A stretch of 64,000 bases of DNA from an uncultured Bacteroidia bacterium. Lineage in GTDB: Bacteria > Bacteroidota > Bacteroidia > Bacteroidales > ML635J-15. Below the pieces are notes generated by a model. The model worked only from the letters and a program-made list of their open reading frames with translations, was not told the DNA's origin and ran no database searches. A program made the position numbers and the translations under genes. The DNA lies in the NCBI GenBank assembly GCA_902800045.1, contig CADCCZ010000001.1:1-64000 (forward strand), given 5' to 3'. This document shows, piece after piece, positions 1-64,000 of the stretch. Positions within the stretch are counted from its first letter, which is position 1. The number at the start of each line of letters is the position of its first letter.

Positions 1-82
1 CCCGATCCCATTCCGAACTCGGAAGCTAAGCTCACCAGCGCCGATGGTACTGCGTATTGTGGGAGAGTAGGTCGCCGCCGTC
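1..82 (+). rRNA. rrf: 5S rRNA, 3' part
   Basis: The first ~82 bases carry typical 5S rRNA internal blocks, including CCATTCCGAACTCGGAAG (loop B/C region) and GCGCCGATGGTACTGC, followed by the 3' closing strand. The 5' part lies outside the window, so this is probably the end of an rRNA operon transcribed rightward. A strong intrinsic terminator follows directly. The exact 3' end is estimated to within a few bases. Confidence 0.9.
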
Positions 83-90
83 CTTCAAGG

Positions 91-119
91 TCCCGACTAA
101 CAAGTCGGGATCTTTTTTT
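91..119 (+). terminator. rRNA operon terminator
   Basis: A GC-rich hairpin (TCCCGACT / AGTCGGGA, short AACA loop) is followed by a run of T. It sits immediately after the 5S rRNA and most likely ends the rRNA operon. Confidence 0.88.
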
Positions 120-140
120 GTTTATACACAAATAATTATT

Positions 141-170
141 TTGTTAATGTTAGAAAATTAGTTAATTTTG
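141..170 (+). promoter_or_regulatory. Bacteroidetes-type promoter for the 247 gene
   Basis: TTG at 141-143, a 19-base spacer and TAATTTTG at 163-170 match the Bacteroidetes primary-sigma consensus TTG-N19-TAnnTTTG. The expected transcript would start around 176 and give the first secreted protein a leader of about 70 nt. Confidence 0.6.
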
Positions 171-246
171 CAATATAATTTTTTTATATCTATTATTTAT
201 TTAAGTTATGAAATAGAATATTGTATTATTAACTTTAGTGAAAATT

Positions 247-2319
247 ATGAATAATATTATGAGGAGAATTTTGGCGTATTTATTTTTGACAATTGCTTTG
301 CTGACAAATTGCCTTGCTCAGAATATAAGAATTTCTGATGAAGGAGATGTCGATAACACATTTATAATTAATTGTGACAATGCAAATTCTGAATATTCTA
401 CAAGTGTCTATTTTTTTGATAGTGGTGGTAGCGGAACATATAGACCAAACGAGAGTTATAGAAGGAACATTTCTTCCACAAATGGAGGTTCAATAAGCAT
501 TAAGTTTACCCAGTTCAATCTTGCCTTAGGTACTTTCTTAACTATCAAGGATGCTATTTCACAGCAAATTCTTGTTTCAAATGCTACAGGGACATCGCTA
601 AACGGGCAGACAATTACCTCAAATCGAGGAGCCTTGCAGTTCATTTGGTCATCTGGTGCTACGGGTGGTCCTGGCTTCAAGGCAAAAGTATGGTGTGGTT
701 CAATGTGTCAAGTATTTTCAACAACAATCGTATCTAGTGTTGCCCAGACATATGAGGGTGATCCACAGACTGGTATATCAGAAATTTACTACGGTGTTTG
801 CCATGATGAGGAGGTGTCGTTTACCGCAAATTCAGATTTCCCCAATAACAACAATCTGTATGCACAAAGCGATAGTACTCTCGATTATACTTGGGGAGTT
901 GTTTATATGGGCGATACCATATTGACTCATACTGGTGTTGGTGGAAATACTTTTAGCTATGCATTCCATCAAGGAGGCGGCTACTATATATTCTGCAATG
1001 CTGTTGATTCTAATGGTTGTATCAACAGAAATATAAACACGAAAAAAGTTCGTGTTTCCTTGCACCCTGTTCCGGAATCGGTGAGTTTCTTCCCAGATTC
1101 CGTATGCACAGGAACGCAGATTACAATGGTCGGAGATCCGTATGTGGAACCATGGATAAATTTTAATCCTGACATTTTTAATGTTATATCAATCTGTTAC
1201 GATGACTACGCTTGTTATCCTTTTCATTTGTATTCTCAGATATACCCTGATACTGCAATTATTAATTCTATAGATGATATAGAACGTATATATATCAACA
1301 TGGAACACTCCTACCTTGGCGATTTAAGTATTTTAGTAAAATGTCCTAATGGTCAAAGTTGCTTGCTAAAAGCATATAATTCGGGCACTCCTACAATAGC
1401 TCCTGGTTGGTCAATTACTACGGTAAATAATCCTGATTCATATGGTGGTAATATCATTCATCTTGGTCTTGCCCCAGACCCAAGCTCTGGCACCGCTTGC
1501 TACTATACAGCAGGTGAAGGCTATTCATACAATTTTACCCCTAGCGCTACTCAACCTATGGGTGGAAGTACTTCTTCTGCCAGCAATCCAAATATTACCA
1601 GCATATCATATACCGACCCTTGCGGTAACACAGAAACAAGCTATGTCCTAAACCCAGGCGATTATGCTTCATACGAGAGTATGTCTTCATTGGTAGGCTG
1701 TCCTCTCAATGGATTGTGGACTTTATATGTATGCGACCATCTTAATTATGATAACGGATTTGTTTTTGAATGGGGCATTTTTTTCAACGAAGAGATTAAT
1801 TATGATTATTTGTGGTCATACAGCAACACTTATCTAGAAAGCAGTTTTTCGTGGAGTGGCGAGGGGTTGCAAACAGGAATGAACGGAGATAGCTATGCAA
1901 CAGCCATAGTCCATAATAGCGATACAAGCAATTGGAGAGAAATTCCATACACATTCACAGCAACTGACAACTTTGGGTGTACATACGACACCACTATTAT
2001 AGTACACGTTAAGCCTGCAATGTACGAAGATTGCGATTCAACGATAACTATGAATGAGACAGAACTTACAGAAGAAATCTCCATTATTCCCAATCCAGTT
2101 CATGACATTATAAATATTTACTCACCCGAAACAATTTCGGAAATAGAAATAGTAAATACTTTGGGAAAGGTTGTAAAGCGCGTGGACGTGAATGCATACA
2201 ATGTAGCCTGCAATGTTGAGGATTTGCCCAACGGGCTGTATGTGGTTAGAATATATGCCAATTCGCACGCTGAACATAGCCGAAGTGCTCGAGTTGTTCG
2301 AAAATTTATTAAGGAATAA
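247..2319 (+). CDS. secreted CUB/P-domain-like protein with type A T9SS sorting domain
   Basis: About 690 residues. It begins with a signal peptide (hydrophobic LAYLFLTIALL, then NCLAQ) and a CUB-like segment (DSGGSGTYRPNESY). A middle module contains the stretch NMEHSYLGDLSILVKCPNGQ, which resembles a proprotein-convertase P domain. A cysteine-paired FGCTYDTT region follows. The C-terminus has the type A T9SS signature PNPVHDIINIY...LPNGLYVVRIYA, so export to the cell surface through the outer membrane is expected. GTG at 238 and ATG at 259 are alternative starts in the same frame; ATG 247 is chosen arbitrarily between close options. The ectodomain is clearly homologous to the N-terminal third of the 59236-63846 protein, while its sorting domain resembles that of the LRR protein at 17174-19129. 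Its biological role is unknown, perhaps adhesion. Confidence 0.8.
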   Translation: MNNIMRRILAYLFLTIALLTNCLAQNIRISDEGDVDNTFIINCDNANSEYSTSVYFFDSGGSGTYRPNESYRRNISSTNGGSISIKFTQFNLALGTFLTIKDAISQQILVSNATGTSLNGQTITSNRGALQFIWSSGATGGPGFKAKVWCGSMCQVFSTTIVSSVAQTYEGDPQTGISEIYYGVCHDEEVSFTANSDFPNNNNLYAQSDSTLDYTWGVVYMGDTILTHTGVGGNTFSYAFHQGGGYYIFCNAVDSNGCINRNINTKKVRVSLHPVPESVSFFPDSVCTGTQITMVGDPYVEPWINFNPDIFNVISICYDDYACYPFHLYSQIYPDTAIINSIDDIERIYINMEHSYLGDLSILVKCPNGQSCLLKAYNSGTPTIAPGWSITTVNNPDSYGGNIIHLGLAPDPSSGTACYYTAGEGYSYNFTPSATQPMGGSTSSASNPNITSISYTDPCGNTETSYVLNPGDYASYESMSSLVGCPLNGLWTLYVCDHLNYDNGFVFEWGIFFNEEINYDYLWSYSNTYLESSFSWSGEGLQTGMNGDSYATAIVHNSDTSNWREIPYTFTATDNFGCTYDTTIIVHVKPAMYEDCDSTITMNETELTEEISIIPNPVHDIINIYSPETISEIEIVNTLGKVVKRVDVNAYNVACNVEDLPNGLYVVRIYANSHAEHSRSARVVRKFIKE

Positions 2320-2336
2320 TACAAATGTTTAGAGTA

Positions 2337-2376
2337 AATCGTAGGTGCGGAAAAAACCGCACCTACGATTTTTTTT
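2337..2376 (+). terminator. intrinsic terminator
   Basis: A perfect 14-bp stem (AATCGTAGGTGCGG paired with its complement) with an A6 loop and a T-run ends transcription of the T9SS protein gene just upstream. Confidence 0.88.
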
Positions 2377-2405
2377 GTCTCACATCAAATAATTCCCTAC
2401 TTTTG
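2375..2405 (+). promoter_or_regulatory. promoter for the inositol-phosphatase operon
   Basis: TTG at 2375-2377, a 20-base spacer and TACTTTTG at 2398-2405 fit the Bacteroidetes promoter consensus. The ATG of the first operon gene lies 28 bases past the -7 box. Confidence 0.6.
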
Positions 2406-2433
2406 TTTTGATAAATGCAATGAATTTATAATT

Positions 2434-3225
2434 ATGAACCTAGAAGATATCTGTAAGAAAACTATATTTGTGGCCGAGAATGCTGCCGAAATCATTCGTA
2501 GCCACATCAATAGTGCCGACTACAAAATTGATGCAAAGGGCAAGAACGATTTTGTTACCGAAATAGATAAGAAAACTGAGAAATTCATCGTTGATGAGTT
2601 GCAACGGATATTGCCTGAGGCTGGCTTTATTGCCGAGGAAAAATCATCGTTGAAGGTTGGCGAGATTTTCAACTGGATAGTAGACCCGATTGACGGTACG
2701 TCCAATTTTATTCATGGGATTTATCCTTGTTCGGTAAGCATTGCACTGAAGCAGAACGATGAGATTATTGTCGGCGTGGTGTACGAAGTGGGTTTGAAGG
2801 AATGCTTCTATGCCTACAAGAATGGTGGAGCCTGGCTTAACGGTGAGAAAATTTCCGTCTCAAAGGTAAATTCAGTTTCAAACGCCTTTGTTGCAACTGG
2901 ATTTCCGTACAACAGGTTCGAAATCATAAATCCATACATCGACTTGCTGAAGTATTTCGTTACTAATGCACAGGGTGTTAGACGGTTAGGTTCGGCTGCT
3001 GTGGACATGGCATATGTTGCTGCAGGACGCTTCGATGCATTCTACGAGTACGACCTGAAACCCTACGATGTGGCGGCCGGTATAATCATTTTGCAGGAGG
3101 CAGGAGGTAAGGTCTGCGATTTCTCGTGTGGTGACAATTATCTGTTCGGCGGAGAAATGGTTGCGACAAATGCTCTGATATTTAAGGAATTTTCGTCTGT
3201 AGTTAAGAAGTTTATGAATGAGTAA
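2434..3225 (+). CDS. suhB: inositol monophosphatase family protein
   Basis: 263 residues, the usual length of the family. It carries the metal-binding set of Mg2+/Li+-sensitive phosphatases: Glu69 in AEEK, WIVDPIDGTSNF at 81-92 (Asp84 and Asp87) and the C-terminal YDVAAGIIILQEAGG. The expected reaction is hydrolysis of a sugar or inositol phosphate in the cytoplasm; substrate cannot be told apart from CysQ- or SuhB-like relatives by eye. It is the first gene of a tightly packed group: its stop overlaps the rhomboid start by 8 bases, so translational coupling is likely. Confidence 0.88.
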   Translation: MNLEDICKKTIFVAENAAEIIRSHINSADYKIDAKGKNDFVTEIDKKTEKFIVDELQRILPEAGFIAEEKSSLKVGEIFNWIVDPIDGTSNFIHGIYPCSVSIALKQNDEIIVGVVYEVGLKECFYAYKNGGAWLNGEKISVSKVNSVSNAFVATGFPYNRFEIINPYIDLLKYFVTNAQGVRRLGSAAVDMAYVAAGRFDAFYEYDLKPYDVAAGIIILQEAGGKVCDFSCGDNYLFGGEMVATNALIFKEFSSVVKKFMNE

Positions 3226-3907
3226 CGACGGCAAAATAGAATTGAAGCGGCTTTTCTCTGCATCGGTAATCCCTGCCTTCTTTATGGCGTTGGCTTGGCT
3301 GATGTTTGCCGCCGAAGGTCTGTTGGATGTCAGTTTGTCGCAATACGGACTAATGCCACGTGAAATTTCACATTGGTTTGGAGTCCTCACAATGCCCTTC
3401 CTTCATGGCGGACTTTCTCACATTTTTGCGAATACAGTCAGTTTTATAGTGCTGGGAACCATGCTGTTCTATTTCTATCCTGAAAAGGCGCTGCGAGTTT
3501 TCCTTATATCATATTTCTTTTCTGGTATACTTACCTGGCTTATTGCGTCGGGTGGTGTACACATAGGTGCGAGCGGAATGATTTATGCCTTCGCAGCTTA
3601 CATTTTCACGGTTGGAGTAAGGAGCGGAAACATACGCAATATGGCGGTGTCGCTAATAATAGTTTTCCTTTACGGCAGTATGGTGTGGGGACTTTATCCG
3701 CAGAATACTGGCATAAGCTGGGAAGGACACCTCGCGGGAGCTGTTACTGGACTAGTATGCGCATTTATTTTCCCTGTAGAGGTTGAAAAAACAGAAATGT
3801 TTGATGATGAGGAAGTCGATGATGACTATGACTACGATTCTACGCTCGACGATTCGGATTATGAAATAAAGTACCATTATAAGAGCGGTAAAAATAATGA
3901 CAAATGA
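3218..3907 (+). CDS. rhomboid family intramembrane serine protease
   Basis: 229 residues with about six hydrophobic segments. Catalytic features are visible: the HGGLSHIFAN motif in an early helix, the nucleophile Ser119 in GASG, and His171 in GHLAG of a late helix, which together form the Ser-His dyad. It should cleave transmembrane substrates in the inner membrane. The C-terminal ~35 residues are an unusually acidic, Asp/Tyr-rich tail that probably lies in solution. The gene overlaps its upstream neighbour by 8 bases and its downstream neighbour by 11, so the three genes form one transcription and translation unit. Confidence 0.88.
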   Translation: MSNDGKIELKRLFSASVIPAFFMALAWLMFAAEGLLDVSLSQYGLMPREISHWFGVLTMPFLHGGLSHIFANTVSFIVLGTMLFYFYPEKALRVFLISYFFSGILTWLIASGGVHIGASGMIYAFAAYIFTVGVRSGNIRNMAVSLIIVFLYGSMVWGLYPQNTGISWEGHLAGAVTGLVCAFIFPVEVEKTEMFDDEEVDDDYDYDSTLDDSDYEIKYHYKSGKNNDK

Positions 3908-4835
3908 TAGCGGCATATTGCAATGGAACGACTATTCGTCGTACATACGCAGGACTTTTGGTCAGCGAGTGCAGAAGATTTCTGTGAATGCTGGTTTTAC
4001 CTGTCCAAACCGCGATGGGAAGATAAGCACCGAGGGCTGCATTTATTGCACCAACAAAAGTTTCTCGCCGTTTTATTGCAATTCGGACGACTCCATTTCG
4101 GAGCAGCTTCGCAAGGGAATAGATTTTTTCAGCCCAAAGTACAATGCGCAGAAGTATCTTGCTTATTTTCAGACTTATACCAATACTTATGACGATTTAG
4201 ATACGCTCAGGCAAAAATATGACGAAGCGCTGTCGGTTGATGGTGTTATTGGATTGGTAATTTCCACTCGTCCCGATTGCGTCGACGATGAAATTATGCG
4301 TCTTCTTGCCGATTTTGCAAAAGAAAAGTATGTGGAAATAGAATTTGGTCTTGAATCGACAAAAAATTCAACTCTTGAATTTATAAATCGAGGTCATACC
4401 TACGAGCAGGCTGTTGATGCTATTATGCTTGCGCATAAGTACGGGTTAATGTCGGGCGTGCATCTTATTTTGGGCTTGCCGTATGAAAACGAGGACGATT
4501 TTTACCTTCATGCCGAGAAAATTTCCCATTTGCCAATCTCAACTCTGAAACTTCATCAGATGCAGGTGCTTAGGGGGACGCGTTTGGAAAAGTTGTATGT
4601 CGAAAAACCAAGTATTTTTGCCGACTTGTCGCTGGAAAACTATGTGCGCATGGTTGCCAATTTTATGGACATCCTTAATCCCGAAATAATTGTGGAACGC
4701 CTCACTAGCGAATCGCCACGCGAGATGGTGCTGTATCCAGATTGGAACGGACGGAAAAATTTCGAGGTGTCGCATATTGCGAATGCCTATATGAAGAAAA
4801 ACGGGATGTATCAGGGGCGGAATTATAAGGGTTAA
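3897..4835 (+). CDS. TIGR01212-type radical SAM protein (YhcC-like)
   Basis: 312 residues. The Fe4S4-binding cysteines are Cys36, Cys48 and Cys51, the wide CPNRDGKISTEGCIYC spacing of the TIGR01212/YhcC family rather than the classic CxxxCxxC. Further family blocks are LVISTRPDCVDDE, VEIEFGLES and GLMSGVHLILGLPYE. Members are radical SAM enzymes, likely acting on RNA or a small metabolite; no substrate can be inferred here. It is the last gene of the overlapping three-gene operon (11-base overlap with the rhomboid gene). Confidence 0.85.
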   Translation: MTNDSGILQWNDYSSYIRRTFGQRVQKISVNAGFTCPNRDGKISTEGCIYCTNKSFSPFYCNSDDSISEQLRKGIDFFSPKYNAQKYLAYFQTYTNTYDDLDTLRQKYDEALSVDGVIGLVISTRPDCVDDEIMRLLADFAKEKYVEIEFGLESTKNSTLEFINRGHTYEQAVDAIMLAHKYGLMSGVHLILGLPYENEDDFYLHAEKISHLPISTLKLHQMQVLRGTRLEKLYVEKPSIFADLSLENYVRMVANFMDILNPEIIVERLTSESPREMVLYPDWNGRKNFEVSHIANAYMKKNGMYQGRNYKG

Positions 4836-4848
4836 CAGTCTATCAGAA

Positions 4849-4906
4849 GACTGGCCTGTCAGTATGTAAGGCTGTCAGCCTGTTAGCCTGTCAGACAGCA
4901 AGACAT
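4849..4906. repeat. degenerate GCCTGTCAG/GCCTGTTAG intergenic repeat
   Basis: The intergenic stretch contains several imperfect copies of a roughly 9-base word (GCCTGTCAG, GCTGTCAGCCTGTTAG, GCCTGTCAGACAG). The reverse-complement word, GGCTAACAG, recurs at 26897-27027. No coding capacity is apparent. Confidence 0.6.
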
Positions 4907-4912
4907 TTAGCA

Positions 4913-4943
4913 TTGTTTTGAATAGAAATAATTATTACCTTTG
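4913..4943 (+). promoter_or_regulatory. promoter for the small lipoprotein and addA-like genes
   Basis: TACCTTTG at 4936-4943 is a good Bacteroidetes -7 box with a TTG-containing T/G stretch (ATTGTTTTG) about 19-20 bases upstream. Because the box covers position 4941, an upstream TTG codon there cannot be the true start of the following gene. Confidence 0.6.
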
Positions 4944-4958
4944 GCAAAAAAAATACAG

Positions 4959-5255
4959 ATGAAAAAGATAGCTTTATTTGTTGTAATAATAATGTCGCTG
5001 GCTGCAATATCTTGCCGTGTTCGTAATTCGTGCGAAGTAAATCATTTGGGAACTATTGCTGTTATTAATAGAACTGCTTCTACTGTAGAGCTTAGAGTGA
5101 ACAGCGAAAAAATTGGTGAAATTGATAATCAGAAAGTTCGCACTATCATTAAGCCAGTTGGTCAATACGACATAAATGTAATTAAATATCCAAATATTTG
5201 GGATACGACGGTTAATGTAATCGAGTGTGATACAGTGGAATATATTGTAAGGTAG
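4959..5255 (+). CDS. small lipoprotein, unknown function
   Basis: 98 residues starting at ATG 4959. An in-frame TTG at 4941 is rejected because it lies inside the promoter. The N-terminus MKKIALFVVIIMSLAAISC is a lipoprotein signal with the lipidated Cys at 19. The mature part is short and beta-rich in appearance (TIAVINRTASTVELRV, GQYDINVIKY), similar in feel to small PEGA-like or lipocalin-like domains, but I do not recognise a family. It ends 7 bases before the helicase-nuclease gene, so both are probably on one transcript. Confidence 0.65.
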   Translation: MKKIALFVVIIMSLAAISCRVRNSCEVNHLGTIAVINRTASTVELRVNSEKIGEIDNQKVRTIIKPVGQYDINVIKYPNIWDTTVNVIECDTVEYIVR

Positions 5256-5262
5256 TATATAG

Positions 5263-8200
5263 GTGCAGAGAAATCTTTCTATATATTCGGCTTCGGCAGG
5301 GTCGGGCAAGACATACACTATCGCGTACGAGTATATTTCGATGATGCTCAGCGCGGTAAGCGATACTACATTCCGTAATATTCTTGCTGTGACATTTACA
5401 AATAAGGCTTGTGACGAAATGAAGTCGCGAATAGTTCTTAACCTATTTTTGATTTCAAACATCGACAAGGCAACAGGCAGCTTAAAGAAGAAAACCGAAG
5501 GCATTATTGGTAAAATAAAAGAAAAAACTGGTCTATCCGAAGATTTTATAATCAAGCGTTCCCGAAGTTTTTTTACTCAGATTATACACGACTATTCGTT
5601 TTTCTCGGTATATACAATCGATAAGTTCTTTCAGAAAATCATCAGGAATCTGACCTACGAACTAGACTTGCAGCAGAATTACGAGCCAGAACTTAACACC
5701 GACCTTGTCATATCGCAGCTTGTCGACGATATTATGTTGTTGGCTGAGGGCGATGACGATTTGAATAAAAGCATATCGTCGATGATTGAGGAAAATATCG
5801 AAGCTGATAAGAAATGGTCGCCTAAGGCTGCTATAAAAGGCTTTATAAAGAAAGCCGTTGAAGCAAATGTCAACGAATTAGGCTGCAATGTTAATGCTTA
5901 TGAGGAAAAAATTGATAAAATAATCAGTGATTTTTGTACTAAATTCAGGACTAAAATAGATTCGATAAGAAGCTTGATAAATGCTAATGGTTTAAATGAT
6001 GATGATTTTTCGCATGCCAATGGTGGTATATATAGCAAATACAAGCAATTTTCCGATTTAGATTCAAAAAAATCTAAGTACGTTGATATTGTAGCAGAGA
6101 AATTTTCGCCAGCAAGTTTCTTAAAAGATGATTGGTTTAAAAAGGGATCGAAGAATGCAGGTCTAGCAAGCCAATTCAAGTCGCTAGCTGATGAAATAAG
6201 TAACCTGGATTCGGATTACGAAAGGTTTTGTACTGCCTATGTGCTGAAGAAAAATATGAATCTTCTGCGTTTATTAGGCAAAGCAACCGAAATACTGTAC
6301 GAAACACTTAATCGAGATTCATTGTTCCTGCTTTCTGATGTGCCTTCGTTGTTGTCCGAGATAATCAAAAGGTCGTCGGACGACAGTGGTAATGTGTCGG
6401 TAATGCCTTTTGTATTTGAAAGTATTGGCACCAAGTACAATAATTTCATGATTGACGAATTTCAGGATACAAGTAGGCAGCAGTGGGATATTTTCCAGAC
6501 GATGTTGCACGATGCATTGTCGCAGGGGAACGAGAGTATTGTCGTGGGCGATATAAAGCAGTCGATTTATTCGTGGAGAGGTGGCGACTGGCGTATTCTT
6601 TCGAAGTTGGCAAATAAGGATAGTGATGAAATCCTGTCAAATTTCTGCGAATTGAAGAATCTTGGTGAAAACTACAGGACGGCAAAGGATATAGTCGAAT
6701 TTAACAACGATTTTTTCTACTACGAATACAAGAATAACGAAAGTTTATTTGGCGACACCGCCATTGATTCGCAATTTTTGTCGCTGTACGACGATGTTTG
6801 GCAAAATGTGACTGATAATACTGGTTCGGAAATAAAGATAAGGCTCTACAGCGGACCGTATAAGATATCGGATGAGGTTGCGATGAAACGTTCGTTCGAT
6901 GACATGGTTGCCGAAATAGAAAAATTGCAGCAAGAGTATCATGTTCCACCGAGCAAGATAAAGATACTTGTCCGCGAGACAAGCGAGGCTAGTTTTGTCG
7001 CCAATAGTTTTCTTGGAATTGCTGAAGCTGACAGAAAAAAAAGGGTGCGTTACGATGTTGTGTCCAACGAGGCCTTGTATCTTGCATCTAATCGCGCAGT
7101 AAAAATTATATTGGCATTCATGCGCCACATTCTTAATAGCAACGATAAAATATCGTTAGTGGTAGCATCGTATTTATATTTTCTTGAGAAAAATAAAGGT
7201 ATAACTGGCTCCGAATTCAACAAGAAGGATATGGTAGATTCTTTTGTCAATGTTTTGGGGTCGTACGAAAGTTTGTCGGACAAGCAGTCTTTCGAGATTG
7301 TTGAAATTATGATCGATAGGCTTAAGCTAAATACAAATAAGAGTAATGTCCCGTTTTTGATTGCATTTAGGAATGTGGTGCACAATTTTTCCGAAAGGTC
7401 GACTGCGCTTCAGGCGTTTATCGACTATTGGGACGAACGAGGTTTTATGGAAACATTGAAGATTCCTGAAAGCCAGAATGCAATGCAGGTTATAACCATA
7501 CATAAGTCGAAAGGCCTTGAAGCCGATTATATTTTTATACCGTTTTGTAATTGGGAATTTGTCAAGAATATAGGAACCGAATATATGTTTGTTCCCGATC
7601 CTATCGACAATGGAGAATTTCTGGTTCCAGTGGCCAATAATTCATTCCTTGCAAAAACTAGTCTTGCATCGGAATACAAGGCAAATAACTATCGTAAGGT
7701 TATTGAGTCGTACAATCTGCTGTATGTCGCTTTCACGAGGGCTAAATACGGACTTTATGTGTCGGCATACGAAAAGGAAGCCACAGCTAAAGACGACAAT
7801 AAGCGGGATAAGAGTTTGTCGCGTGTCTCACAATTCCTTGCCGACTATTTCTCTGACGAAAGTTTAGACAAGGATATAGTTAGCCCAACTAAAAAAGAAT
7901 TATTAAGGAAACGTAGGGATGGCTGGGATTTTGATCAAGTAGAAGCTGGAGCCGATAATATAAAGACTAGATTATATACAAAGGGTAAGCTTACTGAAGT
8001 AAAAGGCGATGACAAGCAGAAAAACGATGATAGTTTCATAACAGAATATCCGGTTTGCGAAAGTCCGCAGATGGGTATTGTGCATCATATCCGCGAAAAT
8101 GTTGATGGCGACTGGTCGGCACGGGTAAGGGGAACCAAGTACCATGCAATATTTGAGCATATAATTACTATCGATGATGTAGAACCGGCGGTTGCTCAAA

Positions 8201-8601
8201 TGTTCAATAGTGGTGAGATTGACAGCTATACGTACAAGAATCTTGTCGGAGAACTCGGCGCTGCATTGTCGTGCGAACCCATTGTCAAATGGTTCGATGG
8301 AACAAGCAAGGTTTACAATGAGTTCAATATAATAGACCCGGAGGCATCCGATAACAAGCTGAAGCGACCAGACCGCGTTATGGTATTTCCCGACGAGGTC
8401 GTTATTCTCGACTATAAGTTTGGCGAAGAAACGCATAACAGGACCTATGCTAAGCAGGTTCTCCATTATGCAGAGCTAATCTCCGAAATGAAGCAGTATG
8501 CGGGGATGAAAGTTTCGGCATATATTTGGTATTATTTTAGAAACGAACTGGTTAAGGTCGATTCGTTAGAAAAAACTGAAACCATAAATATGAATAATTA
8601 A
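5263..8601 (+). CDS. UvrD/RecB-type helicase with PD-(D/E)XK nuclease domain (AddA-like)
   Basis: 1,112 residues. SF1A helicase motifs are clear: Walker A ASAGSGKT at 10-17, motif II IDEFQDTSRQQW near 397, motif III VVGDIKQSIYSWRGG, motif V VITIHKSKGLEADY and motif VI LLYVAFTRAKYGL. Near the C-terminus RVMVFPDEVVILDYKFGE and QVLHYAEL form a RecB/AddA-type nuclease core (Asp and Lys of LDYKFG near 1049-1052). The protein should unwind and resect double-strand ends for recombination. The start is GTG 5263, the only start placing Walker A at the family's normal position. The usual AddB-like partner is not in this window; the next gene is a methyltransferase 1 base away. Confidence 0.88.
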   Translation: MQRNLSIYSASAGSGKTYTIAYEYISMMLSAVSDTTFRNILAVTFTNKACDEMKSRIVLNLFLISNIDKATGSLKKKTEGIIGKIKEKTGLSEDFIIKRSRSFFTQIIHDYSFFSVYTIDKFFQKIIRNLTYELDLQQNYEPELNTDLVISQLVDDIMLLAEGDDDLNKSISSMIEENIEADKKWSPKAAIKGFIKKAVEANVNELGCNVNAYEEKIDKIISDFCTKFRTKIDSIRSLINANGLNDDDFSHANGGIYSKYKQFSDLDSKKSKYVDIVAEKFSPASFLKDDWFKKGSKNAGLASQFKSLADEISNLDSDYERFCTAYVLKKNMNLLRLLGKATEILYETLNRDSLFLLSDVPSLLSEIIKRSSDDSGNVSVMPFVFESIGTKYNNFMIDEFQDTSRQQWDIFQTMLHDALSQGNESIVVGDIKQSIYSWRGGDWRILSKLANKDSDEILSNFCELKNLGENYRTAKDIVEFNNDFFYYEYKNNESLFGDTAIDSQFLSLYDDVWQNVTDNTGSEIKIRLYSGPYKISDEVAMKRSFDDMVAEIEKLQQEYHVPPSKIKILVRETSEASFVANSFLGIAEADRKKRVRYDVVSNEALYLASNRAVKIILAFMRHILNSNDKISLVVASYLYFLEKNKGITGSEFNKKDMVDSFVNVLGSYESLSDKQSFEIVEIMIDRLKLNTNKSNVPFLIAFRNVVHNFSERSTALQAFIDYWDERGFMETLKIPESQNAMQVITIHKSKGLEADYIFIPFCNWEFVKNIGTEYMFVPDPIDNGEFLVPVANNSFLAKTSLASEYKANNYRKVIESYNLLYVAFTRAKYGLYVSAYEKEATAKDDNKRDKSLSRVSQFLADYFSDESLDKDIVSPTKKELLRKRRDGWDFDQVEAGADNIKTRLYTKGKLTEVKGDDKQKNDDSFITEYPVCESPQMGIVHHIRENVDGDWSARVRGTKYHAIFEHIITIDDVEPAVAQMFNSGEIDSYTYKNLVGELGAALSCEPIVKWFDGTSKVYNEFNIIDPEASDNKLKRPDRVMVFPDEVVILDYKFGEETHNRTYAKQVLHYAELISEMKQYAGMKVSAYIWYYFRNELVKVDSLEKTETINMNN

Positions 8602-8602
8602 T

Positions 8603-9367
8603 ATGAAAAAACTTATAAGGTTTTTGGTAAGAAAGATTCCTCGTCCGATTCTGATAAGATTTTCGGGATTGTTTTCGATACTTGTGCGACCATTTTACAT
8701 TGGCCATAATGTTACCTGTCCGGTTTGCGGCAAGTCGTTCCGCAAGTTTTTGCCATACGGCAAAAGCGGTAGCGATAACCGTTTGTGTCCCAAGTGCCTT
8801 TCGCTCGAGAGACATCGCCTCATGTGGTTGTATTGGACCGAATATTCCGATTTCTTCAAAACAAAGAAATCGGTTCTGCATATTGCTCCCGAGCAACCGT
8901 TTATAAAGAGATTCAAAAAAGCTGAGAATCTGGAATATACAACAGCCGACCTTGTGTCGCCTATTGCCGATTTGCATTTCGATATTATGCAGATTCCTTT
9001 GAAGGACGAGTCGTACGACTATGTCATCTGTAACCATGTGCTCGAGCATGTACCCAACGACATTACAGCCATGAAGGAGATTTTCCGCGTACTCAAAAGC
9101 GGTGGAACAGCCATTTTGCAAGTGCCGATAAATACCGATTTCAAGGAAACTTACGAGGATGCTAGCATTACCGATCCCCTCGAACGCGAGAAGCATTTCG
9201 GTCAGTACGACCATGTGCGCTGGCATGGTCTCGACTACCCCGACAGGCTTAGGTCGGTAGGTTTTGAAGTAGAGGAGTTCGACATTAAGGAAAAATTACC
9301 AGCAGAAAAAATCGAATGCTATCGCCTTGATAAAAAGGAGATTCTGTATGTGGCGCGAAAAAAATAA
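8603..9367 (+). CDS. SAM-dependent methyltransferase with N-terminal zinc ribbon
   Basis: 254 residues. The N-terminal third has CPVCGKSF (about 39-46) and a second pair CPKC, a four-cysteine zinc-ribbon arrangement, followed by SLERHRLMWLYW. The rest is a class I methyltransferase: SVLHIAPEQPF, a DYVICNHVLEHVPND motif and VLKSGGTAILQVPI. The substrate is unknown; in Bacteroidetes such proteins are often near glycan genes. Only one base separates it from the helicase-nuclease stop, so it is probably cotranscribed. Confidence 0.8.
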   Translation: MKKLIRFLVRKIPRPILIRFSGLFSILVRPFYIGHNVTCPVCGKSFRKFLPYGKSGSDNRLCPKCLSLERHRLMWLYWTEYSDFFKTKKSVLHIAPEQPFIKRFKKAENLEYTTADLVSPIADLHFDIMQIPLKDESYDYVICNHVLEHVPNDITAMKEIFRVLKSGGTAILQVPINTDFKETYEDASITDPLEREKHFGQYDHVRWHGLDYPDRLRSVGFEVEEFDIKEKLPAEKIECYRLDKKEILYVARKK

Positions 9368-9502
9368 TAGATTTTTTTGCAGCTGTTACAAAAATTTATT
9401 TTAAATTCGCACCGAGAAACTATAATTATTGACATTAAAAAATAGAAAGGAAGAACGCCTATAAGATACACTTTTATCCTTAACTTATTGTAATATAGAA
9501 AT

Positions 9503-10087
9503 ATGGCATACGACAAGTTTTCGGATCAAATGCTCATTGACGCATTTGTTTCAGGGGATAAAAAGTGCATAGGAGTTCTTATTGACAGGTATAAGGACAA
9601 GGTTTATTCTTATATTTTGTTAAATGTCAAGAATCCAACAATTGCAGACGATATTTTTCAGGACACCTTTCTGAAGGTTATGTCTTCGTTGCGTTCGCGC
9701 TCATATTCCGAGGAAGGCAAGTTCCTGCCGTGGGTAATGCGTATAGCTCACAATCTTGTAATCGACTATTTCAGGTACGATAGGAATAATGGCATGACCT
9801 CGAGCGACGAGAACGAATATGTTCTTAATTCTACTAGTTTGTCTGATTCTACGGTTGAGGATAGGATAGTAGAGGAGCAGATATTTTCCGATGTCAGGAA
9901 ATTGCTCGATTATTTGCCCGAAGAGCAGAAGGAAGTAATAATGCTTAGACATTATGGCGGCATGAGTTTCAAGGAAATTGCAGACGCTACCAATGTGAGC
10001 ATAAATACTGCTCTAGGTAGAATGAGATATGCCATAATGAATTTGCGTAGGCTTGTCGAGGAAAAAAGCATAATACTAACCAAGTAG
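9503..10087 (+). CDS. ECF-type RNA polymerase sigma factor
   Basis: 194 residues with region 2 (LIDRYKDKVYSYIL, DIFQDTFLKVM, WVMRIAHNLVIDYFRYDR) and region 4 (LPEEQKEVIMLRHYGGMSFKEIADATNVSINTALGRMRYA). The sequence strongly resembles a conserved single ECF lineage found across Bacteroidales, the group in which the T9SS-linked SigP of Porphyromonas is known; orthology to SigP is only a suggestion. No anti-sigma gene follows; the next gene, 134 bases on, is a T9SS-exported carboxypeptidase with its own promoter-like sequence. Confidence 0.88.
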   Translation: MAYDKFSDQMLIDAFVSGDKKCIGVLIDRYKDKVYSYILLNVKNPTIADDIFQDTFLKVMSSLRSRSYSEEGKFLPWVMRIAHNLVIDYFRYDRNNGMTSSDENEYVLNSTSLSDSTVEDRIVEEQIFSDVRKLLDYLPEEQKEVIMLRHYGGMSFKEIADATNVSINTALGRMRYAIMNLRRLVEEKSIILTK

Positions 10088-10169
10088 TTCGCATATCCTA
10101 TAATTTGATATTTGGGGGATGCATCTGTTTTTTCAGGTGTTTCCCTTTTTTGTTTGCTTCTAAAAAAAC

Positions 10170-10201
10170 TTGTTGCGCAATATGTCTTTTTATTAAATTT
10201 G
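10170..10201 (+). promoter_or_regulatory. promoter for the M14 carboxypeptidase
   Basis: TAAATTTG at 10194-10201 with TTG at 10170-10172 (21-base spacer) or 10173-10175 (18-base spacer) fits the Bacteroidetes consensus. The ATG lies 20 bases downstream. Confidence 0.5.
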
Positions 10202-10220
10202 CCTTCAAATATAATATTGT

Positions 10221-11912
10221 ATGAATAGGTTGTTTTTTGTAATTGTCGTACTGATGTTCCCGTTGCTGGCCTTTTCGCAGATGGATGCAAAAAGTATTCT
10301 TATGCAACGTGGCGAAGTGTATTTCAGGTTTCAGATAGCACCAGAGAGACTAAATGAGATTTCGAGAATTGTGTCAATTGACGGTTATCGCAATGGTATT
10401 TGCTATGCCTACGCTAATGCGCGTGAGTTTGCCGAATTTCGAAAGTTGGGAATCGACTGTGAGCCTGTGCGCGAATATTATGAAGCTAAGGACGAGTTGC
10501 AAATGGCTGAGTCGCTTAATGACATGTTTTCGTGGAATGTGTATCCTACTTATAGCATTTATTTTGAAATGATGCAATATTTTGCCACAACCTATCCAGA
10601 AATTTGTAAGTTGGACACTATTGGTACATCATATTCCGGATACAAGTTGCTCGCGGTAAAAATATCCGACAATGTTAACGCGGATGAAGCAGAACCCGAA
10701 TTTTTCCTCGGTGGTCAGATGCACGGTGATGAGTTGATTGGCGGAATGGTTTGCCTAAGGCTTATTCATAAGCTCTTGAGCGAGTATGGCACCAATTCGG
10801 AAGTTGCCAACCTTGTAAATAATATGGAAATCTTCATAAATCCGCTGTCGAATCCCGAAGGGACATATTTTGCAGGTGGCAGCAATATGGATTATGCGAG
10901 TCGTTATACTCGCATTGGTGATGGTTATGATGATTTCATCGACATAAACCGTAATTTCCCGGATGCCATTGATGGAGAACATCCCGATGGAAATGTATAT
11001 TCTATTGAAACAGAGGCTTTCATGCAATATGCTGACGAGCATAATTTTGTGATGTCGGCAAACCTGCATAGTGGAGCCGAACTTGTCAATTATCCATTCG
11101 ATACCGAAGAGGCGCTTCCTGCCGACGATGCATGGTGGCAGATGGTTTCGTCGGAATATGTGGCATTGGCAAGGCAGGCTTGCAACGATCCGGAATATAT
11201 GACTTCCGACTATTCGAGCGGATATACAAATGGATATGCATGGTATAGAATTACTGGTAGCCGTCAGGATTATATGAATTACTTCAAGCATTGCCGCGAG
11301 GTGACTCTGGAACTCAGCATCGAAAAGCAACTCCCCAACAACTTGTTGCCAAGCTACACATCGCGTAACCTTCCTCCGATGATGGCATATATGAATCGAG
11401 CAACCAAAGGTTTACGTGGATTCGTAACCGATTCGCTAACTGGCGAACCGTTGCGGGCTATGGTTTTTGTTAACGGACACGATTATTTCAACTCACATGT
11501 TTATTCATTCCTCCCCACTGGCGAATATTACCGTTATTTGAAGGCGGGACACTATAATGTTTCGTTCTATGCAGATGGCTATATACACAAGACCATTGCT
11601 GTAGATATTGCCGACGGGGAAGCTTTGCCTCTCGATGTACAGCTTGTACAAGGTTACGACCCCGAGACGATTATTGATAGCAACGATGAGGCAATCTCGT
11701 TGTATCCAAATCCTGTTGTCGACAAATTGTTTATCGGTAGCGATAAGCATTTTTCTTCGCTTGAAATTTATGATGTTAACGGCAGATTGCTGCTTTCGAA
11801 GAAAAATATTGTCGGTTTTGTTGATGTGTCGATGCTGTCGCATGGGCAATATCTGCTGAATTTGGTTATGGATGATGGTAAAGTAATGAGAACCAAATTT
11901 ATGAAGATGTAA
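10221..11912 (+). CDS. secreted M14 zinc carboxypeptidase with T9SS type A domain
   Basis: 563 residues with a signal peptide (LFFVIVVLMFPLLAFSQ). Zinc ligands are His168 and Glu171 in QMHGDE and His283 in NLHSGAE; DINRNFPD (Arg244) binds substrate carboxylate; the catalytic Glu is Glu364 in VTLELS. A carboxypeptidase-regulatory-like beta sandwich follows (GLRGFVTDSLTGEPLRAMVF), then a type A sorting domain (SLYPNPVVDKLFIGSD). It should trim C-terminal residues from peptides at the cell surface. A second, unrelated M14 enzyme lies at 47536-49416. Confidence 0.9.
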   Translation: MNRLFFVIVVLMFPLLAFSQMDAKSILMQRGEVYFRFQIAPERLNEISRIVSIDGYRNGICYAYANAREFAEFRKLGIDCEPVREYYEAKDELQMAESLNDMFSWNVYPTYSIYFEMMQYFATTYPEICKLDTIGTSYSGYKLLAVKISDNVNADEAEPEFFLGGQMHGDELIGGMVCLRLIHKLLSEYGTNSEVANLVNNMEIFINPLSNPEGTYFAGGSNMDYASRYTRIGDGYDDFIDINRNFPDAIDGEHPDGNVYSIETEAFMQYADEHNFVMSANLHSGAELVNYPFDTEEALPADDAWWQMVSSEYVALARQACNDPEYMTSDYSSGYTNGYAWYRITGSRQDYMNYFKHCREVTLELSIEKQLPNNLLPSYTSRNLPPMMAYMNRATKGLRGFVTDSLTGEPLRAMVFVNGHDYFNSHVYSFLPTGEYYRYLKAGHYNVSFYADGYIHKTIAVDIADGEALPLDVQLVQGYDPETIIDSNDEAISLYPNPVVDKLFIGSDKHFSSLEIYDVNGRLLLSKKNIVGFVDVSMLSHGQYLLNLVMDDGKVMRTKFMKM

Positions 11913-11931
11913 CACCCAATATGCTGAAAAC

Positions 11932-11960
11932 AAAAAAGGTCTCATTTTGAGACCTTTTTT
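11932..11960. terminator. bidirectional terminator
   Basis: The A6-GGTCTCA / TGAGACC-T6 hairpin lies between the convergent carboxypeptidase and trigger-factor genes and can serve both strands. Confidence 0.85.
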
Positions 11961-11979
11961 ATTGCGTATGTAATGAAGT

Positions 11980-13326
11980 TTACTTGAACAACTTCATGAA
12001 TTCGTCGATAGAGATTTCGCTGTCTTCGAGCTTAACCTGTTCAGCGAGGAAGTCGACAACCTTGTCTTCGAGTTCGTGTTCGTAGATGCGGCGAACTTCG
12101 TCTTCCTTCTGGAGGAGTTCCTTAGCATACTTTTCTACGTATTCGTTCGGAACATAAGCCATTCCGTACTGTGCGAACTGAGCGGCAACCATTTCCTGTG
12201 CAGCCTTTTCGAGTTCTTCCTTTTCAACCTTTATGTCGTTTGTCTTAGCAACCTTGGTCTTGATGAGAGTCCAACGGAGGTCGTCGAGGAACTTCGGGAA
12301 TTCGTTGTTGATTTCTTCTTCGGTGAGCTTTTCGTTGGTAACCTTAACCCAGCGTTTCAAGAATTCTTCTGGAAGCTTGATGTCGAGTTTCTTGAGGAGC
12401 TTTTCCTTGATGTCGAGCATCATCTTGTACTTGCTTTCGCGCTTGAACGAAGCAGTGATGTCTTCGGCGATGCGAGTACGGAATTCTTCTTCAGTCTTTA
12501 CAACGTCCTTGCCGAAGCACTTGTCGAACAATTCCTGGTTAACAGCAGCCTGCTTGTATTCCTTTACGGTCTTAACTACGAGGCGGAAGTTAGGAGTCAT
12601 GTTGGCAACTTCTTCCTTCTTTGCCTTGAGCATAACAGCTATCTTGCCTTCTTCCTCGAATGCCTTCTTGATGTCGAAGTCGATGATAGTGTCAACGGTA
12701 GCGCCAGTGAACTGTTTCTTAATTTTAGCGTCCTTTATGAATTCGATAGCGAGGTTAGCCTCTTCGTTCTTGATGCCGCCTTCGATTTCCGAACCGTCTT
12801 CAGCAATCTGTGTCAAGCTACCGGTAATGAGCGACTTTGCAGTTGCCTTCTTAACGTCCTCGTACTTTCCGTACTGGTTTCTGTAGTTTTCGATGTACTT
12901 TTCAACGTCCTTGTCTTCTGCCTTTACGATGTACTTGTTGAGCTTGTCTCTCTTCGAAAGCTTGATTTCGAATTCGGGAGCAATACCGAGGTCGAATGCA
13001 AACTCGAACTTTTCGTCCTTTGCGAGGTCGATGGTCTTTGTACCTTCGTTTGGCAATGGTTCGCCGAGGATGTTAAGCTTTTCGTTTTCGATGTATTCGC
13101 TGAGGGTCTTTCCAACGAACTTGTTGAGTTCGTCAGCCAATACTGCCTGAGCGTACATTTTTCTAATCAGTCCCATCGGGGCGTTACCTTTTCTGAAACC
13201 TTTGATTTCTGCTTTCTGGCGATAAGCTTTCAAGGTCTTTTCTACGCTTTCTTCAATGTCTTCCTTGCTTACGGTGATATTCAGCGTAAGGTTTAAATCG
13301 TCAATTTGGTTTTTTACAACTTCCAT
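11980..13326 (-). CDS. tig: trigger factor
   Basis: 448 residues, the normal length for trigger factor. The N-terminal ribosome-binding domain carries the signature GFRKGNAPMGLI at about 43-54 (canonical GFRxGxxP). A degenerate PPIase-like domain and a long helical C-terminal chaperone domain follow (LKKLDIKLPEEFLKRW onward). It binds nascent chains at the ribosomal exit tunnel. It stands alone on the minus strand between a terminator and tRNA-Leu. A long antisense open frame across the gene is a by-product of its codon usage. Confidence 0.92.
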   Translation of the reverse strand: MEVVKNQIDDLNLTLNITVSKEDIEESVEKTLKAYRQKAEIKGFRKGNAPMGLIRKMYAQAVLADELNKFVGKTLSEYIENEKLNILGEPLPNEGTKTIDLAKDEKFEFAFDLGIAPEFEIKLSKRDKLNKYIVKAEDKDVEKYIENYRNQYGKYEDVKKATAKSLITGSLTQIAEDGSEIEGGIKNEEANLAIEFIKDAKIKKQFTGATVDTIIDFDIKKAFEEEGKIAVMLKAKKEEVANMTPNFRLVVKTVKEYKQAAVNQELFDKCFGKDVVKTEEEFRTRIAEDITASFKRESKYKMMLDIKEKLLKKLDIKLPEEFLKRWVKVTNEKLTEEEINNEFPKFLDDLRWTLIKTKVAKTNDIKVEKEELEKAAQEMVAAQFAQYGMAYVPNEYVEKYAKELLQKEDEVRRIYEHELEDKVVDFLAEQVKLEDSEISIDEFMKLFK

Positions 13327-13374
13327 TAGGTCGTTTTTTTTGAAAAATTACTAAATTACAAAATCATATAATCT

Positions 13375-13403
13375 AAAAAACCGCACTAAAAATGTCATGC
13401 GGT
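13375..13403 (-). terminator. tRNA-Leu terminator
   Basis: Read on the minus strand, ACCGCA...TGCGGT closes a hairpin followed by TTTTTT, just after the 3' end of tRNA-Leu. Confidence 0.7.
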
Positions 13404-13409
13404 CGGTTG

Positions 13410-13491
13410 TACGGATGAAGGGACTCGAACCCCCACGCCTTTCGGCACTAGATCCTAAGTCTAGCGCGGCTACCAATTACGCCACATCCGC
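13410..13491 (-). tRNA. tRNA-Leu(UAG)
   Basis: On the minus strand the acceptor GCGGATG pairs with CATCCGT, and the anticodon stem CTAGA/TCTAG encloses loop CTTAGGA with anticodon UAG. A variable arm (TGCCGAAAGGCG) is typical of leucine tRNAs, and the T arm is GGGGGTTCGAGTCCC-like. No CCA is encoded. The gene borders an accessory block on its upstream side. Confidence 0.93.
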
Positions 13492-13650
13492 GAATTGCGG
13501 CGCAAAGATACAATTTTTTTCGATAGGAAATTCAATCTTGGTGATTTTTTTCTATGGGGAATGGAGATGATAGTAATGGTACTTATTTATTGTTCATTTA
13601 CAAACAATTACGCTATGCTATGACGATTTAATGTGAGTTGAGTTTTGGGA

Positions 13651-13770
13651 CAATGCAATGTTGTCTGGATTTGAAATCCAGACTATATGAATATAAGGAT
13701 TTTAAACCTTTAGCTCACTGCCATAGCAGTAATCCGCATTGCAAATGCTGATATTCGGGCGTTTCGGATT
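13651..13770 (+). repeat. composite hairpin repeat, copy 1
   Basis: The unit runs from CAATGCAATGTTGTCTGGAT to GGGCGTTTCGGATT. Bases 13691-13770 match 21795-21874 at 79 of 80 positions by eye. It contains a hairpin GTCTGGATT-TGA-AATCCAGAC, a module with CTGC-CATA-GCAG, and a closing CGGATT/AATCCG hairpin. The second copy is in the same orientation 8 kb away. Confidence 0.85.
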
Positions 13771-13927
13771 GCAAATCCGCCACAACACAAGCTGGACATT
13801 TGTGTTTTCCGCATCAGAAAGCGGGCATATTTTCTTCTTTTTTTTGCCCTCATTTTCATGATATATTTCTTTATTTGTGTAAGTGTTTGTATATCAAGCA
13901 TTAATCGCTTAATGATGATAATAATTT

Positions 13928-14042
13928 GTTTCAAAACATAGGTAAATTTTAATAAATTTTGTTTCAAAACATAGGTGAAATTTGGGTAAAATTGTTTCAA
14001 AACATAGGTAAAATGTGGCGAATTTTGTTTCAAAACATAGGT
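13928..14042. repeat. four direct repeats with exact 33-bp period
   Basis: The word GTTTCAAAACATAGGT occurs at 13928, 13961, 13994 and 14027, each exactly 33 bases apart, with AT-rich variable 17-base spacers. The unit and spacer are too short for CRISPR. The spacing equals about three helical turns, reminiscent of iterons or a protein-binding array. A second 33-base-period array with a different word lies at 36462-36545. Confidence 0.85.
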
Positions 14043-14080
14043 AAAAAATATGGCAAGTATATTTTGCCATTAAACCATCA

Positions 14081-14117
14081 TAGTCGGAATCGCACTTTTT
14101 TTTCGCGATTCCGACTA
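14081..14117. repeat. 13-bp perfect inverted repeat
   Basis: TAGTCGGAATCGC pairs perfectly with its complement around an 11-base T-rich loop. It lies just past the 33-bp array and 52 bases downstream of the minus-strand gene ending at 14169. It could act as that gene's terminator, although the T-run is inside the loop rather than after the stem. Confidence 0.65.
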
Positions 14118-14168
14118 CTATCGTTTAGAAGAACAAACCCGGCACGACCAACGACCGAAAAAGTCGAT

Positions 14169-14876
14169 TTAATCATATTGCGGTTCGATATATGCTAAAT
14201 TTGAAATGCCATCAAAGAACTTATATAGTTTTTGCATCATAACCTTCATATTATCCATATCGTATAATTGAGATAGGTTATTATAAACGACTCTATCTGA
14301 AGGATCTGGCTTTTCTCCATTTTTCATATAATCAAATGGATACCTAAAATCTACCTTATTCTCAAAGACCTGTATTTCTTTAATGATTCTCGAAACATTA
14401 TTTATTGTTGCCGAGGGGAAATCTCTTATTATATCTTTACATTCTTTAAGTTCTTTGAATAATTCCACAAGGTTATGTATTGACTTGAATTGCACCTCTT
14501 TTGGGTTTGCATTGCAATAGTTTATTTTGTATCGTCTTATTGATTCTTTCATTGTCAATTCAAGATACTGGCGGAAGCAATACAATGCAGGATATATGTA
14601 ACCGTCAAGGCACAAGTTGTCGTTATTATGCTTTTCTATTTCTTTCATTAGCATGAATGATGCGTGGCAGAAAGATTCTGGCAATAAAAATTCTTTTATT
14701 CCCATTTGCCTATTTATGCATGGGTTGGCAATATTTTTTGTGGCAACAAAAAAATTATCGTTATCACTTACATCGTCAATTTCAATATCCAAGAATTTAT
14801 CACAAAACATATCCATATTAATATTATCATCGCTCGTGTTCATACTGTTGCTAGCATTGTTTGTATTATTACTCAT
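14169..14876 (-). CDS. hypothetical protein, possibly HEPN-like
   Basis: 235 residues. After a low-complexity Asn/Ser-rich N-terminus (about 1-25), the core is helical: PALYCFRQYLELTMKESI at about 95-112 and KSIHNLVELFKELK some 20 residues on. This F-R-[HQ]-Y-[IL]-E-L...H-[DN]-L pattern is seen in accessory proteins tentatively related to HEPN or abortive-infection folds, but the classic Rx4-6H motif is not clear. No signal peptide is seen, so it is cytoplasmic. It follows the lipoprotein gene by 34 bases on the same strand. Function unknown. Confidence 0.6.
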   Translation of the reverse strand: MSNNTNNASNSMNTSDDNINMDMFCDKFLDIEIDDVSDNDNFFVATKNIANPCINRQMGIKEFLLPESFCHASFMLMKEIEKHNNDNLCLDGYIYPALYCFRQYLELTMKESIRRYKINYCNANPKEVQFKSIHNLVELFKELKECKDIIRDFPSATINNVSRIIKEIQVFENKVDFRYPFDYMKNGEKPDPSDRVVYNNLSQLYDMDNMKVMMQKLYKFFDGISNLAYIEPQYD

Positions 14877-14910
14877 TTTATAGTTCTTCTATTATTTTAT
14901 AAAGTTATGT

Positions 14911-16821
14911 TTATTGACATACAGGACGCACAGATAGTCCACGGTAGCGCTCCCCATTTAGGTTACTCATGCCGTAATTGTCCGAATCGAAGTTGAGGTA
15001 CCACGCGCGGACCGTATAGTCCGAGCTGAGCGAACTCGACCAGTAGTAGCCGTCGAAGCCAACGCTGCCGAGCTCGCTACCGTAGCGGTGGTAGCCGGCA
15101 GCGGGCAGGAATATGAAATTGCCGTTAGATCCGGTAAACAAGCGTCCCCTTTTGCCGTTCTGTGTTGTCCAAGTTACAATGCAATTATCTTTAAGTTCTC
15201 TCATTTCTGTTTCAGTCGGCATTCTCCAGCCCGAACCCCAGTTGGCTGTGGCAGCGTCGTCGGAGGCTTCAAGGGTTGTAAGGTTGTCTGTAAAACCATT
15301 GTTGCCATATTGGGCATAATTGCAATATTTTGTAAGTTTAGTATATACCCCGTCGCACCAACGGTAGTTATTCCATTCGTAAATATACTTTGGGGATGTT
15401 TCTCCCCATGCGAAATATTCACCATAATCTTCTGGTGAGGTTGCTCCTATATTACAATTAGCCCACTTTGTGCCAGACGGCAAACCGAGGTCAACCCAAA
15501 TATGCTCGTTCAATATACCATTAGTAGTGAATGTCAGAATGTCGCCATAGGTAGTTCCTGCACTATTTGTAGCATATGCTTTATAATAATAGATAGTGCC
15601 CTGAGATAATCCTGTAATAGTTTCGTTATAAATGGAAGAAGCCCCCCCACTCTGAGTTCGTCCTGAAAGATTATTTGGATTTGTTCCATATACAAATCCC
15701 TTTTCTGTTACGTTTGCTCCACCAGCTGATGTAATATTCCCATTAAGAGTAGCGCTATAAGGGGTTATATTTGTTGCCGAATTTGTAATTACAGATGGGG
15801 CTGTCGGTGTTAGTGTTGCCGAACCGCGAACAGGACGGACAAGTGCACAAAAATATCTATCTCTTAAATTGTTAAAATCACTTTTACAAAAAGCTATAAC
15901 TTCTATATCAACAGATAATTCAACAAAGTATTGATTATAGCGTTGGCGTAATGAATTAGTCCAATAGTAGTAACTCTTATTATCATATTCAATTATAGAA
16001 GGAATAAAAATAGTGTTTCCGTTAGGTCCTCTGAACAGGTTCCCTGGAACACCATTTTGCGCAGTTTCAACATGTTGACAATCATAAAAAAGTTCTTCGA
16101 CTTGAGATGGGGATGGAGTTTGCCATCCGCTTCCCCAATTGAACGTAGCGGCGTCATCGCAAGCTTCAAGAATACGTAACCCATCTGAAAAGAAATTTGG
16201 ATAACCATTTTGATAGTGGCGAACATATTTTGTGTAGCCTCTATCTGTGCCATCATCACAATAATATTTATAATTTGATTGTGTGTAAGATTCTTTGGGT
16301 GAAGTCTCAGCCCAAGCAAACAAATCGCCACTGCCTTCAGGGGTATTAGCACCAACATTACACGTTGCCCATAAGGTTCCGCTTCGCAAACCGAGGTCAA
16401 CGTAATCATGTCCATTATGAGTGCCATTGCCACCACCTTGTGTTCCACTACCATTTCCTGGGTCGTCTCCAGTCCCGCTTCCACTTCCAGAACCGTTACC
16501 CCCTTGAGAAGAACTATTGTTGGTCCATTGTGCATATAATGTCATATCAGAACTAACAGTAATTGTCTGTCCGTTGCTATATGCCGTTCCGCTACCGCTT
16601 TGGGAGGTGTTCCATCCAGAGAATGAGTAGCCGTCACGTGTAAATGTGTTTTGCCTAAGAGCTTGCGCTTCTCTTTCCTCAAACACTTGCGAACGCATTG
16701 TTCCTGTTCCACCATTAGCATCAAAAAATACAATGTATGTTTCGCGCCTATTGCATCCGCACAATGCACAAATTCCCAATGCAGTTACAACTACAATTCT
16801 TAATAGCACTTTAATTTTCAT
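14911..16821 (-). CDS. lipoprotein with InlB-type repeat and two FISUMP domains
   Basis: 636 residues. The lipoprotein signal ends in ALCGC (Cys23). Next is one Listeria-Bacteroides (InlB B) repeat, ending DMTLYAQW near residue 98. A Gly/Ser-rich linker leads to a first Fibrobacter-succinogenes-major-domain (FISUMP) module (YVDLGLRSGTLWATCNVGA). A fibronectin-III-like module (ATLNGNITSAGGANVTEKGF) and a second FISUMP module (WVDLGLPSGTKWANCNIGA, ending RYRGLSVRPVC) follow. FISUMP modules are common in surface proteins of gut Bacteroidetes and Fibrobacter; their ligand is not established. Probably surface exposed. Confidence 0.82.
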   Translation of the reverse strand: MKIKVLLRIVVVTALGICALCGCNRRETYIVFFDANGGTGTMRSQVFEEREAQALRQNTFTRDGYSFSGWNTSQSGSGTAYSNGQTITVSSDMTLYAQWTNNSSSQGGNGSGSGSGTGDDPGNGSGTQGGGNGTHNGHDYVDLGLRSGTLWATCNVGANTPEGSGDLFAWAETSPKESYTQSNYKYYCDDGTDRGYTKYVRHYQNGYPNFFSDGLRILEACDDAATFNWGSGWQTPSPSQVEELFYDCQHVETAQNGVPGNLFRGPNGNTIFIPSIIEYDNKSYYYWTNSLRQRYNQYFVELSVDIEVIAFCKSDFNNLRDRYFCALVRPVRGSATLTPTAPSVITNSATNITPYSATLNGNITSAGGANVTEKGFVYGTNPNNLSGRTQSGGASSIYNETITGLSQGTIYYYKAYATNSAGTTYGDILTFTTNGILNEHIWVDLGLPSGTKWANCNIGATSPEDYGEYFAWGETSPKYIYEWNNYRWCDGVYTKLTKYCNYAQYGNNGFTDNLTTLEASDDAATANWGSGWRMPTETEMRELKDNCIVTWTTQNGKRGRLFTGSNGNFIFLPAAGYHRYGSELGSVGFDGYYWSSSLSSDYTVRAWYLNFDSDNYGMSNLNGERYRGLSVRPVCQ

Positions 16822-16864
16822 ATTCTTATATTTTGCCGTTTGTCTTTAAATTTCAATATCACAC

Positions 16865-16903
16865 AATAAGGCAATAGACCGCATTGCAGCCTATTGCCTT
16901 ATT
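16865..16903 (-). terminator. hairpin downstream of small lipoprotein
   Basis: A 13-bp perfect stem (AATAAGGCAATAG with its complement) lies 12 bases after the stop of the minus-strand gene at 16916. The following T-tract is weak (TTATTGTG-like), so termination efficiency is uncertain. Confidence 0.6.
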
Positions 16904-16915
16904 TACATTAAAAGA

Positions 16916-17143
16916 TTACTTGCAGTCTAATTCCCAAGAAACACCATCCCATGTAGTTCCATGGTCAGAATTTCCAACGCATTCGTCCTTGTAATCAAGC
17001 TTATCAAAATAGCGATAATCCGATTCGCGGACATAAATTTTCTTTCCATCTTCCTTGTATGTGCATTTGCACCCTTTACCGCACGATGAGAAAAATACTG
17101 CTGCAGTTGCAAGCACTGCCAAGATTACTAAAAACTTTTTCAT
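16916..17143 (-). CDS. small lipoprotein, unknown function
   Basis: 75 residues. The signal ends FFSSC with the lipidated Cys at 21. The mature peptide has further cysteines (CGKGCKCTY, DECVG, ELDC), so disulfides are likely outside the cytoplasm. It starts 30 bases after the LRR protein gene ends, on the same strand. Its upstream leader and first codons resemble those of the LRR gene, suggesting a shared or duplicated start region. No recognised family. Confidence 0.65.
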   Translation of the reverse strand: MKKFLVILAVLATAAVFFSSCGKGCKCTYKEDGKKIYVRESDYRYFDKLDYKDECVGNSDHGTTWDGVSWELDCK

Positions 17144-17173
17144 GACGATTACATTTATTAATTATTAAGTGAG

Positions 17174-19129
17174 TTATTCCTTTCTAAATTTCTGCCGTAC
17201 AACAATCGCTCCCTTCGACAAACTCATGGAGTGGATGTTTACCACATATATGCCACTTGTCAAATCTTCCAGATTACAAACAGCATTATCACTATTAATT
17301 TCCATTCTCTTAACAACCTGTCCCATAACATTTACAATCTCGATTTCCGAAATTGTTTCCGAAGATGTGATGTTGAGAATATCGTTTGTGGGATTTGGAA
17401 ATATATTAAAATTCGATTCGATATTGTTTTCACCTATTCCGTCTTTAAACTCGAAAAAAGCAGTATAGGTAATGTCTTCGGTTACAATCACTGTACGCGG
17501 ATTGTCATTATTGCCATCGTTCCATTGTACAAAACGGCATTCTTCGGTTGGAGTAGCCGTTATTATTGCAGTACCGTTATTATTACAATCTGGTTGCTGT
17601 ATTATACTCGCGTTTCCACATTGCGGATTGGTGCTTGATACGCTTAATTCATATGCAAAGTGTTCGCGTATATCATCGAAACTTGCCCACTCTCCAGTAG
17701 TTGCGTAAGCATTAATAGAGCCGCAGGGAACCCATAAAGTTGCATCGTAATTAGTAAATATAGTTAAGGTTTCTGATGAACTTTCAATTCTACTTGGTGG
17801 TACAATTGGATTGGAATATATATTTGTTAACGGACAATCTTTAAAAGCGGAATATCCAATACTTGTAATAGAGTTTGGAATGACAATCGATGTAATACCG
17901 ATGCAAGTTGAAAAAGTAGCACTGCCTATGCTTATAACAGAATTAGGAATAACAATTGATGTAAGTCCTTCGCAATGAGAAAATGCAGAATTACTTATAC
18001 TCGTTAACGAATTGGGAATAATCAATGTCCCAGTAAAACCGCTACAGCCTTTAAATGCTTGTTCTTCAATTTTAGTAACAGATTCGGGAATTGTCAAAGT
18101 TCCAGTAAAACCGCTACAACCGCTAAAAGCCCTAGGGCCGATGCTTGTAACAGAATTGGGAATAATTAATGCTCCTCTAATTCCGTTGCAGCCCTTAAAT
18201 GCATCATAACCTATATCCTTTAGCGAATCAGGCAAGGTTAAAGATGCTAATCCTGTGCATTGAAAAAATGCAGCGTAATCAATACTTGTTACAGAATTTG
18301 GTATTGTTACAGATATTAAGTCAGAGCAAGCACTAAAAGCGCCTCCTGAAATTTGTTTAATTCCATCTGGAATTGTGTATTCTGTAGCATATCCGCATGG
18401 AAAATATGCAAAACAATTATCATTGTAAACAGGTTCTGATATACTACAGTTGGAAAAAGCATATTCACCAATGCTAGTGACAGAATTGGGTATTACTACC
18501 GATGTAATTCCAATGCAATTATGAAATGTGCGTGCGGCAATTCCCTTTGTCCCTTCATTTATAACTAATGCTCCAGTCGGTTCGTCTCCTTTATATCCAA
18601 GACACCAGTCACTCGAATACAATATTCCATTAGGCCGATTATTGAACCATCTAGTATTTTGAAATGCACCTTCACCAATGTAAGTAACAGAACTTGGAAT
18701 ATTAATTGAAGTTAAGCCGCTATTATAAAATGCTAGACGTAAAATTTCTTTTACGGAATTGGGGATTGTAACCGAAGTCAAACCACTGCAACCATCAAAT
18801 GCACAAATGCCAATGCTCGTAACAGAATTGGAAATTGTAACCGATGTCAAACCACTGCATTCACGAAACGCATTCCCTCCAATGCTTGTGACATAATATG
18901 TATTACCATTGTATGTTACAGCCGATGGGATTGTAAGGCTGCCTGTGGGAAATGTATTATAATAAGGCGATGATGCGTTTTCTTTAGTTACTTCTACCGT
19001 ATAAGGTGAAATGGAAGATGTGATATTGTAGTATAGGGTTTGTCCGCTACCGCACACTGCAGAAAAATCGTAAGCCCAAAGCGCGCTTGCGCTAATTAGC
19101 AAAGCAATAATTAATAAAAATTTTTTCAT
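17174..19129 (-). CDS. BspA-type leucine-rich repeat protein with T9SS type A domain
   Basis: 651 residues with signal peptide MKKFLLIIALLISASALWA. Residues ~75-420 are LRR_5/BspA repeats of about 23 residues with the core TIPNSVTSIG.xAFxxCSGLT. An InlB/DUF-like strand region follows (FVQWNDGNNDNPRTVIV...YTAFFEF). The C-terminus is a type A sorting domain (NIFPNPTNDILNITSSE...LTSGIYVVNIHS). BspA-type proteins mediate surface adhesion in Bacteroidetes, and a similar role is inferred here. The sorting domain closely resembles that of the 247-2319 protein. Confidence 0.88.
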   Translation of the reverse strand: MKKFLLIIALLISASALWAYDFSAVCGSGQTLYYNITSSISPYTVEVTKENASSPYYNTFPTGSLTIPSAVTYNGNTYYVTSIGGNAFRECSGLTSVTISNSVTSIGICAFDGCSGLTSVTIPNSVKEILRLAFYNSGLTSINIPSSVTYIGEGAFQNTRWFNNRPNGILYSSDWCLGYKGDEPTGALVINEGTKGIAARTFHNCIGITSVVIPNSVTSIGEYAFSNCSISEPVYNDNCFAYFPCGYATEYTIPDGIKQISGGAFSACSDLISVTIPNSVTSIDYAAFFQCTGLASLTLPDSLKDIGYDAFKGCNGIRGALIIPNSVTSIGPRAFSGCSGFTGTLTIPESVTKIEEQAFKGCSGFTGTLIIPNSLTSISNSAFSHCEGLTSIVIPNSVISIGSATFSTCIGITSIVIPNSITSIGYSAFKDCPLTNIYSNPIVPPSRIESSSETLTIFTNYDATLWVPCGSINAYATTGEWASFDDIREHFAYELSVSSTNPQCGNASIIQQPDCNNNGTAIITATPTEECRFVQWNDGNNDNPRTVIVTEDITYTAFFEFKDGIGENNIESNFNIFPNPTNDILNITSSETISEIEIVNVMGQVVKRMEINSDNAVCNLEDLTSGIYVVNIHSMSLSKGAIVVRQKFRKE

Positions 19130-19175
19130 GACAATTACATTTATTATTCAGATTTAGTTATGTTTAATAGATTAT

Positions 19176-19523
19176 TTATTTTAGGTTTTTGAATAGCGTT
19201 CTCTCTTTCTTGTATTCAGGTGTAGGTTTGATAGAATATTCTTCAAGGCTTATATCAGATATTGACGAACCTAAATATTGGATATGTCCAATATCGGAAA
19301 TTGAGCGATTCCCATATTTTTTAGTATAGCTATCTATATTATTACTTTTAATTGTTTCGTCTTTTGATATAATTAGAGGAAGCCTTAGAGGGTGTTTGTC
19401 GTAAATCAATATGATGCAATCTTTTTCTTCGTAAAGTCTGTCATTCAAAGAAAAACCATTTAACTCTTCTTTTGTCTTTAGAATCTCTTTGATTTTCTCA
19501 ATTTCATCATCCGAAAAATACAT
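19176..19523 (-). CDS. hypothetical cytoplasmic protein
   Basis: 115 residues, no signal peptide or membrane segment. Charged and mixed: DDEIEKIKEILKTKEELNGF, then a central hydrophobic strand pair KDCIILIYDKHPLRLPLII. I recognise no family. It sits 46 bases upstream of the LRR gene on the same strand and is AT-rich like the rest of the accessory block, so it may be a recent acquisition. Confidence 0.5.
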   Translation of the reverse strand: MYFSDDEIEKIKEILKTKEELNGFSLNDRLYEEKDCIILIYDKHPLRLPLIISKDETIKSNNIDSYTKKYGNRSISDIGHIQYLGSSISDISLEEYSIKPTPEYKKERTLFKNLK

Positions 19524-19705
19524 ATACTATACTGTTTTAATTTAACAAAATTTACCTTTACAAATTAACAAAAAGCCATCCATAATGTTTGTTGCTTAGG
19601 TGGTGCTAGTTGTACCAACTTTTGTTGATTTTTGGTATAATAGATTGGAAATTTGGTTAACAAATCGAATTAACAATGGATAATTAACAATGTATAATGG
19701 ATAAA

Positions 19706-19739
19706 TATGTAGCGGCGCAATGCATTGCGCCGCTACATA
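19706..19739. repeat. 34-bp perfect palindrome (GCAATGCATTGC core)
   Basis: TATGTAGCGGCGCAATG followed by its exact reverse complement. The preceding TAATGGATAA and the palindrome core recur at 44381-44412. It resembles small palindromic intergenic repeats frequent in Bacteroidetes. It lies 9 bases after the minus-strand XRE gene and may terminate it. Confidence 0.8.
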
Positions 19740-19747
19740 CAATTGAA

Positions 19748-19981
19748 TCATTGATTTTTTTGTCGTTCATACCATTCTGTATACACCTTGAAGAAATCGT
19801 AGCCAAGTGCCAAGCTGATTTTCTGTAGCATGTCTGTATGAATCCATTCGCGTTTAAATATTTTGTATAGGTTTTCGCGCGAACATCCGATTTCTTTTGC
19901 AAGCCATGTTATTGTCCGTCCTTGTTTGTCAAGAACTTGCCGTATTAGTTTCCCTATATGTATTTCGTAGGTCGTGTCCAT
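19748..19981 (-). CDS. XRE-family helix-turn-helix protein
   Basis: 77 residues. A single HTH spans TITWLAKEIGCSRENLYKIF (about 23-42), typical of Cro/C1-type repressors, followed by DMLQKISLALGYDFFKVYTEW. Upstream lies a 285-base intergenic region with a long imperfect inverted repeat that could hold its operator. The adjacent AlbA_2 protein is on the same strand upstream, but the gap is too large to call an operon. Confidence 0.78.
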   Translation of the reverse strand: MDTTYEIHIGKLIRQVLDKQGRTITWLAKEIGCSRENLYKIFKREWIHTDMLQKISLALGYDFFKVYTEWYERQKNQ

Positions 19982-20010
19982 AAAAAAGCGTAAGCCATTT
20001 CGTTTTTAAT

Positions 20011-20152
20011 GCTTATCATTTACGGAAGGTATCGCCAAACACCTTGAACACTAATAAGCCCGAAACAACTCACGCCTTAGGACGTGAACATTTCGCTAAC
20101 CTATTCTCGTGTTCGTATAAATTTGGCGATTTTACCGTAATGAGAATAAGAG
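20011..20152. repeat. long imperfect inverted repeat with internal hairpin
   Basis: Arms 20011-20039 and 20122-20152 pair over about 25 positions, including TTTGGCGAT/ATCGCCAAA and ACGG/CCGT, CATT/AATG blocks. The 82-base interior includes a small hairpin (CACGCC/GGACGTG-like) at 20071-20086. It lies between the XRE and AlbA_2 genes and could be a structured RNA, a small non-autonomous element or an operator region. Confidence 0.55.
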
Positions 20153-20266
20153 CGTAAAGCTCAGAATGTTAATATTTTAAGTTGTCTATATCATTTAAAT
20201 TTCTTTACTTCATTTAGTTAATTGTTTTGTTTCAAATATTCTCAATTTCGTATTTTTCAGTCAATA

Positions 20267-21613
20267 TTATAAAAATTCCCAATGTCCGCCACGGGTTGGT
20301 CCTACATGCTGAACTATGTGCCGCATCTCGGCAAGTTCTCGCTTTATGGTTTCCCGTCCAAGTCCCATTTTTTTTGCAATCGCTGTCAATGGTATCTTAT
20401 TATCTGCTTTTATCAGATTTACAATGAGTTCGCGCCGTTTTTTGGTATCATTTTTGGGCTCATTTTTAGGCTCATTTTTAGGCTCATTTTTAGGCTCATT
20501 TTTAGGCTCATTTTTAGGGACATTTTTAGGGACATTTTCATTCGCTGGCATTACCAAATGAATGAAATGTTCCGAAAATTCGTATGCTTCACGGCCATAC
20601 TTTCGCAGTATAACCGGCATGCCCGAACCCAACGCCTCTACCATTTCAACATCACGGAAAACTCGCATCAGTTCCTTGTTGCGCGGAATGCTTACCCCAC
20701 TAAAAAATTCATCTTTAGTCAAGCCAATAGGAATTGTTCCGTATGAGGTTATCTCAAGCCGATCGGAAAAAATCTCAAACTTGGGAGCAACCTCGTTAGT
20801 GTAGTCGTTGTGTACAATGGCGTTTATCACGGCCTCACGAACAGCCAGCTTGTCCCACATAGGTGTGTCAACCCTGAATTTTTCGGTTTTTCGGGTGAAT
20901 ATGTAGTTTTCGGTATTTAATTTATCTAGAACCAAATCGGTAGCCTTGAGCAAACTGCAATACCCGTATTCGTTGTTCGAAATCAAATCAAAACGCTCGG
21001 TTCCCGAATATTTGGCAACTTTTATCGAAACATTGTTTTCGTCGGCCAAAAGAAACGCTACATAATTGTATCTACCATCATCGGTAAGAAGGTCCAATGT
21101 CTGTTCAAATGCATTGTTCAGCACTAAGCCCTTCGAATCATAATAGATATGAAGTTGGCGGAATGTCAGTTTTTGCCGTGGTGACGGAATATTTCTCAGC
21201 GAATTGCGTACCCTGTGAGCGAAAAGATCTTCAATCATAGCCGTCGGCATTGGTTCGGCAGCAGTTCCCACGCGAATGTAGCAACCACGCGTACTCATGC
21301 CATACTTTGTTTTGTAGTATGGCTTTTCCGTTCCCGATGCCAAGAAAATTTTAATCACATCGACACCATCAATATTCTCGACCAGAACATCAAACAAACC
21401 CATAGGCGACGGCATAACATTCTGACGAATCCTGTCCTTAATCTTCAGAACGGCAGCGTCAATGTTGTCCACACCAATAGGATGACCATCTTTATCAATG
21501 CCGATATATATGATACCGCCTTCCCGATAATTAAGAAAAGAAATGACTTCCTTCTCAATATCAAGGTCATCAGTCAATTGGCTTTTGAATTCTATGCGGT
21601 TTGTTTCTACCAT
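20267..21613 (-). CDS. AlbA_2/Schlafen-like ATP-binding regulator with repeat linker
   Basis: 448 residues. The N-terminal AlbA_2 domain is visible as NRIEFKSQLTDD...VISFLNYREGGIIYIGIDKDG (about 4-47). The middle has a degenerate GHKL-type ATPase region (VREAVINAIVHNDYTNEVAPKFEIF, LITSYGTIP). A Pro-Lys-Asn-[EV] tetrapeptide is then repeated about seven times, encoded by 12-base DNA repeats. The C-terminus is a winged-helix-like HTH (IPLTAIAKKMGLGRETIKREL). Proteins of this build are putative transcriptional regulators and are common in mobile or accessory regions. Confidence 0.82.
   Translation of the reverse strand: MVETNRIEFKSQLTDDLDIEKEVISFLNYREGGIIYIGIDKDGHPIGVDNIDAAVLKIKDRIRQNVMPSPMGLFDVLVENIDGVDVIKIFLASGTEKPYYKTKYGMSTRGCYIRVGTAAEPMPTAMIEDLFAHRVRNSLRNIPSPRQKLTFRQLHIYYDSKGLVLNNAFEQTLDLLTDDGRYNYVAFLLADENNVSIKVAKYSGTERFDLISNNEYGYCSLLKATDLVLDKLNTENYIFTRKTEKFRVDTPMWDKLAVREAVINAIVHNDYTNEVAPKFEIFSDRLEITSYGTIPIGLTKDEFFSGVSIPRNKELMRVFRDVEMVEALGSGMPVILRKYGREAYEFSEHFIHLVMPANENVPKNVPKNEPKNEPKNEPKNEPKNEPKNDTKKRRELIVNLIKADNKIPLTAIAKKMGLGRETIKRELAEMRHIVQHVGPTRGGHWEFL
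20449..20538. repeat. 12-bp in-frame tandem repeats
   Basis: About seven consecutive 12-base units, mostly GGCTCATTTTTA with two GGGACATTTTTA, lie inside the AlbA_2 protein gene and encode a PKN[EV] linker. Units are multiples of three, so copy changes would alter linker length without a frameshift. Confidence 0.85.
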
Positions 21614-21727
21614 TGTAGCCGTGTAGTGTCCAAATTTATTTTACATCGCCAAAATTAGAAAAAATATTTCAATGCGATGATTTTATTGTTTGATTTTCGA
21701 CAATATGTATTCGAAATAGGGGGGGGG

Positions 21728-21874
21728 CAATGCGATGTTGTCTGGATTTGCAACCTTCAGCTCGTTGCCAACGGCAACAATCCAGACGATTTGGATATAA
21801 GGATTTTAAACCTTTAGCTCACTGCCATAGCAGTAATCTGCATTGCAAATGCTGATATTCGGGCGTTTCGGATT
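21728..21874 (+). repeat. composite hairpin repeat, copy 2
   Basis: Same element as at 13651-13770 and in the same orientation. In this copy the first hairpin's loop holds an extra module, CTTCAGCTCGTTGCCAACGG, related to the CTTTAGCTCACTGCCATAGC module shared by both copies. The end forms a perfect CGTTTCGGAT/ATCCGAAACG hairpin at 21864-21888. It marks the right edge of the accessory block. Confidence 0.85.
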
Positions 21875-21904
21875 ATAAATCCGAAACGACATAATTGTTA
21901 ATTA

Positions 21905-22327
21905 TCAATTGAAAATCACTTCTATTGTCCTAACCTGCTTATCGTCTTGTGTGATAAACACTTTGGTTATACCGTCGGGGAGGATATGGTCGATTTTTTC
22001 GGACCATTCCATGAAGATGTAGGCTCCGCTTTCAAGGTATTCCTCGAAGCCCATGTCGTAAACCTCGCGAAGGTCGTCGATGCGGTAGAAGTCAAAATGG
22101 AAAATCTGTCCGTATTTCTTTGAATAATATTCGTTTACGATGGCAAAGGTGGGGCTGGTGATTTCGTCCTCGACTTCCATTTCGCGGCAAAGTTCCTTCA
22201 TGAATGTGGTCTTGCCTACACCCATTTCTCCATAGAATGCAAAAATCTTCGCATCACCAACTATTTCGAGAAAACGCTTGGCTGCATCGCGCAGTTCGCT
22301 AAGGTCGTTAACTATTATCTTGCACAT
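21905..22327 (-). CDS. tsaE: tRNA threonylcarbamoyladenosine biosynthesis ATPase TsaE
   Basis: 140 residues, typical length. Walker A GEMGVGKTT (about 33-41), SPTFAIVNEY, HFDFYRIDD and FMEWSEKI are the hallmark blocks of TsaE (YjeE), the ATPase partner of TsaB-TsaD in making t6A37 on ANN-decoding tRNAs. It is the last gene of a minus-strand group with the transketolase half and the polyprenyl synthase (9-base gap). Confidence 0.92.
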   Translation of the reverse strand: MCKIIVNDLSELRDAAKRFLEIVGDAKIFAFYGEMGVGKTTFMKELCREMEVEDEITSPTFAIVNEYYSKKYGQIFHFDFYRIDDLREVYDMGFEEYLESGAYIFMEWSEKIDHILPDGITKVFITQDDKQVRTIEVIFN

Positions 22328-22336
22328 GGTCGTGGG

Positions 22337-23281
22337 TTATTTGTGGATGAATTCCAATGTCTTTGCTGTAATGGCTTCTGCATCAAGGCCGAACTTGTGA
22401 AGCAGGTCGGCTGGCTTTCCAGATTCACCAAAGCAGTCGGGCATACCGATTATTTTCATTGGGGTGGGGCGGTGTTCGCCAAGGACTTCGGCAATTGCAC
22501 CACCAAGTCCGCCGGTAATCTGGTGTTCCTCGATGGTGACGATCCTGCCAGTTTCGTTTGCAATTTCCACAATCGCCTGCTTGTCGATTGGCTTCAATGT
22601 ATGAATATTCATCACGGCGGCTGAAATTCCGTTTGCTTCAAGGCGTTCTGCTGTTTCTAGAGCTGTCCAAACCATCGAACCTGTAGCTATCAGTCCGACA
22701 TCCTTGCCGTGTCGGAGCCACTGAGCCTTGCCGATTTCAAATTTATCGTTCTTGTCGGTGAAGTTCGGAACAGCCTCGCGTCCGTAGCGGATGTAACAAG
22801 GTGTGTTCAACTGCTTTACGGCAGCAACTGTGGCAAGGTAGGTCTGGTTCTCGTCGCAGGGACTGAGGACTGTCATGTTTGGCATCGCACGCATTATGGC
22901 AAGGTCTTCGAGAGCCTGATGTGTTGCGCCGTCGGGTCCGACTGAGATTCCAGCATGTGCGCCACCGATAATTACATGAAGGTTGTTGTAGCACACCGAG
23001 ACGCGTATCTGGTCGATACTTCTGAGCGCCGAGAATACCGCGTAGGTCGAAAATGCTGGAATTTTTCCCGAAAGTGCAAGTCCTGCTGCTGTTGCTGCGG
23101 CGTTCTGTTCGGCAATGCCCATCGAGAAGAACCTTTCGGGATGGCGTTCCTTGAAAAAGTTCATGCCGACGGAATTGGTAATGTCGAGTCCGAGGCATAC
23201 GATTCGCTTGTCGGTGTCGGCAAGGTCGGCCAGTGCTTTGCCGAATCCGTTCTTTGCGTGGGTTATCTCAACTTGCTTCAT
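22337..23281 (-). CDS. transketolase C-terminal subunit
   Basis: 314 residues corresponding to the pyrimidine-binding and C-terminal domains of transketolase or DXS-like enzymes. GIAEQNAAATAAGLAL holds the catalytic Glu, followed by GGAHAGISVGPDGATHQALEDL and ITIEEHQITGGLGGAIAE. The thiamine-diphosphate-binding N-terminal half (GDG...N motif) is absent here and not encoded next to it. In species with split transketolase the halves are usually adjacent, so here either the partner is elsewhere or the gene has another role. It lies between tsaE and the polyprenyl synthase with gaps of 9 and 6 bases. Confidence 0.85.
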   Translation of the reverse strand: MKQVEITHAKNGFGKALADLADTDKRIVCLGLDITNSVGMNFFKERHPERFFSMGIAEQNAAATAAGLALSGKIPAFSTYAVFSALRSIDQIRVSVCYNNLHVIIGGAHAGISVGPDGATHQALEDLAIMRAMPNMTVLSPCDENQTYLATVAAVKQLNTPCYIRYGREAVPNFTDKNDKFEIGKAQWLRHGKDVGLIATGSMVWTALETAERLEANGISAAVMNIHTLKPIDKQAIVEIANETGRIVTIEEHQITGGLGGAIAEVLGEHRPTPMKIIGMPDCFGESGKPADLLHKFGLDAEAITAKTLEFIHK

Positions 23282-23287
23282 GGCGTT

Positions 23288-24259
23288 TTAATTTTCGCGT
23301 TCGATGATGTATTCTGTAATTTGCTTCAGGTAGGTGCAGTAGTCGCTTTGTGGCAAAGTGCCGATAAGAGAGAAAACTTCTTCCTTGATTTCGTTTGTCC
23401 GTTTCTGGCAGCCTTCCATTCCGCCCTTCGCGACGACTGTCTTGCGAATCTGCTCAATGTTTTCGGCTGTGCGTTGACTTTTCCAAAGTTGCTTAAAATC
23501 GGCTTGTTCGTTGTCAGTCATGTTGTTCCATGCACAGATGAGCGGCATTGTAACCTTGTTTTCCTTGATGTCGTTACCGCTTTCCTTGCCGGTTTTGCCG
23601 TTGGCGGAATAGTCGAGCATATCATCTTTTATCTGGAAGATGTAGCCGATTTTTTCGCCGATTTTGCCTATTGCAGCGATTTGTTGTTCGTTTGCCCCAG
23701 CTGTGTAGGCACCGATTTTCATGCACGATGCTATGAGCGAAACTGTCTTTCGGAAAATGATGTCGAAGTAGCGGCTTTCGTCGGTGCTGAAGTCGGCTGT
23801 GTCGAGCTGAAGGAGTTCGCCTTCGCTCATTGTGCATACGGTTGGCATAAGCATATCGATGATTGTGTGTTCGCCGTTAGCTGCAGCCATACCTATTGCT
23901 TTTGCCATTAGATAGTCGCCAGTGAGCACGGCCACCTTGTTGCCTTGTGTGGCGTTGATGGTGGGGGTATTGCGACGCAGTTCGGCTTCATCGACAATGT
24001 CGTCGTGGATAAGCGTGGCGTTGTGAAGGATTTCGACTATCAGCGCAGCCCTGTCTGTGTGGATGTTTGCCTTGCCGAAAATCTTTGCCGACAGATATAC
24101 GAGCATTGGGCGTATGCGTTTGCCTTTTGTTGCGAATATTTTGTCAATCAGGTATTTGAAGTTGCTGCTGTCTGCACCGATTGTGTCGGCAAGCAGTTTT
24201 TCGTAGCTGTCGAGGTCGATTCCGATACCCTTTGCTATTTCCTGAAACTTGGGCAGCAT
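23288..24259 (-). CDS. polyprenyl diphosphate synthase
   Basis: 323 residues. Both aspartate-rich motifs of trans-prenyltransferases are present: LIHDDIVDEAELRR at about 84-97 (DDxxD) and FQIKDDMLDYSANGKTGKESG for the second. KGKRIRPMLVYLSAK marks the IPP-binding basic site. The length suits a longer-chain (octaprenyl-type) synthase for quinone side chains. It is the first gene of the three-gene minus-strand group. Confidence 0.9.
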   Translation of the reverse strand: MLPKFQEIAKGIGIDLDSYEKLLADTIGADSSNFKYLIDKIFATKGKRIRPMLVYLSAKIFGKANIHTDRAALIVEILHNATLIHDDIVDEAELRRNTPTINATQGNKVAVLTGDYLMAKAIGMAAANGEHTIIDMLMPTVCTMSEGELLQLDTADFSTDESRYFDIIFRKTVSLIASCMKIGAYTAGANEQQIAAIGKIGEKIGYIFQIKDDMLDYSANGKTGKESGNDIKENKVTMPLICAWNNMTDNEQADFKQLWKSQRTAENIEQIRKTVVAKGGMEGCQKRTNEIKEEVFSLIGTLPQSDYCTYLKQITEYIIEREN

Positions 24260-24284
24260 ATTTACCTTTTGTCATTCGTTTAAC

Positions 24285-24311
24285 AAAAAAAGCACTGTCC
24301 CCAGTGCTTTT
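24285..24311 (-). terminator. tRNA-Arg terminator
   Basis: AAAAGCACTG/CAGTGCTTTT hairpin with an A/T-run directly downstream of tRNA-Arg on the minus strand; symmetric, so it may work both ways. Confidence 0.75.
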
Positions 24312-24312
24312 G

Positions 24313-24386
24313 TGATCCAGACAGGATTCGAACCTGTGGCCTACGGCTTAGAAGGCCGTTGCTCTATCCAGCTGAGCTACTGGACC
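24313..24386 (-). tRNA. tRNA-Arg(UCU)
   Basis: On the minus strand, acceptor GGTCCAG pairs with CTGGATC. The anticodon stem ACGGC/GCCGT encloses CTTCTAA with anticodon UCU. T arm ACAGGTTCGAATCCTGT is intact. No CCA encoded. Confidence 0.94.
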
Positions 24387-24565
24387 ATCCTTTTCGGACT
24401 GCAAAAGTACTGCTTTTTGCCGAAGTGACAAATAATTTTTTGACTTTTTTTGTTTTCACCGATTTGTTCTTGTTTGACCTTTAACATCATATAGTTGAAA
24501 AAAGTTGTCGGAAGGTTGAAAATGAGAATGAAAGGCTGGATATTTTTGTGCATCAAATTTTAAGA

Positions 24566-25516
24566 ATGATAAGGACAGGCGTTTACGGCAGCATAGATTC
24601 CACCACGGTAGGCATGGTCGAGAATATTCTCGATGTGGCCGAACTTGATGTCGTTGGCATATATTCAGCTAAAACTGAGCATGGCGACACCAAGTTGCAC
24701 CTGCGTGAGTTCGATGAGGAGGGTGCGTTTCTCAACAATGTAGATGCTGTAATCGCTGTTTCGCCTGCAACAAGCTTGGAAGAAATAAAAACATTGGTAA
24801 AGTCGTCGAAGCATGTGTTTTTCGAACCGGCATCGTCGTATTGCAGTACCGATGTCACCAAACTGTCGAGCATAGTCGATGAGGCAAATGTAAAGGTGCA
24901 GGCTGGTTTCCACCATCGTTTCAATAATACTTTCCTTTCGGCAAAGCCGTTCATTGTGATGCCGCGCTTCATACAGTCGTTGAACTATAGGCGTTTCAAT
25001 TCTAAAAGCGAATATTGCTCGGTGCTGATGGATATGCTCATAAACGATGTCGATATTGTGCTAAGCGTTGTGAAGTCGAATGTGAAGAATATCTATGCAA
25101 GTGCTTCGGCCATTACACAGATGCCATCGGTGACGCCGGATGTAATTAATGCACGCATCGAGTTTTACAATGGCTGTGTAGCGCATTTCGTGGCAAGCCG
25201 CATTGCCGAGGACGATTCGCACAAGATGACATTCTATTGTCGTGACAGCTATACAAATATCGACATGCTCAACAACAAGGCATCGCTGGTGAAAAAGCGC
25301 GGAGAGGTTGACGATCCTTCTTTTTTCAGCCAGTCGGTAGGCGATTTGAGCGTCGAGCAGATTATGGTAAAGCCCAACAATGTTTATTACGACGAGTTCA
25401 CATCGTTCGCAAAATCAATTCTTTACAATAAATCGCCCGAAGTCAATGTTGATACCATCCTCAAGACCTACGAGGTGGTGAAGAAAATCAAGGAAAAGAT
25501 AAAAATAGGGTTCTAG
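24566..25516 (+). CDS. Gfo/Idh/MocA-like oxidoreductase
   Basis: 316 residues from ATG 24566; a GTG at 24548 would add six residues before the normal start. The N-terminus TGVYGSIDSTTVGM resembles a Rossmann NAD(P)-binding loop, followed by VDAVIAVSPATSLEEIKTLV and KHVFFEPASS (EKP-like position of the Gfo/Idh/MocA family, here EPA). The canonical catalytic lysine of EKP is therefore not evident, so the enzyme may be divergent or use another residue. The substrate is unknown. It stands alone after tRNA-Arg. Confidence 0.7.
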   Translation: MIRTGVYGSIDSTTVGMVENILDVAELDVVGIYSAKTEHGDTKLHLREFDEEGAFLNNVDAVIAVSPATSLEEIKTLVKSSKHVFFEPASSYCSTDVTKLSSIVDEANVKVQAGFHHRFNNTFLSAKPFIVMPRFIQSLNYRRFNSKSEYCSVLMDMLINDVDIVLSVVKSNVKNIYASASAITQMPSVTPDVINARIEFYNGCVAHFVASRIAEDDSHKMTFYCRDSYTNIDMLNNKASLVKKRGEVDDPSFFSQSVGDLSVEQIMVKPNNVYYDEFTSFAKSILYNKSPEVNVDTILKTYEVVKKIKEKIKIGF

Positions 25517-25550
25517 GGCTTCGCCCGTTTCTGTGGTTACGCCGTTTTTC

Positions 25551-25637
25551 GCTTCGCCGTTTGAATGCCTGCGGCGTTTCTAATTGTTTCTAGGTTTCTA
25601 TGGCTTCGCCGTTTGAATGCCTGCAGCGTTTCTAATT
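25551..25637. repeat. two 35-bp direct repeats, 52-bp period
   Basis: A 35-base unit starting GCTTCGCCGTTTGAATGCCT occurs at 25551-25585 and 25603-25637 with one difference. A related fragment (GGCTTCGCCGTT) appears again at 25654. The region between 25517 and 25777 has no gene. Confidence 0.75.
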
Positions 25638-25729
25638 TTTTAACTTCGTTGATGGCTTCGCCGTTCAAGTTTTTTCAAGATTTTAAATTTAAATCGAAAA
25701 TCGTAAATCCCCAATCGTAAATAATATTG

Positions 25730-25737
25730 TATTTTTG
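25730..25737 (+). promoter_or_regulatory. -7 box upstream of lipoprotein gene
   Basis: TATTTTTG fits the Bacteroidetes -7 element TAnnTTTG, 41 bases before the lipoprotein ATG; no clear TTG -33 element is seen. Confidence 0.4.
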
Positions 25738-25777
25738 CAAAAATATTTAAACATTGTTTGATTAATAATAAATAGGT

Positions 25778-26890
25778 ATGATAAAGAATTTTGAAAAATA
25801 TCTGGTAAGCGGTTTTTTGTTCGGTGCAGTGCTGATGATGTCTGTCGTTTCGTTTTCGTGCAAGTCGAAGGACAAGACCGAAACGCCAAAGGAGGATAAG
25901 GTTGTTGCCGACAGCATTGCCGAAGACAGCATAGAGGAAGATACTTCGCTGAAGATTGCTGATTGCGATATTATGTATTTTAGGGGTAGTAAGTTCTGCT
26001 TTTTCTGTGTAGAACGCATGGATTCGGTAGTGTATGAAGGCGAAACAGATGAAATTGTAAATTACAGTTTTGTGCCAGGTACTCTTGGCTTGTATTATTC
26101 GGTATGCAAGGATAGTATGATGGTGTTAAAATATATCGATTTCGATTCGGAAGAGCCTACTCCTAAGCATATTGTCAACTGGGGCTTGCCTTGCGATAGT
26201 TGCATAACCGAGACATACGGCACATATTCGGCGCTGAGGGTGAGCGATGACGGCAGATATTTCGGTGTGAACTACGATTTCAGCTGGGATGGTTACTGGT
26301 TTACCAAGATAAAGGTGTATGACAATGAATCGCATAAGTTTGTGACATCTCAGAATATAGAAAAACTGTATCGTTATTTTGAAAGTTCGTCAAGCGATGA
26401 GGAAGACGAAGATGATGAAATAATTACTTACTCCAGTTTTTACGAGGCTGGTGCTGATGATGACGATGAAGAAAGTGAAGGCTCGTCGTATAACTACTAT
26501 TACGGATCGGAGGGAGAAGGCGGAGTTTGCCTTACCAACAAGATGAAGTTTGAATCGACTCCAGAAGAATTCAATTTTAGCGGTATTTCACCCAAAGGCG
26601 ACAGGGTTGTCTTTGGCGCTGTTACTGGCTGGGGCGATTTTCCACATGGACCATATTGCATTGCTAGTCTCGACGGAAAATACCAGATGGTATTGGATGG
26701 TACTGACCTTTCGTATGATGAAGGACCTTCGATGGCATGGCTTGATGACGGAACTTTCCTTTACATCGCAAATTTTATGGCCGATGTTGAAAATTTCAAG
26801 CCGACTATCATGGCAATTTATCCAGATAGTACAAAGCCTGTAGAATTGTTTAAGGTTTCGGAGTTTGTAATGTTGCCGAAGAAGGAATAA
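25778..26890 (+). CDS. lipoprotein, unknown function (possible beta-propeller)
   Basis: 370 residues. The signal ends SVVSFSC with the lipidated Cys at 28. A mature acidic spacer (KEDKVVADSIAEDSIEED) precedes a region with repeated strand motifs (SDDGRYFGVNYDF, SPKGDRVVFGAVTGWGDF, LDDGTFLYIANF) that recall TolB-like or WD-type beta-propeller blades. A strongly acidic loop (SSSDEEDEDDE) is in the middle. No family recognised; probably surface or periplasmic. Confidence 0.7.
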   Translation: MIKNFEKYLVSGFLFGAVLMMSVVSFSCKSKDKTETPKEDKVVADSIAEDSIEEDTSLKIADCDIMYFRGSKFCFFCVERMDSVVYEGETDEIVNYSFVPGTLGLYYSVCKDSMMVLKYIDFDSEEPTPKHIVNWGLPCDSCITETYGTYSALRVSDDGRYFGVNYDFSWDGYWFTKIKVYDNESHKFVTSQNIEKLYRYFESSSSDEEDEDDEIITYSSFYEAGADDDDEESEGSSYNYYYGSEGEGGVCLTNKMKFESTPEEFNFSGISPKGDRVVFGAVTGWGDFPHGPYCIASLDGKYQMVLDGTDLSYDEGPSMAWLDDGTFLYIANFMADVENFKPTIMAIYPDSTKPVELFKVSEFVMLPKKE

Positions 26891-26896
26891 ATATCT

Positions 26897-27027
26897 TGAA
26901 GGCTAACAGGCTAACAGCCTTGCAGGCTAACGGACTGACAGTCTAACAGACTTGCAGATATCAGCCTTATAGAGTATTCGGCTTTTAGACTTTTAGCCTT
27001 CGAGCCTTTCAGCCATTTAGCCTTAGA
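26897..27027. repeat. degenerate GGCTAACAG intergenic repeat
   Basis: GGCTAACAGGCTAACAG, GGCTAACGGACTGACAG, CTAACAGACTTGCAG and then many variants of TTTAGCC/TTCAGCC. It is a looser, mostly reverse-complement version of the 4849-4906 repeat. No gene. Confidence 0.6.
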
Positions 27028-27048
27028 TCGTGAAATTTATTTGAATCT

Positions 27049-27081
27049 TTGTCTAGCAGTCGGAAATTTTGTTTACCTTTG
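27049..27081 (+). promoter_or_regulatory. promoter for 27111 lipoprotein
   Basis: TACCTTTG at 27074-27081 with TTG at 27049-27051 (22-base spacer, slightly long). The ATG follows 29 bases later. Confidence 0.5.
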
Positions 27082-27110
27082 CCAACTTATAACTAATGAA
27101 TAGTTGACAG

Positions 27111-28001
27111 ATGAAGAGAATATTGTTATTGGCGTTCATGTTTGCATTGGCTTTCTGTTCGTGCAAAGAAAAGGATCCCATGGAAGGAGTGCCTGCATAT
27201 ATTCGTGTCGACGAGGCGGTAATTGATATCGTTGATCCGTCGCAGGGCACGGCAACTCACAATATATGCGACTGTTGGTTGGCTGTAGGAGAAACTAGCG
27301 TATCGACAATTGGCATTTTTGAGATTCCATTCGAGGTTCCAGTGCTAGCTTCTGGCAGGGTAAGCATAGACATTGAACCGGGAATAAAGAATTCTGGACG
27401 TGATGCGGAAAGAATTGTCTATTCGATGCTCACGAATTACACTATTGATACTGTCCTTACTCCAAATACTACAATGAAGCTGACCCCGCACTATTCGTAT
27501 AGGCAGGGTGTTAATTTTGTCCTGATGGAAAATTTTGACCATATAGGTTCGAAATTTGAAAAAGCCGATTCGAGTAAGTACGGATTCGAATTGTCGCAAG
27601 ATGAAAGCACCGAGGGTTATGCTATGAAGGTTGAAATTCCAAAGGACGACTATTCCGGTTATTTTGAATGCCGAACTTCTGACGTGTATGCTCTCTCGGG
27701 TAATGATCAGACTTTCTTGGAAGTAAGCTATAAGAGCAACGATGCATTCTGTTTTGGCATGTTCGATGTCGTGGAAACTGCAACTACGACTACAGGAGTG
27801 CGTAAAAATATTTATGTGTTTTATCCTACCAATGGAGAATGGCACCGGGTATATATAAATCTAAATACGGCGCTTCAGAATTCCAGTTCAAACTGCGGAC
27901 AGCACCAGCCGTTCTTTTCTGCTATAAGGAACGATACGATAAGTCCGGTGGATGAAAATACTGAAATATACATCGACAATGTGAAGTTGTTGCATCTTTA
28001 A
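27111..28001 (+). CDS. lipoprotein, unknown function
   Basis: 296 residues with lipoprotein signal MKRILLLAFMFALAFCSC (lipidated Cys18). The mature protein reads as two beta-rich parts: an N-terminal part (HNICDCWLAVGETSVSTIG, FEIPFEVPVLASG) and a C-terminal jelly-roll-like part (SGYFECRTSDVYAL, FLEVSYKSNDAF, EIYIDNVKLLHL) of the kind found in carbohydrate-binding or sugar-interacting lipoproteins. Its gene lies 12 bases before a glycan-synthesis transferase on the same strand. Confidence 0.7.
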   Translation: MKRILLLAFMFALAFCSCKEKDPMEGVPAYIRVDEAVIDIVDPSQGTATHNICDCWLAVGETSVSTIGIFEIPFEVPVLASGRVSIDIEPGIKNSGRDAERIVYSMLTNYTIDTVLTPNTTMKLTPHYSYRQGVNFVLMENFDHIGSKFEKADSSKYGFELSQDESTEGYAMKVEIPKDDYSGYFECRTSDVYALSGNDQTFLEVSYKSNDAFCFGMFDVVETATTTTGVRKNIYVFYPTNGEWHRVYINLNTALQNSSSNCGQHQPFFSAIRNDTISPVDENTEIYIDNVKLLHL

Positions 28002-28013
28002 AAAAAGCAAATT

Positions 28014-29429
28014 ATGCATAAGGCAAGGCAGAATTTTAAATATATACTGTTCGATTATCTTGCGGCTGCAGTCACCTGGGGCTTGTTCTATTGTTACCGC
28101 AAGCTAGAGATTGAGCCTTTGCGTCTTGGCTATTCTATTCCAATTGAGCTCGATTGGAAGTTTTATGTTTCGATGGTTGCAATACCATTGTTCTGGTTGC
28201 TGTTGCATCTTATGAGCGATTATTATCGCACACCTTTCCGTAAGTCGAGGGTACACGAACTAGGTACAACAGCCATAGTTACGGTCATAGGCGTTGTGAT
28301 ATTGTTTTTTGCCTTTGTGCTTGATGACTGGGTCGGAGACTACAAGCAGTATTATAGTATGTTCGGACTGCTTCTTTTCATGCAGTTCACATTTACTTAC
28401 ATACCGCGTTTGATAATAACTACGGTTACCAACAAGCGGGTTCACAACCGTCGATTGCGCTTCAATACGCTTATGGTCGGTAGCAACGACAAAGCCGTTG
28501 AATTGTATCGGGAGCTTGAGTCTCAAAATATTTCTTCTGGGTTGAATTTTATCGGTTTCGTATACGTCGATAAGCAGGAGACGTATCAGATGGAGAAGTA
28601 TGTGCCCAATTTCGGTAGCGTTGAGGATATAAGGGAGATTGTTGACAAGTACAAGATAGAAGAGATTGTGATTGCAATTGAGTCGAGCGAGCACAATAAG
28701 ATAACGCATATAATCAATAAGTTGTACGGTCTGCGTGTTTCTGTGAAAGTGATTCCCGATATGTACGACATGCTTATTGGCAAGGTGCGCATAACATCTA
28801 TAATAGGTATGCCGCTTATCGAGATAAACCAGAATGTAATGCCTGTATGGCAGCTCTTTGCGAAACGTTTCTTCGATATAGTCCTTAGCATATTGGCAAT
28901 GATATTGTTGTCGCCCTTGTATCTGGTGCTGGCAATCGCTGTGAAAATTAGTTCTCCCGGACCTATAATATATAGTCATGAACGTATCGGACGATACCAC
29001 AAGCCGTTCAAGATATACAAGTTCCGTTCGATGTATGTCGGCTCCGAGCAGAATGGACCAGCGCTCAGCAAGAAGGATGACCCTCGTATTACACGCATCG
29101 GCAAGATTATGAGAAAGACGCGTATGGATGAGATCCCGCAGTTCTACAATGTGTTGCGTGGCGACATGAGCCTGGTAGGACCACGTCCCGAGCGCGAGTT
29201 CTACATCAAGCAGATTGTGGAGAAGGCTCCGCATTATCTTCATCTGTTGTCTGTGCGACCTGGTATAACATCGTGGGGACAAGTGAAATACGGTTATGCC
29301 GAGAATGTCGACCAGATGGTGGAAAGGTTGAAGTTCGATATTTTGTATATTGAGAACCGTTCGTTGCTTATGGACATAAAAATCCTAATATATACGGTAA
29401 AAATAGTCTTTCTTGGCAAGGGATTGTAG
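28014..29429 (+). CDS. polyprenyl glycosylphosphotransferase (exopolysaccharide initiation)
   Basis: 471 residues. Five hydrophobic segments with a Rossmann-like CoA-binding region (NTLMVGSNDKAVELYREL) are followed by the bacterial sugar transferase domain: KRFFDIVLSILAMILLSPLY, KIYKFRSMY, GKIMRKTRMDEIPQFYNVL and GDMSLVGPRPER. It should transfer a sugar-1-phosphate to undecaprenyl phosphate at the inner membrane to start capsule or exopolysaccharide synthesis. No other polysaccharide genes are adjacent; the upstream lipoprotein may be cotranscribed. Confidence 0.9.
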   Translation: MHKARQNFKYILFDYLAAAVTWGLFYCYRKLEIEPLRLGYSIPIELDWKFYVSMVAIPLFWLLLHLMSDYYRTPFRKSRVHELGTTAIVTVIGVVILFFAFVLDDWVGDYKQYYSMFGLLLFMQFTFTYIPRLIITTVTNKRVHNRRLRFNTLMVGSNDKAVELYRELESQNISSGLNFIGFVYVDKQETYQMEKYVPNFGSVEDIREIVDKYKIEEIVIAIESSEHNKITHIINKLYGLRVSVKVIPDMYDMLIGKVRITSIIGMPLIEINQNVMPVWQLFAKRFFDIVLSILAMILLSPLYLVLAIAVKISSPGPIIYSHERIGRYHKPFKIYKFRSMYVGSEQNGPALSKKDDPRITRIGKIMRKTRMDEIPQFYNVLRGDMSLVGPRPEREFYIKQIVEKAPHYLHLLSVRPGITSWGQVKYGYAENVDQMVERLKFDILYIENRSLLMDIKILIYTVKIVFLGKGL

Positions 29430-29466
29430 GAAAATGCTGAGAATTAGAAAAAAAATAAAATTTCTT

Positions 29467-29496
29467 TTGTCCTGTAAAAAAAAGTTATTACATTTG
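29467..29496 (+). promoter_or_regulatory. promoter for HU gene
   Basis: TTG at 29467-29469, 19-base spacer and TACATTTG at 29489-29496, an ideal match to the Bacteroidetes consensus. The HU start codon lies 65 bases beyond, leaving a leader of about 60 nt. Confidence 0.7.
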
Positions 29497-29561
29497 CACT
29501 CCCAAAAAAATGCTGGGATTAGTAATGATAAATTATTTATAAACAATTAAATATTAAGAAA

Positions 29562-29852
29562 ATGACTAAAGCAGACATTGTAAATGCAATTTCCGAAAAT
29601 ACCGGAATCGAAAAAATGGTAGTTCAGAAGACTGTTGAAGCTTTCATGGAATCTGTAAAGGGTTCTTTGATCAATGGTGAAGACGTATTTTTAAGAGGTT
29701 TTGGAAGTTTTGTTGTTAAGAAGAGAGCAGAAAAGACTGCAAGGGATATGGCTAAGAACACAACAATAACTATTCCAGCTCACAATATTCCTGCTTTCAA
29801 GCCGGCAAAGTCTTTCGTGTCAGAAGTAAAGGATAATAACAAGGTTAAATAA
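29562..29852 (+). CDS. HU/IHF family DNA-binding protein
   Basis: 96 residues, full-length HU fold: helices MTKADIVNAISENTGI and VQKTVEAFMESV, then GEDVFLRGFGSFVVKKRAEKTARD, where the basic beta arm begins, and NIPAFKPAKSFVSEVK at the end. Histone-like nucleoid protein that bends DNA. It is followed at once by a 30-codon ribosomal-type gene, suggesting co-expression. Confidence 0.93.
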   Translation: MTKADIVNAISENTGIEKMVVQKTVEAFMESVKGSLINGEDVFLRGFGSFVVKKRAEKTARDMAKNTTITIPAHNIPAFKPAKSFVSEVKDNNKVK

Positions 29853-29860
29853 TTAGAGCT

Positions 29861-29953
29861 ATGCCAAGCGGAAAGAAGAGAAAAAGACATAAAATGTCTA
29901 CTCACAAGAGGAAAAAACGTCTTCGTAAGAACAGACATAAAAAGAAAAAATAG
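29861..29953 (+). CDS. very small basic ribosomal-type protein (AURKAIP1/COX24-like)
   Basis: 30 residues, MPSGKKRKRHKMSTHKRKKR then LRKNRHKKKK. Almost half the residues are Lys or Arg. The pattern KRKRHKMSTHKRKKRLRK matches the small AURKAIP1/COX24 (mS38, mycobacterial bS22) ribosomal-protein signature. Near-identical peptides are conserved in Bacteroidetes to my knowledge. It begins 8 bases after HU and ends before the terminator at 29986. Short genes like this are easily missed by automatic calling. Confidence 0.85.
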   Translation: MPSGKKRKRHKMSTHKRKKRLRKNRHKKKK

Positions 29954-29985
29954 TATTTTCTTTTTTTTGAGTTAAAAAAATTATT

Positions 29986-30022
29986 CAAACCTTCGGAGAC
30001 TATTCCGAAGGTTTGATTTTTT
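29986..30022 (+). terminator. terminator after HU/small basic protein
   Basis: CAAACCTTCGGA/TCCGAAGGTTTG, 12-bp perfect stem with a 6-base loop and T-run. An upstream TTG start for the next gene would fall in this hairpin, which argues for the later GTG start. Confidence 0.88.
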
Positions 30023-30048
30023 GCAAAAACATTGTAGGAGAGGAGAAC

Positions 30049-31614
30049 GTGGACGACGAGAAATTAGAGGTATGTAGCGAGTTGTTTTTGGATGTCAGAA
30101 GTTCCGAAGTCAATATAGCACTGCTAAATAATAAGCGACTGGTAGAGCTTAGCACCGAATACAGCAATGTGGACTTTTCGGTAGGAGACATTTATCTGGG
30201 AAGAGTCAACAAGCTTATGCCAGGGTTGAACGCTGCGTTTATCGATGTCGGATATAGAAAAGATGCATTCCTGCATTATCTCGACCTCGGTTCCGGTTTC
30301 ATGACTCTAAAAAAGTTCGTCCGCATGGGGATGACCAAAAATCCCAATGGCCTCACCAACATCAAGGTTGAACCCGATATCGACAAGCGTGGAAAGATTG
30401 CCGACCTGCTCAAGGTGGGTGAGTACGTGCTTGTACAGATTGCCAAGGAACCTATTTCGTCGAAAGGTCCACGCCTGACCTGCGAAATATCAATTGCAGG
30501 CCGCAATCTGGTTCTTTTGCCGTTCAACAACCGAATATCTGTAAGCCAGAAAATAAAATCCAGTGAAACACGGAAACGTCTGCGCGGATGGCTCGAAAGC
30601 CTTGTACCAAAGAATTTTGGCGTTATCGTGCGTACTGTAGCGCAGGATAAGCCGTTGACCGAACTCGACAAGGAACTTACCTCGTTGCTCGACAAGTGGA
30701 AAGAGTTGTATCACCAGCTTTCTGTTGTGGAGCCGCCAAACGTAGTTCTCGGCGAGATGAACAGGACAACCGCCTTCCTCCGCGATATGCTTAATTCGTC
30801 GTTCCATCAGATTGTCGTCAACGATGAGGACCTTTACAACGAGGTAAGGAAGTTCATTACTGAAATCGCCCCCGAAAAGACTAAAATTGTAAAGCTTTAC
30901 AACGATCGTACTCCTATTTTCGACTATTATGGAATCGAAAAGCAGATAAAAACAGCATTTGGACGTACGGTTCCTATGCGTTCGGGTGCATATATTGTAA
31001 TCGACCATACCGAGGCCGGACATGTAATCGATGTGAATTCTGGAAATAGGGCAAACTCGAAGAATGACCAGGAAACTAATGCCTTGGAGGTAAATCTTAT
31101 TGCAGCCGAGGAAATAGCAAGACAGCTTCGTTTGCGCGATATGGGCGGAATAATCGTGGTCGACTTTATTGATGTACACAGCAACGAGAGCAAGAAGGCT
31201 ATATACGAGAAGATGAAGGAGTGCATGGCAAACGACCGTGCAAAGTACCATCTTACTCAGTTGAGCCGTTTCTGCTTGATGGAGATAACTCGTCAGCGTG
31301 TACGTCCCGAAACCGACAAGAAAACAGCCGAGACCTGCCCGTGCTGCAATGGTACCGGTAAGATTCAGGCAAGCATTAACCTCACCGATGAAATCGAGAA
31401 CCAGTTAAAATATATCCTCAAGAAGAATAATGTCGATAAGGTTGTAATAAAGACTCATCCGTTTGTCGAGGCATATATAAACAAAGGTGTTTTCAGGTCG
31501 ATGCGTAAGCAGTGGCAGAAATTGTACGGCTGCAAGATTGAAGTGTTGCCGATGATGGCTTACACTTATATGGAATATCATTTCTTCGATGAGTTCGACG
31601 AAGAATTGATGTAG
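30049..31614 (+). CDS. rng: ribonuclease G (Rne/Rng family)
   Basis: 521 residues from GTG 30049, chosen because AGGAGAGGAG directly precedes it at Shine-Dalgarno distance, unusual in this window, and because upstream in-frame codons lie in the terminator. An S1-like segment (GLNAAFIDVGYRKDAFLHYLD) is followed by RNase E/G core motifs VIDVNSGN, EVNLIAAEEIARQLRLRDMG and GGIIVVDFIDV (metal-binding Asp), with the zinc link CPCCNGTG. It should process rRNA and degrade mRNA endonucleolytically. Upstream HU and the small basic protein suggest a growth-related neighbourhood. Confidence 0.92.
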   Translation: MDDEKLEVCSELFLDVRSSEVNIALLNNKRLVELSTEYSNVDFSVGDIYLGRVNKLMPGLNAAFIDVGYRKDAFLHYLDLGSGFMTLKKFVRMGMTKNPNGLTNIKVEPDIDKRGKIADLLKVGEYVLVQIAKEPISSKGPRLTCEISIAGRNLVLLPFNNRISVSQKIKSSETRKRLRGWLESLVPKNFGVIVRTVAQDKPLTELDKELTSLLDKWKELYHQLSVVEPPNVVLGEMNRTTAFLRDMLNSSFHQIVVNDEDLYNEVRKFITEIAPEKTKIVKLYNDRTPIFDYYGIEKQIKTAFGRTVPMRSGAYIVIDHTEAGHVIDVNSGNRANSKNDQETNALEVNLIAAEEIARQLRLRDMGGIIVVDFIDVHSNESKKAIYEKMKECMANDRAKYHLTQLSRFCLMEITRQRVRPETDKKTAETCPCCNGTGKIQASINLTDEIENQLKYILKKNNVDKVVIKTHPFVEAYINKGVFRSMRKQWQKLYGCKIEVLPMMAYTYMEYHFFDEFDEELM

Positions 31615-31680
31615 TGTTAATCCCCACATTTATAGGATGATAGTAGCTTCAATATATTTGTTGTGGCATATTGTGCAAGG

Positions 31681-31707
31681 AAAAAATAAAAACCGCCAGA
31701 GGCGGTT
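31681..31707 (-). terminator. tRNA-Val terminator
   Basis: On the minus strand AACCGCC/GGCGGTT with an AGA loop precedes a T-rich tail, downstream of tRNA-Val(CAC). Confidence 0.75.
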
Positions 31708-31710
31708 CCG

Positions 31711-31785
31711 TGGTCTGTAGCAGATTCGAACTGTTGACCTCTTCCGTGTGAAGGAAGCGCTCTGAACCAACTGAGCTAACAGACC
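31711..31785 (-). tRNA. tRNA-Val(CAC)
   Basis: Minus strand: acceptor GGTCTGT/ACAGACC, D stem GCTC/GAGC, anticodon stem CTTCC/GGAAG around TTCACAC (anticodon CAC). The T stem AACAG/CTGCT has one A50-C64 mismatch. No encoded CCA. It shares most of its body with the GAC-anticodon valine tRNA next to it, so the pair probably arose by tandem duplication. Confidence 0.85.
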
Positions 31786-31802
31786 TAATCAAATAAAAAA
31801 AG

Positions 31803-31877
31803 TGATCTGTACAAGATTTGAACTTGTGACCTCTTGCCTGTCAAGCAAGCGCTCTAAACCAACTGAGCTAACAGATC
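31803..31877 (-). tRNA. tRNA-Val(GAC)
   Basis: Minus strand: acceptor GATCTGT/ACAGATC, anticodon stem CTTGC/GCAAG around TTGACAG (anticodon GAC), T stem ACAAG/CTTGT fully paired. No encoded CCA. It lies 17 bases upstream of tRNA-Val(CAC) and is probably cotranscribed with it. Confidence 0.92.
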
Positions 31878-32038
31878 GTAAGTGAATGCAAAAATATATC
31901 TTTTTCTTTAAGTGGGCAAAAAAATATCCTTGTGCAGAAACTTTTTTTCGAATGCAATGTTTTAGTTGCGTTTATTGTTTTGATAATCAGAGGTTTTGTT
32001 GTGTTTCGGATTTTTGATTTACAATATGAATTGTAGAT

Positions 32039-32068
32039 TTGTTTGGCTGGATATTTTTTGTATATTTG
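32039..32068 (+). promoter_or_regulatory. promoter for dsbD gene
   Basis: TTG at 32039-32041, 19-base spacer, TATATTTG at 32061-32068. It covers an in-frame TTG at 32043 that is therefore not the start codon; the ATG at 32091 follows. Confidence 0.7.
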
Positions 32069-32090
32069 CAGTTTACAAAAAATAGTGTAT

Positions 32091-34193
32091 ATGAACTTTA
32101 TGCGAAAAATCTTTTTACTGGCAACTGCGATGTTCGCATTCTCAATGCTTTTTGCGCAGATGGCCGAACCTGTTAAGTGGAAATTCTCGACCGAAAAGAT
32201 TTCCGACAAGGAATACAACCTTGTAATGACGGCAACAATCGAGGACAAATGGCACCTCTATTCACAGCATTTCGACGCGGGCGGACCTATGCCTCTTGTT
32301 ATTACTTACACAAAGTCGGACAAGTACAAAACCGTCGGACAAACTACCGAGTCGCCGGCTCCTACAGCCGAGTACGACGATGTTTTCATGGTAAATGTCA
32401 AGTATTTCACCAAGAAGGCGACTTTCAAGCAGAAAATTGAAGTTTTGACAGATGCTTCATTCTCGGTAAAGGCCGAACTGAACGGACAGGCTTGCTTCGA
32501 GGACGGTCAGTGCCTGCCGGTAAGCGCCGATGCAAAGTTCAACATCGACTTGCCAAAGAAAGAAACTGCAGAACCTGAAAAAACGGCTGAAAATAAGGTT
32601 GAAACAACCGAAAAAGCAAACGAACCTGCCGATGCAGTTGTCGCTGAGGAAGAACCTGCTGCCGACTCCACAGAAGCCGTTGCTGAGCCCGTACAGTCGG
32701 ACAAGGGCGGAACTCCGCGCATTGTTTCGCAGAACGAATTTGTTGAAGAAACAGAAGAGGACGGTTCTCTGTGGTCGTTCTTCTTCCTGTCGCTGCTGTT
32801 CGGTATCCTGGGCATCCTCACACCTTGCGTGTTCCCGATGATTCCAATGACGATCAGTTTCTTCATGCAGGGCGATTCTAGCAAGTTCAATTCGATACTC
32901 AAGGCACTGATTTTCGGTGTTTCAATAACATTGCTTTATACTTTAATAGGTGTAATCGTCTCGCTTACGAATGCTGGTGCAGGACTTACCACCGTGCTTA
33001 GCACGCACTGGATTCCGAACTTGATATTCTTCCTGCTGTTCGTCGCATTCGCTGCTTCTCTGTTCGGCTTGTTCGAGATTATTCTCCCGACTTCGCTGGC
33101 AAACAAGAGCGACAAGCAGGTTGACAAGGGCGGTATTTTCGCATCGTTCTTCCTCGCACTCACAACGGTTATCGTAAGTTTCAGCTGTACCGGACCAATT
33201 GTCGGTGCTTTGTTGGTAAAGGCTGCTAGTGGAAATGTACTTGAACCGACAATAGGTATGCTTGGTTTCGGACTTGGCTTTGCATTGCCGTTCACAATCT
33301 TGGCAATAGCACCGAACTGGCTCAAGAAGTTGCCGAAGTCGGGTGGATGGATGAACTCGGTGAAGGTTGTCATGGGCTTCTGCCTGTTGGCATTCTCGCT
33401 CAAGTACTTCTCAAACATCGACCAGAACTACCACCTCGACATTATGAGCCGCGAACTTTACATTGCTATATGGATTGTAATCAGTGTTTTGTGCGGACTT
33501 TACCTACTTGGCAAGATTCGTTTCAAAATGGACAGCGAGGTTAAGACTGTCGGTTTCTTCCGTATGATTTTGGCATCGGCGTTCTTTGTTTTCGCGCTCT
33601 ATTTGTTCCCTGGAATGTTTGGTGCAAACCTTTCGTCGGTATCGGGATTGCTTCCGCCGATGACAACTCAGAACTTCAACCTTGCCGATGATGGCGGAGC
33701 TGCTTCCGAAGGCGCTTTGTGCGGAACGCCAAAGTATTCTGAGTCGATGCATACTGCATACGGCGTAAATGCATATTTCGACTACAAGCAGGCATTCGAG
33801 TGCGCAAAGGCTCAGAACAAGCCGATAATCCTTTATTTTACAGGACATTCGTGTGCAAACTGCAAGAAGATGCAGGCAGAAATCTGGGCAAACAAGTCGA
33901 TTGCCGAAAAGTTCAACAACGAGTTTGTTATGACAGCCTTGTATGTAGATGAGAAATCGGTTGAAGTGCCTGTAGAAGAGCAGTTTACGTCATCGAACGA
34001 CGGCAAGGTGAAGAAGACTTTGGGCGAGGTTAACGCCGACATCCAGATTGTCAACTTCCAGTGCAACACCCAGCCGTACTATGTGGTTGTAAGTCCCGAA
34101 GGTCAGGTGCTTACGAAACCTATGTCGTACAATACTAATGTTGAGGAATTTACTGAGTTCCTTAACGAAGGATTGAAGAATTATAAAAAGTAG
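32091..34193 (+). CDS. dsbD: thiol:disulfide interchange protein DsbD
   Basis: 700 residues from ATG 32091. A signal peptide (MRKIFLLATAMFAFSMLFAQ) leads to a DsbD N-terminal domain (PVKWKFSTEKISDKEYNL, GQACFEDGQCLPV). An Ala/Glu-rich linker follows. The eight-helix core carries redox cysteines in ILTPCVFPMIP and SFSCTGPIVG. The C-terminal thioredoxin domain has CANC in YFTGHSCANCKKM. It passes electrons from cytoplasmic thioredoxin to periplasmic thiol proteins, for example during cytochrome maturation. An S46 peptidase gene follows 10 bases later. Confidence 0.92.
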   Translation: MNFMRKIFLLATAMFAFSMLFAQMAEPVKWKFSTEKISDKEYNLVMTATIEDKWHLYSQHFDAGGPMPLVITYTKSDKYKTVGQTTESPAPTAEYDDVFMVNVKYFTKKATFKQKIEVLTDASFSVKAELNGQACFEDGQCLPVSADAKFNIDLPKKETAEPEKTAENKVETTEKANEPADAVVAEEEPAADSTEAVAEPVQSDKGGTPRIVSQNEFVEETEEDGSLWSFFFLSLLFGILGILTPCVFPMIPMTISFFMQGDSSKFNSILKALIFGVSITLLYTLIGVIVSLTNAGAGLTTVLSTHWIPNLIFFLLFVAFAASLFGLFEIILPTSLANKSDKQVDKGGIFASFFLALTTVIVSFSCTGPIVGALLVKAASGNVLEPTIGMLGFGLGFALPFTILAIAPNWLKKLPKSGGWMNSVKVVMGFCLLAFSLKYFSNIDQNYHLDIMSRELYIAIWIVISVLCGLYLLGKIRFKMDSEVKTVGFFRMILASAFFVFALYLFPGMFGANLSSVSGLLPPMTTQNFNLADDGGAASEGALCGTPKYSESMHTAYGVNAYFDYKQAFECAKAQNKPIILYFTGHSCANCKKMQAEIWANKSIAEKFNNEFVMTALYVDEKSVEVPVEEQFTSSNDGKVKKTLGEVNADIQIVNFQCNTQPYYVVVSPEGQVLTKPMSYNTNVEEFTEFLNEGLKNYKK

Positions 34194-34203
34194 AAATATA
34201 TAA

Positions 34204-36381
34204 ATGTATAAAATTGGATTTATGAGAAGATTTGCAGCAATTTTGTTCGTGTTTGTCTTTGCACTTGGTTTCACTGCAAGGGCTGACGAAGGTATGTGGC
34301 TATTGTCGATGATTGGCAAGAACTACGACGATATGAAGAAGCAGGGTTTCAAGCTGACACCCGAAGATATTTACAGCGTAAACAAAGGTTGTATCAAGGA
34401 TGCAGTTGTTGGTTTGGGTAGGGAAGGTTCTCCTTTCTGGCATTTCTGCACGGGCGAAATCGTTTCTGGCGAAGGCCTTATGTTCACCAACCACCACTGC
34501 GGATATTCAATGATTCAGACCCATTCGACAGTAGAACACGACTATCTGAAGGATGGTTTCTGGGCATACTCAAAAGAAGAGGAACTTTCAAATCCAGGTA
34601 TTACCGCTTCGATTCTTGTTAGGATTGAGGATGTTACCGCCGAAATTGAAAAGTCTTTTAAGAAGGACATGTCCGAAAAGGACCGCAACATTGCATTGAA
34701 AAAGGCTTCGAAGACCATAATCGACAATGCTGTTGCTGGAACCAACTACAAGGCTCAGGTAAAGGATATGTTCGGTGGAAACCAGTATTTCCTGTTGGTA
34801 TATGTTACTTATCAGGATGTTCGCCTTGTTGGTGCTCCTCCTTCATCGATGGGTAAGTTCGGTGGCGATACCGACAACTGGATGTGGCCGCGCCATACTG
34901 CCGACTTCTCGATGTTCAGGATTTACACAGCTCCCGATGGTTCGCCGGCAAAATATTCAAAGAAAAATGTTCCTCTGAAACCGAAGCATTTCCTGCCTGT
35001 TAGCGCAAAGGGAATCGAAGATGGCGACTTTGCAATGGTTATGGGCTTCCCAGGTACAACCAACCGCAATGTCACTTCGTACGGACTCGAAGAGGTTATG
35101 CAGGTTACAAACAAGCTGAGATACGAAATCAGAGATGTGAAGGTCAACGAGTTGCGTAAGAAGATGAACGCCGACCCGAAGGTAAAGATTCAGTATGCTT
35201 CGAAATATGCTTCCTGCTCAAACTACTGGAAGTACTCCAACGAGCAGAACAAGGCTTTGGCTCACCTCAACACAATGGGAATCAAAAAGCAGATTGAGGC
35301 TGACTTGTGCAAGTGGGCCGATGCAAAGGGCGAATCGAAGTACCGTGACGCTTTGAATGCTTTGCAGAAAATCTATAGTTCAAGGAGAAATCATGCAGTA
35401 GCAAGAATGTATATCACAGAAGGTCTTCTCGGTAGCGAATTGCCATATTTTGCATTTGGCTGCAGGTCGTTGGCAACAGCTTTCGCTTCGAAGGAAATTG
35501 CTGAAATAAATTCGGCAGTAAGCGATATGAGAGAGCCTGCAAAGGAATTCTACAAGGACTATGACCCCGAAACCGAACGCGCACTTATGAAGGCTTTGTT
35601 CAGAAAGGCATATAACGAGATGAGCCCCGAATTCTATCCAGAATTCTTCAAGACTATTCAGTCTAAGTACAAGGGCGATGTAGAAAAATATGTTGATGAT
35701 GCTTTCTCGAAGTCAATTTTCTCGACCGAAGCAAAGTTTAACGCATTCCTCGACAAGCCATCGGCTTCTGCTTTCACTAAGGACCCTGTTTTGCAGATGG
35801 GTAACGACATAATTGATGTTTACAGAAATGTTTCGATTGCATACAACGACTTGTCGTCTGACCTTGAACGCAATAACCGTATTTTCATCGAAGGAGTACT
35901 TGCAATGAACCCCAGCAAGAACTTTGCTCCCGATGCAAACTCGACAATAAGAATGACTTACGGAAATGTCAAGAGCTACGAACCTCGTGATGGCGTTTTC
36001 TACGACTACTATACTACCTTGAAGGGCGTGATGGAAAAGGAAAATCCTGACAGCTATGAATTTATTGTTCCCGAAAAGTTGAAACAGCTTTACAAGGACA
36101 AGAATTTCGGTCCGTATGTAAACAAGAATGGTGATGTTCCTACTTGCTTCATTACCAACAACGATATTACCGGCGGTAATTCGGGCAGCCCTGTTATCAA
36201 TGGCAACGGTGAACTTATCGGTCTTGCATTCGACGGCAACAGCGAGGCAATGTCGGGCGACATCGACTTCGAGGAAAACTTGCAGAGGTGCATCTGCTTG
36301 GATGTAAGGTATGCTTTGTTCATCATCGACAAGTACGCAAATGCTCAGAACCTTATTAGGGAAATGGACATTAAGAGATAA
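34204..36381 (+). CDS. S46 family dipeptidyl peptidase (DPP7-type)
   Basis: 725 residues with a signal peptide (FAAILFVFVFALGFTARA). The triad is present: His in LMFTNHHCG near 98, Asp in GGDTDNWMWPRHTADF and Ser660 in GGNSGSPV. The residue 18 positions after the Ser is Gly (LAFDGNS), matching the Gly of DPP7 rather than the Arg of DPP11, so preference for hydrophobic over acidic P1 residues is predicted. It releases dipeptides in the periplasm or on the surface, feeding amino-acid fermentation. Disulfides formed by DsbD in the same operon might aid its folding, which is speculation. Confidence 0.9.
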   Translation: MYKIGFMRRFAAILFVFVFALGFTARADEGMWLLSMIGKNYDDMKKQGFKLTPEDIYSVNKGCIKDAVVGLGREGSPFWHFCTGEIVSGEGLMFTNHHCGYSMIQTHSTVEHDYLKDGFWAYSKEEELSNPGITASILVRIEDVTAEIEKSFKKDMSEKDRNIALKKASKTIIDNAVAGTNYKAQVKDMFGGNQYFLLVYVTYQDVRLVGAPPSSMGKFGGDTDNWMWPRHTADFSMFRIYTAPDGSPAKYSKKNVPLKPKHFLPVSAKGIEDGDFAMVMGFPGTTNRNVTSYGLEEVMQVTNKLRYEIRDVKVNELRKKMNADPKVKIQYASKYASCSNYWKYSNEQNKALAHLNTMGIKKQIEADLCKWADAKGESKYRDALNALQKIYSSRRNHAVARMYITEGLLGSELPYFAFGCRSLATAFASKEIAEINSAVSDMREPAKEFYKDYDPETERALMKALFRKAYNEMSPEFYPEFFKTIQSKYKGDVEKYVDDAFSKSIFSTEAKFNAFLDKPSASAFTKDPVLQMGNDIIDVYRNVSIAYNDLSSDLERNNRIFIEGVLAMNPSKNFAPDANSTIRMTYGNVKSYEPRDGVFYDYYTTLKGVMEKENPDSYEFIVPEKLKQLYKDKNFGPYVNKNGDVPTCFITNNDITGGNSGSPVINGNGELIGLAFDGNSEAMSGDIDFEENLQRCICLDVRYALFIIDKYANAQNLIREMDIKR

Positions 36382-36401
36382 AAGGTTCCCTTAAAAAATA
36401 C

Positions 36402-36433
36402 AAAGCCGGTAGAATTTCTATCGGCTTTTTTTT
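36402..36433 (+). terminator. intrinsic terminator
   Basis: AGCCGGTAG/CTATCGGCT hairpin (one G-T pair) followed by eight T, 20 bases after the S46 peptidase stop. Confidence 0.85.
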
Positions 36434-36461
36434 GTTCTGGTTTTCAGTAATTTGCCAAAAA

Positions 36462-36545
36462 TGTTGACGAAAATTTTGCTTTGCTCACACATTTTTGTGA
36501 CGAATATTTTGCATATCTCGCACGTTTTGTTGACGAATGTTGCCA
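36462..36545. repeat. three direct repeats with 33-bp period
   Basis: The word TTGTTGACGAAAATTTTGC and its variants TTTGTGACGAATATTTTGC and TTGTTGACGAATGTTGCC are centred exactly 33 bases apart (GAC at 36466, 36499 and 36532). The rest of the unit is looser and the third copy decays. It is a different word from the 13928 array but has the same period. Short open frames across it are artefacts of the period. Confidence 0.7.
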
Positions 36546-36648
36546 ATAACTTGTGGCAGAAACATTATGGCGAACAATGGCAAGCTTATTGCATGTATTT
36601 ACTTTGCAAGCATATTATTTTTAATTTTGAGATATTCATTCTTTTTAT

Positions 36649-36656
36649 TAATTTTG
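36649..36656 (+). promoter_or_regulatory. -7 box upstream of DUF4175 gene
   Basis: TAATTTTG, 20 bases before the start codon, fits the Bacteroidetes -7 element; the -33 element is unclear. Confidence 0.4.
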
Positions 36657-36675
36657 TAGGTTTAGAATAATTGTG

Positions 36676-39600
36676 ATGGACGAAAAGTATAACATACTGA
36701 TTTCCAAACTTGATAAGTTTATCAGGAAATACTATCTGAATAAGATAGTAAAGGGTGTTATACTTGCGCTCGCCATTTCAGGTCTGTGGTATCTCATTAT
36801 TGTGATAGCGGAATACTACGGCAGGTTTTCGTCGACTTTCCGTACCGCACTGTTTGTCTCGTCGATAACGCTCTATGCGATTGTCTTTGTAACTATGATA
36901 CTTTGGCCGTTGCTGAAGCTTATGAAAATCGGCAAACGCCTGTCGTATTCCGAGGCTAGTCGCATTCTTGGCAAACATTTCCCCGAAGTTGCCGACAAGT
37001 TGCAGAACACTTTGGAACTCAACTCATTGCTTGATGCAAATACCGAAACTCGCGACCTTATTTATGCAAGTATCTCGCAGAGAATAGAGAAACTTTCGCC
37101 AATTCCGTTCCTGTCGGCAATAAAGATTAAGAAAAATGCCAAGTACCTTGTGTATCTTGCCCCTGTCGTGCTGGTTTTCGTGCTGATAATCTCGTTTAAG
37201 CCGGCAATCGTTACCGAAGGCACCGAGAGAATCGTGAAGTACGACGAGCATTTCGAGATGCCAGCACCGTTTGCATTCTATTTGGAAAACGATTCGTTGC
37301 AGGTAAGGCAAGGCGATGATTTTACAGTAAATCTTTCTGTAAATGGCGACTACGTTCCCGAACAGGTGATGATAAACTTTGGCGGAAATGCCTTCTATAT
37401 GGAAAAGCTGTCGGCATCGACATTCAAGTACGACTTCAAGACGCTCAATAATTCGTTCAAGTTCTACTTCACGGCACAAGATGTAGAGTCGAAGGATTAC
37501 GAGGTAAGCGTTTTGCCAGCTCCTATAATCTTGGATTTCAAGGTGAACATTACGCCGATGGCTTACACTGGGCTCGATGCCATTGAAATAAAGAACTCTG
37601 GCGATATGGAAGTGCCGATTGGCTCCAATGTGGTGTGGACTTTCGGTACGGCAAACCTCGATTCGCTTGTGATTGTGATGGATAGCACCGTTCTGCAGAC
37701 CGAAAAGAACAACAGCGAGTACAAGTTGAGCAAACGCATTACCGCTAGCAGCGACTATTCGCTGTTTGTAGCCAACGACTATTTCAGCGAACTTGTTGAC
37801 ATAAAGTATCGCATCCGCGTAATTCCAGACCTTTATCCGGCAATTGTCGTTAACGAGGCGAAGGACAGCACCAATCCTGCAATCGTGTATTTCAAGGGGG
37901 CAATTGATGACGACTATGGTTTTACTCGCCTGACTTTCCATTGTTTCGACGGCGACAAGGAAATTTCAAAGTCGCCAGTGCAGTTCTCGCAGAGGCTGAG
38001 TTCGCAGGATTTCTACTATGCGTTTGATTTTGCGTCGGTTGAGCATAATGGCAACAAACTTACATACTATTTCGAGGTTGCCGACAATGACGGTTACAGC
38101 GGACCTAAGACTGCTCGCTCAAAGGTTATGGAATTCAATATTCCGTCGGCTCAGGACTTGCAGGATATGAGCGACCAGACCAACAGCGAAACTGAGAACA
38201 AGGTTGATGAGGCAAAGAAAATCAGCGAGGACATCAAGAAGAGCATCGATGAGTTGAAACGTAAGCTCGTCAACGAAAGCCTTTCGCCTTACGACCGTTC
38301 GCAACTTATGCAGGACATCATTGAGAAGGAAGACCAGCTCGAACAGCTCATGGAGCAGATAAAGCAGGAGCAGAACCAGTTGCAGCAAGCAAAGGAGCAG
38401 TTCTCGAAGAGCGAGGAGCTTCTGAAGAAGCAGGCCGAAATAAACGCCCTAATGGAAAACCTCATGACCGACGAGATGCGCCAGATGATTGAGGAGATGA
38501 AGAAATTGATGGAGGATTTCAACAAGGACGACTTTTTCAAGAAGTCGGAGGAGTTCAAGATGTCGGTCGAGGAGATGGAGCAGAATATGGACAATACTCT
38601 CGAACTGCTGAAGCGCTCCGAAGTCGAGGAACGTGTCAAGAGCATTGCCGACCAGATGGAAAACCTTGCCGAAAAGGAAAAGAAACTTGCCGAGGAAACC
38701 AAGGATAAGAGCAAGTCGCAGGAAGAACTCAAGAAGGAGCAAAGCGAACTGAATGAGCAGTTCGACAAGTTGAAGGAAGAGTACGAAAAGACTTTGGACA
38801 AGAATTCCGGTTTGAAGGAACCTATGCCCTTGTCGGATTTCAAGCAGGAGATGAACGACATTTCAAACGAAATGCAACAGTCCAGCGACGACCTTAACGA
38901 CAACAAGAACAACAAGGCATCGGACAAGCAGAAGAGCAGTTCGCAGAAGATGCAGCAGTTGTCGGAGAAGATGAACTCGATGATGGCGCAGATGGAGATG
39001 GAGGAGAACGGCGAAAATATGGAGAACGTAAGGCAGTTGCTCGAAAATGTGCTCACTTTTTCGTTCGACCAGGAGGACATAATGTCGGGAATGAAGCCTT
39101 TGTCGTACAAGTCGCCGCAGTACAAGGATTTTGTTGTCCGCCAGAAGAATATAACCGACAACTTTGCTGTAATCAGGGATTCTATCAATGCATTGGCAGG
39201 GCGGGTGCCGGGTATGGCTTCGATGGTGTCGAAGGATGTGATGGAGATACGAAAAGGCTTGTCGTCGGTAATGGACTACTTGGGAAACACGCAGAAGTAT
39301 CAGGCGCAGACATCCCAGCAGAAGGTGTTGACATCGGCCAACAACCTAGCTTTGTTGCTTTCTGAATTGCTCGACCAGATGCAACAGCAGCAGATGAACA
39401 GCAACAATAGTTCAAATTCGAGTTGCAACAAGTGCAAGAACAAGGGACAGGGACAGCCACAGCAGAAGCAGATGGGGCAGATGCGCGATATGCAGCAGCA
39501 GTTGAAACAGCAGATGCAACAGATGCTCGACCAGATGAAGAAGAGCGGTCAGCAGGGCCAGAATGGCGAACAACTTGCCAAAATGCTTATGCAGCAGGAA

Positions 39601-39984
39601 ATGATGCAGAAGATGATGAACGATATGATGAACGGCGAACTCAGCCCCGATGCAGCCAAGTATCTGAAGGAAGCCAACAAGATGATTGAGCAGAACATTA
39701 GGGATTTGGTGAACCGCAATGTTACTCAGCAGACTATAAACCGTCAGGAGCAGATAATTACACGGTTGCTTCAGGCCGAGAATAGCCAGAACGAACGCGA
39801 AACTGAGCAGAAACGTCAGTCGCACGAGGCTAAGGAATACAAGCTAAGCAATCCCGACAAGGCATTCGAAGAAAAAGAAAGTGAAATAAGGTTTAACGAA
39901 TTGTTGCAGGTCTCCAATTTGAAGTTAAGAGACTATTACAAAACGAAATATAAGGAATATTTAAAAAATTTAAAGGATAAATAA
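36676..39984 (+). CDS. DUF4175-like membrane protein with long coiled coil
   Basis: 1,102 residues from ATG 36676 (GTG 36673 is adjacent). Two transmembrane helices near 20-45 and 55-78 and one near 155-175 precede a large beta-rich part (residues ~190-500) resembling DUF4175 proteins. Residues ~510-760 are a Lys/Glu-rich coiled coil (KIKEEQNQLQQAKEQFSKSE style), and the 900-1000 region is extremely Gln/Met-rich (MQQQLKQQMQQMLDQMKKSG). Probably anchored in the inner membrane with the rest in the periplasm; role unknown. One base separates it from ybeY. Confidence 0.75.
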   Translation: MDEKYNILISKLDKFIRKYYLNKIVKGVILALAISGLWYLIIVIAEYYGRFSSTFRTALFVSSITLYAIVFVTMILWPLLKLMKIGKRLSYSEASRILGKHFPEVADKLQNTLELNSLLDANTETRDLIYASISQRIEKLSPIPFLSAIKIKKNAKYLVYLAPVVLVFVLIISFKPAIVTEGTERIVKYDEHFEMPAPFAFYLENDSLQVRQGDDFTVNLSVNGDYVPEQVMINFGGNAFYMEKLSASTFKYDFKTLNNSFKFYFTAQDVESKDYEVSVLPAPIILDFKVNITPMAYTGLDAIEIKNSGDMEVPIGSNVVWTFGTANLDSLVIVMDSTVLQTEKNNSEYKLSKRITASSDYSLFVANDYFSELVDIKYRIRVIPDLYPAIVVNEAKDSTNPAIVYFKGAIDDDYGFTRLTFHCFDGDKEISKSPVQFSQRLSSQDFYYAFDFASVEHNGNKLTYYFEVADNDGYSGPKTARSKVMEFNIPSAQDLQDMSDQTNSETENKVDEAKKISEDIKKSIDELKRKLVNESLSPYDRSQLMQDIIEKEDQLEQLMEQIKQEQNQLQQAKEQFSKSEELLKKQAEINALMENLMTDEMRQMIEEMKKLMEDFNKDDFFKKSEEFKMSVEEMEQNMDNTLELLKRSEVEERVKSIADQMENLAEKEKKLAEETKDKSKSQEELKKEQSELNEQFDKLKEEYEKTLDKNSGLKEPMPLSDFKQEMNDISNEMQQSSDDLNDNKNNKASDKQKSSSQKMQQLSEKMNSMMAQMEMEENGENMENVRQLLENVLTFSFDQEDIMSGMKPLSYKSPQYKDFVVRQKNITDNFAVIRDSINALAGRVPGMASMVSKDVMEIRKGLSSVMDYLGNTQKYQAQTSQQKVLTSANNLALLLSELLDQMQQQQMNSNNSSNSSCNKCKNKGQGQPQQKQMGQMRDMQQQLKQQMQQMLDQMKKSGQQGQNGEQLAKMLMQQEMMQKMMNDMMNGELSPDAAKYLKEANKMIEQNIRDLVNRNVTQQTINRQEQIITRLLQAENSQNERETEQKRQSHEAKEYKLSNPDKAFEEKESEIRFNELLQVSNLKLRDYYKTKYKEYLKNLKDK

Positions 39985-39985
39985 T

Positions 39986-40438
39986 ATGGCAATAGAGTTT
40001 TTTTGTGCTGATGTAGAAAAGCCGAGGGTAAAGTACATAGCGCTAAAGAAGTGGATAAAAGACGTGGTTGAAACGCACGAGAAGAAAGTCGGGAAGATTT
40101 CCTACGTTTTTTGTTCCGATAACTATCTGTTGGACATGAACAAGCAGTATCTGAATCATGACTATTTCACAGATGTTATTACGTTTGACAATACCGAGGG
40201 CGACAAGATTTCGGGTGAGATTTATATTAGCGTTGACAGGGTTGCCGAGAACGCAAAGACGTATTCAACCGAAACTACCGAGATTTTTAGGGTGATTATT
40301 CACGGCGTACTTCACATGCTGGGTTATAAGGATAAGACACCGGAAGACCAGGAGGTTATGAGGGCTGCAGAAGACCGATGCCTAGCAATGCCGGATTTCA
40401 TGAATTGCAATTGGCTGAAGGACATTAAGGTAAAATAG
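39986..40438 (+). CDS. ybeY: rRNA maturation RNase YbeY
   Basis: 150 residues. The zinc motif HGVLHMLGYKDKTPED (His106, His110) matches YbeY; the third metal ligand, His in most bacteria (HGxLHxxGYDH), is replaced by the KDK variant I associate with Bacteroidetes homologues. Involved in 16S rRNA 3' end maturation and quality control. Separated by one base from the DUF4175 gene, so likely translated from the same message. Confidence 0.9.
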   Translation: MAIEFFCADVEKPRVKYIALKKWIKDVVETHEKKVGKISYVFCSDNYLLDMNKQYLNHDYFTDVITFDNTEGDKISGEIYISVDRVAENAKTYSTETTEIFRVIIHGVLHMLGYKDKTPEDQEVMRAAEDRCLAMPDFMNCNWLKDIKVK

Positions 40439-40494
40439 TCTTCTTTTGCGATATAAGAGGGAATCCCTGATTTGATAATGTGGATAAGGGTGTG

Positions 40495-41085
40495 TTAAAA
40501 ATCCTCGACATCGAGCAGTTTGTTCATAACCGCATATATTGTCAAGCCGGCAATACTGTTGATGCCTAATTTGTGCGATATGTTTTTGCGGTGCGAAATC
40601 ACCGTGTGAATCGACAGGTTGAACTCGTCGGCTATCTCTTTGTTTGTCTTGCCTTTGGCAACAGCTGTCAGTATTTCGCATTCGCGTGTCGAAAGTTCGT
40701 TGCTGTTGTCGTATGTTTCCTTGTCGGAAGTGTTCTTTATGGCTGCCGACAACTTTTTCTCTATTTGCTCGTGGGTGTTGAATATGCCGATTATACCGTC
40801 GTAGTCGCGTAATGCTTCCTCGTCGTACGGACCATAGTTTATTGCCAGTATTGCGGTATTGCTGCTGGCTTGCAGTAGGCTCCTAAGATCAGAACTGTCG
40901 TCGGCCGTTGTCAGTGGGTTGACTATTATGATGTCTGGATTTCCGTTTGGCATCGTGTTGTATTCGTGCACAGAGCAGAATGTTTTCACGACATGGAAAC
41001 TGACGTTCTGTTCGATTAGTCGTTTCAGCCCTGTAACGACAATCTCCGACGGCTCTATTATTGTTATCTTGACTTTCCCGCTCAT
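40495..41085 (-). CDS. LuxR-type regulator with degenerate receiver domain
   Basis: 196 residues. The N-terminal ~115 residues have receiver topology (VKITIIEPSEIVVTGLKRLI) but the acidic pair is altered (Glu11-Pro-Ser) and the phosphoacceptor Asp is Asn56 in IIIVNPL. The switch residues of beta4 and beta5 are also unlike those of active receivers. Residues ~129-190 form a LuxR/FixJ helix-turn-helix (LSTRECEILTAVAKGKTNKE and VISHRKNISHKLGI). Phosphorylation is therefore unlikely; control by protein-protein contact or a bound ligand is inferred. It begins one base after the hemerythrin gene stop, so the two are cotranscribed. Confidence 0.82.
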   Translation of the reverse strand: MSGKVKITIIEPSEIVVTGLKRLIEQNVSFHVVKTFCSVHEYNTMPNGNPDIIIVNPLTTADDSSDLRSLLQASSNTAILAINYGPYDEEALRDYDGIIGIFNTHEQIEKKLSAAIKNTSDKETYDNSNELSTRECEILTAVAKGKTNKEIADEFNLSIHTVISHRKNISHKLGINSIAGLTIYAVMNKLLDVEDF

Positions 41086-41086
41086 G

Positions 41087-41767
41087 TTATTCGTATTTTG
41101 AAACCAACGGAATGAGTATCTTGTTTTCGATTATCGAATGCTTGTTGAGATCGTTCTCAATCTTGAAAATCTCGTTCAGTACGTTTATGCGCGACTGCTG
41201 CGAAGCATTTTCGGGAAGATACTTTATGACTATGTTTTTCAGATCGTGCAATTTTTCCTCGATGTTGCTGTGGTTTTCCTCGAAGTCCTTGATGCGGAAC
41301 TTGTTGCCTTTGTTACCGCTTACAAGCGAATTAATATACGGAAAAACTGTATTTTCTTCGTAGTCGAGGTGCTTCTGTACTTCGTCGTCGTAATCGTCGT
41401 AGAACTTGTTGAGAATCTTTGCGCTTCTTTCGTCGCACGACTCGAGCATAGTGTGTATGTTGGTGTGCAGGTTTGGAAAGAAACTCTCAATCCAGTATTT
41501 ATGCGTGCGTTGCAGATAGCCGATAAGTTTTGGAATGTCGCTGTTTGTTAGGTTGCCAATTTCTGGAGAAAATCCGTCGATGGCGTACACGCGGCATATC
41601 ATCAGGAAAAGGTCGGTCGAGAGGTTGTGCCGACGGCAAATTTCGTCGATGCTGGCTTCGCCGAATCCCAACTTTATGTTGAGTCTGTCGATGATTGTAA
41701 GCAGCGAGTAGTCGGTAATAATTTCGGCCATTTTTGTCTTCGCCGTGAATGTATGGATTCTGTTCAT
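41087..41767 (-). CDS. hemerythrin-domain protein (ScdA/YtfE-like)
   Basis: 226 residues. The N-terminal part (IIDRLNIKLGFGEASIDEIC) resembles the DUF542/ScdA-N region of RIC-type iron-sulfur repair proteins. The hemerythrin part has candidate di-iron ligands RTHKYW, HLDYEENTVFPYI (HxxxE), ENHSNIEEKL and NKHSIIENKILIPL. Such proteins sense or repair damage from nitric oxide and oxidative stress. Coupled to the degenerate regulator downstream and divergent-distance close to FeoAB, it suggests an iron/NO response. A -7-like box CAAATATA (41785-41792, minus strand TATATTTG) lies upstream. Confidence 0.82.
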   Translation of the reverse strand: MNRIHTFTAKTKMAEIITDYSLLTIIDRLNIKLGFGEASIDEICRRHNLSTDLFLMICRVYAIDGFSPEIGNLTNSDIPKLIGYLQRTHKYWIESFFPNLHTNIHTMLESCDERSAKILNKFYDDYDDEVQKHLDYEENTVFPYINSLVSGNKGNKFRIKDFEENHSNIEEKLHDLKNIVIKYLPENASQQSRINVLNEIFKIENDLNKHSIIENKILIPLVSKYE

Positions 41768-41784
41768 TTGTGTAATAGTTTTTG

Positions 41785-41792
41785 CAAATATA
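41785..41792 (-). promoter_or_regulatory. -7 box upstream of hemerythrin gene
   Basis: Minus-strand TATATTTG fits the consensus, 18 bases before the ATG; no clear -33 element. Confidence 0.45.
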
Positions 41793-41815
41793 GTTATTTT
41801 GAATGAATCTAAAAT

Positions 41816-41845
41816 AATTCGGACAGCTTTTACACTGTCCGAATT
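41816..41845 (-). terminator. feoB terminator hairpin
   Basis: AATTCGGACAG/CTGTCCGAATT, 11-bp perfect stem 28 bases after the feoB stop on the minus strand, followed by a weak T-rich tail. Confidence 0.7.
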
Positions 41846-41873
41846 AGCGTTTATGGCGTATAAATCAGTGAAC

Positions 41874-44276
41874 TTAGAATAGGTTGGCGATGAGGTAGGT
41901 GACGTATGCCAGCACCCACGCGACCGCCGTGTTGTAGAAGACCGAGAAGAATGCCCATTTTATCTTTCTGGTTTCGCTTGCGACCGCGCCAATTGTAGCT
42001 ATGCAAGGGAAGAACAGCAACATAAATACCATCAGTGCCAATGCAGAGGCGGTTGTAAGGTCGCCCGATTTCTGGATAGCTTCGCCAAGGTCGTCCTCTT
42101 CGCTGGCGTACAGCACGCCGAGTGTACTTACAACTATTTCCTTTGCAGGAATACTCGATAGCACTGCCACGCTTATCTTCCAGTCGAAGCCCATTGGCGA
42201 CATCACTGGCGCAACGAACTTGCCTATCATACCGAGACAGGAGTTTTCGTATTGTATTTCGTTGGCTTCTGCTTCCGTAATTTCTTCGGTTTGTGCAAGT
42301 TCGGTCTCCGAAAGGTCAGTATGTGGATAGTAACTTAATACCCAAATGATTACTGATGCCAAAAGGATTACTGTTCCAATTTTCTTTATGTACTGGTAGC
42401 ATTTTTCCCAGATATGTTTCAGCGTTGCACGCAAAGTAGGCCAACGATAGGGTGGAAGTTCCATTACAAATGGAGTTTCGTCCTGCTTGAATGCCGTCAG
42501 TCGCAGAAGTTTTGCCGTAAGTACCGCCACGATTATGCCGAGCAGATACAGGCAAATCATTACTGTTGCTGCGTATTTGGGGAAGAAAGCTCCTGCCAGA
42601 AGCAGGTATATCGGCAGGCGTGCGCTGCACGACATAAACGGTACTACAAGTATGGTTATCAGACGGCTGCTCTTGCTTTCGATTGAACGTGTTGCCATTA
42701 TTGCCGGTACGTTGCAGCCAAAGCCCATAATCATTGGTATGAACGACTTGCCGTGAAGTCCCATTCCGTGCATCATCTTGTCCATCAGGAAGGCGGCTCG
42801 CGACATGTAGCCCGAGTCTTCCATCAGCGAGATGAACATATAGAGCAGTATGATGTTTGGTAAAAATTCGGCAACTGCGCCCACACCGCCGATGATTCCA
42901 TCGACAACCAGCGAACGCCAAGCGCCTTCGGGAATAATTCCGTTGAATAGGTTTCCAAGAGCATCGAATCCCATCGCAATCCATTCCTGCGGATATGCGC
43001 CGAGCCAGAATGTTACGCTGAACATCAGCCACATAAGCAGTATGAACAACGGGAAACCAAGCCATTTGTTTACAATCAGCTTGTCGAGCTTGCGGGTGCG
43101 CTTGTTGGCTTCCTTCTTGCCTTCGGTATAGGTTTCGTGCAGTGCGCCCGAGATGAAGCCATATTTTGCATCGCTGATGGCAGTTTCGGCATCAATCTCT
43201 AATTGCTTGATGATTTTCTCCGACGAAATTTCTGCCTGCTTCTTCAGTTTTTCGTACGACTTGCTGTCTTTCAGTAGATTGTGGACTTCCTTGTCGTTCT
43301 CAATCATCTTTATTGCCCAGTAGCGGGCTGGAAACTGCTGCGGATAGTCTTCTGTTTCGTGGAGAATGTCGGCGAGCTGTGAAATTTCGGGTTCGAGAAC
43401 CGTACCATAATTAATATGTACATGGCGAGCCGACTTGTTGGCTCCCTCGAACATTTCTATGATTGTGTCGAGCAGTTTGTCGAGACCTTTGCCTGTCTTT
43501 GCTACGGTTGGCACCATCGGGATACCAATCATCGAGCCGAGTTTTTCGTAGTCGAGTTTCGCTCCTGTGGCATCGAGTTCGTCGTACATGTTGAGAGCAA
43601 CAACAACGCGCTGGCTTAGGTCGATTAGTTCGGTCGTGAGGTAGAGGTTGCGTTCGAGGTTCGAGGCTACGACGACATTTACAATAACATCGGGCATAGC
43701 TTCGAGCAGGTTGCGACGAACAAAGACTTCTTCGGGCGAGTATGCCGACAGCGAGTAGGTTCCCGGTAGGTCGGTAATATTGAAGTGGTAGCCCTTATAG
43801 TTGAAGTGTCCGGTCTTTACATCCACGGTTACGCCGCTGTAGTTGCCTACATGTTCGTGTCCGCCCGACAGTGCGTTGAACAGCGAAGTCTTTCCGCTGT
43901 TAGGGTTGCCTACGAAGGCGATGTTTATGATGTTTCGCTGTGTGGTCTTGGTGCGTTTGTAGTTGCACGACAGACCGCAGGAGTCGCAGTCGGTGCAGGC
44001 GAAGAAATTGGGAGCCTTAGCATCCTCGGCGGAGAGCATTGCGTTTGCTTCCTCTTCGGGAAGTACCTCGATTAGTTGGGCTTCGCTGCGGCGCAAAAGC
44101 ACATCGTAGCCCATTATGGTGTATTTTATCGGGTCGTTGAGAGGTGCATCTATTACCGATGTAACCTTGCGACCACGCACAAATCCCATCTCCATTATCC
44201 TTTTCCTGAATCCGCCGTGTCCCGAAACCTTGACGATTACGGCCGATTCTCCATTGTGCAGTTCCGATAGTTTCAT
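41874..44276 (-). CDS. feoB: FeoA-FeoB fusion ferrous iron transporter
   Basis: 800 residues. Residues 1-75 are FeoA (GFRKRIMEMGFVRGRKVTSV, KYTIMGYDVLLRRSEAQLIEV). A linker with CTDCDSCGLSC (Cys94, 97, 100, 104) follows, then the FeoB G domain: G1 GNPNSGKT at 123-130, G3 DLPGTYSLS, G4 NMYD. The rest is membrane-embedded FeoB with its conserved helices (LPNIILLYMFISLMEDSGY, GCNVPAIMATR). It imports Fe2+ driven by or gated by GTP. The FeoA fusion is common in Bacteroidetes; the cysteine-rich linker is less usual. Confidence 0.93.
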   Translation of the reverse strand: MKLSELHNGESAVIVKVSGHGGFRKRIMEMGFVRGRKVTSVIDAPLNDPIKYTIMGYDVLLRRSEAQLIEVLPEEEANAMLSAEDAKAPNFFACTDCDSCGLSCNYKRTKTTQRNIINIAFVGNPNSGKTSLFNALSGGHEHVGNYSGVTVDVKTGHFNYKGYHFNITDLPGTYSLSAYSPEEVFVRRNLLEAMPDVIVNVVVASNLERNLYLTTELIDLSQRVVVALNMYDELDATGAKLDYEKLGSMIGIPMVPTVAKTGKGLDKLLDTIIEMFEGANKSARHVHINYGTVLEPEISQLADILHETEDYPQQFPARYWAIKMIENDKEVHNLLKDSKSYEKLKKQAEISSEKIIKQLEIDAETAISDAKYGFISGALHETYTEGKKEANKRTRKLDKLIVNKWLGFPLFILLMWLMFSVTFWLGAYPQEWIAMGFDALGNLFNGIIPEGAWRSLVVDGIIGGVGAVAEFLPNIILLYMFISLMEDSGYMSRAAFLMDKMMHGMGLHGKSFIPMIMGFGCNVPAIMATRSIESKSSRLITILVVPFMSCSARLPIYLLLAGAFFPKYAATVMICLYLLGIIVAVLTAKLLRLTAFKQDETPFVMELPPYRWPTLRATLKHIWEKCYQYIKKIGTVILLASVIIWVLSYYPHTDLSETELAQTEEITEAEANEIQYENSCLGMIGKFVAPVMSPMGFDWKISVAVLSSIPAKEIVVSTLGVLYASEEDDLGEAIQKSGDLTTASALALMVFMLLFFPCIATIGAVASETRKIKWAFFSVFYNTAVAWVLAYVTYLIANLF

Positions 44277-44296
44277 TACAATTCCAATTTACGCTG

Positions 44297-44327
44297 CAAA
44301 AGTATTGTGGAAAAATAATGTGTGCAA
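44297..44327 (-). promoter_or_regulatory. promoter for feoAB
   Basis: On the minus strand, TTG at 44327-44325, 20-base spacer, TACTTTTG at 44304-44297, 20 bases before the ATG. Confidence 0.55.
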
Positions 44328-44380
44328 TCGCTATTTGTTGGGATTTTTTTGAATGGATAATTGATAATGAATAATGGATA

Positions 44381-44412
44381 ATTTGTAGTAGCGCAATGCA
44401 TTGCGCCACTTA
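44381..44412. repeat. GCAATGCATTGC palindromic repeat overlapping a stop codon
   Basis: TAATTTGTAGTAGCGCAATG continues as CATTGCGCCACTTAC, a near-palindrome of the same family as 19706-19739 and preceded by the same TAATGGATAA. Its right arm supplies the TAA stop of the TonB receptor (44410-44412). Confidence 0.75.
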
Positions 44413-46695
44413 CAGCGAAATCTTCAGCCCGAAATATATGCTTCTCGGTAGGCTTGGTCCGTATATGTAGCCAGCATCGCGGAGTTCGCCCTGGTCGAAG
44501 TCGCGCTGGTAGCTGTTGAAAATGTTTTTCATGCCAAGGCTTGTTTCAAGGTTCATCTCGTCCTTTATCTTAAAGGTGTACGAGAGTTTCAGGTTCATGT
44601 CGAAGAACGGCTTGCTGATGGTTTCGGCGTCCTCGCTGATGTATCCTGCAAAATGCTGGATAAGCATCTTGCCGGTGTATGTACCCGAAAGTGCTATGTC
44701 GAAGTTTCTCAACGGACTGTAGTATGTTGTAATGAAGCCGTAGGTGTCGGGGGTGCGGAACATACGTCTTTGTGCCACAACGGTTTCGCTCCATTGCTCG
44801 GGTTGTTTGTAGCGGCTTTGCTGGTAGGTGAATCCAGCCTGTATTTCAACTTTTTTAGTCGGAATGTATTTCAATTCAAAATTTGCACCCGCAACTATTG
44901 CTCCGCTTCCGTTTGTTCTGGTTAACAATAGGTTACCGCTTGCGTCGTGACCATTTTCCTCGAGTATAAACACATCGTTGAGAACTGTGTAGAAACCTTC
45001 GACAAGGAAATCGATTGCCGAGCGTGACCATTTTGTATTGAAGTCGATGGATGCGTTTGCAGAGTGCGACTTTTCTGGTCTTAATGCAGGGTCGATGCTT
45101 ATGAGCGAAACTTCGCCGCCAACAGCTGCAATGTGTAGGTCTTCGTTGAATGCCTGCGGTGCACGGAAGCCCATTGCATAGCCTGCACGCATCGACATCC
45201 ACTTAAGTGGCGAGTACCTTATGTTGCAACGCGGACTGATTATCGGATTTTTTATCATGTTGTGCTTGTCGATTCGTCCACCGATGAGAAATGATAGCTT
45301 TTCCTTTTTCCATTCGTTCTGAATGAAGGCACTGTAAATGTTTATTTTTTGCTCGATAATCCTATTATAACCAAGAGATTCGTCGTATAGCGAGTTGTAG
45401 TTGTATTCGATGCCAGTTGTGAGTGTGGCTGGCATGAATAGGAATCTGTCCATATAGAATACATACTGGAATCCGCTGACCGATGCAAAATCTTTTGTAT
45501 TGCCATAAGCATTAGGATCTTGGCCTGTGCCATAGTAGCTGCTACGCTTGATATTCTGCAGCGATGAGTAAATTTGGAACCAGTGCTTGCTGTTTTTCGA
45601 GAAGATGTCGTACTTCGCGCTGGCACAATGTATGTTGTGGTCGGTTTGCTCTGTAATGTCGGCTTCGTGGGCGGGTAGATTCAGGTTGTTTCCGCCGCGA
45701 CGGAACTCGTCCAAGGTGTGGTATTCTACCGTCAGTTTGGTGTAGTCGGTTGTTTTCAAGTATCCGCGGAAACCGATGTTCTTGGAGTTTATCTTGCCGA
45801 TTTCGGTAAAGCCGTCGCCATCGTAGTCGAATGGGCTTCGCTGTCGTGCTGCTGCGAAGATTGTGATTCCAGCCTTGTTGTCGTTAGAAACCACAGATGC
45901 GTTGAAGGTGGTGTTTACATCGGCTTTTTTCATTCCTACAAGCGTGGTGGTGTTGCCGAGCGAAAGACTGTTGAACTGTGGTTCGCGTGTAAGTATGTTT
46001 ATCGTTCCTGCAACAGCGTTCGATCCGAAAATTGCCGAGCCGCCACCGCGAATAACTTCCACTTTTTCGATCATGTTCACTGGAATTTGCTCCAAGCCAT
46101 AAACCTGCGACAATGCGCTGCTTACGGCTCTACCATCGATGAGAATCTGCGAATACGAGCCTTCGAGTCCGTTTATTCTTACCTGCTGGAATCCGCAGTT
46201 CTGGCAGTTGGTTTCCAATCTTAGTCCAGGCTGGAAGTTAAGCCCTTCGGCAAGACATACCGAATTGGTGTTTTCGAATGTCTTTGGCGATATAACTCCA
46301 ACGACCACAGGTGCTTCCATTCTGCTTGTCTGGTTCTTGTTCGCCGAAACTACGACATCGTTGAGCATTATCGCATCTTCCTCTATTTCGAAGTTCAGCT
46401 CAATCATTTTGCCTTTTTCTACATCAACAACCTTTTCCTGAGGCATGTAGCCGACGCTTTGTGCAACGATGGTAAGTTTTCCCGTTGGAAGGTTGTTGAG
46501 GTGGAAATGTCCGGTAGCATCGGTGGCGGTGCCTATCGATGTGCCTTTAACCATTATGTTGATGTACGGCAGATGTTCGCCGCTCTGCTTGTCAACTACA
46601 TGTCCGAAAATGTTTGCATCGGTTCTCTTGTCGGTCTGTGCCATTAGGCATATACCTATAGTTAGCGATAACGCTAACAAAATATATCTTTTCAT
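44410..46695 (-). CDS. TonB-dependent outer membrane receptor
   Basis: 761 residues. Signal peptide, then a CarboxypepD_reg-like domain (FGHVVDKQSGEHLPYINIMVK), plug domain with SQVYGLEQIPVNMIEKVEVIRG and GGGSAIFGSNAVAGTINILT, and a beta barrel ending RSIYFGLKISL. The block LETNCQNCGFQQVRINGLEG has a cysteine pair in the plug, typical of iron/heme or ferric-siderophore-type receptors in this phylum; the substrate is inferred. It is cotranscribed with the His-rich small protein just upstream, and lies beside FeoAB. Confidence 0.88.
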   Translation of the reverse strand: MKRYILLALSLTIGICLMAQTDKRTDANIFGHVVDKQSGEHLPYINIMVKGTSIGTATDATGHFHLNNLPTGKLTIVAQSVGYMPQEKVVDVEKGKMIELNFEIEEDAIMLNDVVVSANKNQTSRMEAPVVVGVISPKTFENTNSVCLAEGLNFQPGLRLETNCQNCGFQQVRINGLEGSYSQILIDGRAVSSALSQVYGLEQIPVNMIEKVEVIRGGGSAIFGSNAVAGTINILTREPQFNSLSLGNTTTLVGMKKADVNTTFNASVVSNDNKAGITIFAAARQRSPFDYDGDGFTEIGKINSKNIGFRGYLKTTDYTKLTVEYHTLDEFRRGGNNLNLPAHEADITEQTDHNIHCASAKYDIFSKNSKHWFQIYSSLQNIKRSSYYGTGQDPNAYGNTKDFASVSGFQYVFYMDRFLFMPATLTTGIEYNYNSLYDESLGYNRIIEQKINIYSAFIQNEWKKEKLSFLIGGRIDKHNMIKNPIISPRCNIRYSPLKWMSMRAGYAMGFRAPQAFNEDLHIAAVGGEVSLISIDPALRPEKSHSANASIDFNTKWSRSAIDFLVEGFYTVLNDVFILEENGHDASGNLLLTRTNGSGAIVAGANFELKYIPTKKVEIQAGFTYQQSRYKQPEQWSETVVAQRRMFRTPDTYGFITTYYSPLRNFDIALSGTYTGKMLIQHFAGYISEDAETISKPFFDMNLKLSYTFKIKDEMNLETSLGMKNIFNSYQRDFDQGELRDAGYIYGPSLPRSIYFGLKISL

Positions 46696-46753
46696 TTTGT
46701 TTTTTTGTTAAATTTCCTATCGTTTTGCCATTAAATGCATTGATTATCACTTG

Positions 46754-47107
46754 CTACGAGAGCAAGGTGGCGATAGGAGGGTCGCGAGGACGAGAAAACA
46801 GCACCTTTTCGTTTTGAGCATGACCAGGAATGTATTCCTTTTGTACGAAAGGTGTTGGTGTTAGAAATATTTGGGAAAATTCTTGAGTCTCGCTTCCGAT
46901 AACTGGGCAATTTGCCAGAAATGCGATGAGGTTTATTTCATCGTCGTTGTGCTGGTGTTTTTCTGGAGAGAATGGATTGTACGGGTGCGAATGCACTATT
47001 ATTATTCCCCTAACGGTGTGACTGTGAGGGAATATTGTGTTGCTTAGGAACATTCCTACGAACAATGTCAGAAACACTGCGCATAATATTTTCCGTAGTT
47101 TCTCCAT
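46754..47107 (-). CDS. small His-rich exported protein upstream of TonB receptor
   Basis: 117 residues from ATG 47107; a longer upstream frame would run into promoter-like sequence (GATATTTG, minus strand, 47132-47125). One N-terminal hydrophobic segment (ILCAVFLTLFVGMFL) is followed by a His-rich stretch: FPHSHTVRGIIIVHSHPYNP and KHQHND. Short proteins with an H-[ST]-H...VHSHP pattern are found next to TonB receptors in Bacteroidetes, to my knowledge; metal binding at the surface or periplasm is inferred. 58 bases separate it from the receptor gene. Confidence 0.7.
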   Translation of the reverse strand: MEKLRKILCAVFLTLFVGMFLSNTIFPHSHTVRGIIIVHSHPYNPFSPEKHQHNDDEINLIAFLANCPVIGSETQEFSQIFLTPTPFVQKEYIPGHAQNEKVLFSRPRDPPIATLLS

Positions 47108-47324
47108 GCCTTTAAATTGCGGTGCAAATATCGTGTTTCTGCAGTCAATGTGCAATACCAATATGTTAGGAAAAATATAAATTTCTGACTGCACCTTGCT
47201 TGTATTACCCTCCCTTTAGCCTAAAAAAGATTTTTGTGTGGCACTTAATGATCTTTGAAATGTAAGTATAGATGATTGTAAATCAATGAAATAAGTAAAA
47301 TAATAAAAATATTCAAAAAATGTT

Positions 47325-47354
47325 TTGTCGGTTTGTAATAAAGCATTACCTTTG
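47325..47354 (+). promoter_or_regulatory. promoter for tRNA-Lys
   Basis: TTG at 47325-47327, 19-base spacer, TACCTTTG at 47347-47354; tRNA starts 21 bases on. Confidence 0.7.
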
Positions 47355-47374
47355 CACTCGCAAAATCAGCAAAG

Positions 47375-47447
47375 CGGTCCGTAGCTCAGCTGGTAGAGCA
47401 CCTGACTCTTAATCAGGGTGTCGAGGGTTCGAGCCCCTCCGGACCGA
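47375..47447 (+). tRNA. tRNA-Lys(CUU)
   Basis: Acceptor CGGTCCG pairs with CGGACCG; the anticodon stem CCTGA/TCAGG encloses CTCTTAA with anticodon CUU; T arm GAGGGTTCGAGCCCCTC intact. No encoded CCA. It has its own promoter and terminator. Confidence 0.94.
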
Positions 47448-47450
47448 CAA

Positions 47451-47481
47451 AAATCCCGCAACAGCGGGATTTTTTGTTTTT
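47451..47481 (+). terminator. tRNA-Lys terminator
   Basis: AAATCCCGC/GCGGGATTT hairpin with AACA loop and T-rich tail directly after the tRNA. Confidence 0.85.
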
Positions 47482-47535
47482 CCACCTCTTATTTCCATGA
47501 AGAATAGCGTTTTGCTTTTAGCATCCAACCAGTTC

Positions 47536-49416
47536 TTATCTGCTTTTCATCAGAAACGGTAGCACATCCTTGTTGTCGTTCCATATTTTCTGGAATTGGG
47601 ATATAGGCAGGGGTGATGTCCCCAAGCCGATTTCGATAGTGGCGGCCTTTATGCCCTTAGATGTAGCCCAGTTGCTGCATCCTGTGCCGAAATCCTCCTC
47701 TGAATGATATTCGTAGTTGGTGACGTCCTTAAGTCCTTCTGCAAGGTTCTGGCATTGCTGACGGAAATCGCCCTTCTGTCCGTATGCCCAGAAAATTTCC
47801 TCACCAGCCGAATGATAGCTTATCATAGTCACTATGTTTCCAAGCGATTCCACAAGCCCGACCAAAGCCTGCGTCTCGAGTTCTGAATGCCCGTTGGAAC
47901 CTCGGTAGTTTGAACTGCGTGGCGACTTCAAAAATGTCTTGATATGACGGTTGACATCGAAGTTCCTATTTAAGTCAACTCCGAGGGCGTTGCTCTTCCA
48001 CATTCTTAGGAATGAGTTCAGTTCTGGTCGATTGCGGGCCTTGGGGTTTTCTGTATAGTATATTTTCATTATGTTGTCACGGATATGCGGGTCGCGGATG
48101 CTGTCGAGTCCGAATTGAGATATGCACACTCCATCGGGGTTGAGCATCGGGATTATATGAAGCTGGCAGTCTTCGGTCAGTTCCGAATAGCTTGCGCCTT
48201 CAAATGTTCCCGACCAGAAGTTTTGTAGGAAATGCTCTGTCTGGCACATCGCAAGTTGGCTGCACATGTATTCGCGTGCGTGTGATGTGGCCTGTACGAT
48301 GACTTGTCTGCTTGATTTGTCCTTGCCGATTACGAGGTCGAAAACAAACCTTCCGTCGGCGGTTGCACCTAAGGTGTCGATTGTGAGAAGCGATGGGTAT
48401 TGCTTCGCCAGCCTTTTAATGTCGGCACATAGCTTGTCGTATGAGTAAAGTTCGCTTATAGTATCGGTCACCCATTCGACTTTGTTCCAGTTTGTGCGCA
48501 GTATCCCGTTTTCGTCGAAGTAGCACATCTCGCCGTCGGCCGAGAAGTATCCTGTGACTTCCGCTCCAGAAATGTGGTCGATGAATGTCAGTCCGTCTTC
48601 GTTGTTCTTCCAACCACCAATGTGCAGTTGTCCGCGTTCTATTCCGAGTTCCTTGCAGTAGCTGTCGAAATCTTCACTGTTGACGAGCAGGCGGAGTATT
48701 GCACGGCGTGTGTAGTTCTGCGAAAGCAAGCCGATATAATGTTCTCTTTCCCGACCTCTAAGATTTATGGCGAGCGCCGATACAAGGCATTCTACATAAA
48801 GAGAGTCGTTTAATGTGTTCATTATTTGGCTGTTGCATACTATATTGTCGGTGACTGATGTAGCCGTGGCATTGTCGTCGAGCAGGAGGTTGAGTTCTTC
48901 GGCTGAGGCTTTTCTGCTGTTGGTGAACGAGAATACACGTTGTGCCAGCATTGTCAGTTCGGCATTTCTGTCCCTATTTTCCAAGACACCAGCATTTCCA
49001 CTTTCAATTCCATGCTTGGCGCACAGGCTATGGAAACTTTCGCTGTTGATGATATAGTTGCATACGTATTTGCGGCTTATGCCATTTTCAAGGTACGACA
49101 ATAGCTTGTCGCGCTCCTTTTGTTCGATATGGTTTGGTATTATTGTGAGCAAGTCGCCTATATATAGGCTGTCGGGTTTGGAATTGCTTTGGGGCAGGTT
49201 TGAAAAATCGCACAATATGTCGGCCCCTGTTTTCTGTTTTGTTGTAAGTAGTCTTGTGAGACTGTCGGCAAGTGTGCGCGACGGAGTATCACCGGTTGCT
49301 ATTTTGTGTATTCGCTTTATGAAAAGCTTTGGGTTCTTTGAGTCTGCTGCCATTGAAGTGAAATGGCAGAGCATTATGAATGCAAATATGAGTATATTAC
49401 GAATCCTATGCTTCAT
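47536..49416 (-). CDS. M14 zinc carboxypeptidase with N-terminal DUF4214-like repeats
   Basis: 626 residues with a signal peptide. Residues ~80-265 carry two DUF4214-like units (RKYVCNYIINSESFHSLCAKHGIESG and RAILRLLVNSEDFDSYCKELGIERG, plus LENRDRNAELTMLAQRVF). Residues ~268-312 resemble a cell-wall-binding repeat (GWKNNEDGLTFID, GEMCYFDENGILRTNW). The peptidase domain has the HARE zinc site (His379-Glu382), DLNRNF at 481-486, His535 in SYHSAGE and catalytic Glu595 in AATIEIG. The domain style is that of secreted Firmicute enzymes, so horizontal transfer is a real possibility. No T9SS domain is seen, unlike the 10221 M14 enzyme. Confidence 0.85.
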   Translation of the reverse strand: MKHRIRNILIFAFIMLCHFTSMAADSKNPKLFIKRIHKIATGDTPSRTLADSLTRLLTTKQKTGADILCDFSNLPQSNSKPDSLYIGDLLTIIPNHIEQKERDKLLSYLENGISRKYVCNYIINSESFHSLCAKHGIESGNAGVLENRDRNAELTMLAQRVFSFTNSRKASAEELNLLLDDNATATSVTDNIVCNSQIMNTLNDSLYVECLVSALAINLRGREREHYIGLLSQNYTRRAILRLLVNSEDFDSYCKELGIERGQLHIGGWKNNEDGLTFIDHISGAEVTGYFSADGEMCYFDENGILRTNWNKVEWVTDTISELYSYDKLCADIKRLAKQYPSLLTIDTLGATADGRFVFDLVIGKDKSSRQVIVQATSHAREYMCSQLAMCQTEHFLQNFWSGTFEGASYSELTEDCQLHIIPMLNPDGVCISQFGLDSIRDPHIRDNIMKIYYTENPKARNRPELNSFLRMWKSNALGVDLNRNFDVNRHIKTFLKSPRSSNYRGSNGHSELETQALVGLVESLGNIVTMISYHSAGEEIFWAYGQKGDFRQQCQNLAEGLKDVTNYEYHSEEDFGTGCSNWATSKGIKAATIEIGLGTSPLPISQFQKIWNDNKDVLPFLMKSR

Positions 49417-49525
49417 TCCAATAGAAATCCCTCTTGAAGTTTTACTTTCATAATCGTATCCTCTTTTAGTCGGTTGCTGTTCCTGCGCTTATTCTGCCGT
49501 CAATGATGAAATGCCGATTATGGCG

Positions 49526-49533
49526 CAAATATA
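49526..49533 (-). promoter_or_regulatory. -7 box for the M14 peptidase
   Basis: Minus-strand TATATTTG, giving a leader of about 100 nt; no clear -33 element. Confidence 0.45.
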
Positions 49534-49705
49534 ATGATTTTTGAAATACGTATCTTTATTTTGACTAGAAAAGTTGTTGTAATGATATTGATAGTTATTG
49601 TTTGACATATACGCAGCCACAATGCATTGAGGTACAGCGTGACTCAGAGGATGTATTTAGTCTTCAAACGAAGGAGCCATGACATATTATAGTTATTCAA
49701 AACTT

Positions 49706-49738
49706 TTGTCGACACCAATAAAAAACTAATTATCTTTG
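49706..49738 (+). promoter_or_regulatory. promoter for radical SAM/glycosyltransferase operon
   Basis: TTG at 49706-49708 and TATCTTTG at 49731-49738, with a slightly long 22-base spacer; 20 bases before the ATG. Confidence 0.55.
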
Positions 49739-49757
49739 CAGTAAATAATATTTAGTT

Positions 49758-50522
49758 ATGTCAACATTTCTTTTCGACAACATAATTTTCGGGCCAGTGC
49801 GCTCGCGTCGCTTAGGCAATTCGTTGGGTGTAAACCTGTTGCCTGTAAATGCAAAGTTCTGTACGTTCAACTGCGTATATTGCGAATGCGGTTGGAATAG
49901 CAAAGGTGTAAAGATTGAACTTCCACGACTTGCCGACATAGTTCCTGCTATGGAAAAGTATTTCTCCGAAAATACTCAGCCACTTGATGTTATCACTTTT
50001 GCTGGAAACGGCGAACCGACAATTAATCCCGATTTCCCCGAAATTGTAGCCGAAACGATTCGCTTGCGCAACAAATATATGCCCAATGTGAAGATTTCGG
50101 TGCTTACAAATGCCTCGAATCTTGGAAACGAAAAAGTTGTTGCAGCACTAAAAATGATTGACGAGCCAATACTTAAGGTCGATACTTTTATCCAGCACGA
50201 TTTTGAATTGATTAACCAGCCAGCTGCTGGATTGTCAATTGCTAAGATTGTGGACAATATTGCAGACAATTTCGAGCATCCTATAATCCAGACAATGTTC
50301 ATGCGTGGAAATATCAATGGAACTTTCTTCGACAACACAACAGACGATTCGCTCCGTGTATATTTCGAGACGTTGAAACGCCTTAATCCTTCGCAGGTTA
50401 TGGTGTATTCCATTGCCCGCGAAACTCCGCTTTCGGGATTGCAGAAGGTTTTTCCCGACGAGCTTGAGAAAATTGGAGCGAAAATTCGCTCTTTGGGTTT
50501 CAATGTGCTTGTAACTCCGTAA
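49758..50522 (+). CDS. radical SAM protein (COG0731-like)
   Basis: 254 residues. CTFNCVYC places Cys35, Cys39 and Cys42 as the CxxxCxxC cluster site; further blocks are VITFAGNGEPTINPDF and VKISVLTNASN (SAM-binding region). Similar single-domain radical SAM proteins act in tRNA or cofactor modification; the substrate is unknown here. It is the first of three genes packed almost without gaps, ending one base before the next frame starts. Confidence 0.8.
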   Translation: MSTFLFDNIIFGPVRSRRLGNSLGVNLLPVNAKFCTFNCVYCECGWNSKGVKIELPRLADIVPAMEKYFSENTQPLDVITFAGNGEPTINPDFPEIVAETIRLRNKYMPNVKISVLTNASNLGNEKVVAALKMIDEPILKVDTFIQHDFELINQPAAGLSIAKIVDNIADNFEHPIIQTMFMRGNINGTFFDNTTDDSLRVYFETLKRLNPSQVMVYSIARETPLSGLQKVFPDELEKIGAKIRSLGFNVLVTP

Positions 50523-50523
50523 C

Positions 50524-51570
50524 TTGAAAGCAGGAAGCAAAATATTGGTTGCACCTCTCGATTGGGGATTAGGGCATGCTTCCCGCTGCGTGCCAATAGT
50601 GAAATTCCTTGTAGAACAGGGCTTTTGCGTGATAATTGGCGGTAGTGGCGATTCGTTGGACTATCTGCGCGAACGTTTTCCTGAACTTGAGTACGTTGTA
50701 TTGCCGTCGGCAAAGATGAACTACGGACGACGAGGAATGATATCGTTGCCATTTGTCATATCTATGTTACGCTTTGCACGGAATATACGTAGGGAGCATC
50801 GGATATTGGAACAGTTAGTCGCCGAAAAATCGGTTGATTGTGTATTGTCTGACAATAGATTGGGCCTGTATTCCGACTCGGTGCCGTCGTTTTATATGAC
50901 ACACCAACTAAATTTCGACAACGGTTTCCTGAATCGTTTTTTGGCACGCATGATGAAACGTATACATTTGCATTATATAAATAAATATAGGTATTGCCTT
51001 GTCCCCGATGCTGAAGGCGACTTGTCGTTGTCGGGAAAATTGTCGGATTCTGAAATTGAAGCAAGGCATCTGGGGCCGCTGTCTCGTTTTTACGAGAAAG
51101 CTCCGCAAAAAATAGATGGTAATTTTGATTTGCTGCTGCTTTCCGGCATTGAACCACAACGCTCTATGCTCGAAAATATTTTCATCGAAAAGTATTCATC
51201 AATGCCAGATTCCCGCTTGCATATAGTAAGAGGCGTTGCCGATGGTCAGCTTTCGTTGCCCGAAAATTTTACTTACGAAAACAATCCTTCCGACGATAGG
51301 ATTGCGACGCTTATTGTGTCGGCACGGCGAATATTTTGCCGAAGCGGATATAGCACATTATGCGATTTGGCAGCATTGGGACGGCGAGCAGTGCTTGTAC
51401 CAACGCCGCACCAGCCCGAGCAGGAGTATCTTGCCGCAAGGTTCGGGGAGAAGTTCGGATTCGTTGTATTTGCACAAAACGAATTGCCGAAAGTGAATTT
51501 TTCTGGTATATCATACGATTCTGTGTGGAAATACGATTACCTTTGCAACCTTAACGAAATTTTGAAATGA
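50524..51570 (+). CDS. glycosyltransferase (GT-B, MurG-like)
   Basis: 348 residues from TTG 50524, the only start giving the family N-terminus ILVAPLDWGLGHASRC. Further features are a C-terminal nucleotide-sugar region (RRIFCRSGYSTLCDLAALGRR, LVPTPHQPEQEYLAARF). The fold is GT-B, related to MurG and LPS GlcNAc transferases; acceptor unknown. It overlaps the next gene by 4 bases (ATGA), so it is translationally coupled. Confidence 0.75.
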   Translation: MKAGSKILVAPLDWGLGHASRCVPIVKFLVEQGFCVIIGGSGDSLDYLRERFPELEYVVLPSAKMNYGRRGMISLPFVISMLRFARNIRREHRILEQLVAEKSVDCVLSDNRLGLYSDSVPSFYMTHQLNFDNGFLNRFLARMMKRIHLHYINKYRYCLVPDAEGDLSLSGKLSDSEIEARHLGPLSRFYEKAPQKIDGNFDLLLLSGIEPQRSMLENIFIEKYSSMPDSRLHIVRGVADGQLSLPENFTYENNPSDDRIATLIVSARRIFCRSGYSTLCDLAALGRRAVLVPTPHQPEQEYLAARFGEKFGFVVFAQNELPKVNFSGISYDSVWKYDYLCNLNEILK

Positions 51571-52439
51571 AAGTTTGTGGTTTTACATTTATTCGCAATG
51601 CGATAAAGTACGATTACCCTGTTGTTGAGGCAATTACTTCAATTTTGCCATTGTGTGACAAGTTTGTCGTTGCTGTAGGAAATTCGGAAGATGGCACGCG
51701 AGAACTGATAGAAAAAATCTGTCCCGAAAAGATCGAAATAGTTGATACCGTATGGGATGACTCTCTTCGCGAAGGTGGGAAAGTCCTTGCCGTGGAGACC
51801 AACAAGGCTTTTCGTGCGATTGACGATAGCTACGACTGGTGCTTCTACATACAAGGCGACGAGGTTGTGCACGAGAAGTATCTGCCAGCAATCAAGGCGG
51901 CTATGGAACAGAATTTGAACGACTCAAGGGTTGATGGTCTGTTGTTCAAGTACAAGCATTTCTACGGCTCGTACGATTATGTGGGGACTTCGTACCATTG
52001 GTACAGGAACGAAATCCGAATTGTGCGCAACAACAAGAATATTTATTCGTACCGCGATGCCCAGGGCTTCCGCAAGGACGATGACAAGAAGTTGAATGTA
52101 AAGCCGATTGATGCGTACGTTTTCCACTACGGCTGGGTTAAGGACCCCTTTGCAATGCAGCGCAAGCAGGAAGACTTCAACAAGTTGTGGCACGACGAGA
52201 AGTGGATAGAGGAGAACGTGCAGAAGGCCGACCAGTTCGACTATTCAAACATTGATTCCCTTAGTAAGTTTGACGGAACTCATCCTCAGGTCATGCTTGA
52301 CAGGATTGCACGTTTAAATTGGAAGTTCGATTACGACTTGTCGTGCAACCGAACAACTTTCAAGGATAAGATGAAAGCGTTTTTCGAAAAGATGGGATTG
52401 CATGTTGGGCAATACCGCAACTATGTTATTGTAAAATAG
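51567..52439 (+). CDS. glycosyltransferase family 2-like protein
   Basis: 290 residues. The N-terminus KVCGFTFIRNAIKYDYPVVE and the acidic SEDGTREL and FYIQGDEVV (DxD-like) regions are those of GT-A glycosyltransferases, typically glycan- or LPS-linked. Its ATG overlaps the previous gene's stop by 4 bases. The bidirectional terminator follows 14 bases after its stop. Confidence 0.78.
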   Translation: MKVCGFTFIRNAIKYDYPVVEAITSILPLCDKFVVAVGNSEDGTRELIEKICPEKIEIVDTVWDDSLREGGKVLAVETNKAFRAIDDSYDWCFYIQGDEVVHEKYLPAIKAAMEQNLNDSRVDGLLFKYKHFYGSYDYVGTSYHWYRNEIRIVRNNKNIYSYRDAQGFRKDDDKKLNVKPIDAYVFHYGWVKDPFAMQRKQEDFNKLWHDEKWIEENVQKADQFDYSNIDSLSKFDGTHPQVMLDRIARLNWKFDYDLSCNRTTFKDKMKAFFEKMGLHVGQYRNYVIVK

Positions 52440-52453
52440 TAAGAGTGGAAAAT

Positions 52454-52483
52454 AAAAAAGGCTCGGATTTCCGAGCCTTTTTT
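52454..52483. terminator. bidirectional terminator
   Basis: AAAAAAGGCTCGG-ATTT-CCGAGCCTTTTTT between convergent genes, strong on both strands. Confidence 0.88.
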
Positions 52484-52500
52484 ATTTTTATCTGTTATTC

Positions 52501-53286
52501 TTATTTTCTCAATTTCAAAGTGATGTTTTCTTCACCAACTTCCTGATATGATTCGCTTGCTGCGTTCTGTGCGCTAAGGTGGAATCTATTAATATCCTGA
52601 TGCAGTTTAATTTCCTTGTTTCTCAATTCAACAAGGTTGTATACTACGCTGTATTCGCCTTTTGCATATCTGTCGCTAGCAATGTTGGTGCTTATTGTGC
52701 GAGGTATAACTGCACCGCCTTCATCGTCGCTCGAAATTATTTCAGATACCTTTGTGGTTGTCTTTTCTTCTTCGATGATGAATGCTATTCTTTCCTTGTT
52801 CTTGTATTCGTTGTCGATACCAGTTAGGAATTCCCAGTCGCCAGACATTTCTTCGGTAACTTCTGTTCTGTGTATTACAGCTACGTCATCGTCTTCGCCT
52901 GACTGGTCTTCGTCGAATTCATATTTATATACCATCTTTGCTTTTCCGTTCTTGTCGAAAAAGAATGTGAATGTGCCTTCTTCCTGTCCTGGATCAATTG
53001 CAATCTTTCCTGTCAAGGTTCTTGTACTGTCGGAACTCGGAATAGTTATAACCTGTTTCCAAGAATCACCTTCCACTGTTGTTGTGGTTTTGGTGCTTAT
53101 GTTGTTTTCTTTTCTAACTACCTCAGAATTGAGACTAGATACAGTCCATGTTCCACAAAGCCTAGCCTTTCTGCTACGGAATGACAAAAATGGGTCTCCA
53201 TCTCCTCTACCACAACCCGAGAATATTAACGGAAGTGCCAACATTAAGACGGCAACCATGTAGCCCAATAATCTTTTTGTATTCAT
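52501..53286 (-). CDS. lipoprotein, unknown function
   Basis: 261 residues, lipobox IFSGC with Cys25. After RLCGTWTVSSLNSEVV, a lipocalin-like start, the mature domain is strand-rich (TLTGKIAIDPGQEEGTFTFF, KAKMVYKYEFDEDQSGEDDD). The pattern 'GTW...' with repeated strands recalls small beta-barrel lipoproteins, but no family is firmly recognised. Confidence 0.65.
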   Translation of the reverse strand: MNTKRLLGYMVAVLMLALPLIFSGCGRGDGDPFLSFRSRKARLCGTWTVSSLNSEVVRKENNISTKTTTTVEGDSWKQVITIPSSDSTRTLTGKIAIDPGQEEGTFTFFFDKNGKAKMVYKYEFDEDQSGEDDDVAVIHRTEVTEEMSGDWEFLTGIDNEYKNKERIAFIIEEEKTTTKVSEIISSDDEGGAVIPRTISTNIASDRYAKGEYSVVYNLVELRNKEIKLHQDINRFHLSAQNAASESYQEVGEENITLKLRK

Positions 53287-53436
53287 ACTTTACAATTCTA
53301 AATAAGACTTCTAATGATACAGACGGCAAAGTAAACACAAATATTTTTATCAACAAAATTTTTTTGTTCTTTTTTTAGAAAAAAAAATATAATGGTTTTA
53401 TTTGTGTGACAATGTCCCAGTTCCGAAAAATAGCAT

Positions 53437-53444
53437 TACCTTTG
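53437..53444 (+). promoter_or_regulatory. -7 box for PH-like membrane gene
   Basis: TACCTTTG, 22 bases before ATG 53466; it excludes an upstream in-frame start at 53406. No clear TTG element 19 bases upstream. Confidence 0.5.
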
Positions 53445-53465
53445 TACTTCACAAAATTTATAGCT

Positions 53466-53921
53466 ATGGTTATTGATACTAAGGAGATTTCGTCGCGAAT
53501 AAAGCTCGGTTACATGCTGGTGATACTGGTTCTTGTGGCTGTTGTTGTGCTTGATCTTATTTATACATGGGTGCCAAATCATATACTCGATTATGTTTGT
53601 ATAGGTTTATTTGTGCTGCTCGAGATATATTTGTTTACCAAAAAGTTCAATTATATCTATTATAATTCGGATGGGTTCAAGATAATATTGAAATACACGT
53701 CGTTAAGCTTATTCTCGGCAGGAAATTTCAAACTGGAGATTCCCAAGAAGGATTTTGTGGGTATCGAACTGGAAAAGTCGTACATGGGACTGCGTACGAT
53801 GGCGGTCATATATGTGCGGACACCAAACGGAACCGGCAAGTTCAAGCCGATAAGCGTTTCTGTTATGTCGCAAAGTGAACTGCAGGAAATGATGTCTGAT
53901 TTGGATTCAATTAAAAGATAA
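53466..53921 (+). CDS. two-helix membrane protein, PH-like soluble domain
   Basis: 151 residues from ATG 53466 (MVIDTKEISSRIKLGY). Two membrane helices (MLVILVLVAVVVLDLIYTW and HILDYVCIGLFVLLEIYLF) are followed by a beta-rich cytoplasmic part (YYNSDGFKIILKYTSLS, VMSQSELQEMMSDLDS). The layout resembles bacterial PH-domain (YdbS/YvcB-type) membrane proteins, not certain. dprA starts 2 bases after its stop. Confidence 0.65.
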   Translation: MVIDTKEISSRIKLGYMLVILVLVAVVVLDLIYTWVPNHILDYVCIGLFVLLEIYLFTKKFNYIYYNSDGFKIILKYTSLSLFSAGNFKLEIPKKDFVGIELEKSYMGLRTMAVIYVRTPNGTGKFKPISVSVMSQSELQEMMSDLDSIKR

Positions 53922-53923
53922 GT

Positions 53924-55042
53924 ATGTTCGACGACGACAGACTCTACGACGTCGCCGTAACGTTCGTTCATGGAATAGGCGACATAAACGCCAAGAAATT
54001 GATTTCCTATTTTGGCTCGGCCAAAAATATGTTCCATTCGTCGTACAAGCAGCTTAAGTCGGTGCAAGGAATTGGCGAAGTGGTGGCATCGCGCCTGTAT
54101 TCCAATTTCGAGTCGGCACTAGTCGCTGCCGAAGAAGAACTCAAATATGTGTACGCCAATGATATAGGTTTTGTCACCTTTGCCGACGATGCATATCCCG
54201 AACGTTTGCGCGAATGCGCCGACTCTCCCGCTATATTATATTATAAAGGTATACCCGATTTTTCGGCTAGGCATATAGTAAGCATTGTAGGGACAAGAAA
54301 TGCTACAAAATATGGTGTGGAGTTCTGCAATGAGTTTGTAGCTGAGCTTGCCAGCAGGTATCCCGATGCGGTAGTCGTAAGCGGACTTGCTTACGGCATA
54401 GATGTAACGGCTCACAAGGCCGCTCTAAAGAATAACTTGAAAACATGGGCTGTGCTCGGACATAGCCTCGAAACAATATACCCGTCGTTGCACAAGAAGG
54501 TCGCCGACAAAATGCTTGAGAGTAACGGTGCCTTGATTTCCGATTTTCCGCATGGAACAAAAATCGACCCGTCTAACTTTGTCAGACGCAACCGAATCGT
54601 GGCAGGACTATGCGACGCCTTGCTCGTGGTGGAGTCGGGAGAGAAGGGCGGCTCTATCATAACAGCCAACATTGCCAACAACTACAACAAGGATGTGTTC
54701 GCGTTGCCAGGAAATGTAACATCGACGTATAGTCGCGGTTGCAACAAGCTAATCAAGACAAATCGAGCCAATCTTTGCGAATCGTTCGACGATTTCGAGT
54801 ACATAATGAACTGGACATCGCGTTCGCAAAGTAAAATGCCGACGCTCGACTTCCAGTTCGAGTTGACAGCCGACGAGAAAAAAGTTACCGATGTGCTGGC
54901 AAAGTACGAATTCCTCGATATCGACAACCTGCGCCGTCAGACCGAAACGACTCCTAACGAGCTGAGCCTTATTTTGCTGCAACTCGAAATGAAAGGTGCA
55001 ATAGTGTCGTTGCCGGGAAAAATTTTCTCATTAAAGCGTTAG
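53924..55042 (+). CDS. dprA: DNA processing protein DprA
   Basis: 372 residues. An N-terminal helix-hairpin-helix (GIGDINAKKLISYFGS, VQGIGEVVASRLYSNF) is followed by the Rossmann-like DprA domain: VSIVGTRNATKYG, VVSGLAYGIDVTAHKAAL, SEKGGSIITANIA-type loop (GEKGGSIIT), DVFALPGNVTS. A winged-helix C-terminus ends at about 372. DprA loads RecA on incoming single-stranded DNA during natural transformation. Confidence 0.92.
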   Translation: MFDDDRLYDVAVTFVHGIGDINAKKLISYFGSAKNMFHSSYKQLKSVQGIGEVVASRLYSNFESALVAAEEELKYVYANDIGFVTFADDAYPERLRECADSPAILYYKGIPDFSARHIVSIVGTRNATKYGVEFCNEFVAELASRYPDAVVVSGLAYGIDVTAHKAALKNNLKTWAVLGHSLETIYPSLHKKVADKMLESNGALISDFPHGTKIDPSNFVRRNRIVAGLCDALLVVESGEKGGSIITANIANNYNKDVFALPGNVTSTYSRGCNKLIKTNRANLCESFDDFEYIMNWTSRSQSKMPTLDFQFELTADEKKVTDVLAKYEFLDIDNLRRQTETTPNELSLILLQLEMKGAIVSLPGKIFSLKR

Positions 55043-55047
55043 GTTGC

Positions 55048-55824
55048 ATGTTGATAGACACCCATTCGCATATTTATTCCGAAGAGTTCGACGACGATAG
55101 GACGGAAGTTGTCGAAAGGGCAAAGAATGCTGGCGTGGAGAAAATAATTCTTCCAAATATAGATTGTTCTTCTTTGGAACGTCTCGCCTCGTTGGCAAAA
55201 TCCGATACAAACTATTTCTATGTTGCCAATGGGCTGCATCCAACATCGGTAAATGCCGATTTCAAAAAGGAGTTGGAGGTCATTTTTTCTGATTCAACAT
55301 TTGCATCATTGTCCAATGTGGTAGCGATAGGGGAAATCGGCATGGATTTGTACTGGGACGATACTTATATCAATGAACAGAAGCAGGCGTTTGCTTTCCA
55401 ACTTGATTATGCGTTAAACAACAAGTTGCCGGTTATCATTCATTGCCGAAACGCTTTTTCGAATATAATAGATGTTGTGTCGGCATATAAGGGGAGCGGG
55501 CTTACCGGTGTGTTCCATTGCTTTTTGGAGGATTACGAATCGGCATGCAAGGTAATTGACCTAGGTTATTATATAGGTGTAGGAGGTGTGCTAACTTACA
55601 AGAAGTCGACTTTGCCCGATGTGGTGACAAAAATTCCCTTGTCAAGCATTCTTCTTGAGACCGATTCGCCGTATCTTGCGCCAGTTCCGCATCGCGGAAA
55701 GCGTAACGAGTCGTCTTTTGTAGCCTCTGTGGCCGAAAAATTGTCGACGCTTTTGGCTGTCGACTACGATAAAGTTTGTGAAATTACATCGGAGAATGCA
55801 AAAAAACTTTTTGGAATAGCATAG
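55048..55824 (+). CDS. tatD: TatD family metal-dependent hydrolase
   Basis: 258 residues with the TatD signature: LIDTHSHIY (metal-binding HxH), GEIGMDLYWD, IIHCRNAF, FHCFLEDY and LLETDSPYLAPVPHRGKRNE. It is a cytoplasmic deoxyribonuclease or 3'-5' exonuclease. It begins 5 bases after dprA, consistent with a dprA-tatD operon common in Bacteroidetes. Confidence 0.9.
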   Translation: MLIDTHSHIYSEEFDDDRTEVVERAKNAGVEKIILPNIDCSSLERLASLAKSDTNYFYVANGLHPTSVNADFKKELEVIFSDSTFASLSNVVAIGEIGMDLYWDDTYINEQKQAFAFQLDYALNNKLPVIIHCRNAFSNIIDVVSAYKGSGLTGVFHCFLEDYESACKVIDLGYYIGVGGVLTYKKSTLPDVVTKIPLSSILLETDSPYLAPVPHRGKRNESSFVASVAEKLSTLLAVDYDKVCEITSENAKKLFGIA

Positions 55825-55969
55825 CAGTATATGTTTGTTTGTCAAATTGTTGCATGGTAATTATGAGCTTTTTTCCCCAATATTTGTATTGTGACGTGAA
55901 AAAAAATCGTTAAAAATTTTTATTTCACTCAAATAATTCTTTACTTTGCAAGTCCAATTTAGGCGCACT

Positions 55970-56062
55970 GGAGAGATGGCCGAGCGGTTGAAGGCGCACG
56001 CCTGGAAAGTGTGTATGCGGCGTGAAGCCGTATCGTGGGTTCGAATCCCACTCTCTCCGCCA
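55970..56062 (+). tRNA. tRNA-Ser(GGA)
   Basis: Acceptor GGAGAGA/TCTCTCC, anticodon stem CACGC/GTGTG around CTGGAAA (anticodon GGA), a long variable arm (TATGCGGCGTGAAGCCGTAT) of class II tRNA, and an encoded CCA at 56060-56062, unlike the other tRNAs in this window. Confidence 0.93.
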
Positions 56063-56163
56063 AGTATGGCTTATTTAGGATTGGATTTGAATGGTTGAAT
56101 TTTTAAATTTTTGAATATAAAGTAAATAAAAGAATTAGAATTAATTAAAAACAGAATTTAGTC

Positions 56164-56976
56164 ATGAAAAAGTTAATCTCGTTACTTACATTGGCAGGTT
56201 TGCTGACTTTTGCAACTGCTACATTTGCACAAGACGAAAAGACAGAAGAACAGGCAGCTCCAGCACAGACCGAAGCTGTAGCACAGGATGAACCTGTTGC
56301 AGGCGACGAAGCAGTTCCCGAAGCAACAGAAGAAAAGCCGTTCCATCAGCAGTTGAAGATAAAGATTATCGAAGGTGGTCCTATATTCATGGGCTTCTTG
56401 CTCGTAGCTTTGATTCTCGGTTTGGCTATCGCTTTCGAAAGAATCATCTACTTGAACCTCGCTACTGTAAATACAAAGAAGTTATTGACTAAGATAGAAA
56501 ACGCTTTGAACGAAGGCGGTGTTGAAGCAGCAATGGAAGTTTGCCGTAACACTCGTGGTCCTGTAGCTAGCATCTTCTATCAGGGACTTTCAAGATACCC
56601 GGATGGCATCGACATGGTTGAAAAGTCGGTTGTTTCATACGGTTCGGTTCAGATGGGCCAGATGGAAAAGGGCTTGACTTGGATTTCGTTGTTCATCGCT
56701 CTTCTTCCTATGTTGGGATTCATGGGTACGGTTATCGGTATGATCGGCGCATTCGATGCTATCGAAGCTGCTGGTGATATCAACCCTGCAGTTGTTGCTG
56801 GTGGTATCAAGGTCGCTCTTATCACTACCGTAGGCGGTTTGATCGGTGCTATGATCCTTCAGGTGTTCTACAACTATATTCTTGGTAAGATCGATACTTT
56901 GGTTAACACAATGGAAGATGCCTCGATTTCACTCGTCGACATCCTCGTTGATTACGAAAGAAAGGCTAATAACTAA
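56164..56976 (+). CDS. exbB: MotA/TolQ/ExbB proton channel protein
   Basis: 270 residues. An N-terminal signal-like segment (LTLAGLLTFATATFAQ) and an Ala/Glu-rich stretch come before the ExbB core: GPIFMGFLLVALILGLAIAFERI, then LTWISLFIALLPMLGFMGTVIGM and ALITTVGGLIGAMILQVFYNYIL with the conserved polar channel residues. Together with the two ExbD proteins it energises TonB-dependent uptake. Confidence 0.9.
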   Translation: MKKLISLLTLAGLLTFATATFAQDEKTEEQAAPAQTEAVAQDEPVAGDEAVPEATEEKPFHQQLKIKIIEGGPIFMGFLLVALILGLAIAFERIIYLNLATVNTKKLLTKIENALNEGGVEAAMEVCRNTRGPVASIFYQGLSRYPDGIDMVEKSVVSYGSVQMGQMEKGLTWISLFIALLPMLGFMGTVIGMIGAFDAIEAAGDINPAVVAGGIKVALITTVGGLIGAMILQVFYNYILGKIDTLVNTMEDASISLVDILVDYERKANN

Positions 56977-57002
56977 TTGTTGACATTAAAAAACTTACAG
57001 AG

Positions 57003-57527
57003 ATGTTAGAGAAAGTAGTTAAAATATTAGGTTGGGTCGTATTAGGAGCGGCAGCAGTTATATCTGTGCTGTTCTTCTTGCTGCCGAACGAGGCTCCCGA
57101 AATGCAGGCTGCCATGGATGCTCTCGACGGAGCAACCGGCGCCGAAAAGATCGAGGGCGTTGATGCAGCTGCGACCAATTGGGGCGGTTTTATAATGTAC
57201 GCCTGCGAAATTTTGGCACTCTTGTGTGCTGCTATGTTTGTTATATTCGAAATCGGTGGCGTTATTGCCGACGGAGTCGCTTCTCCTAAGTCGTTGATTA
57301 AGCCAGCTATAGCTATTGTTGCTATCGTTGTTGTTGTTATCATATCATGGGGATTGGCCGACGGTATCGCTCCGCATACTATAGGTATCCAGAAGGCAGG
57401 ATATACGCCTGGCGATGTGTATGGCGATATCAAACTTGCTGAGGCTGGTTTGTGGATGACCTACATCGCTGGTGCAGCAGCAATTTTGGCACTTGTTTAT
57501 GGTGCAATTTCAAGATTGTGGAAGTAA
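57003..57527 (+). CDS. membrane protein between exbB and exbD
   Basis: 174 residues with about four hydrophobic segments (WVVLGAAAVISVLFFLLP, FIMYACEILALLCAAMFVIF, PAIAIVAIVVVVIISWGL, MTYIAGAAAILALVYG). This protein commonly sits between ExbB and ExbD in Bacteroidetes, to my knowledge; a structural role in the complex is inferred. It starts 26 bases after exbB. Confidence 0.75.
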   Translation: MLEKVVKILGWVVLGAAAVISVLFFLLPNEAPEMQAAMDALDGATGAEKIEGVDAAATNWGGFIMYACEILALLCAAMFVIFEIGGVIADGVASPKSLIKPAIAIVAIVVVVIISWGLADGIAPHTIGIQKAGYTPGDVYGDIKLAEAGLWMTYIAGAAAILALVYGAISRLWK

Positions 57528-57554
57528 TTTGTTAATTTTTAAAAGGGTATTATT

Positions 57555-58136
57555 ATGGCAAAAAGATCAACCCCGGAAATTAACGCAAGCTCCATGGCGG
57601 ATATCGCTTTCCTGCTCCTCATATTCTTCCTTGTGACAACTACAATGGATGTTGATACCGGTATCCAGCGCCAGTTGCCACCTATTCCTGAAAAGGACCA
57701 GAAGACCGATGTGGAGGTCAATGAGCGTAACGTTTACGTGGTGAATGTTAACTCAAGGGGTAATATACAGGTAAATCATAGTTGGATGGATTTGGATAAG
57801 CTCCGCGAAGATGCCAAGAAATTCATCAACTGCGATAGAGCCGACGATCCGACCCTCCCAGAAATGGAGGAAATAACCGTAGAGGGAATAAAAGGTCCGG
57901 TCAAGACTTCGAAGGGAATTATCTCTTTGCAGAACGACCGCGGTACTACCTACGGAAGATACATCGAAGTTCAGAACGAATTGGTTGCCGCTTACAACGA
58001 GATACGTAACGAAGCTGCCCGCAAGTACTTCAATAAGCCCTACGACGAGCTAAACGATGAACAGCAGGAAGCAATCAGGAAGATCTATCCTCAGCGTATC
58101 TCTGAAGCTGAACCTAAAAATTATGGAGGAAAGTAA
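57555..58136 (+). CDS. exbD: ExbD/TolR family protein (first)
   Basis: 193 residues. One transmembrane helix after a short cytoplasmic start (INASSMADIAFLLLIFFLVTTTM, with the conserved membrane Asp) and a periplasmic domain. It is longer than the second ExbD. Both are likely TolR-like partners of ExbB. Confidence 0.85.
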   Translation: MAKRSTPEINASSMADIAFLLLIFFLVTTTMDVDTGIQRQLPPIPEKDQKTDVEVNERNVYVVNVNSRGNIQVNHSWMDLDKLREDAKKFINCDRADDPTLPEMEEITVEGIKGPVKTSKGIISLQNDRGTTYGRYIEVQNELVAAYNEIRNEAARKYFNKPYDELNDEQQEAIRKIYPQRISEAEPKNYGGK

Positions 58137-58138
58137 TC

Positions 58139-58618
58139 ATGGCAGTAATGGGTAAAAAGAAAAAGAAAACCTTAGGTGCGATATCTACTGCATCGTTGCC
58201 TGATATTGTATTCATGATTCTGTTCTTCTTCATGGTTTCTACTACCATGCGCGAAGTGGAATTGTTGATCGAACTCAAGGGTTCCGACCTTCCTACTGCA
58301 ACGGAAATCAAGAAACTGGAGAAGAAATCATTGGTAAGCTACATCTATGTAGGTAAACCATTGCAGCAGTATCAGAGGACCTATGGTACAGAGCCGAAGA
58401 TTCAGTTGAACTCTTCGTTCGCAGAACTTTCCGACATCTACGAGTATATTCTCGCAGAACGTGCTGAAAGAGATGAGGCCGAAGTTCCGTTTATGACTAC
58501 TTCGCTCAAGGTTCACAAGGACACTAAAATGGGTATCATAACCGATATCAAACAAGAATTAAGAAAGGCAAGTGCATTGAAAATCAATTACTCAGCCCGT
58601 CAGGACATGGGTTACTAG
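58139..58618 (+). CDS. exbD: ExbD/TolR family protein (second)
   Basis: 159 residues. The membrane helix ASLPDIVFMILFFFMVSTTM carries the conserved Asp; the periplasmic part is shorter than in the first ExbD. Two bases separate the two exbD genes, so they probably form a heteromeric ExbD pair. Confidence 0.85.
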   Translation: MAVMGKKKKKTLGAISTASLPDIVFMILFFFMVSTTMREVELLIELKGSDLPTATEIKKLEKKSLVSYIYVGKPLQQYQRTYGTEPKIQLNSSFAELSDIYEYILAERAERDEAEVPFMTTSLKVHKDTKMGIITDIKQELRKASALKINYSARQDMGY

Positions 58619-58635
58619 ACTTGCTTTTGACCGAT

Positions 58636-58671
58636 AAAAAAAGGGACTGAAATTTCAGTCCCTTTTTTTTT
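58636..58671 (+). terminator. terminator after exbD
   Basis: Stem AAAGGGACTGA/TCAGTCCCTTT with an AT-rich loop and eight T after it. Confidence 0.88.
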
Positions 58672-58698
58672 GTTGTGAAAACTTTTTTAATATCTTTG
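58670..58698 (+). promoter_or_regulatory. promoter for 58805 secreted protein
   Basis: TTG at 58670-58672, 18-base spacer, TATCTTTG at 58691-58698; the ATG is 106 bases further, leaving a long leader. Confidence 0.5.
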
Positions 58699-58804
58699 CA
58701 AGTTGTAAAAAGTGTATTGTGTCTAGTGTGAAAATTTTTTTTCGATTTCGAGGCAACCTTTTATCATTTTTTACGTCTTATTGTTGATTAAATATTTCTG
58801 AAAC

Positions 58805-59239
58805 ATGAAAAAGATATTGATGATGCTTATTATTCTTGTTGCTGCAGCAAATGTTTTTGCCCAGCAGCAGGCGGTTGTTGTCCCGGATAACAGACTGTAT
58901 TCCAGATTCCAGAGCGAAGATATTGATAATATGTTGGCTCTGTCTCCTCAAGAAATTGAGTACTGGAATTGGTTCCTGAACAACGGTTTTGTCGTAAAGC
59001 ATACAACGCCGGAGATTGCACATAAGTATCCACCTTTGAAGTTTTTCGATAAGGATACTAAGACCGCAGGAGAGGACGAAGTTGCATACGACGAAGCAAG
59101 CTTCAACATAATGGCATACGCATTCGAGATATTTAATGATAAGTCAAATATGTACAGGATCGGCGATACCGGATATGTGGTGGGCATATATTCGTCGGCT
59201 AAGCTTGTTTCTAATTACAATAAATTTTTAGGAAGATGA
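58805..59239 (+). CDS. small secreted protein, unknown function
   Basis: 144 residues with signal peptide MKKILMMLIILVAAANVFAQ. The mature part (QSEDIDNMLALSPQEIEYWNWF, NAYAFEIFNDKSNMYRIGD) is mixed helical with no recognised motif. It overlaps the start of the giant T9SS protein by 4 bases (ATGA), which strongly suggests a functional pairing, such as a plug, chaperone or surface partner. Confidence 0.65.
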   Translation: MKKILMMLIILVAAANVFAQQQAVVVPDNRLYSRFQSEDIDNMLALSPQEIEYWNWFLNNGFVVKHTTPEIAHKYPPLKFFDKDTKTAGEDEVAYDEASFNIMAYAFEIFNDKSNMYRIGDTGYVVGIYSSAKLVSNYNKFLGR

Positions 59240-62200
59240 AAATGAGAAAGATTATATACATATTAATGCCGACGTTGCTGTTGCTTTGCGGAACAGTCGC
59301 AATGTCGCAGACACTTCGTATGAATGGTACCACAAATGGTACAACAGTAACTACTTGTAACGCTACTCTGTTCGATTCGGGAGGTCCCAATGGCGACTAT
59401 CAAAGTAGTGAAACTTATACGATAACTTTCTGTGCTGTAAATCCAAACTCAGCAGTCGTGGCCGAAATTTTAGCATTGAATACCGAATCTAGTTTCGACT
59501 ATCTGAGATTTTATGACGGTTCGAATACTGGAGGAACTATGCTTGGAGAGGTGAGTGGAACAACCGTACCAGTTCAAACTTACGAGTCGACTCCTGGCAA
59601 CTGCCTTACTATATATTGGCGTAGCGATGGTTCTGTTACAAGAGCTGGTTTCCAGATTGCTATTTCGTGTAGGGCTCCTTGCCAGGATTTTACTGTTGAG
59701 ATTACCCCAGAGGCTGTATATAGCGCAATCGAAGAGGCTTATCTCGGTTGTTCAGGCGGAATAGTAACTTCTGAAGTTAACTTCAATAACAACGATGTCG
59801 AATACCATCAGTCGGTTGAAACTTCGACATTCTTCTGGAATGCACTTAGCGACCAAGGTACACAGACATTTATGGGAATGGGCATGTCAGAACTTGCAGA
59901 ACCTCTCGCTCCTGGCGCATATTTCTATACATTGACCGTTACTGATAACAATTTGTGTACAGCTGTATCAAATACAGTTACTGTTTACATATCAGTGCCT
60001 CCAACATTTGTTGGATCCAATGTAACCACCGAAATTTGCCCGGGTGCTACTGCTCAGCTTAATGGTGTCTTGAATCCACCAGACGAATGGCAGATGACAA
60101 TTCCCGAAGTAAACCCCGAGCAGCATTGCTTCGACGATGACCATATCGACGAAGAACAGATTAGCTGTTTTACATACGCAGCATTCGCTCCTGGTCAGAT
60201 GATTACCTCGGTAAATGACATCGAATCGATCGGTATGCGAATGGAACACTCGTATATGGGCGACCTCGATATATATATACAATGTCCAAACGGACAGCGT
60301 ATGACTTTGTTCGAGCAAGCTTGTGGCGGTGGTTATTTTGGTGAAGCTGTCGATTATGATACTCAAGGACAAAACTCTTGCAACGATGGTCCGCAATGGG
60401 TTGGTGTCGGCTATGACTACTATTGGACTGCAAGTAATAACAATGGTCTTATGTCGGCAAATTGCCCAAGTTATAGTAACCCGTTACCAGCAGGAAACTA
60501 TCAACCTGTTGATAATTTCAACACTCTCGTTGGTTGTCCTATAAATGGTGAATGGTGCGTAATATTTGTCGATAACATGGGTATTGATGATGGAACTGTA
60601 TTCCAGACTGAGCTTCACTTTGCCGATTACCTTATCCCTGCTGGTGATAATATCATTTCATTCCAGAATACTTACGAAGATACTGGTTTTTCGTGGGATG
60701 GTGCCGAAGTTGCAAGTGCCGATCCTGGATTGACTAACACAGCAAATCCAACAATTTCGGGCCAGATTCCATATACTTTCTCGGCTACCGATAATTTCGG
60801 TTGTACTTACGATACTACATTGTATGTTACCGTTTTGGAACCGACCAATTCAGAATGCTGTATAACTCCTACTCCAGAAATCGCAAGTATCCCTGGCCTT
60901 ATCTGCTCTAACAGAACAAACTTGTCGGTACATAATTTCTCGAATAGTAATATAGGTGAATGGACAGTTTCGGCTTATCCAAATGGTGACGACGTAAACA
61001 ATTCGGTAACATTCAATAATCCAAACGCGCCTAATACTCAGGTTGTTGTAAATGGTTGGGGTACATATACCTTCCGTTGGACAGAGAGATATCTTGGTCG
61101 TGACGATTGTATGGCATTTACAGAAATAACAACAACCTTCAGGCAGCAGCCTACAAATACTTTTGTGTATACTCCAATTGCTTGTTTCGGCGACGAAACG
61201 ACGATTACGTACGCTGGAAATATGGATGCAAGCGCTACATTTACATGGGGATTCGAGGGCGCTTTCGTTCAGCAGGGCGCTACCCCATTGGGACCACATC
61301 AGGTTTCGTGGCAGACTGCAGGAACACATGCTGTTACTCTAACTGTAGAAAATGGCGGCTGTGTAACTTCCGATACTTTGGTGTCGATATTAACTCCCGA
61401 ACAATTGATAATAGATTCAATTTCGGTTGTCGACGATCCTTGTTTCCATAGCAATGGTGGTTCTGCAGTAGTTACACATCATGGTGGAACATTGCCTATC
61501 ACATATTCGTGGGCAGCTCCTGGAACAGAACTGTTAAATGTTGGAGCAGGAAACTATTCGCTCTCAATTACCGATGCTAATGGCTGTAGAACAAGCGCAA
61601 ACTTTACAATACATGAGCCTACCGAAGTTGTTATATCGTCGGTGCAGACAACCAATTTGACTTGCTTCGCATCTCAAGATGGTGCCATCTCGGTGCTCGC
61701 AGGTGGCGGTACTGGTGATTTGCGTTACATTTGGTCCGATATGGGACTCGGTGCTACCGAAAGAGTTGGTTTGGCTGCTGGCGAATACTACCTAACCGTT
61801 GTTGATGACAATAATTGCAGTAGCGATATCTATGTTTCTATTACACAGCCCGAACGCTTGTTCATTACTATGACAACCGACTACGCTGTGTGCGAAGGCG
61901 AGCCAACTCCCGTGCGTGTAGATGCATTCGGAGGAACTACCCCGTACCATCATATTTGGAATACCGGTTCTGGCGAATTCGAAGCAAACAACGAATTGTC
62001 TAGTCAATTGAGCGCAACAACACACTATACGGCTTACGTTAGGGATGCTCATGGCTGTACAAGCAATGTGGAATCGATGACAATAACCGTAAGCCCCAAG
62101 ATGGTAATCGACAGCATATTGCTCCGTCAGATTAAATGTTACGGACATTGCGACGGTAGAGCAGAACTCGCAATGAGAGGCGGTCTGGCTCCATTGCAGT

Positions 62201-63846
62201 ATAGCTGGCCATCCGATACCTATATATATGATGGTATTTGCAGTGGCGCATACACAGTTACTGTAAGCGACCTTATCGGGTGCTCGGTAATCGGAAGCTT
62301 CGTTATTACTCAACCCGACGACTTTATTATCTCAAGATCGATGGATTCGGTATCGTGCCATGGCGGTAACGATGGTGAAGCTCGAATCTTTGTCGATGGC
62401 GCAACTCCTCCATATACCTATATGTGGCCAAATGGAAATACAACCGATATTTTGACTGCTTCGGCTGGCGCATATAATGTAACTGTTCACGATAGCAATG
62501 GTTGCCGCTATACCGAAGAGTTTGTCATCCCGGAACCTAATCCTATAATCGCTTTGCCAATGAACAACCTGACTATATGCAAGGGGCAGTCTGCTTTGCT
62601 TACTACTGCTGTAACAGGAGGTACTCCGTATTACGATTATAGGTGGATGGGTCCAGATAGCGTGCAGTACAATGGTTTGCGCTACGAAGTATCACCGATG
62701 GAAACGTCTACATATACATTAACAATATACGATTCGCACGGATGTTCGGTAGCGGTGCCACCTGTGACAGTTTCGGTTAATCCCGATCTGCGCATTGCGT
62801 CGGTAGTTACTAGCAACGATACTATATGCCGTGGCGACGAGGCTCTGATATATGTCGAAGCCGACGGTGGAAATGGCGGTCCATATACAATAACACTGCA
62901 GGACGGTAGAGTTGTTCCATCCCCATTTACCGTTAGACCCGATACTACAACAATGTTCTACATCTCGTTGACAGATATGTGCGGAACTCCTGCTGTAATG
63001 GATTCAATCGAAATATTCGTTTATGGTTATCCCGACGAATTGTTTACAGCAAGTCATGTCGAGGGTTGTGCTCCACTTACTGTCTCGTTTGCACCTTTGA
63101 CAATTGAAGGTTCTCAGTATATGTGGCAGTTCGGCGATAACGATTACTCGGAGGAAGGTATTGTTGATCATACATATAAGAATCCTGGAACCTACGATGT
63201 AACAATGACGGTATGGAGCGATCATGGTTGCAAGATTGTGAAGACAGTTCCCGATATGGTACATGTATATCCTCGTCCTAGAGCTTTGTTCGATGCCGAT
63301 ATGCAGGCTGTATCAGTTCTCTCTGCTGAGGTGCTGTTTGTAAATAGGTCTATCGATGCAAACAGATATTTCTGGTTCTTTGGTGACCAAGATAGTTCTA
63401 CTTACGAAAGCCCAAGACATACCTACTCCGAAATGGGAGAATACGAAGTAATGCTTGTAGCTCAAAGTGACCACTATTGTACTGATACTACAATAAGGTA
63501 TATAACGGTTTACAACGAGTTCTCTTTCTATGCGCCAACATCATTTACTCCTAATGGCGATGGTATCAACGACTGCTTCCGTATTTGTGGAAACGGAATA
63601 ACCAACAATAACTTCCTGCTCACTGTATACGACCGTTGGGGAGCATTGGTGTTCAAGACAACACGTTTCGATCCGACGGCTAGTTGCGATGCTTGTTCCG
63701 ATGGCTCTTGGGACGGTACCGATATGGGTAGCAAGCGCAAGGGCGATAAACTTCTCGAAAATGGAATATACCAGTGGTACTGCCAGTTCGAAGATGCTTA
63801 TGGTATATCGCATCGCGAACAAGGAACTGTAGTTCTGGCTAGATAA
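59236..63846 (+). CDS. giant surface protein with type B T9SS (gliding-type) domain
   Basis: 1,536 residues. Signal peptide (LMPTLLLLCGTVAMSQ), CUB-like segment, a P-domain-like module with RMEHSYMGDLDIYIQCPNGQ homologous to the 247-2319 protein, FGCTYDTT, then a long run of SprB-like/PKD-like beta domains (YSLSITDANGCR, HGGTLPITYSW, YMWPNGNTTDILTASAG). Further PKD domains (VEGCAPLTVSFAPL, QFGDNDYSEEGIVDHTY) precede a C-terminal FTPNGDGINDCFRICGNG, the type B T9SS / gliding motility-associated domain. Likely a surface adhesin or motility-type filament protein, co-expressed with the small secreted protein overlapping its start. Confidence 0.88.
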   Translation: MKMRKIIYILMPTLLLLCGTVAMSQTLRMNGTTNGTTVTTCNATLFDSGGPNGDYQSSETYTITFCAVNPNSAVVAEILALNTESSFDYLRFYDGSNTGGTMLGEVSGTTVPVQTYESTPGNCLTIYWRSDGSVTRAGFQIAISCRAPCQDFTVEITPEAVYSAIEEAYLGCSGGIVTSEVNFNNNDVEYHQSVETSTFFWNALSDQGTQTFMGMGMSELAEPLAPGAYFYTLTVTDNNLCTAVSNTVTVYISVPPTFVGSNVTTEICPGATAQLNGVLNPPDEWQMTIPEVNPEQHCFDDDHIDEEQISCFTYAAFAPGQMITSVNDIESIGMRMEHSYMGDLDIYIQCPNGQRMTLFEQACGGGYFGEAVDYDTQGQNSCNDGPQWVGVGYDYYWTASNNNGLMSANCPSYSNPLPAGNYQPVDNFNTLVGCPINGEWCVIFVDNMGIDDGTVFQTELHFADYLIPAGDNIISFQNTYEDTGFSWDGAEVASADPGLTNTANPTISGQIPYTFSATDNFGCTYDTTLYVTVLEPTNSECCITPTPEIASIPGLICSNRTNLSVHNFSNSNIGEWTVSAYPNGDDVNNSVTFNNPNAPNTQVVVNGWGTYTFRWTERYLGRDDCMAFTEITTTFRQQPTNTFVYTPIACFGDETTITYAGNMDASATFTWGFEGAFVQQGATPLGPHQVSWQTAGTHAVTLTVENGGCVTSDTLVSILTPEQLIIDSISVVDDPCFHSNGGSAVVTHHGGTLPITYSWAAPGTELLNVGAGNYSLSITDANGCRTSANFTIHEPTEVVISSVQTTNLTCFASQDGAISVLAGGGTGDLRYIWSDMGLGATERVGLAAGEYYLTVVDDNNCSSDIYVSITQPERLFITMTTDYAVCEGEPTPVRVDAFGGTTPYHHIWNTGSGEFEANNELSSQLSATTHYTAYVRDAHGCTSNVESMTITVSPKMVIDSILLRQIKCYGHCDGRAELAMRGGLAPLQYSWPSDTYIYDGICSGAYTVTVSDLIGCSVIGSFVITQPDDFIISRSMDSVSCHGGNDGEARIFVDGATPPYTYMWPNGNTTDILTASAGAYNVTVHDSNGCRYTEEFVIPEPNPIIALPMNNLTICKGQSALLTTAVTGGTPYYDYRWMGPDSVQYNGLRYEVSPMETSTYTLTIYDSHGCSVAVPPVTVSVNPDLRIASVVTSNDTICRGDEALIYVEADGGNGGPYTITLQDGRVVPSPFTVRPDTTTMFYISLTDMCGTPAVMDSIEIFVYGYPDELFTASHVEGCAPLTVSFAPLTIEGSQYMWQFGDNDYSEEGIVDHTYKNPGTYDVTMTVWSDHGCKIVKTVPDMVHVYPRPRALFDADMQAVSVLSAEVLFVNRSIDANRYFWFFGDQDSSTYESPRHTYSEMGEYEVMLVAQSDHYCTDTTIRYITVYNEFSFYAPTSFTPNGDGINDCFRICGNGITNNNFLLTVYDRWGALVFKTTRFDPTASCDACSDGSWDGTDMGSKRKGDKLLENGIYQWYCQFEDAYGISHREQGTVVLAR

Positions 63847-63863
63847 AACCTGATAATAGTCAT

Positions 63864-63892
63864 AAAAAAAGCCGCTTACGAGCGGCTTTTTT
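63864..63892. terminator. terminator between convergent genes
   Basis: AAAAAAAGCCGCT/AGCGGCTTTTTT hairpin after the giant T9SS gene, facing the minus-strand gene at the window end. Confidence 0.88.
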
Positions 63893-63911
63893 ATTGTCAA
63901 CAATTCAAAGA

Positions 63912-64000
63912 TTACTTGTTAAGTCTGAATCTTTCGTTGCCATTCTCGAAGTAATCAACTATCTGGTTGATTGCTGCGATACCTGCGTTAACGTTTGCTT
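63912..64000 (-). CDS. 3' end of minus-strand gene, partial
   Basis: Only the last 29 codons are inside the window, ending NVNAGIAAINQIVDYFENGN and ERFRLNK before a TAA stop. The pattern recalls the C-terminus of a D-3-phosphoglycerate dehydrogenase-type NAD enzyme, as I remember it, but too little is present to be sure. Confidence 0.5.
   Translation of the reverse strand, partial: ANVNAGIAAINQIVDYFENGNERFRLNK

Follow-up and report, generated by a model that had tools for sequence, protein, structure and literature searches.

A Lone Zinc Carboxypeptidase Gene, Likely of Foreign Origin, at Several Chromosomal Positions in One Genus of Rumen Bacteroidales

Results

A Predicted Exported M14 Carboxypeptidase That Appears to Move as a Single Gene

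We analysed a 64,000-nucleotide stretch of DNA from an uncultured Bacteroidales bacterium (the window) and find in it a gene for a zinc carboxypeptidase of peptidase family M14 that lies at about four different chromosomal positions among its carriers. We consider it probable that this is a one-gene unit, encoding a Sec-exported and probably periplasmic metallocarboxypeptidase of non-Bacteroidota lineage, which would have reached one rumen Bacteroidales genus from an outside source, with a Bacteroidales-type promoter either brought along or acquired, and later spread between species of the genus to these positions. The gene and the parts of its predicted product are as follows.

47536..49416, minus strand: predicted gene for an exported 626-residue M14 zinc carboxypeptidase, from the open reading frame, Pfam and orthologues
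49345..49416, minus strand: Sec-type signal peptide covering residues 1-24, recognised by eye from a basic start, a hydrophobic core and small residues where cleavage is likely
48988..49170, minus strand: N-terminal repeat r1, residues 83-143, duplicate of r3
48808..48972, minus strand: possible degenerate middle repeat r2, residues 149-203, with weak support from shuffling
48619..48807, minus strand: N-terminal repeat r3, residues 204-266, duplicate of r1
48475..48618, minus strand: hairpin stretch resembling choline-binding repeats, residues 267-314, from sub-threshold NCBIfam, PDB and PHROGs matches
47539..48462, minus strand: M14 peptidase domain, from Pfam, solved-structure matches and alignment

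An earlier note on this DNA, made from its letters, had placed an M14 carboxypeptidase at exactly this open reading frame, and the assignment is borne out: the single Pfam family in the protein is Peptidase_M14 (PF00246; residues 331-615, E=1.2e-33), scoring 117.4 bits against a curated cut-off of 21.6, so that membership in M14 is certain as far as sequence comparison goes. The domain shares its zinc ligands, catalytic glutamate, Asn-Arg pair and length with carboxypeptidases A, B, and T, which are its best solved-structure matches (some listed as procarboxypeptidases), and with Bacillota proteins annotated as M14 family zinc carboxypeptidases. By position and the roles in carboxypeptidase A, we take H379, E382, and H535 to be the zinc ligands, E595 the general base, and N483, R484, and R381 substrate-binding residues; all seven are unchanged in 9/9 sequences, comprising the window protein and eight full-length orthologues with 93-96% identity to it. 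Lys474 presumably stands where carboxypeptidase A has Arg127. The gene of a tenth carrier, G694, is split across two contigs (92% and 98% identical). An AlphaFold2 model built on the nine-row alignment had a pLDDT of 38.1 and was unusable.

The product is most likely an exported, periplasmic enzyme; no lipobox was seen by inspection in its signal peptide. The note's statement that the enzyme carries no type IX secretion (T9SS) signal also stands, since the 626-residue protein has no match to the T9SS tail model TIGR04183 at E<=10, compared with 119 matches in the host genome at E<=0.001, all except two of which exceed the family cut-off.

The N-Terminal Part Is Duplicated and Resembles Gram-Positive Binding Modules

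Internal duplication in the N-terminal part is clear from the comparison of r1 with r3, whose Smith-Waterman score of 94 was equalled by 0/2000 shuffles, whereas r2 is doubtful as a repeat, its score being equalled by 130/2000 shuffles against r1 and 524/2000 against r3. The earlier note had called these segments DUF4214-like. The Pfam model (PF13946, cut-off 23.2 bits) gives no match at E<=10 in any of the nine sequences, nor any match in the host genome at E<=0.001, but indirect evidence keeps the idea alive: r1 would be DUF4214-like by the motif NSE.F...C...GI..G; the repeats agree with that family in length and in having L.NG...S.E.F at the corresponding place; and a home-made profile of 51 domains (drawn from genomes and Pseudomonadota plasmids, without Clostridia) scored a weak 3.7 bits against the N-terminal part, as high a score arising in 14/5000 shuffles, of which 2167 gave any reported score. 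From the blank Pfam search and the weak profile score together, we judge a DUF4214-like nature plausible but unproven. Searched alone against plasmids, the N-terminal part gave one chance-level match (E=5); no DUF4214 match was found in one Butyrivibrio plasmid, and viral contigs showed no DNA pattern of DUF4214 type.

Within the phylum and order of the host, DUF4214 is a rare domain, occurring in 3/198 genomes of the phylum, all in one genus, and in 1/344 genomes of the order. The order's sole match (locus L068, genome G449) belongs to a large, repeat-rich surface protein of proteobacterial appearance on inspection, and is possibly contamination.

For the cell-wall-binding-like segment that the note had also proposed, no Pfam cell-wall-binding model matches the 626-residue protein at E<=10, but residues ~262-314 match choline-binding, glucan-binding or endolysin families below threshold in three libraries: NCBIfam (E 0.064 and 0.22), PHROGs (E 0.14) and, with a 303-residue query, PDB, where these types account for 10 of the 11 matches at E<=10 (E from 0.012 to 8.6) and riboflavin synthase for the other (E=1). 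At this sub-threshold level the stretch resembles the Gly-Trp and Tyr-Phe-Asp-x-x-Gly hairpin pattern of repeats such as those of LytA, CbpF-type choline-binding protein and alternansucrase, but the window protein has one degenerate stretch and no array. Teichoic-acid choline is not generally expected in a Gram-negative host, which makes anchoring through that ligand by a single degenerate repeat unlikely. We suggest that the repeats and the hairpin stretch may be left over from a surface-binding module in an ancestor of Gram-positive type, perhaps now retained for binding substrate or envelope.

Full-Length Relatives Are Confined to One Genus

Counting relatives at E<=1e-10, we find full-length ones in 10/31 genomes of the family, all of them in the window's own genus (10/26) and none in the five genomes of other genera. 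Wider draws gave no full-length relative outside the genus: 2/296 genomes of the phylum matched, the full-length match being the window's own genome; 3/395 of the class, namely the own genome and two with the M14 domain only; and 6/393 of the order, namely four full-length within the genus (the own genome and three others) and two with the M14 domain only. A scan of genome contigs, which detects close relatives only, returned 10 loci, all in Bacteroidia/Bacteroidales assemblies, and no donor. The sources named in the records are red deer, the rumen of water buffalo and the forestomachs of yak, and one of the assemblies, Bacteroidales bacterium UBA1184, is named as a rumen organism in PMC7820578. 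Phage and viral collections yielded no relative.

The Peptidase Domain Groups with Bacillota Sequences

In a tree of 14 M14 domains, the window domain adjoins a group of three Bacillota sequences and one archaeal sequence (support 84/84, a branch that is not starred), and three Bacteroidota M14 domains (L012, L016, and L017) form a separate clade (100/99). The fork below the Bacillota one has 70/84, and the tree contains long branches; its rows are limited to what plasmids and the genome draws supplied. A placement of the window domain as sister to the three Bacteroidota domains was rejected (p-AU 0.009, in a test made after the tree had been inspected), and a grouping with Rossellomorea and Paenibacillus alone, a clade absent from the tree, was not (p-AU 0.134). 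BLASTP scores run the same way for two Bacillota sequences (120 and 110 bits, vs. 70 to 82 for the three Bacteroidota ones), a third Bacillota sequence reaching 49 bits. The position of the domain beside Bacillota M14 domains thus has moderate support.

The Rossellomorea and Paenibacillus proteins have the motifs W-K-(S/A)-N-A-x-G-x-D-L-N-R and Y-H-(S/T) in common with the window domain, at an identity to Bacillota M14 proteins of ~27%, but they start near the M14 domain and have no equivalent of the ~320 residues that precede it in the window protein. The three Bacteroidota proteins belong to the same peptidase family, but their N-terminal part is unlike that of the window protein and, by inspection, they end in a tail resembling that of T9SS cargo, which the window protein does not have. 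A surface-associated M14 protein of a Bacillota, the LPXTG-anchored peptidase listed for Erysipelothrix rhusiopathiae (PMC9637936), differs in its anchoring.

Taken with the AU test, the tree makes a foreign origin of the gene likely. The earlier note had inferred horizontal transfer from domain style; the transfer is supported here by other evidence, namely the restriction of full-length relatives to one genus, the nearness, with moderate support, of the M14 domain to Bacillota sequences, the rejected Bacteroidota sister placement and the rarity of DUF4214 in the phylum and order. The codon-usage comparison that the note had proposed yields no clear foreign signal: the gene's GC content of 0.470 (vs. 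0.435 +/- 0.038) lies at the 87th percentile of 30 window genes and its codon distance at the 77th, both within range and not decisive as evidence of transfer. The blank Pfam result, and the fact that the only full-length homologues found are Bacteroidales proteins of the same layout, come close to what the note itself had counted as evidence against its proposal. Its observation is partly confirmed and its interpretation partly supported.

The Gene Occupies About Four Chromosomal Positions

The ten carriers hold the gene at about four chromosomal positions.

Site A: between tRNA-Lys and the radical-SAM gene; G000 (the window's own genome), G634, and G703
Site B: beside a MORN-repeat gene and a helix-turn-helix gene; G704 only
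Site C: upstream of lplA; G567, G695, and G692 with cdsA as the opposite neighbour, G687 and G375 with different genes in that place
Site D: beside an AAA-ATPase-like gene; G694 only

Within the window, site A has the following layout.

47375..47448, plus strand: tRNA-Lys(CTT), left neighbour of the insertion
47479..49720, no strand: insertion, a stretch absent in relatives, in which the tRNA-Lys terminator runs almost into the radical-SAM gene
49526..49533, minus strand: TAnnTTTG box (TATATTTG), a candidate Bacteroidales-type promoter element moving with the gene
49758..50522, plus strand: radical-SAM gene, right neighbour of the insertion and a core marker for dS

Of the 11 loci compared for site A, 10 are empty (seven carriers with the gene elsewhere and three non-carriers) and one, that of G634, is filled; these 11 come from 20 radical-SAM loci, with weak or partial radical-SAM matches kept outside the 20. 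At site C, taken as the junction of cdsA and lplA, three carriers (the window's own genome, G704, and G694) and the non-carrier G478 are empty, in a comparison made without G693 and G634, where lplA is absent from the stretch examined. There are thus carriers with the gene at site A and an empty site C, and carriers with the reverse arrangement.

When carriers at different sites are compared, the start of the shared unit usually lies 120 to 175 nt ahead of the gene, and for G687/G694 as much as 291 nt; its end falls on the stop codon or within ~30 nt past it, further out where repeats align. These ~2 kb are filled by the single M14 open reading frame, together with the TAnnTTTG box, which we take from its consensus to be of Bacteroidales type. 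We found no transposase, integrase or recombinase in the unit, which leaves it outside the typed mobile elements. The tRNA-Lys gene was considered as an attachment site and rejected because the insertion starts ~30 nt past it, after its terminator. At site C, G687 and G375 carry extra unrelated genes upstream of the M14 gene (L008 and L006), and in G687 cdsA lies ~11 kb away on the same contig.

A further explanation is contamination or chimaeric assembly, the named relatives being metagenome assemblies; one of them, G703, has two partial radical-SAM matches (L054 and L067; 97% and 85% identical) and so may be a mixture of strains. We regard this explanation as very improbable, given that the window lies on a 1.39-Mb contig and that, at sites A and C, several genomes have the M14 gene next to the same core genes.

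Synonymous Divergence Points to Recent Spread

Among nine of the ten carriers (the split gene of G694 being left out), the dS of the M14 gene ranges from 0.06 to 0.18, vs. about 0.2 to over 1 for core genes. FeoB, radical-SAM and lplA served as core markers, cdsA and FtsH being left out; eight carriers were compared for FeoB and radical-SAM, G703 also being omitted (no FeoB, partial radical-SAM), and seven for lplA, with G634 omitted as well. The M14 value is lower in 28/28 pairs for FeoB, 28/28 for radical-SAM (partly saturated and capped at 3.0) and 21/21 for lplA, and does not correlate with core dS (Spearman -0.19, 0.11, and 0.19; p 0.33, 0.56, and 0.41, respectively), the pairs not being independent. 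Codon bias is not the cause of the low dS, since the gene has an effective number of codons (ENC) of 50.6, an average value for the 30 window genes, and conservation is equally high in the 125 nt of noncoding DNA upstream, where the median identity is 96% over 45 pairs of the 10 carriers and the minimum 92%. Median dN/dS is 0.25 for the repeats, 0.16 for the hairpin stretch and 0.16 for the M14 domain, indicating purifying selection on all three. FeoB (window 41874-44276) has a dS far below that of radical-SAM in some pairs (G000-G375, 0.31 vs. saturated), so that exchange within the genus may have affected this gene too.

An old, vertically inherited gene that many members of the genus have lost, relocated by rearrangement and slowed in synonymous change by constraint, would account for the restriction to one genus and for the host-like codon usage and promoter box. 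We consider this improbable: it does not agree with the flat dS, the ordinary ENC or the conserved noncoding DNA upstream, nor with site A being filled in G000 and empty in its close relative G704 while site C is empty in both. A low dS unrelated to that of core genes, together with the empty and filled sites, points instead to the recent spread of a one-gene unit of ~2 kb with its own promoter box. At site C the M14 gene is younger than its neighbour lplA, so the copies there would need repeated insertion or replacement. Entry into the genus is probably older than this recent spread.

Short Repeats Flank the Gene at Three of Four Sites

Both 200-nt flanks of the gene hold 25-100 short repeat motifs per kb in all seven carriers outside site A, vs. 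a 99th percentile of 15 for tiles of the window, and the flanks at site A hold none. Outside site A, 13/14 gaps adjoining the gene have at least 20 motifs per kb (the fourteenth has 19.96), a density reached by 0/6 gaps at site A and 5/39 non-adjacent gaps. The motif was picked after the flanks had been seen and the carriers share sites, so we treat the enrichment only as a lead. The unit could have spread by homologous recombination through dispersed intergenic repeats, which border the gene on either side at every site except A. A broader and rather unlikely proposal is that in this genus such repeats form a transposase-free recombination platform for single genes, those of foreign phyla included, which would travel from species to species and from site to site as one-gene cassettes bounded by repeats, the M14 gene being one of them.

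Elsewhere in the window, positions 25517-25777 hold an array of short intergenic repeats (GGCT..GCCGTTTC and GTTTCTA types) of the kind flanking the M14 gene in the seven other carriers, and positions 53924-55042 the gene for DNA recombination-mediator protein A (DprA), of possible relevance to the uptake of linear DNA.

Discussion

The enzyme would remove residues from the C-terminus of peptides or of peptidoglycan stem peptides, two kinds of substrate that we hold to be about equally likely. It is quite possible that it is a peptidoglycan peptidase, cutting gamma-D-Glu-diaminopimelate or acting as a stem-peptide carboxypeptidase on the walls of its own cell or of rivals, with an N-terminal part that binds the envelope. 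PMC6403190 lists M14 domains joined to LysM, PGB1, LPXTG, SLH, CWB2 or ChW modules among cell-wall peptidases and describes E. coli MpaA as cutting gamma-D-Glu-DAP; the window protein matches the MpaA model weakly (E=0.00041, 19.4 bits vs. a cut-off of 157). DUF4214 is named in PMC12780176 as a likely surface-anchoring domain in segmented filamentous bacteria. The binding modules are sub-threshold in the window protein, and its best solved-structure matches, some of them procarboxypeptidases, fit better with a digestive carboxypeptidase, periplasmic or secreted, acting on dietary or microbial peptides of the rumen, with the N-terminal part as propeptide or spacer. That role is just as possible, although an N-terminal part of >290 residues, partly duplicated and under purifying selection, speaks against it. 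The literature covered here on DUF4214, on M14 peptidases with choline-binding modules, on horizontal transfer in the rumen and on UBA1184 contained no description of this gene; our searches likewise found no paper joining DUF4214 with a carboxypeptidase and none on horizontal transfer of a zinc carboxypeptidase in rumen Bacteroidales.

With codon usage that resembles the host's and an N-terminal part that escapes curated models, the gene would pass in routine annotation as an ordinary carboxypeptidase, which is a caution. On our preferred reading of a foreign gene that has recently spread, it offers a clean case of a lone enzyme gene, non-Bacteroidota in style, spreading among uncultured rumen species without a recognisable mobile element, in which the route of movement can be tested through the sites found empty or filled.
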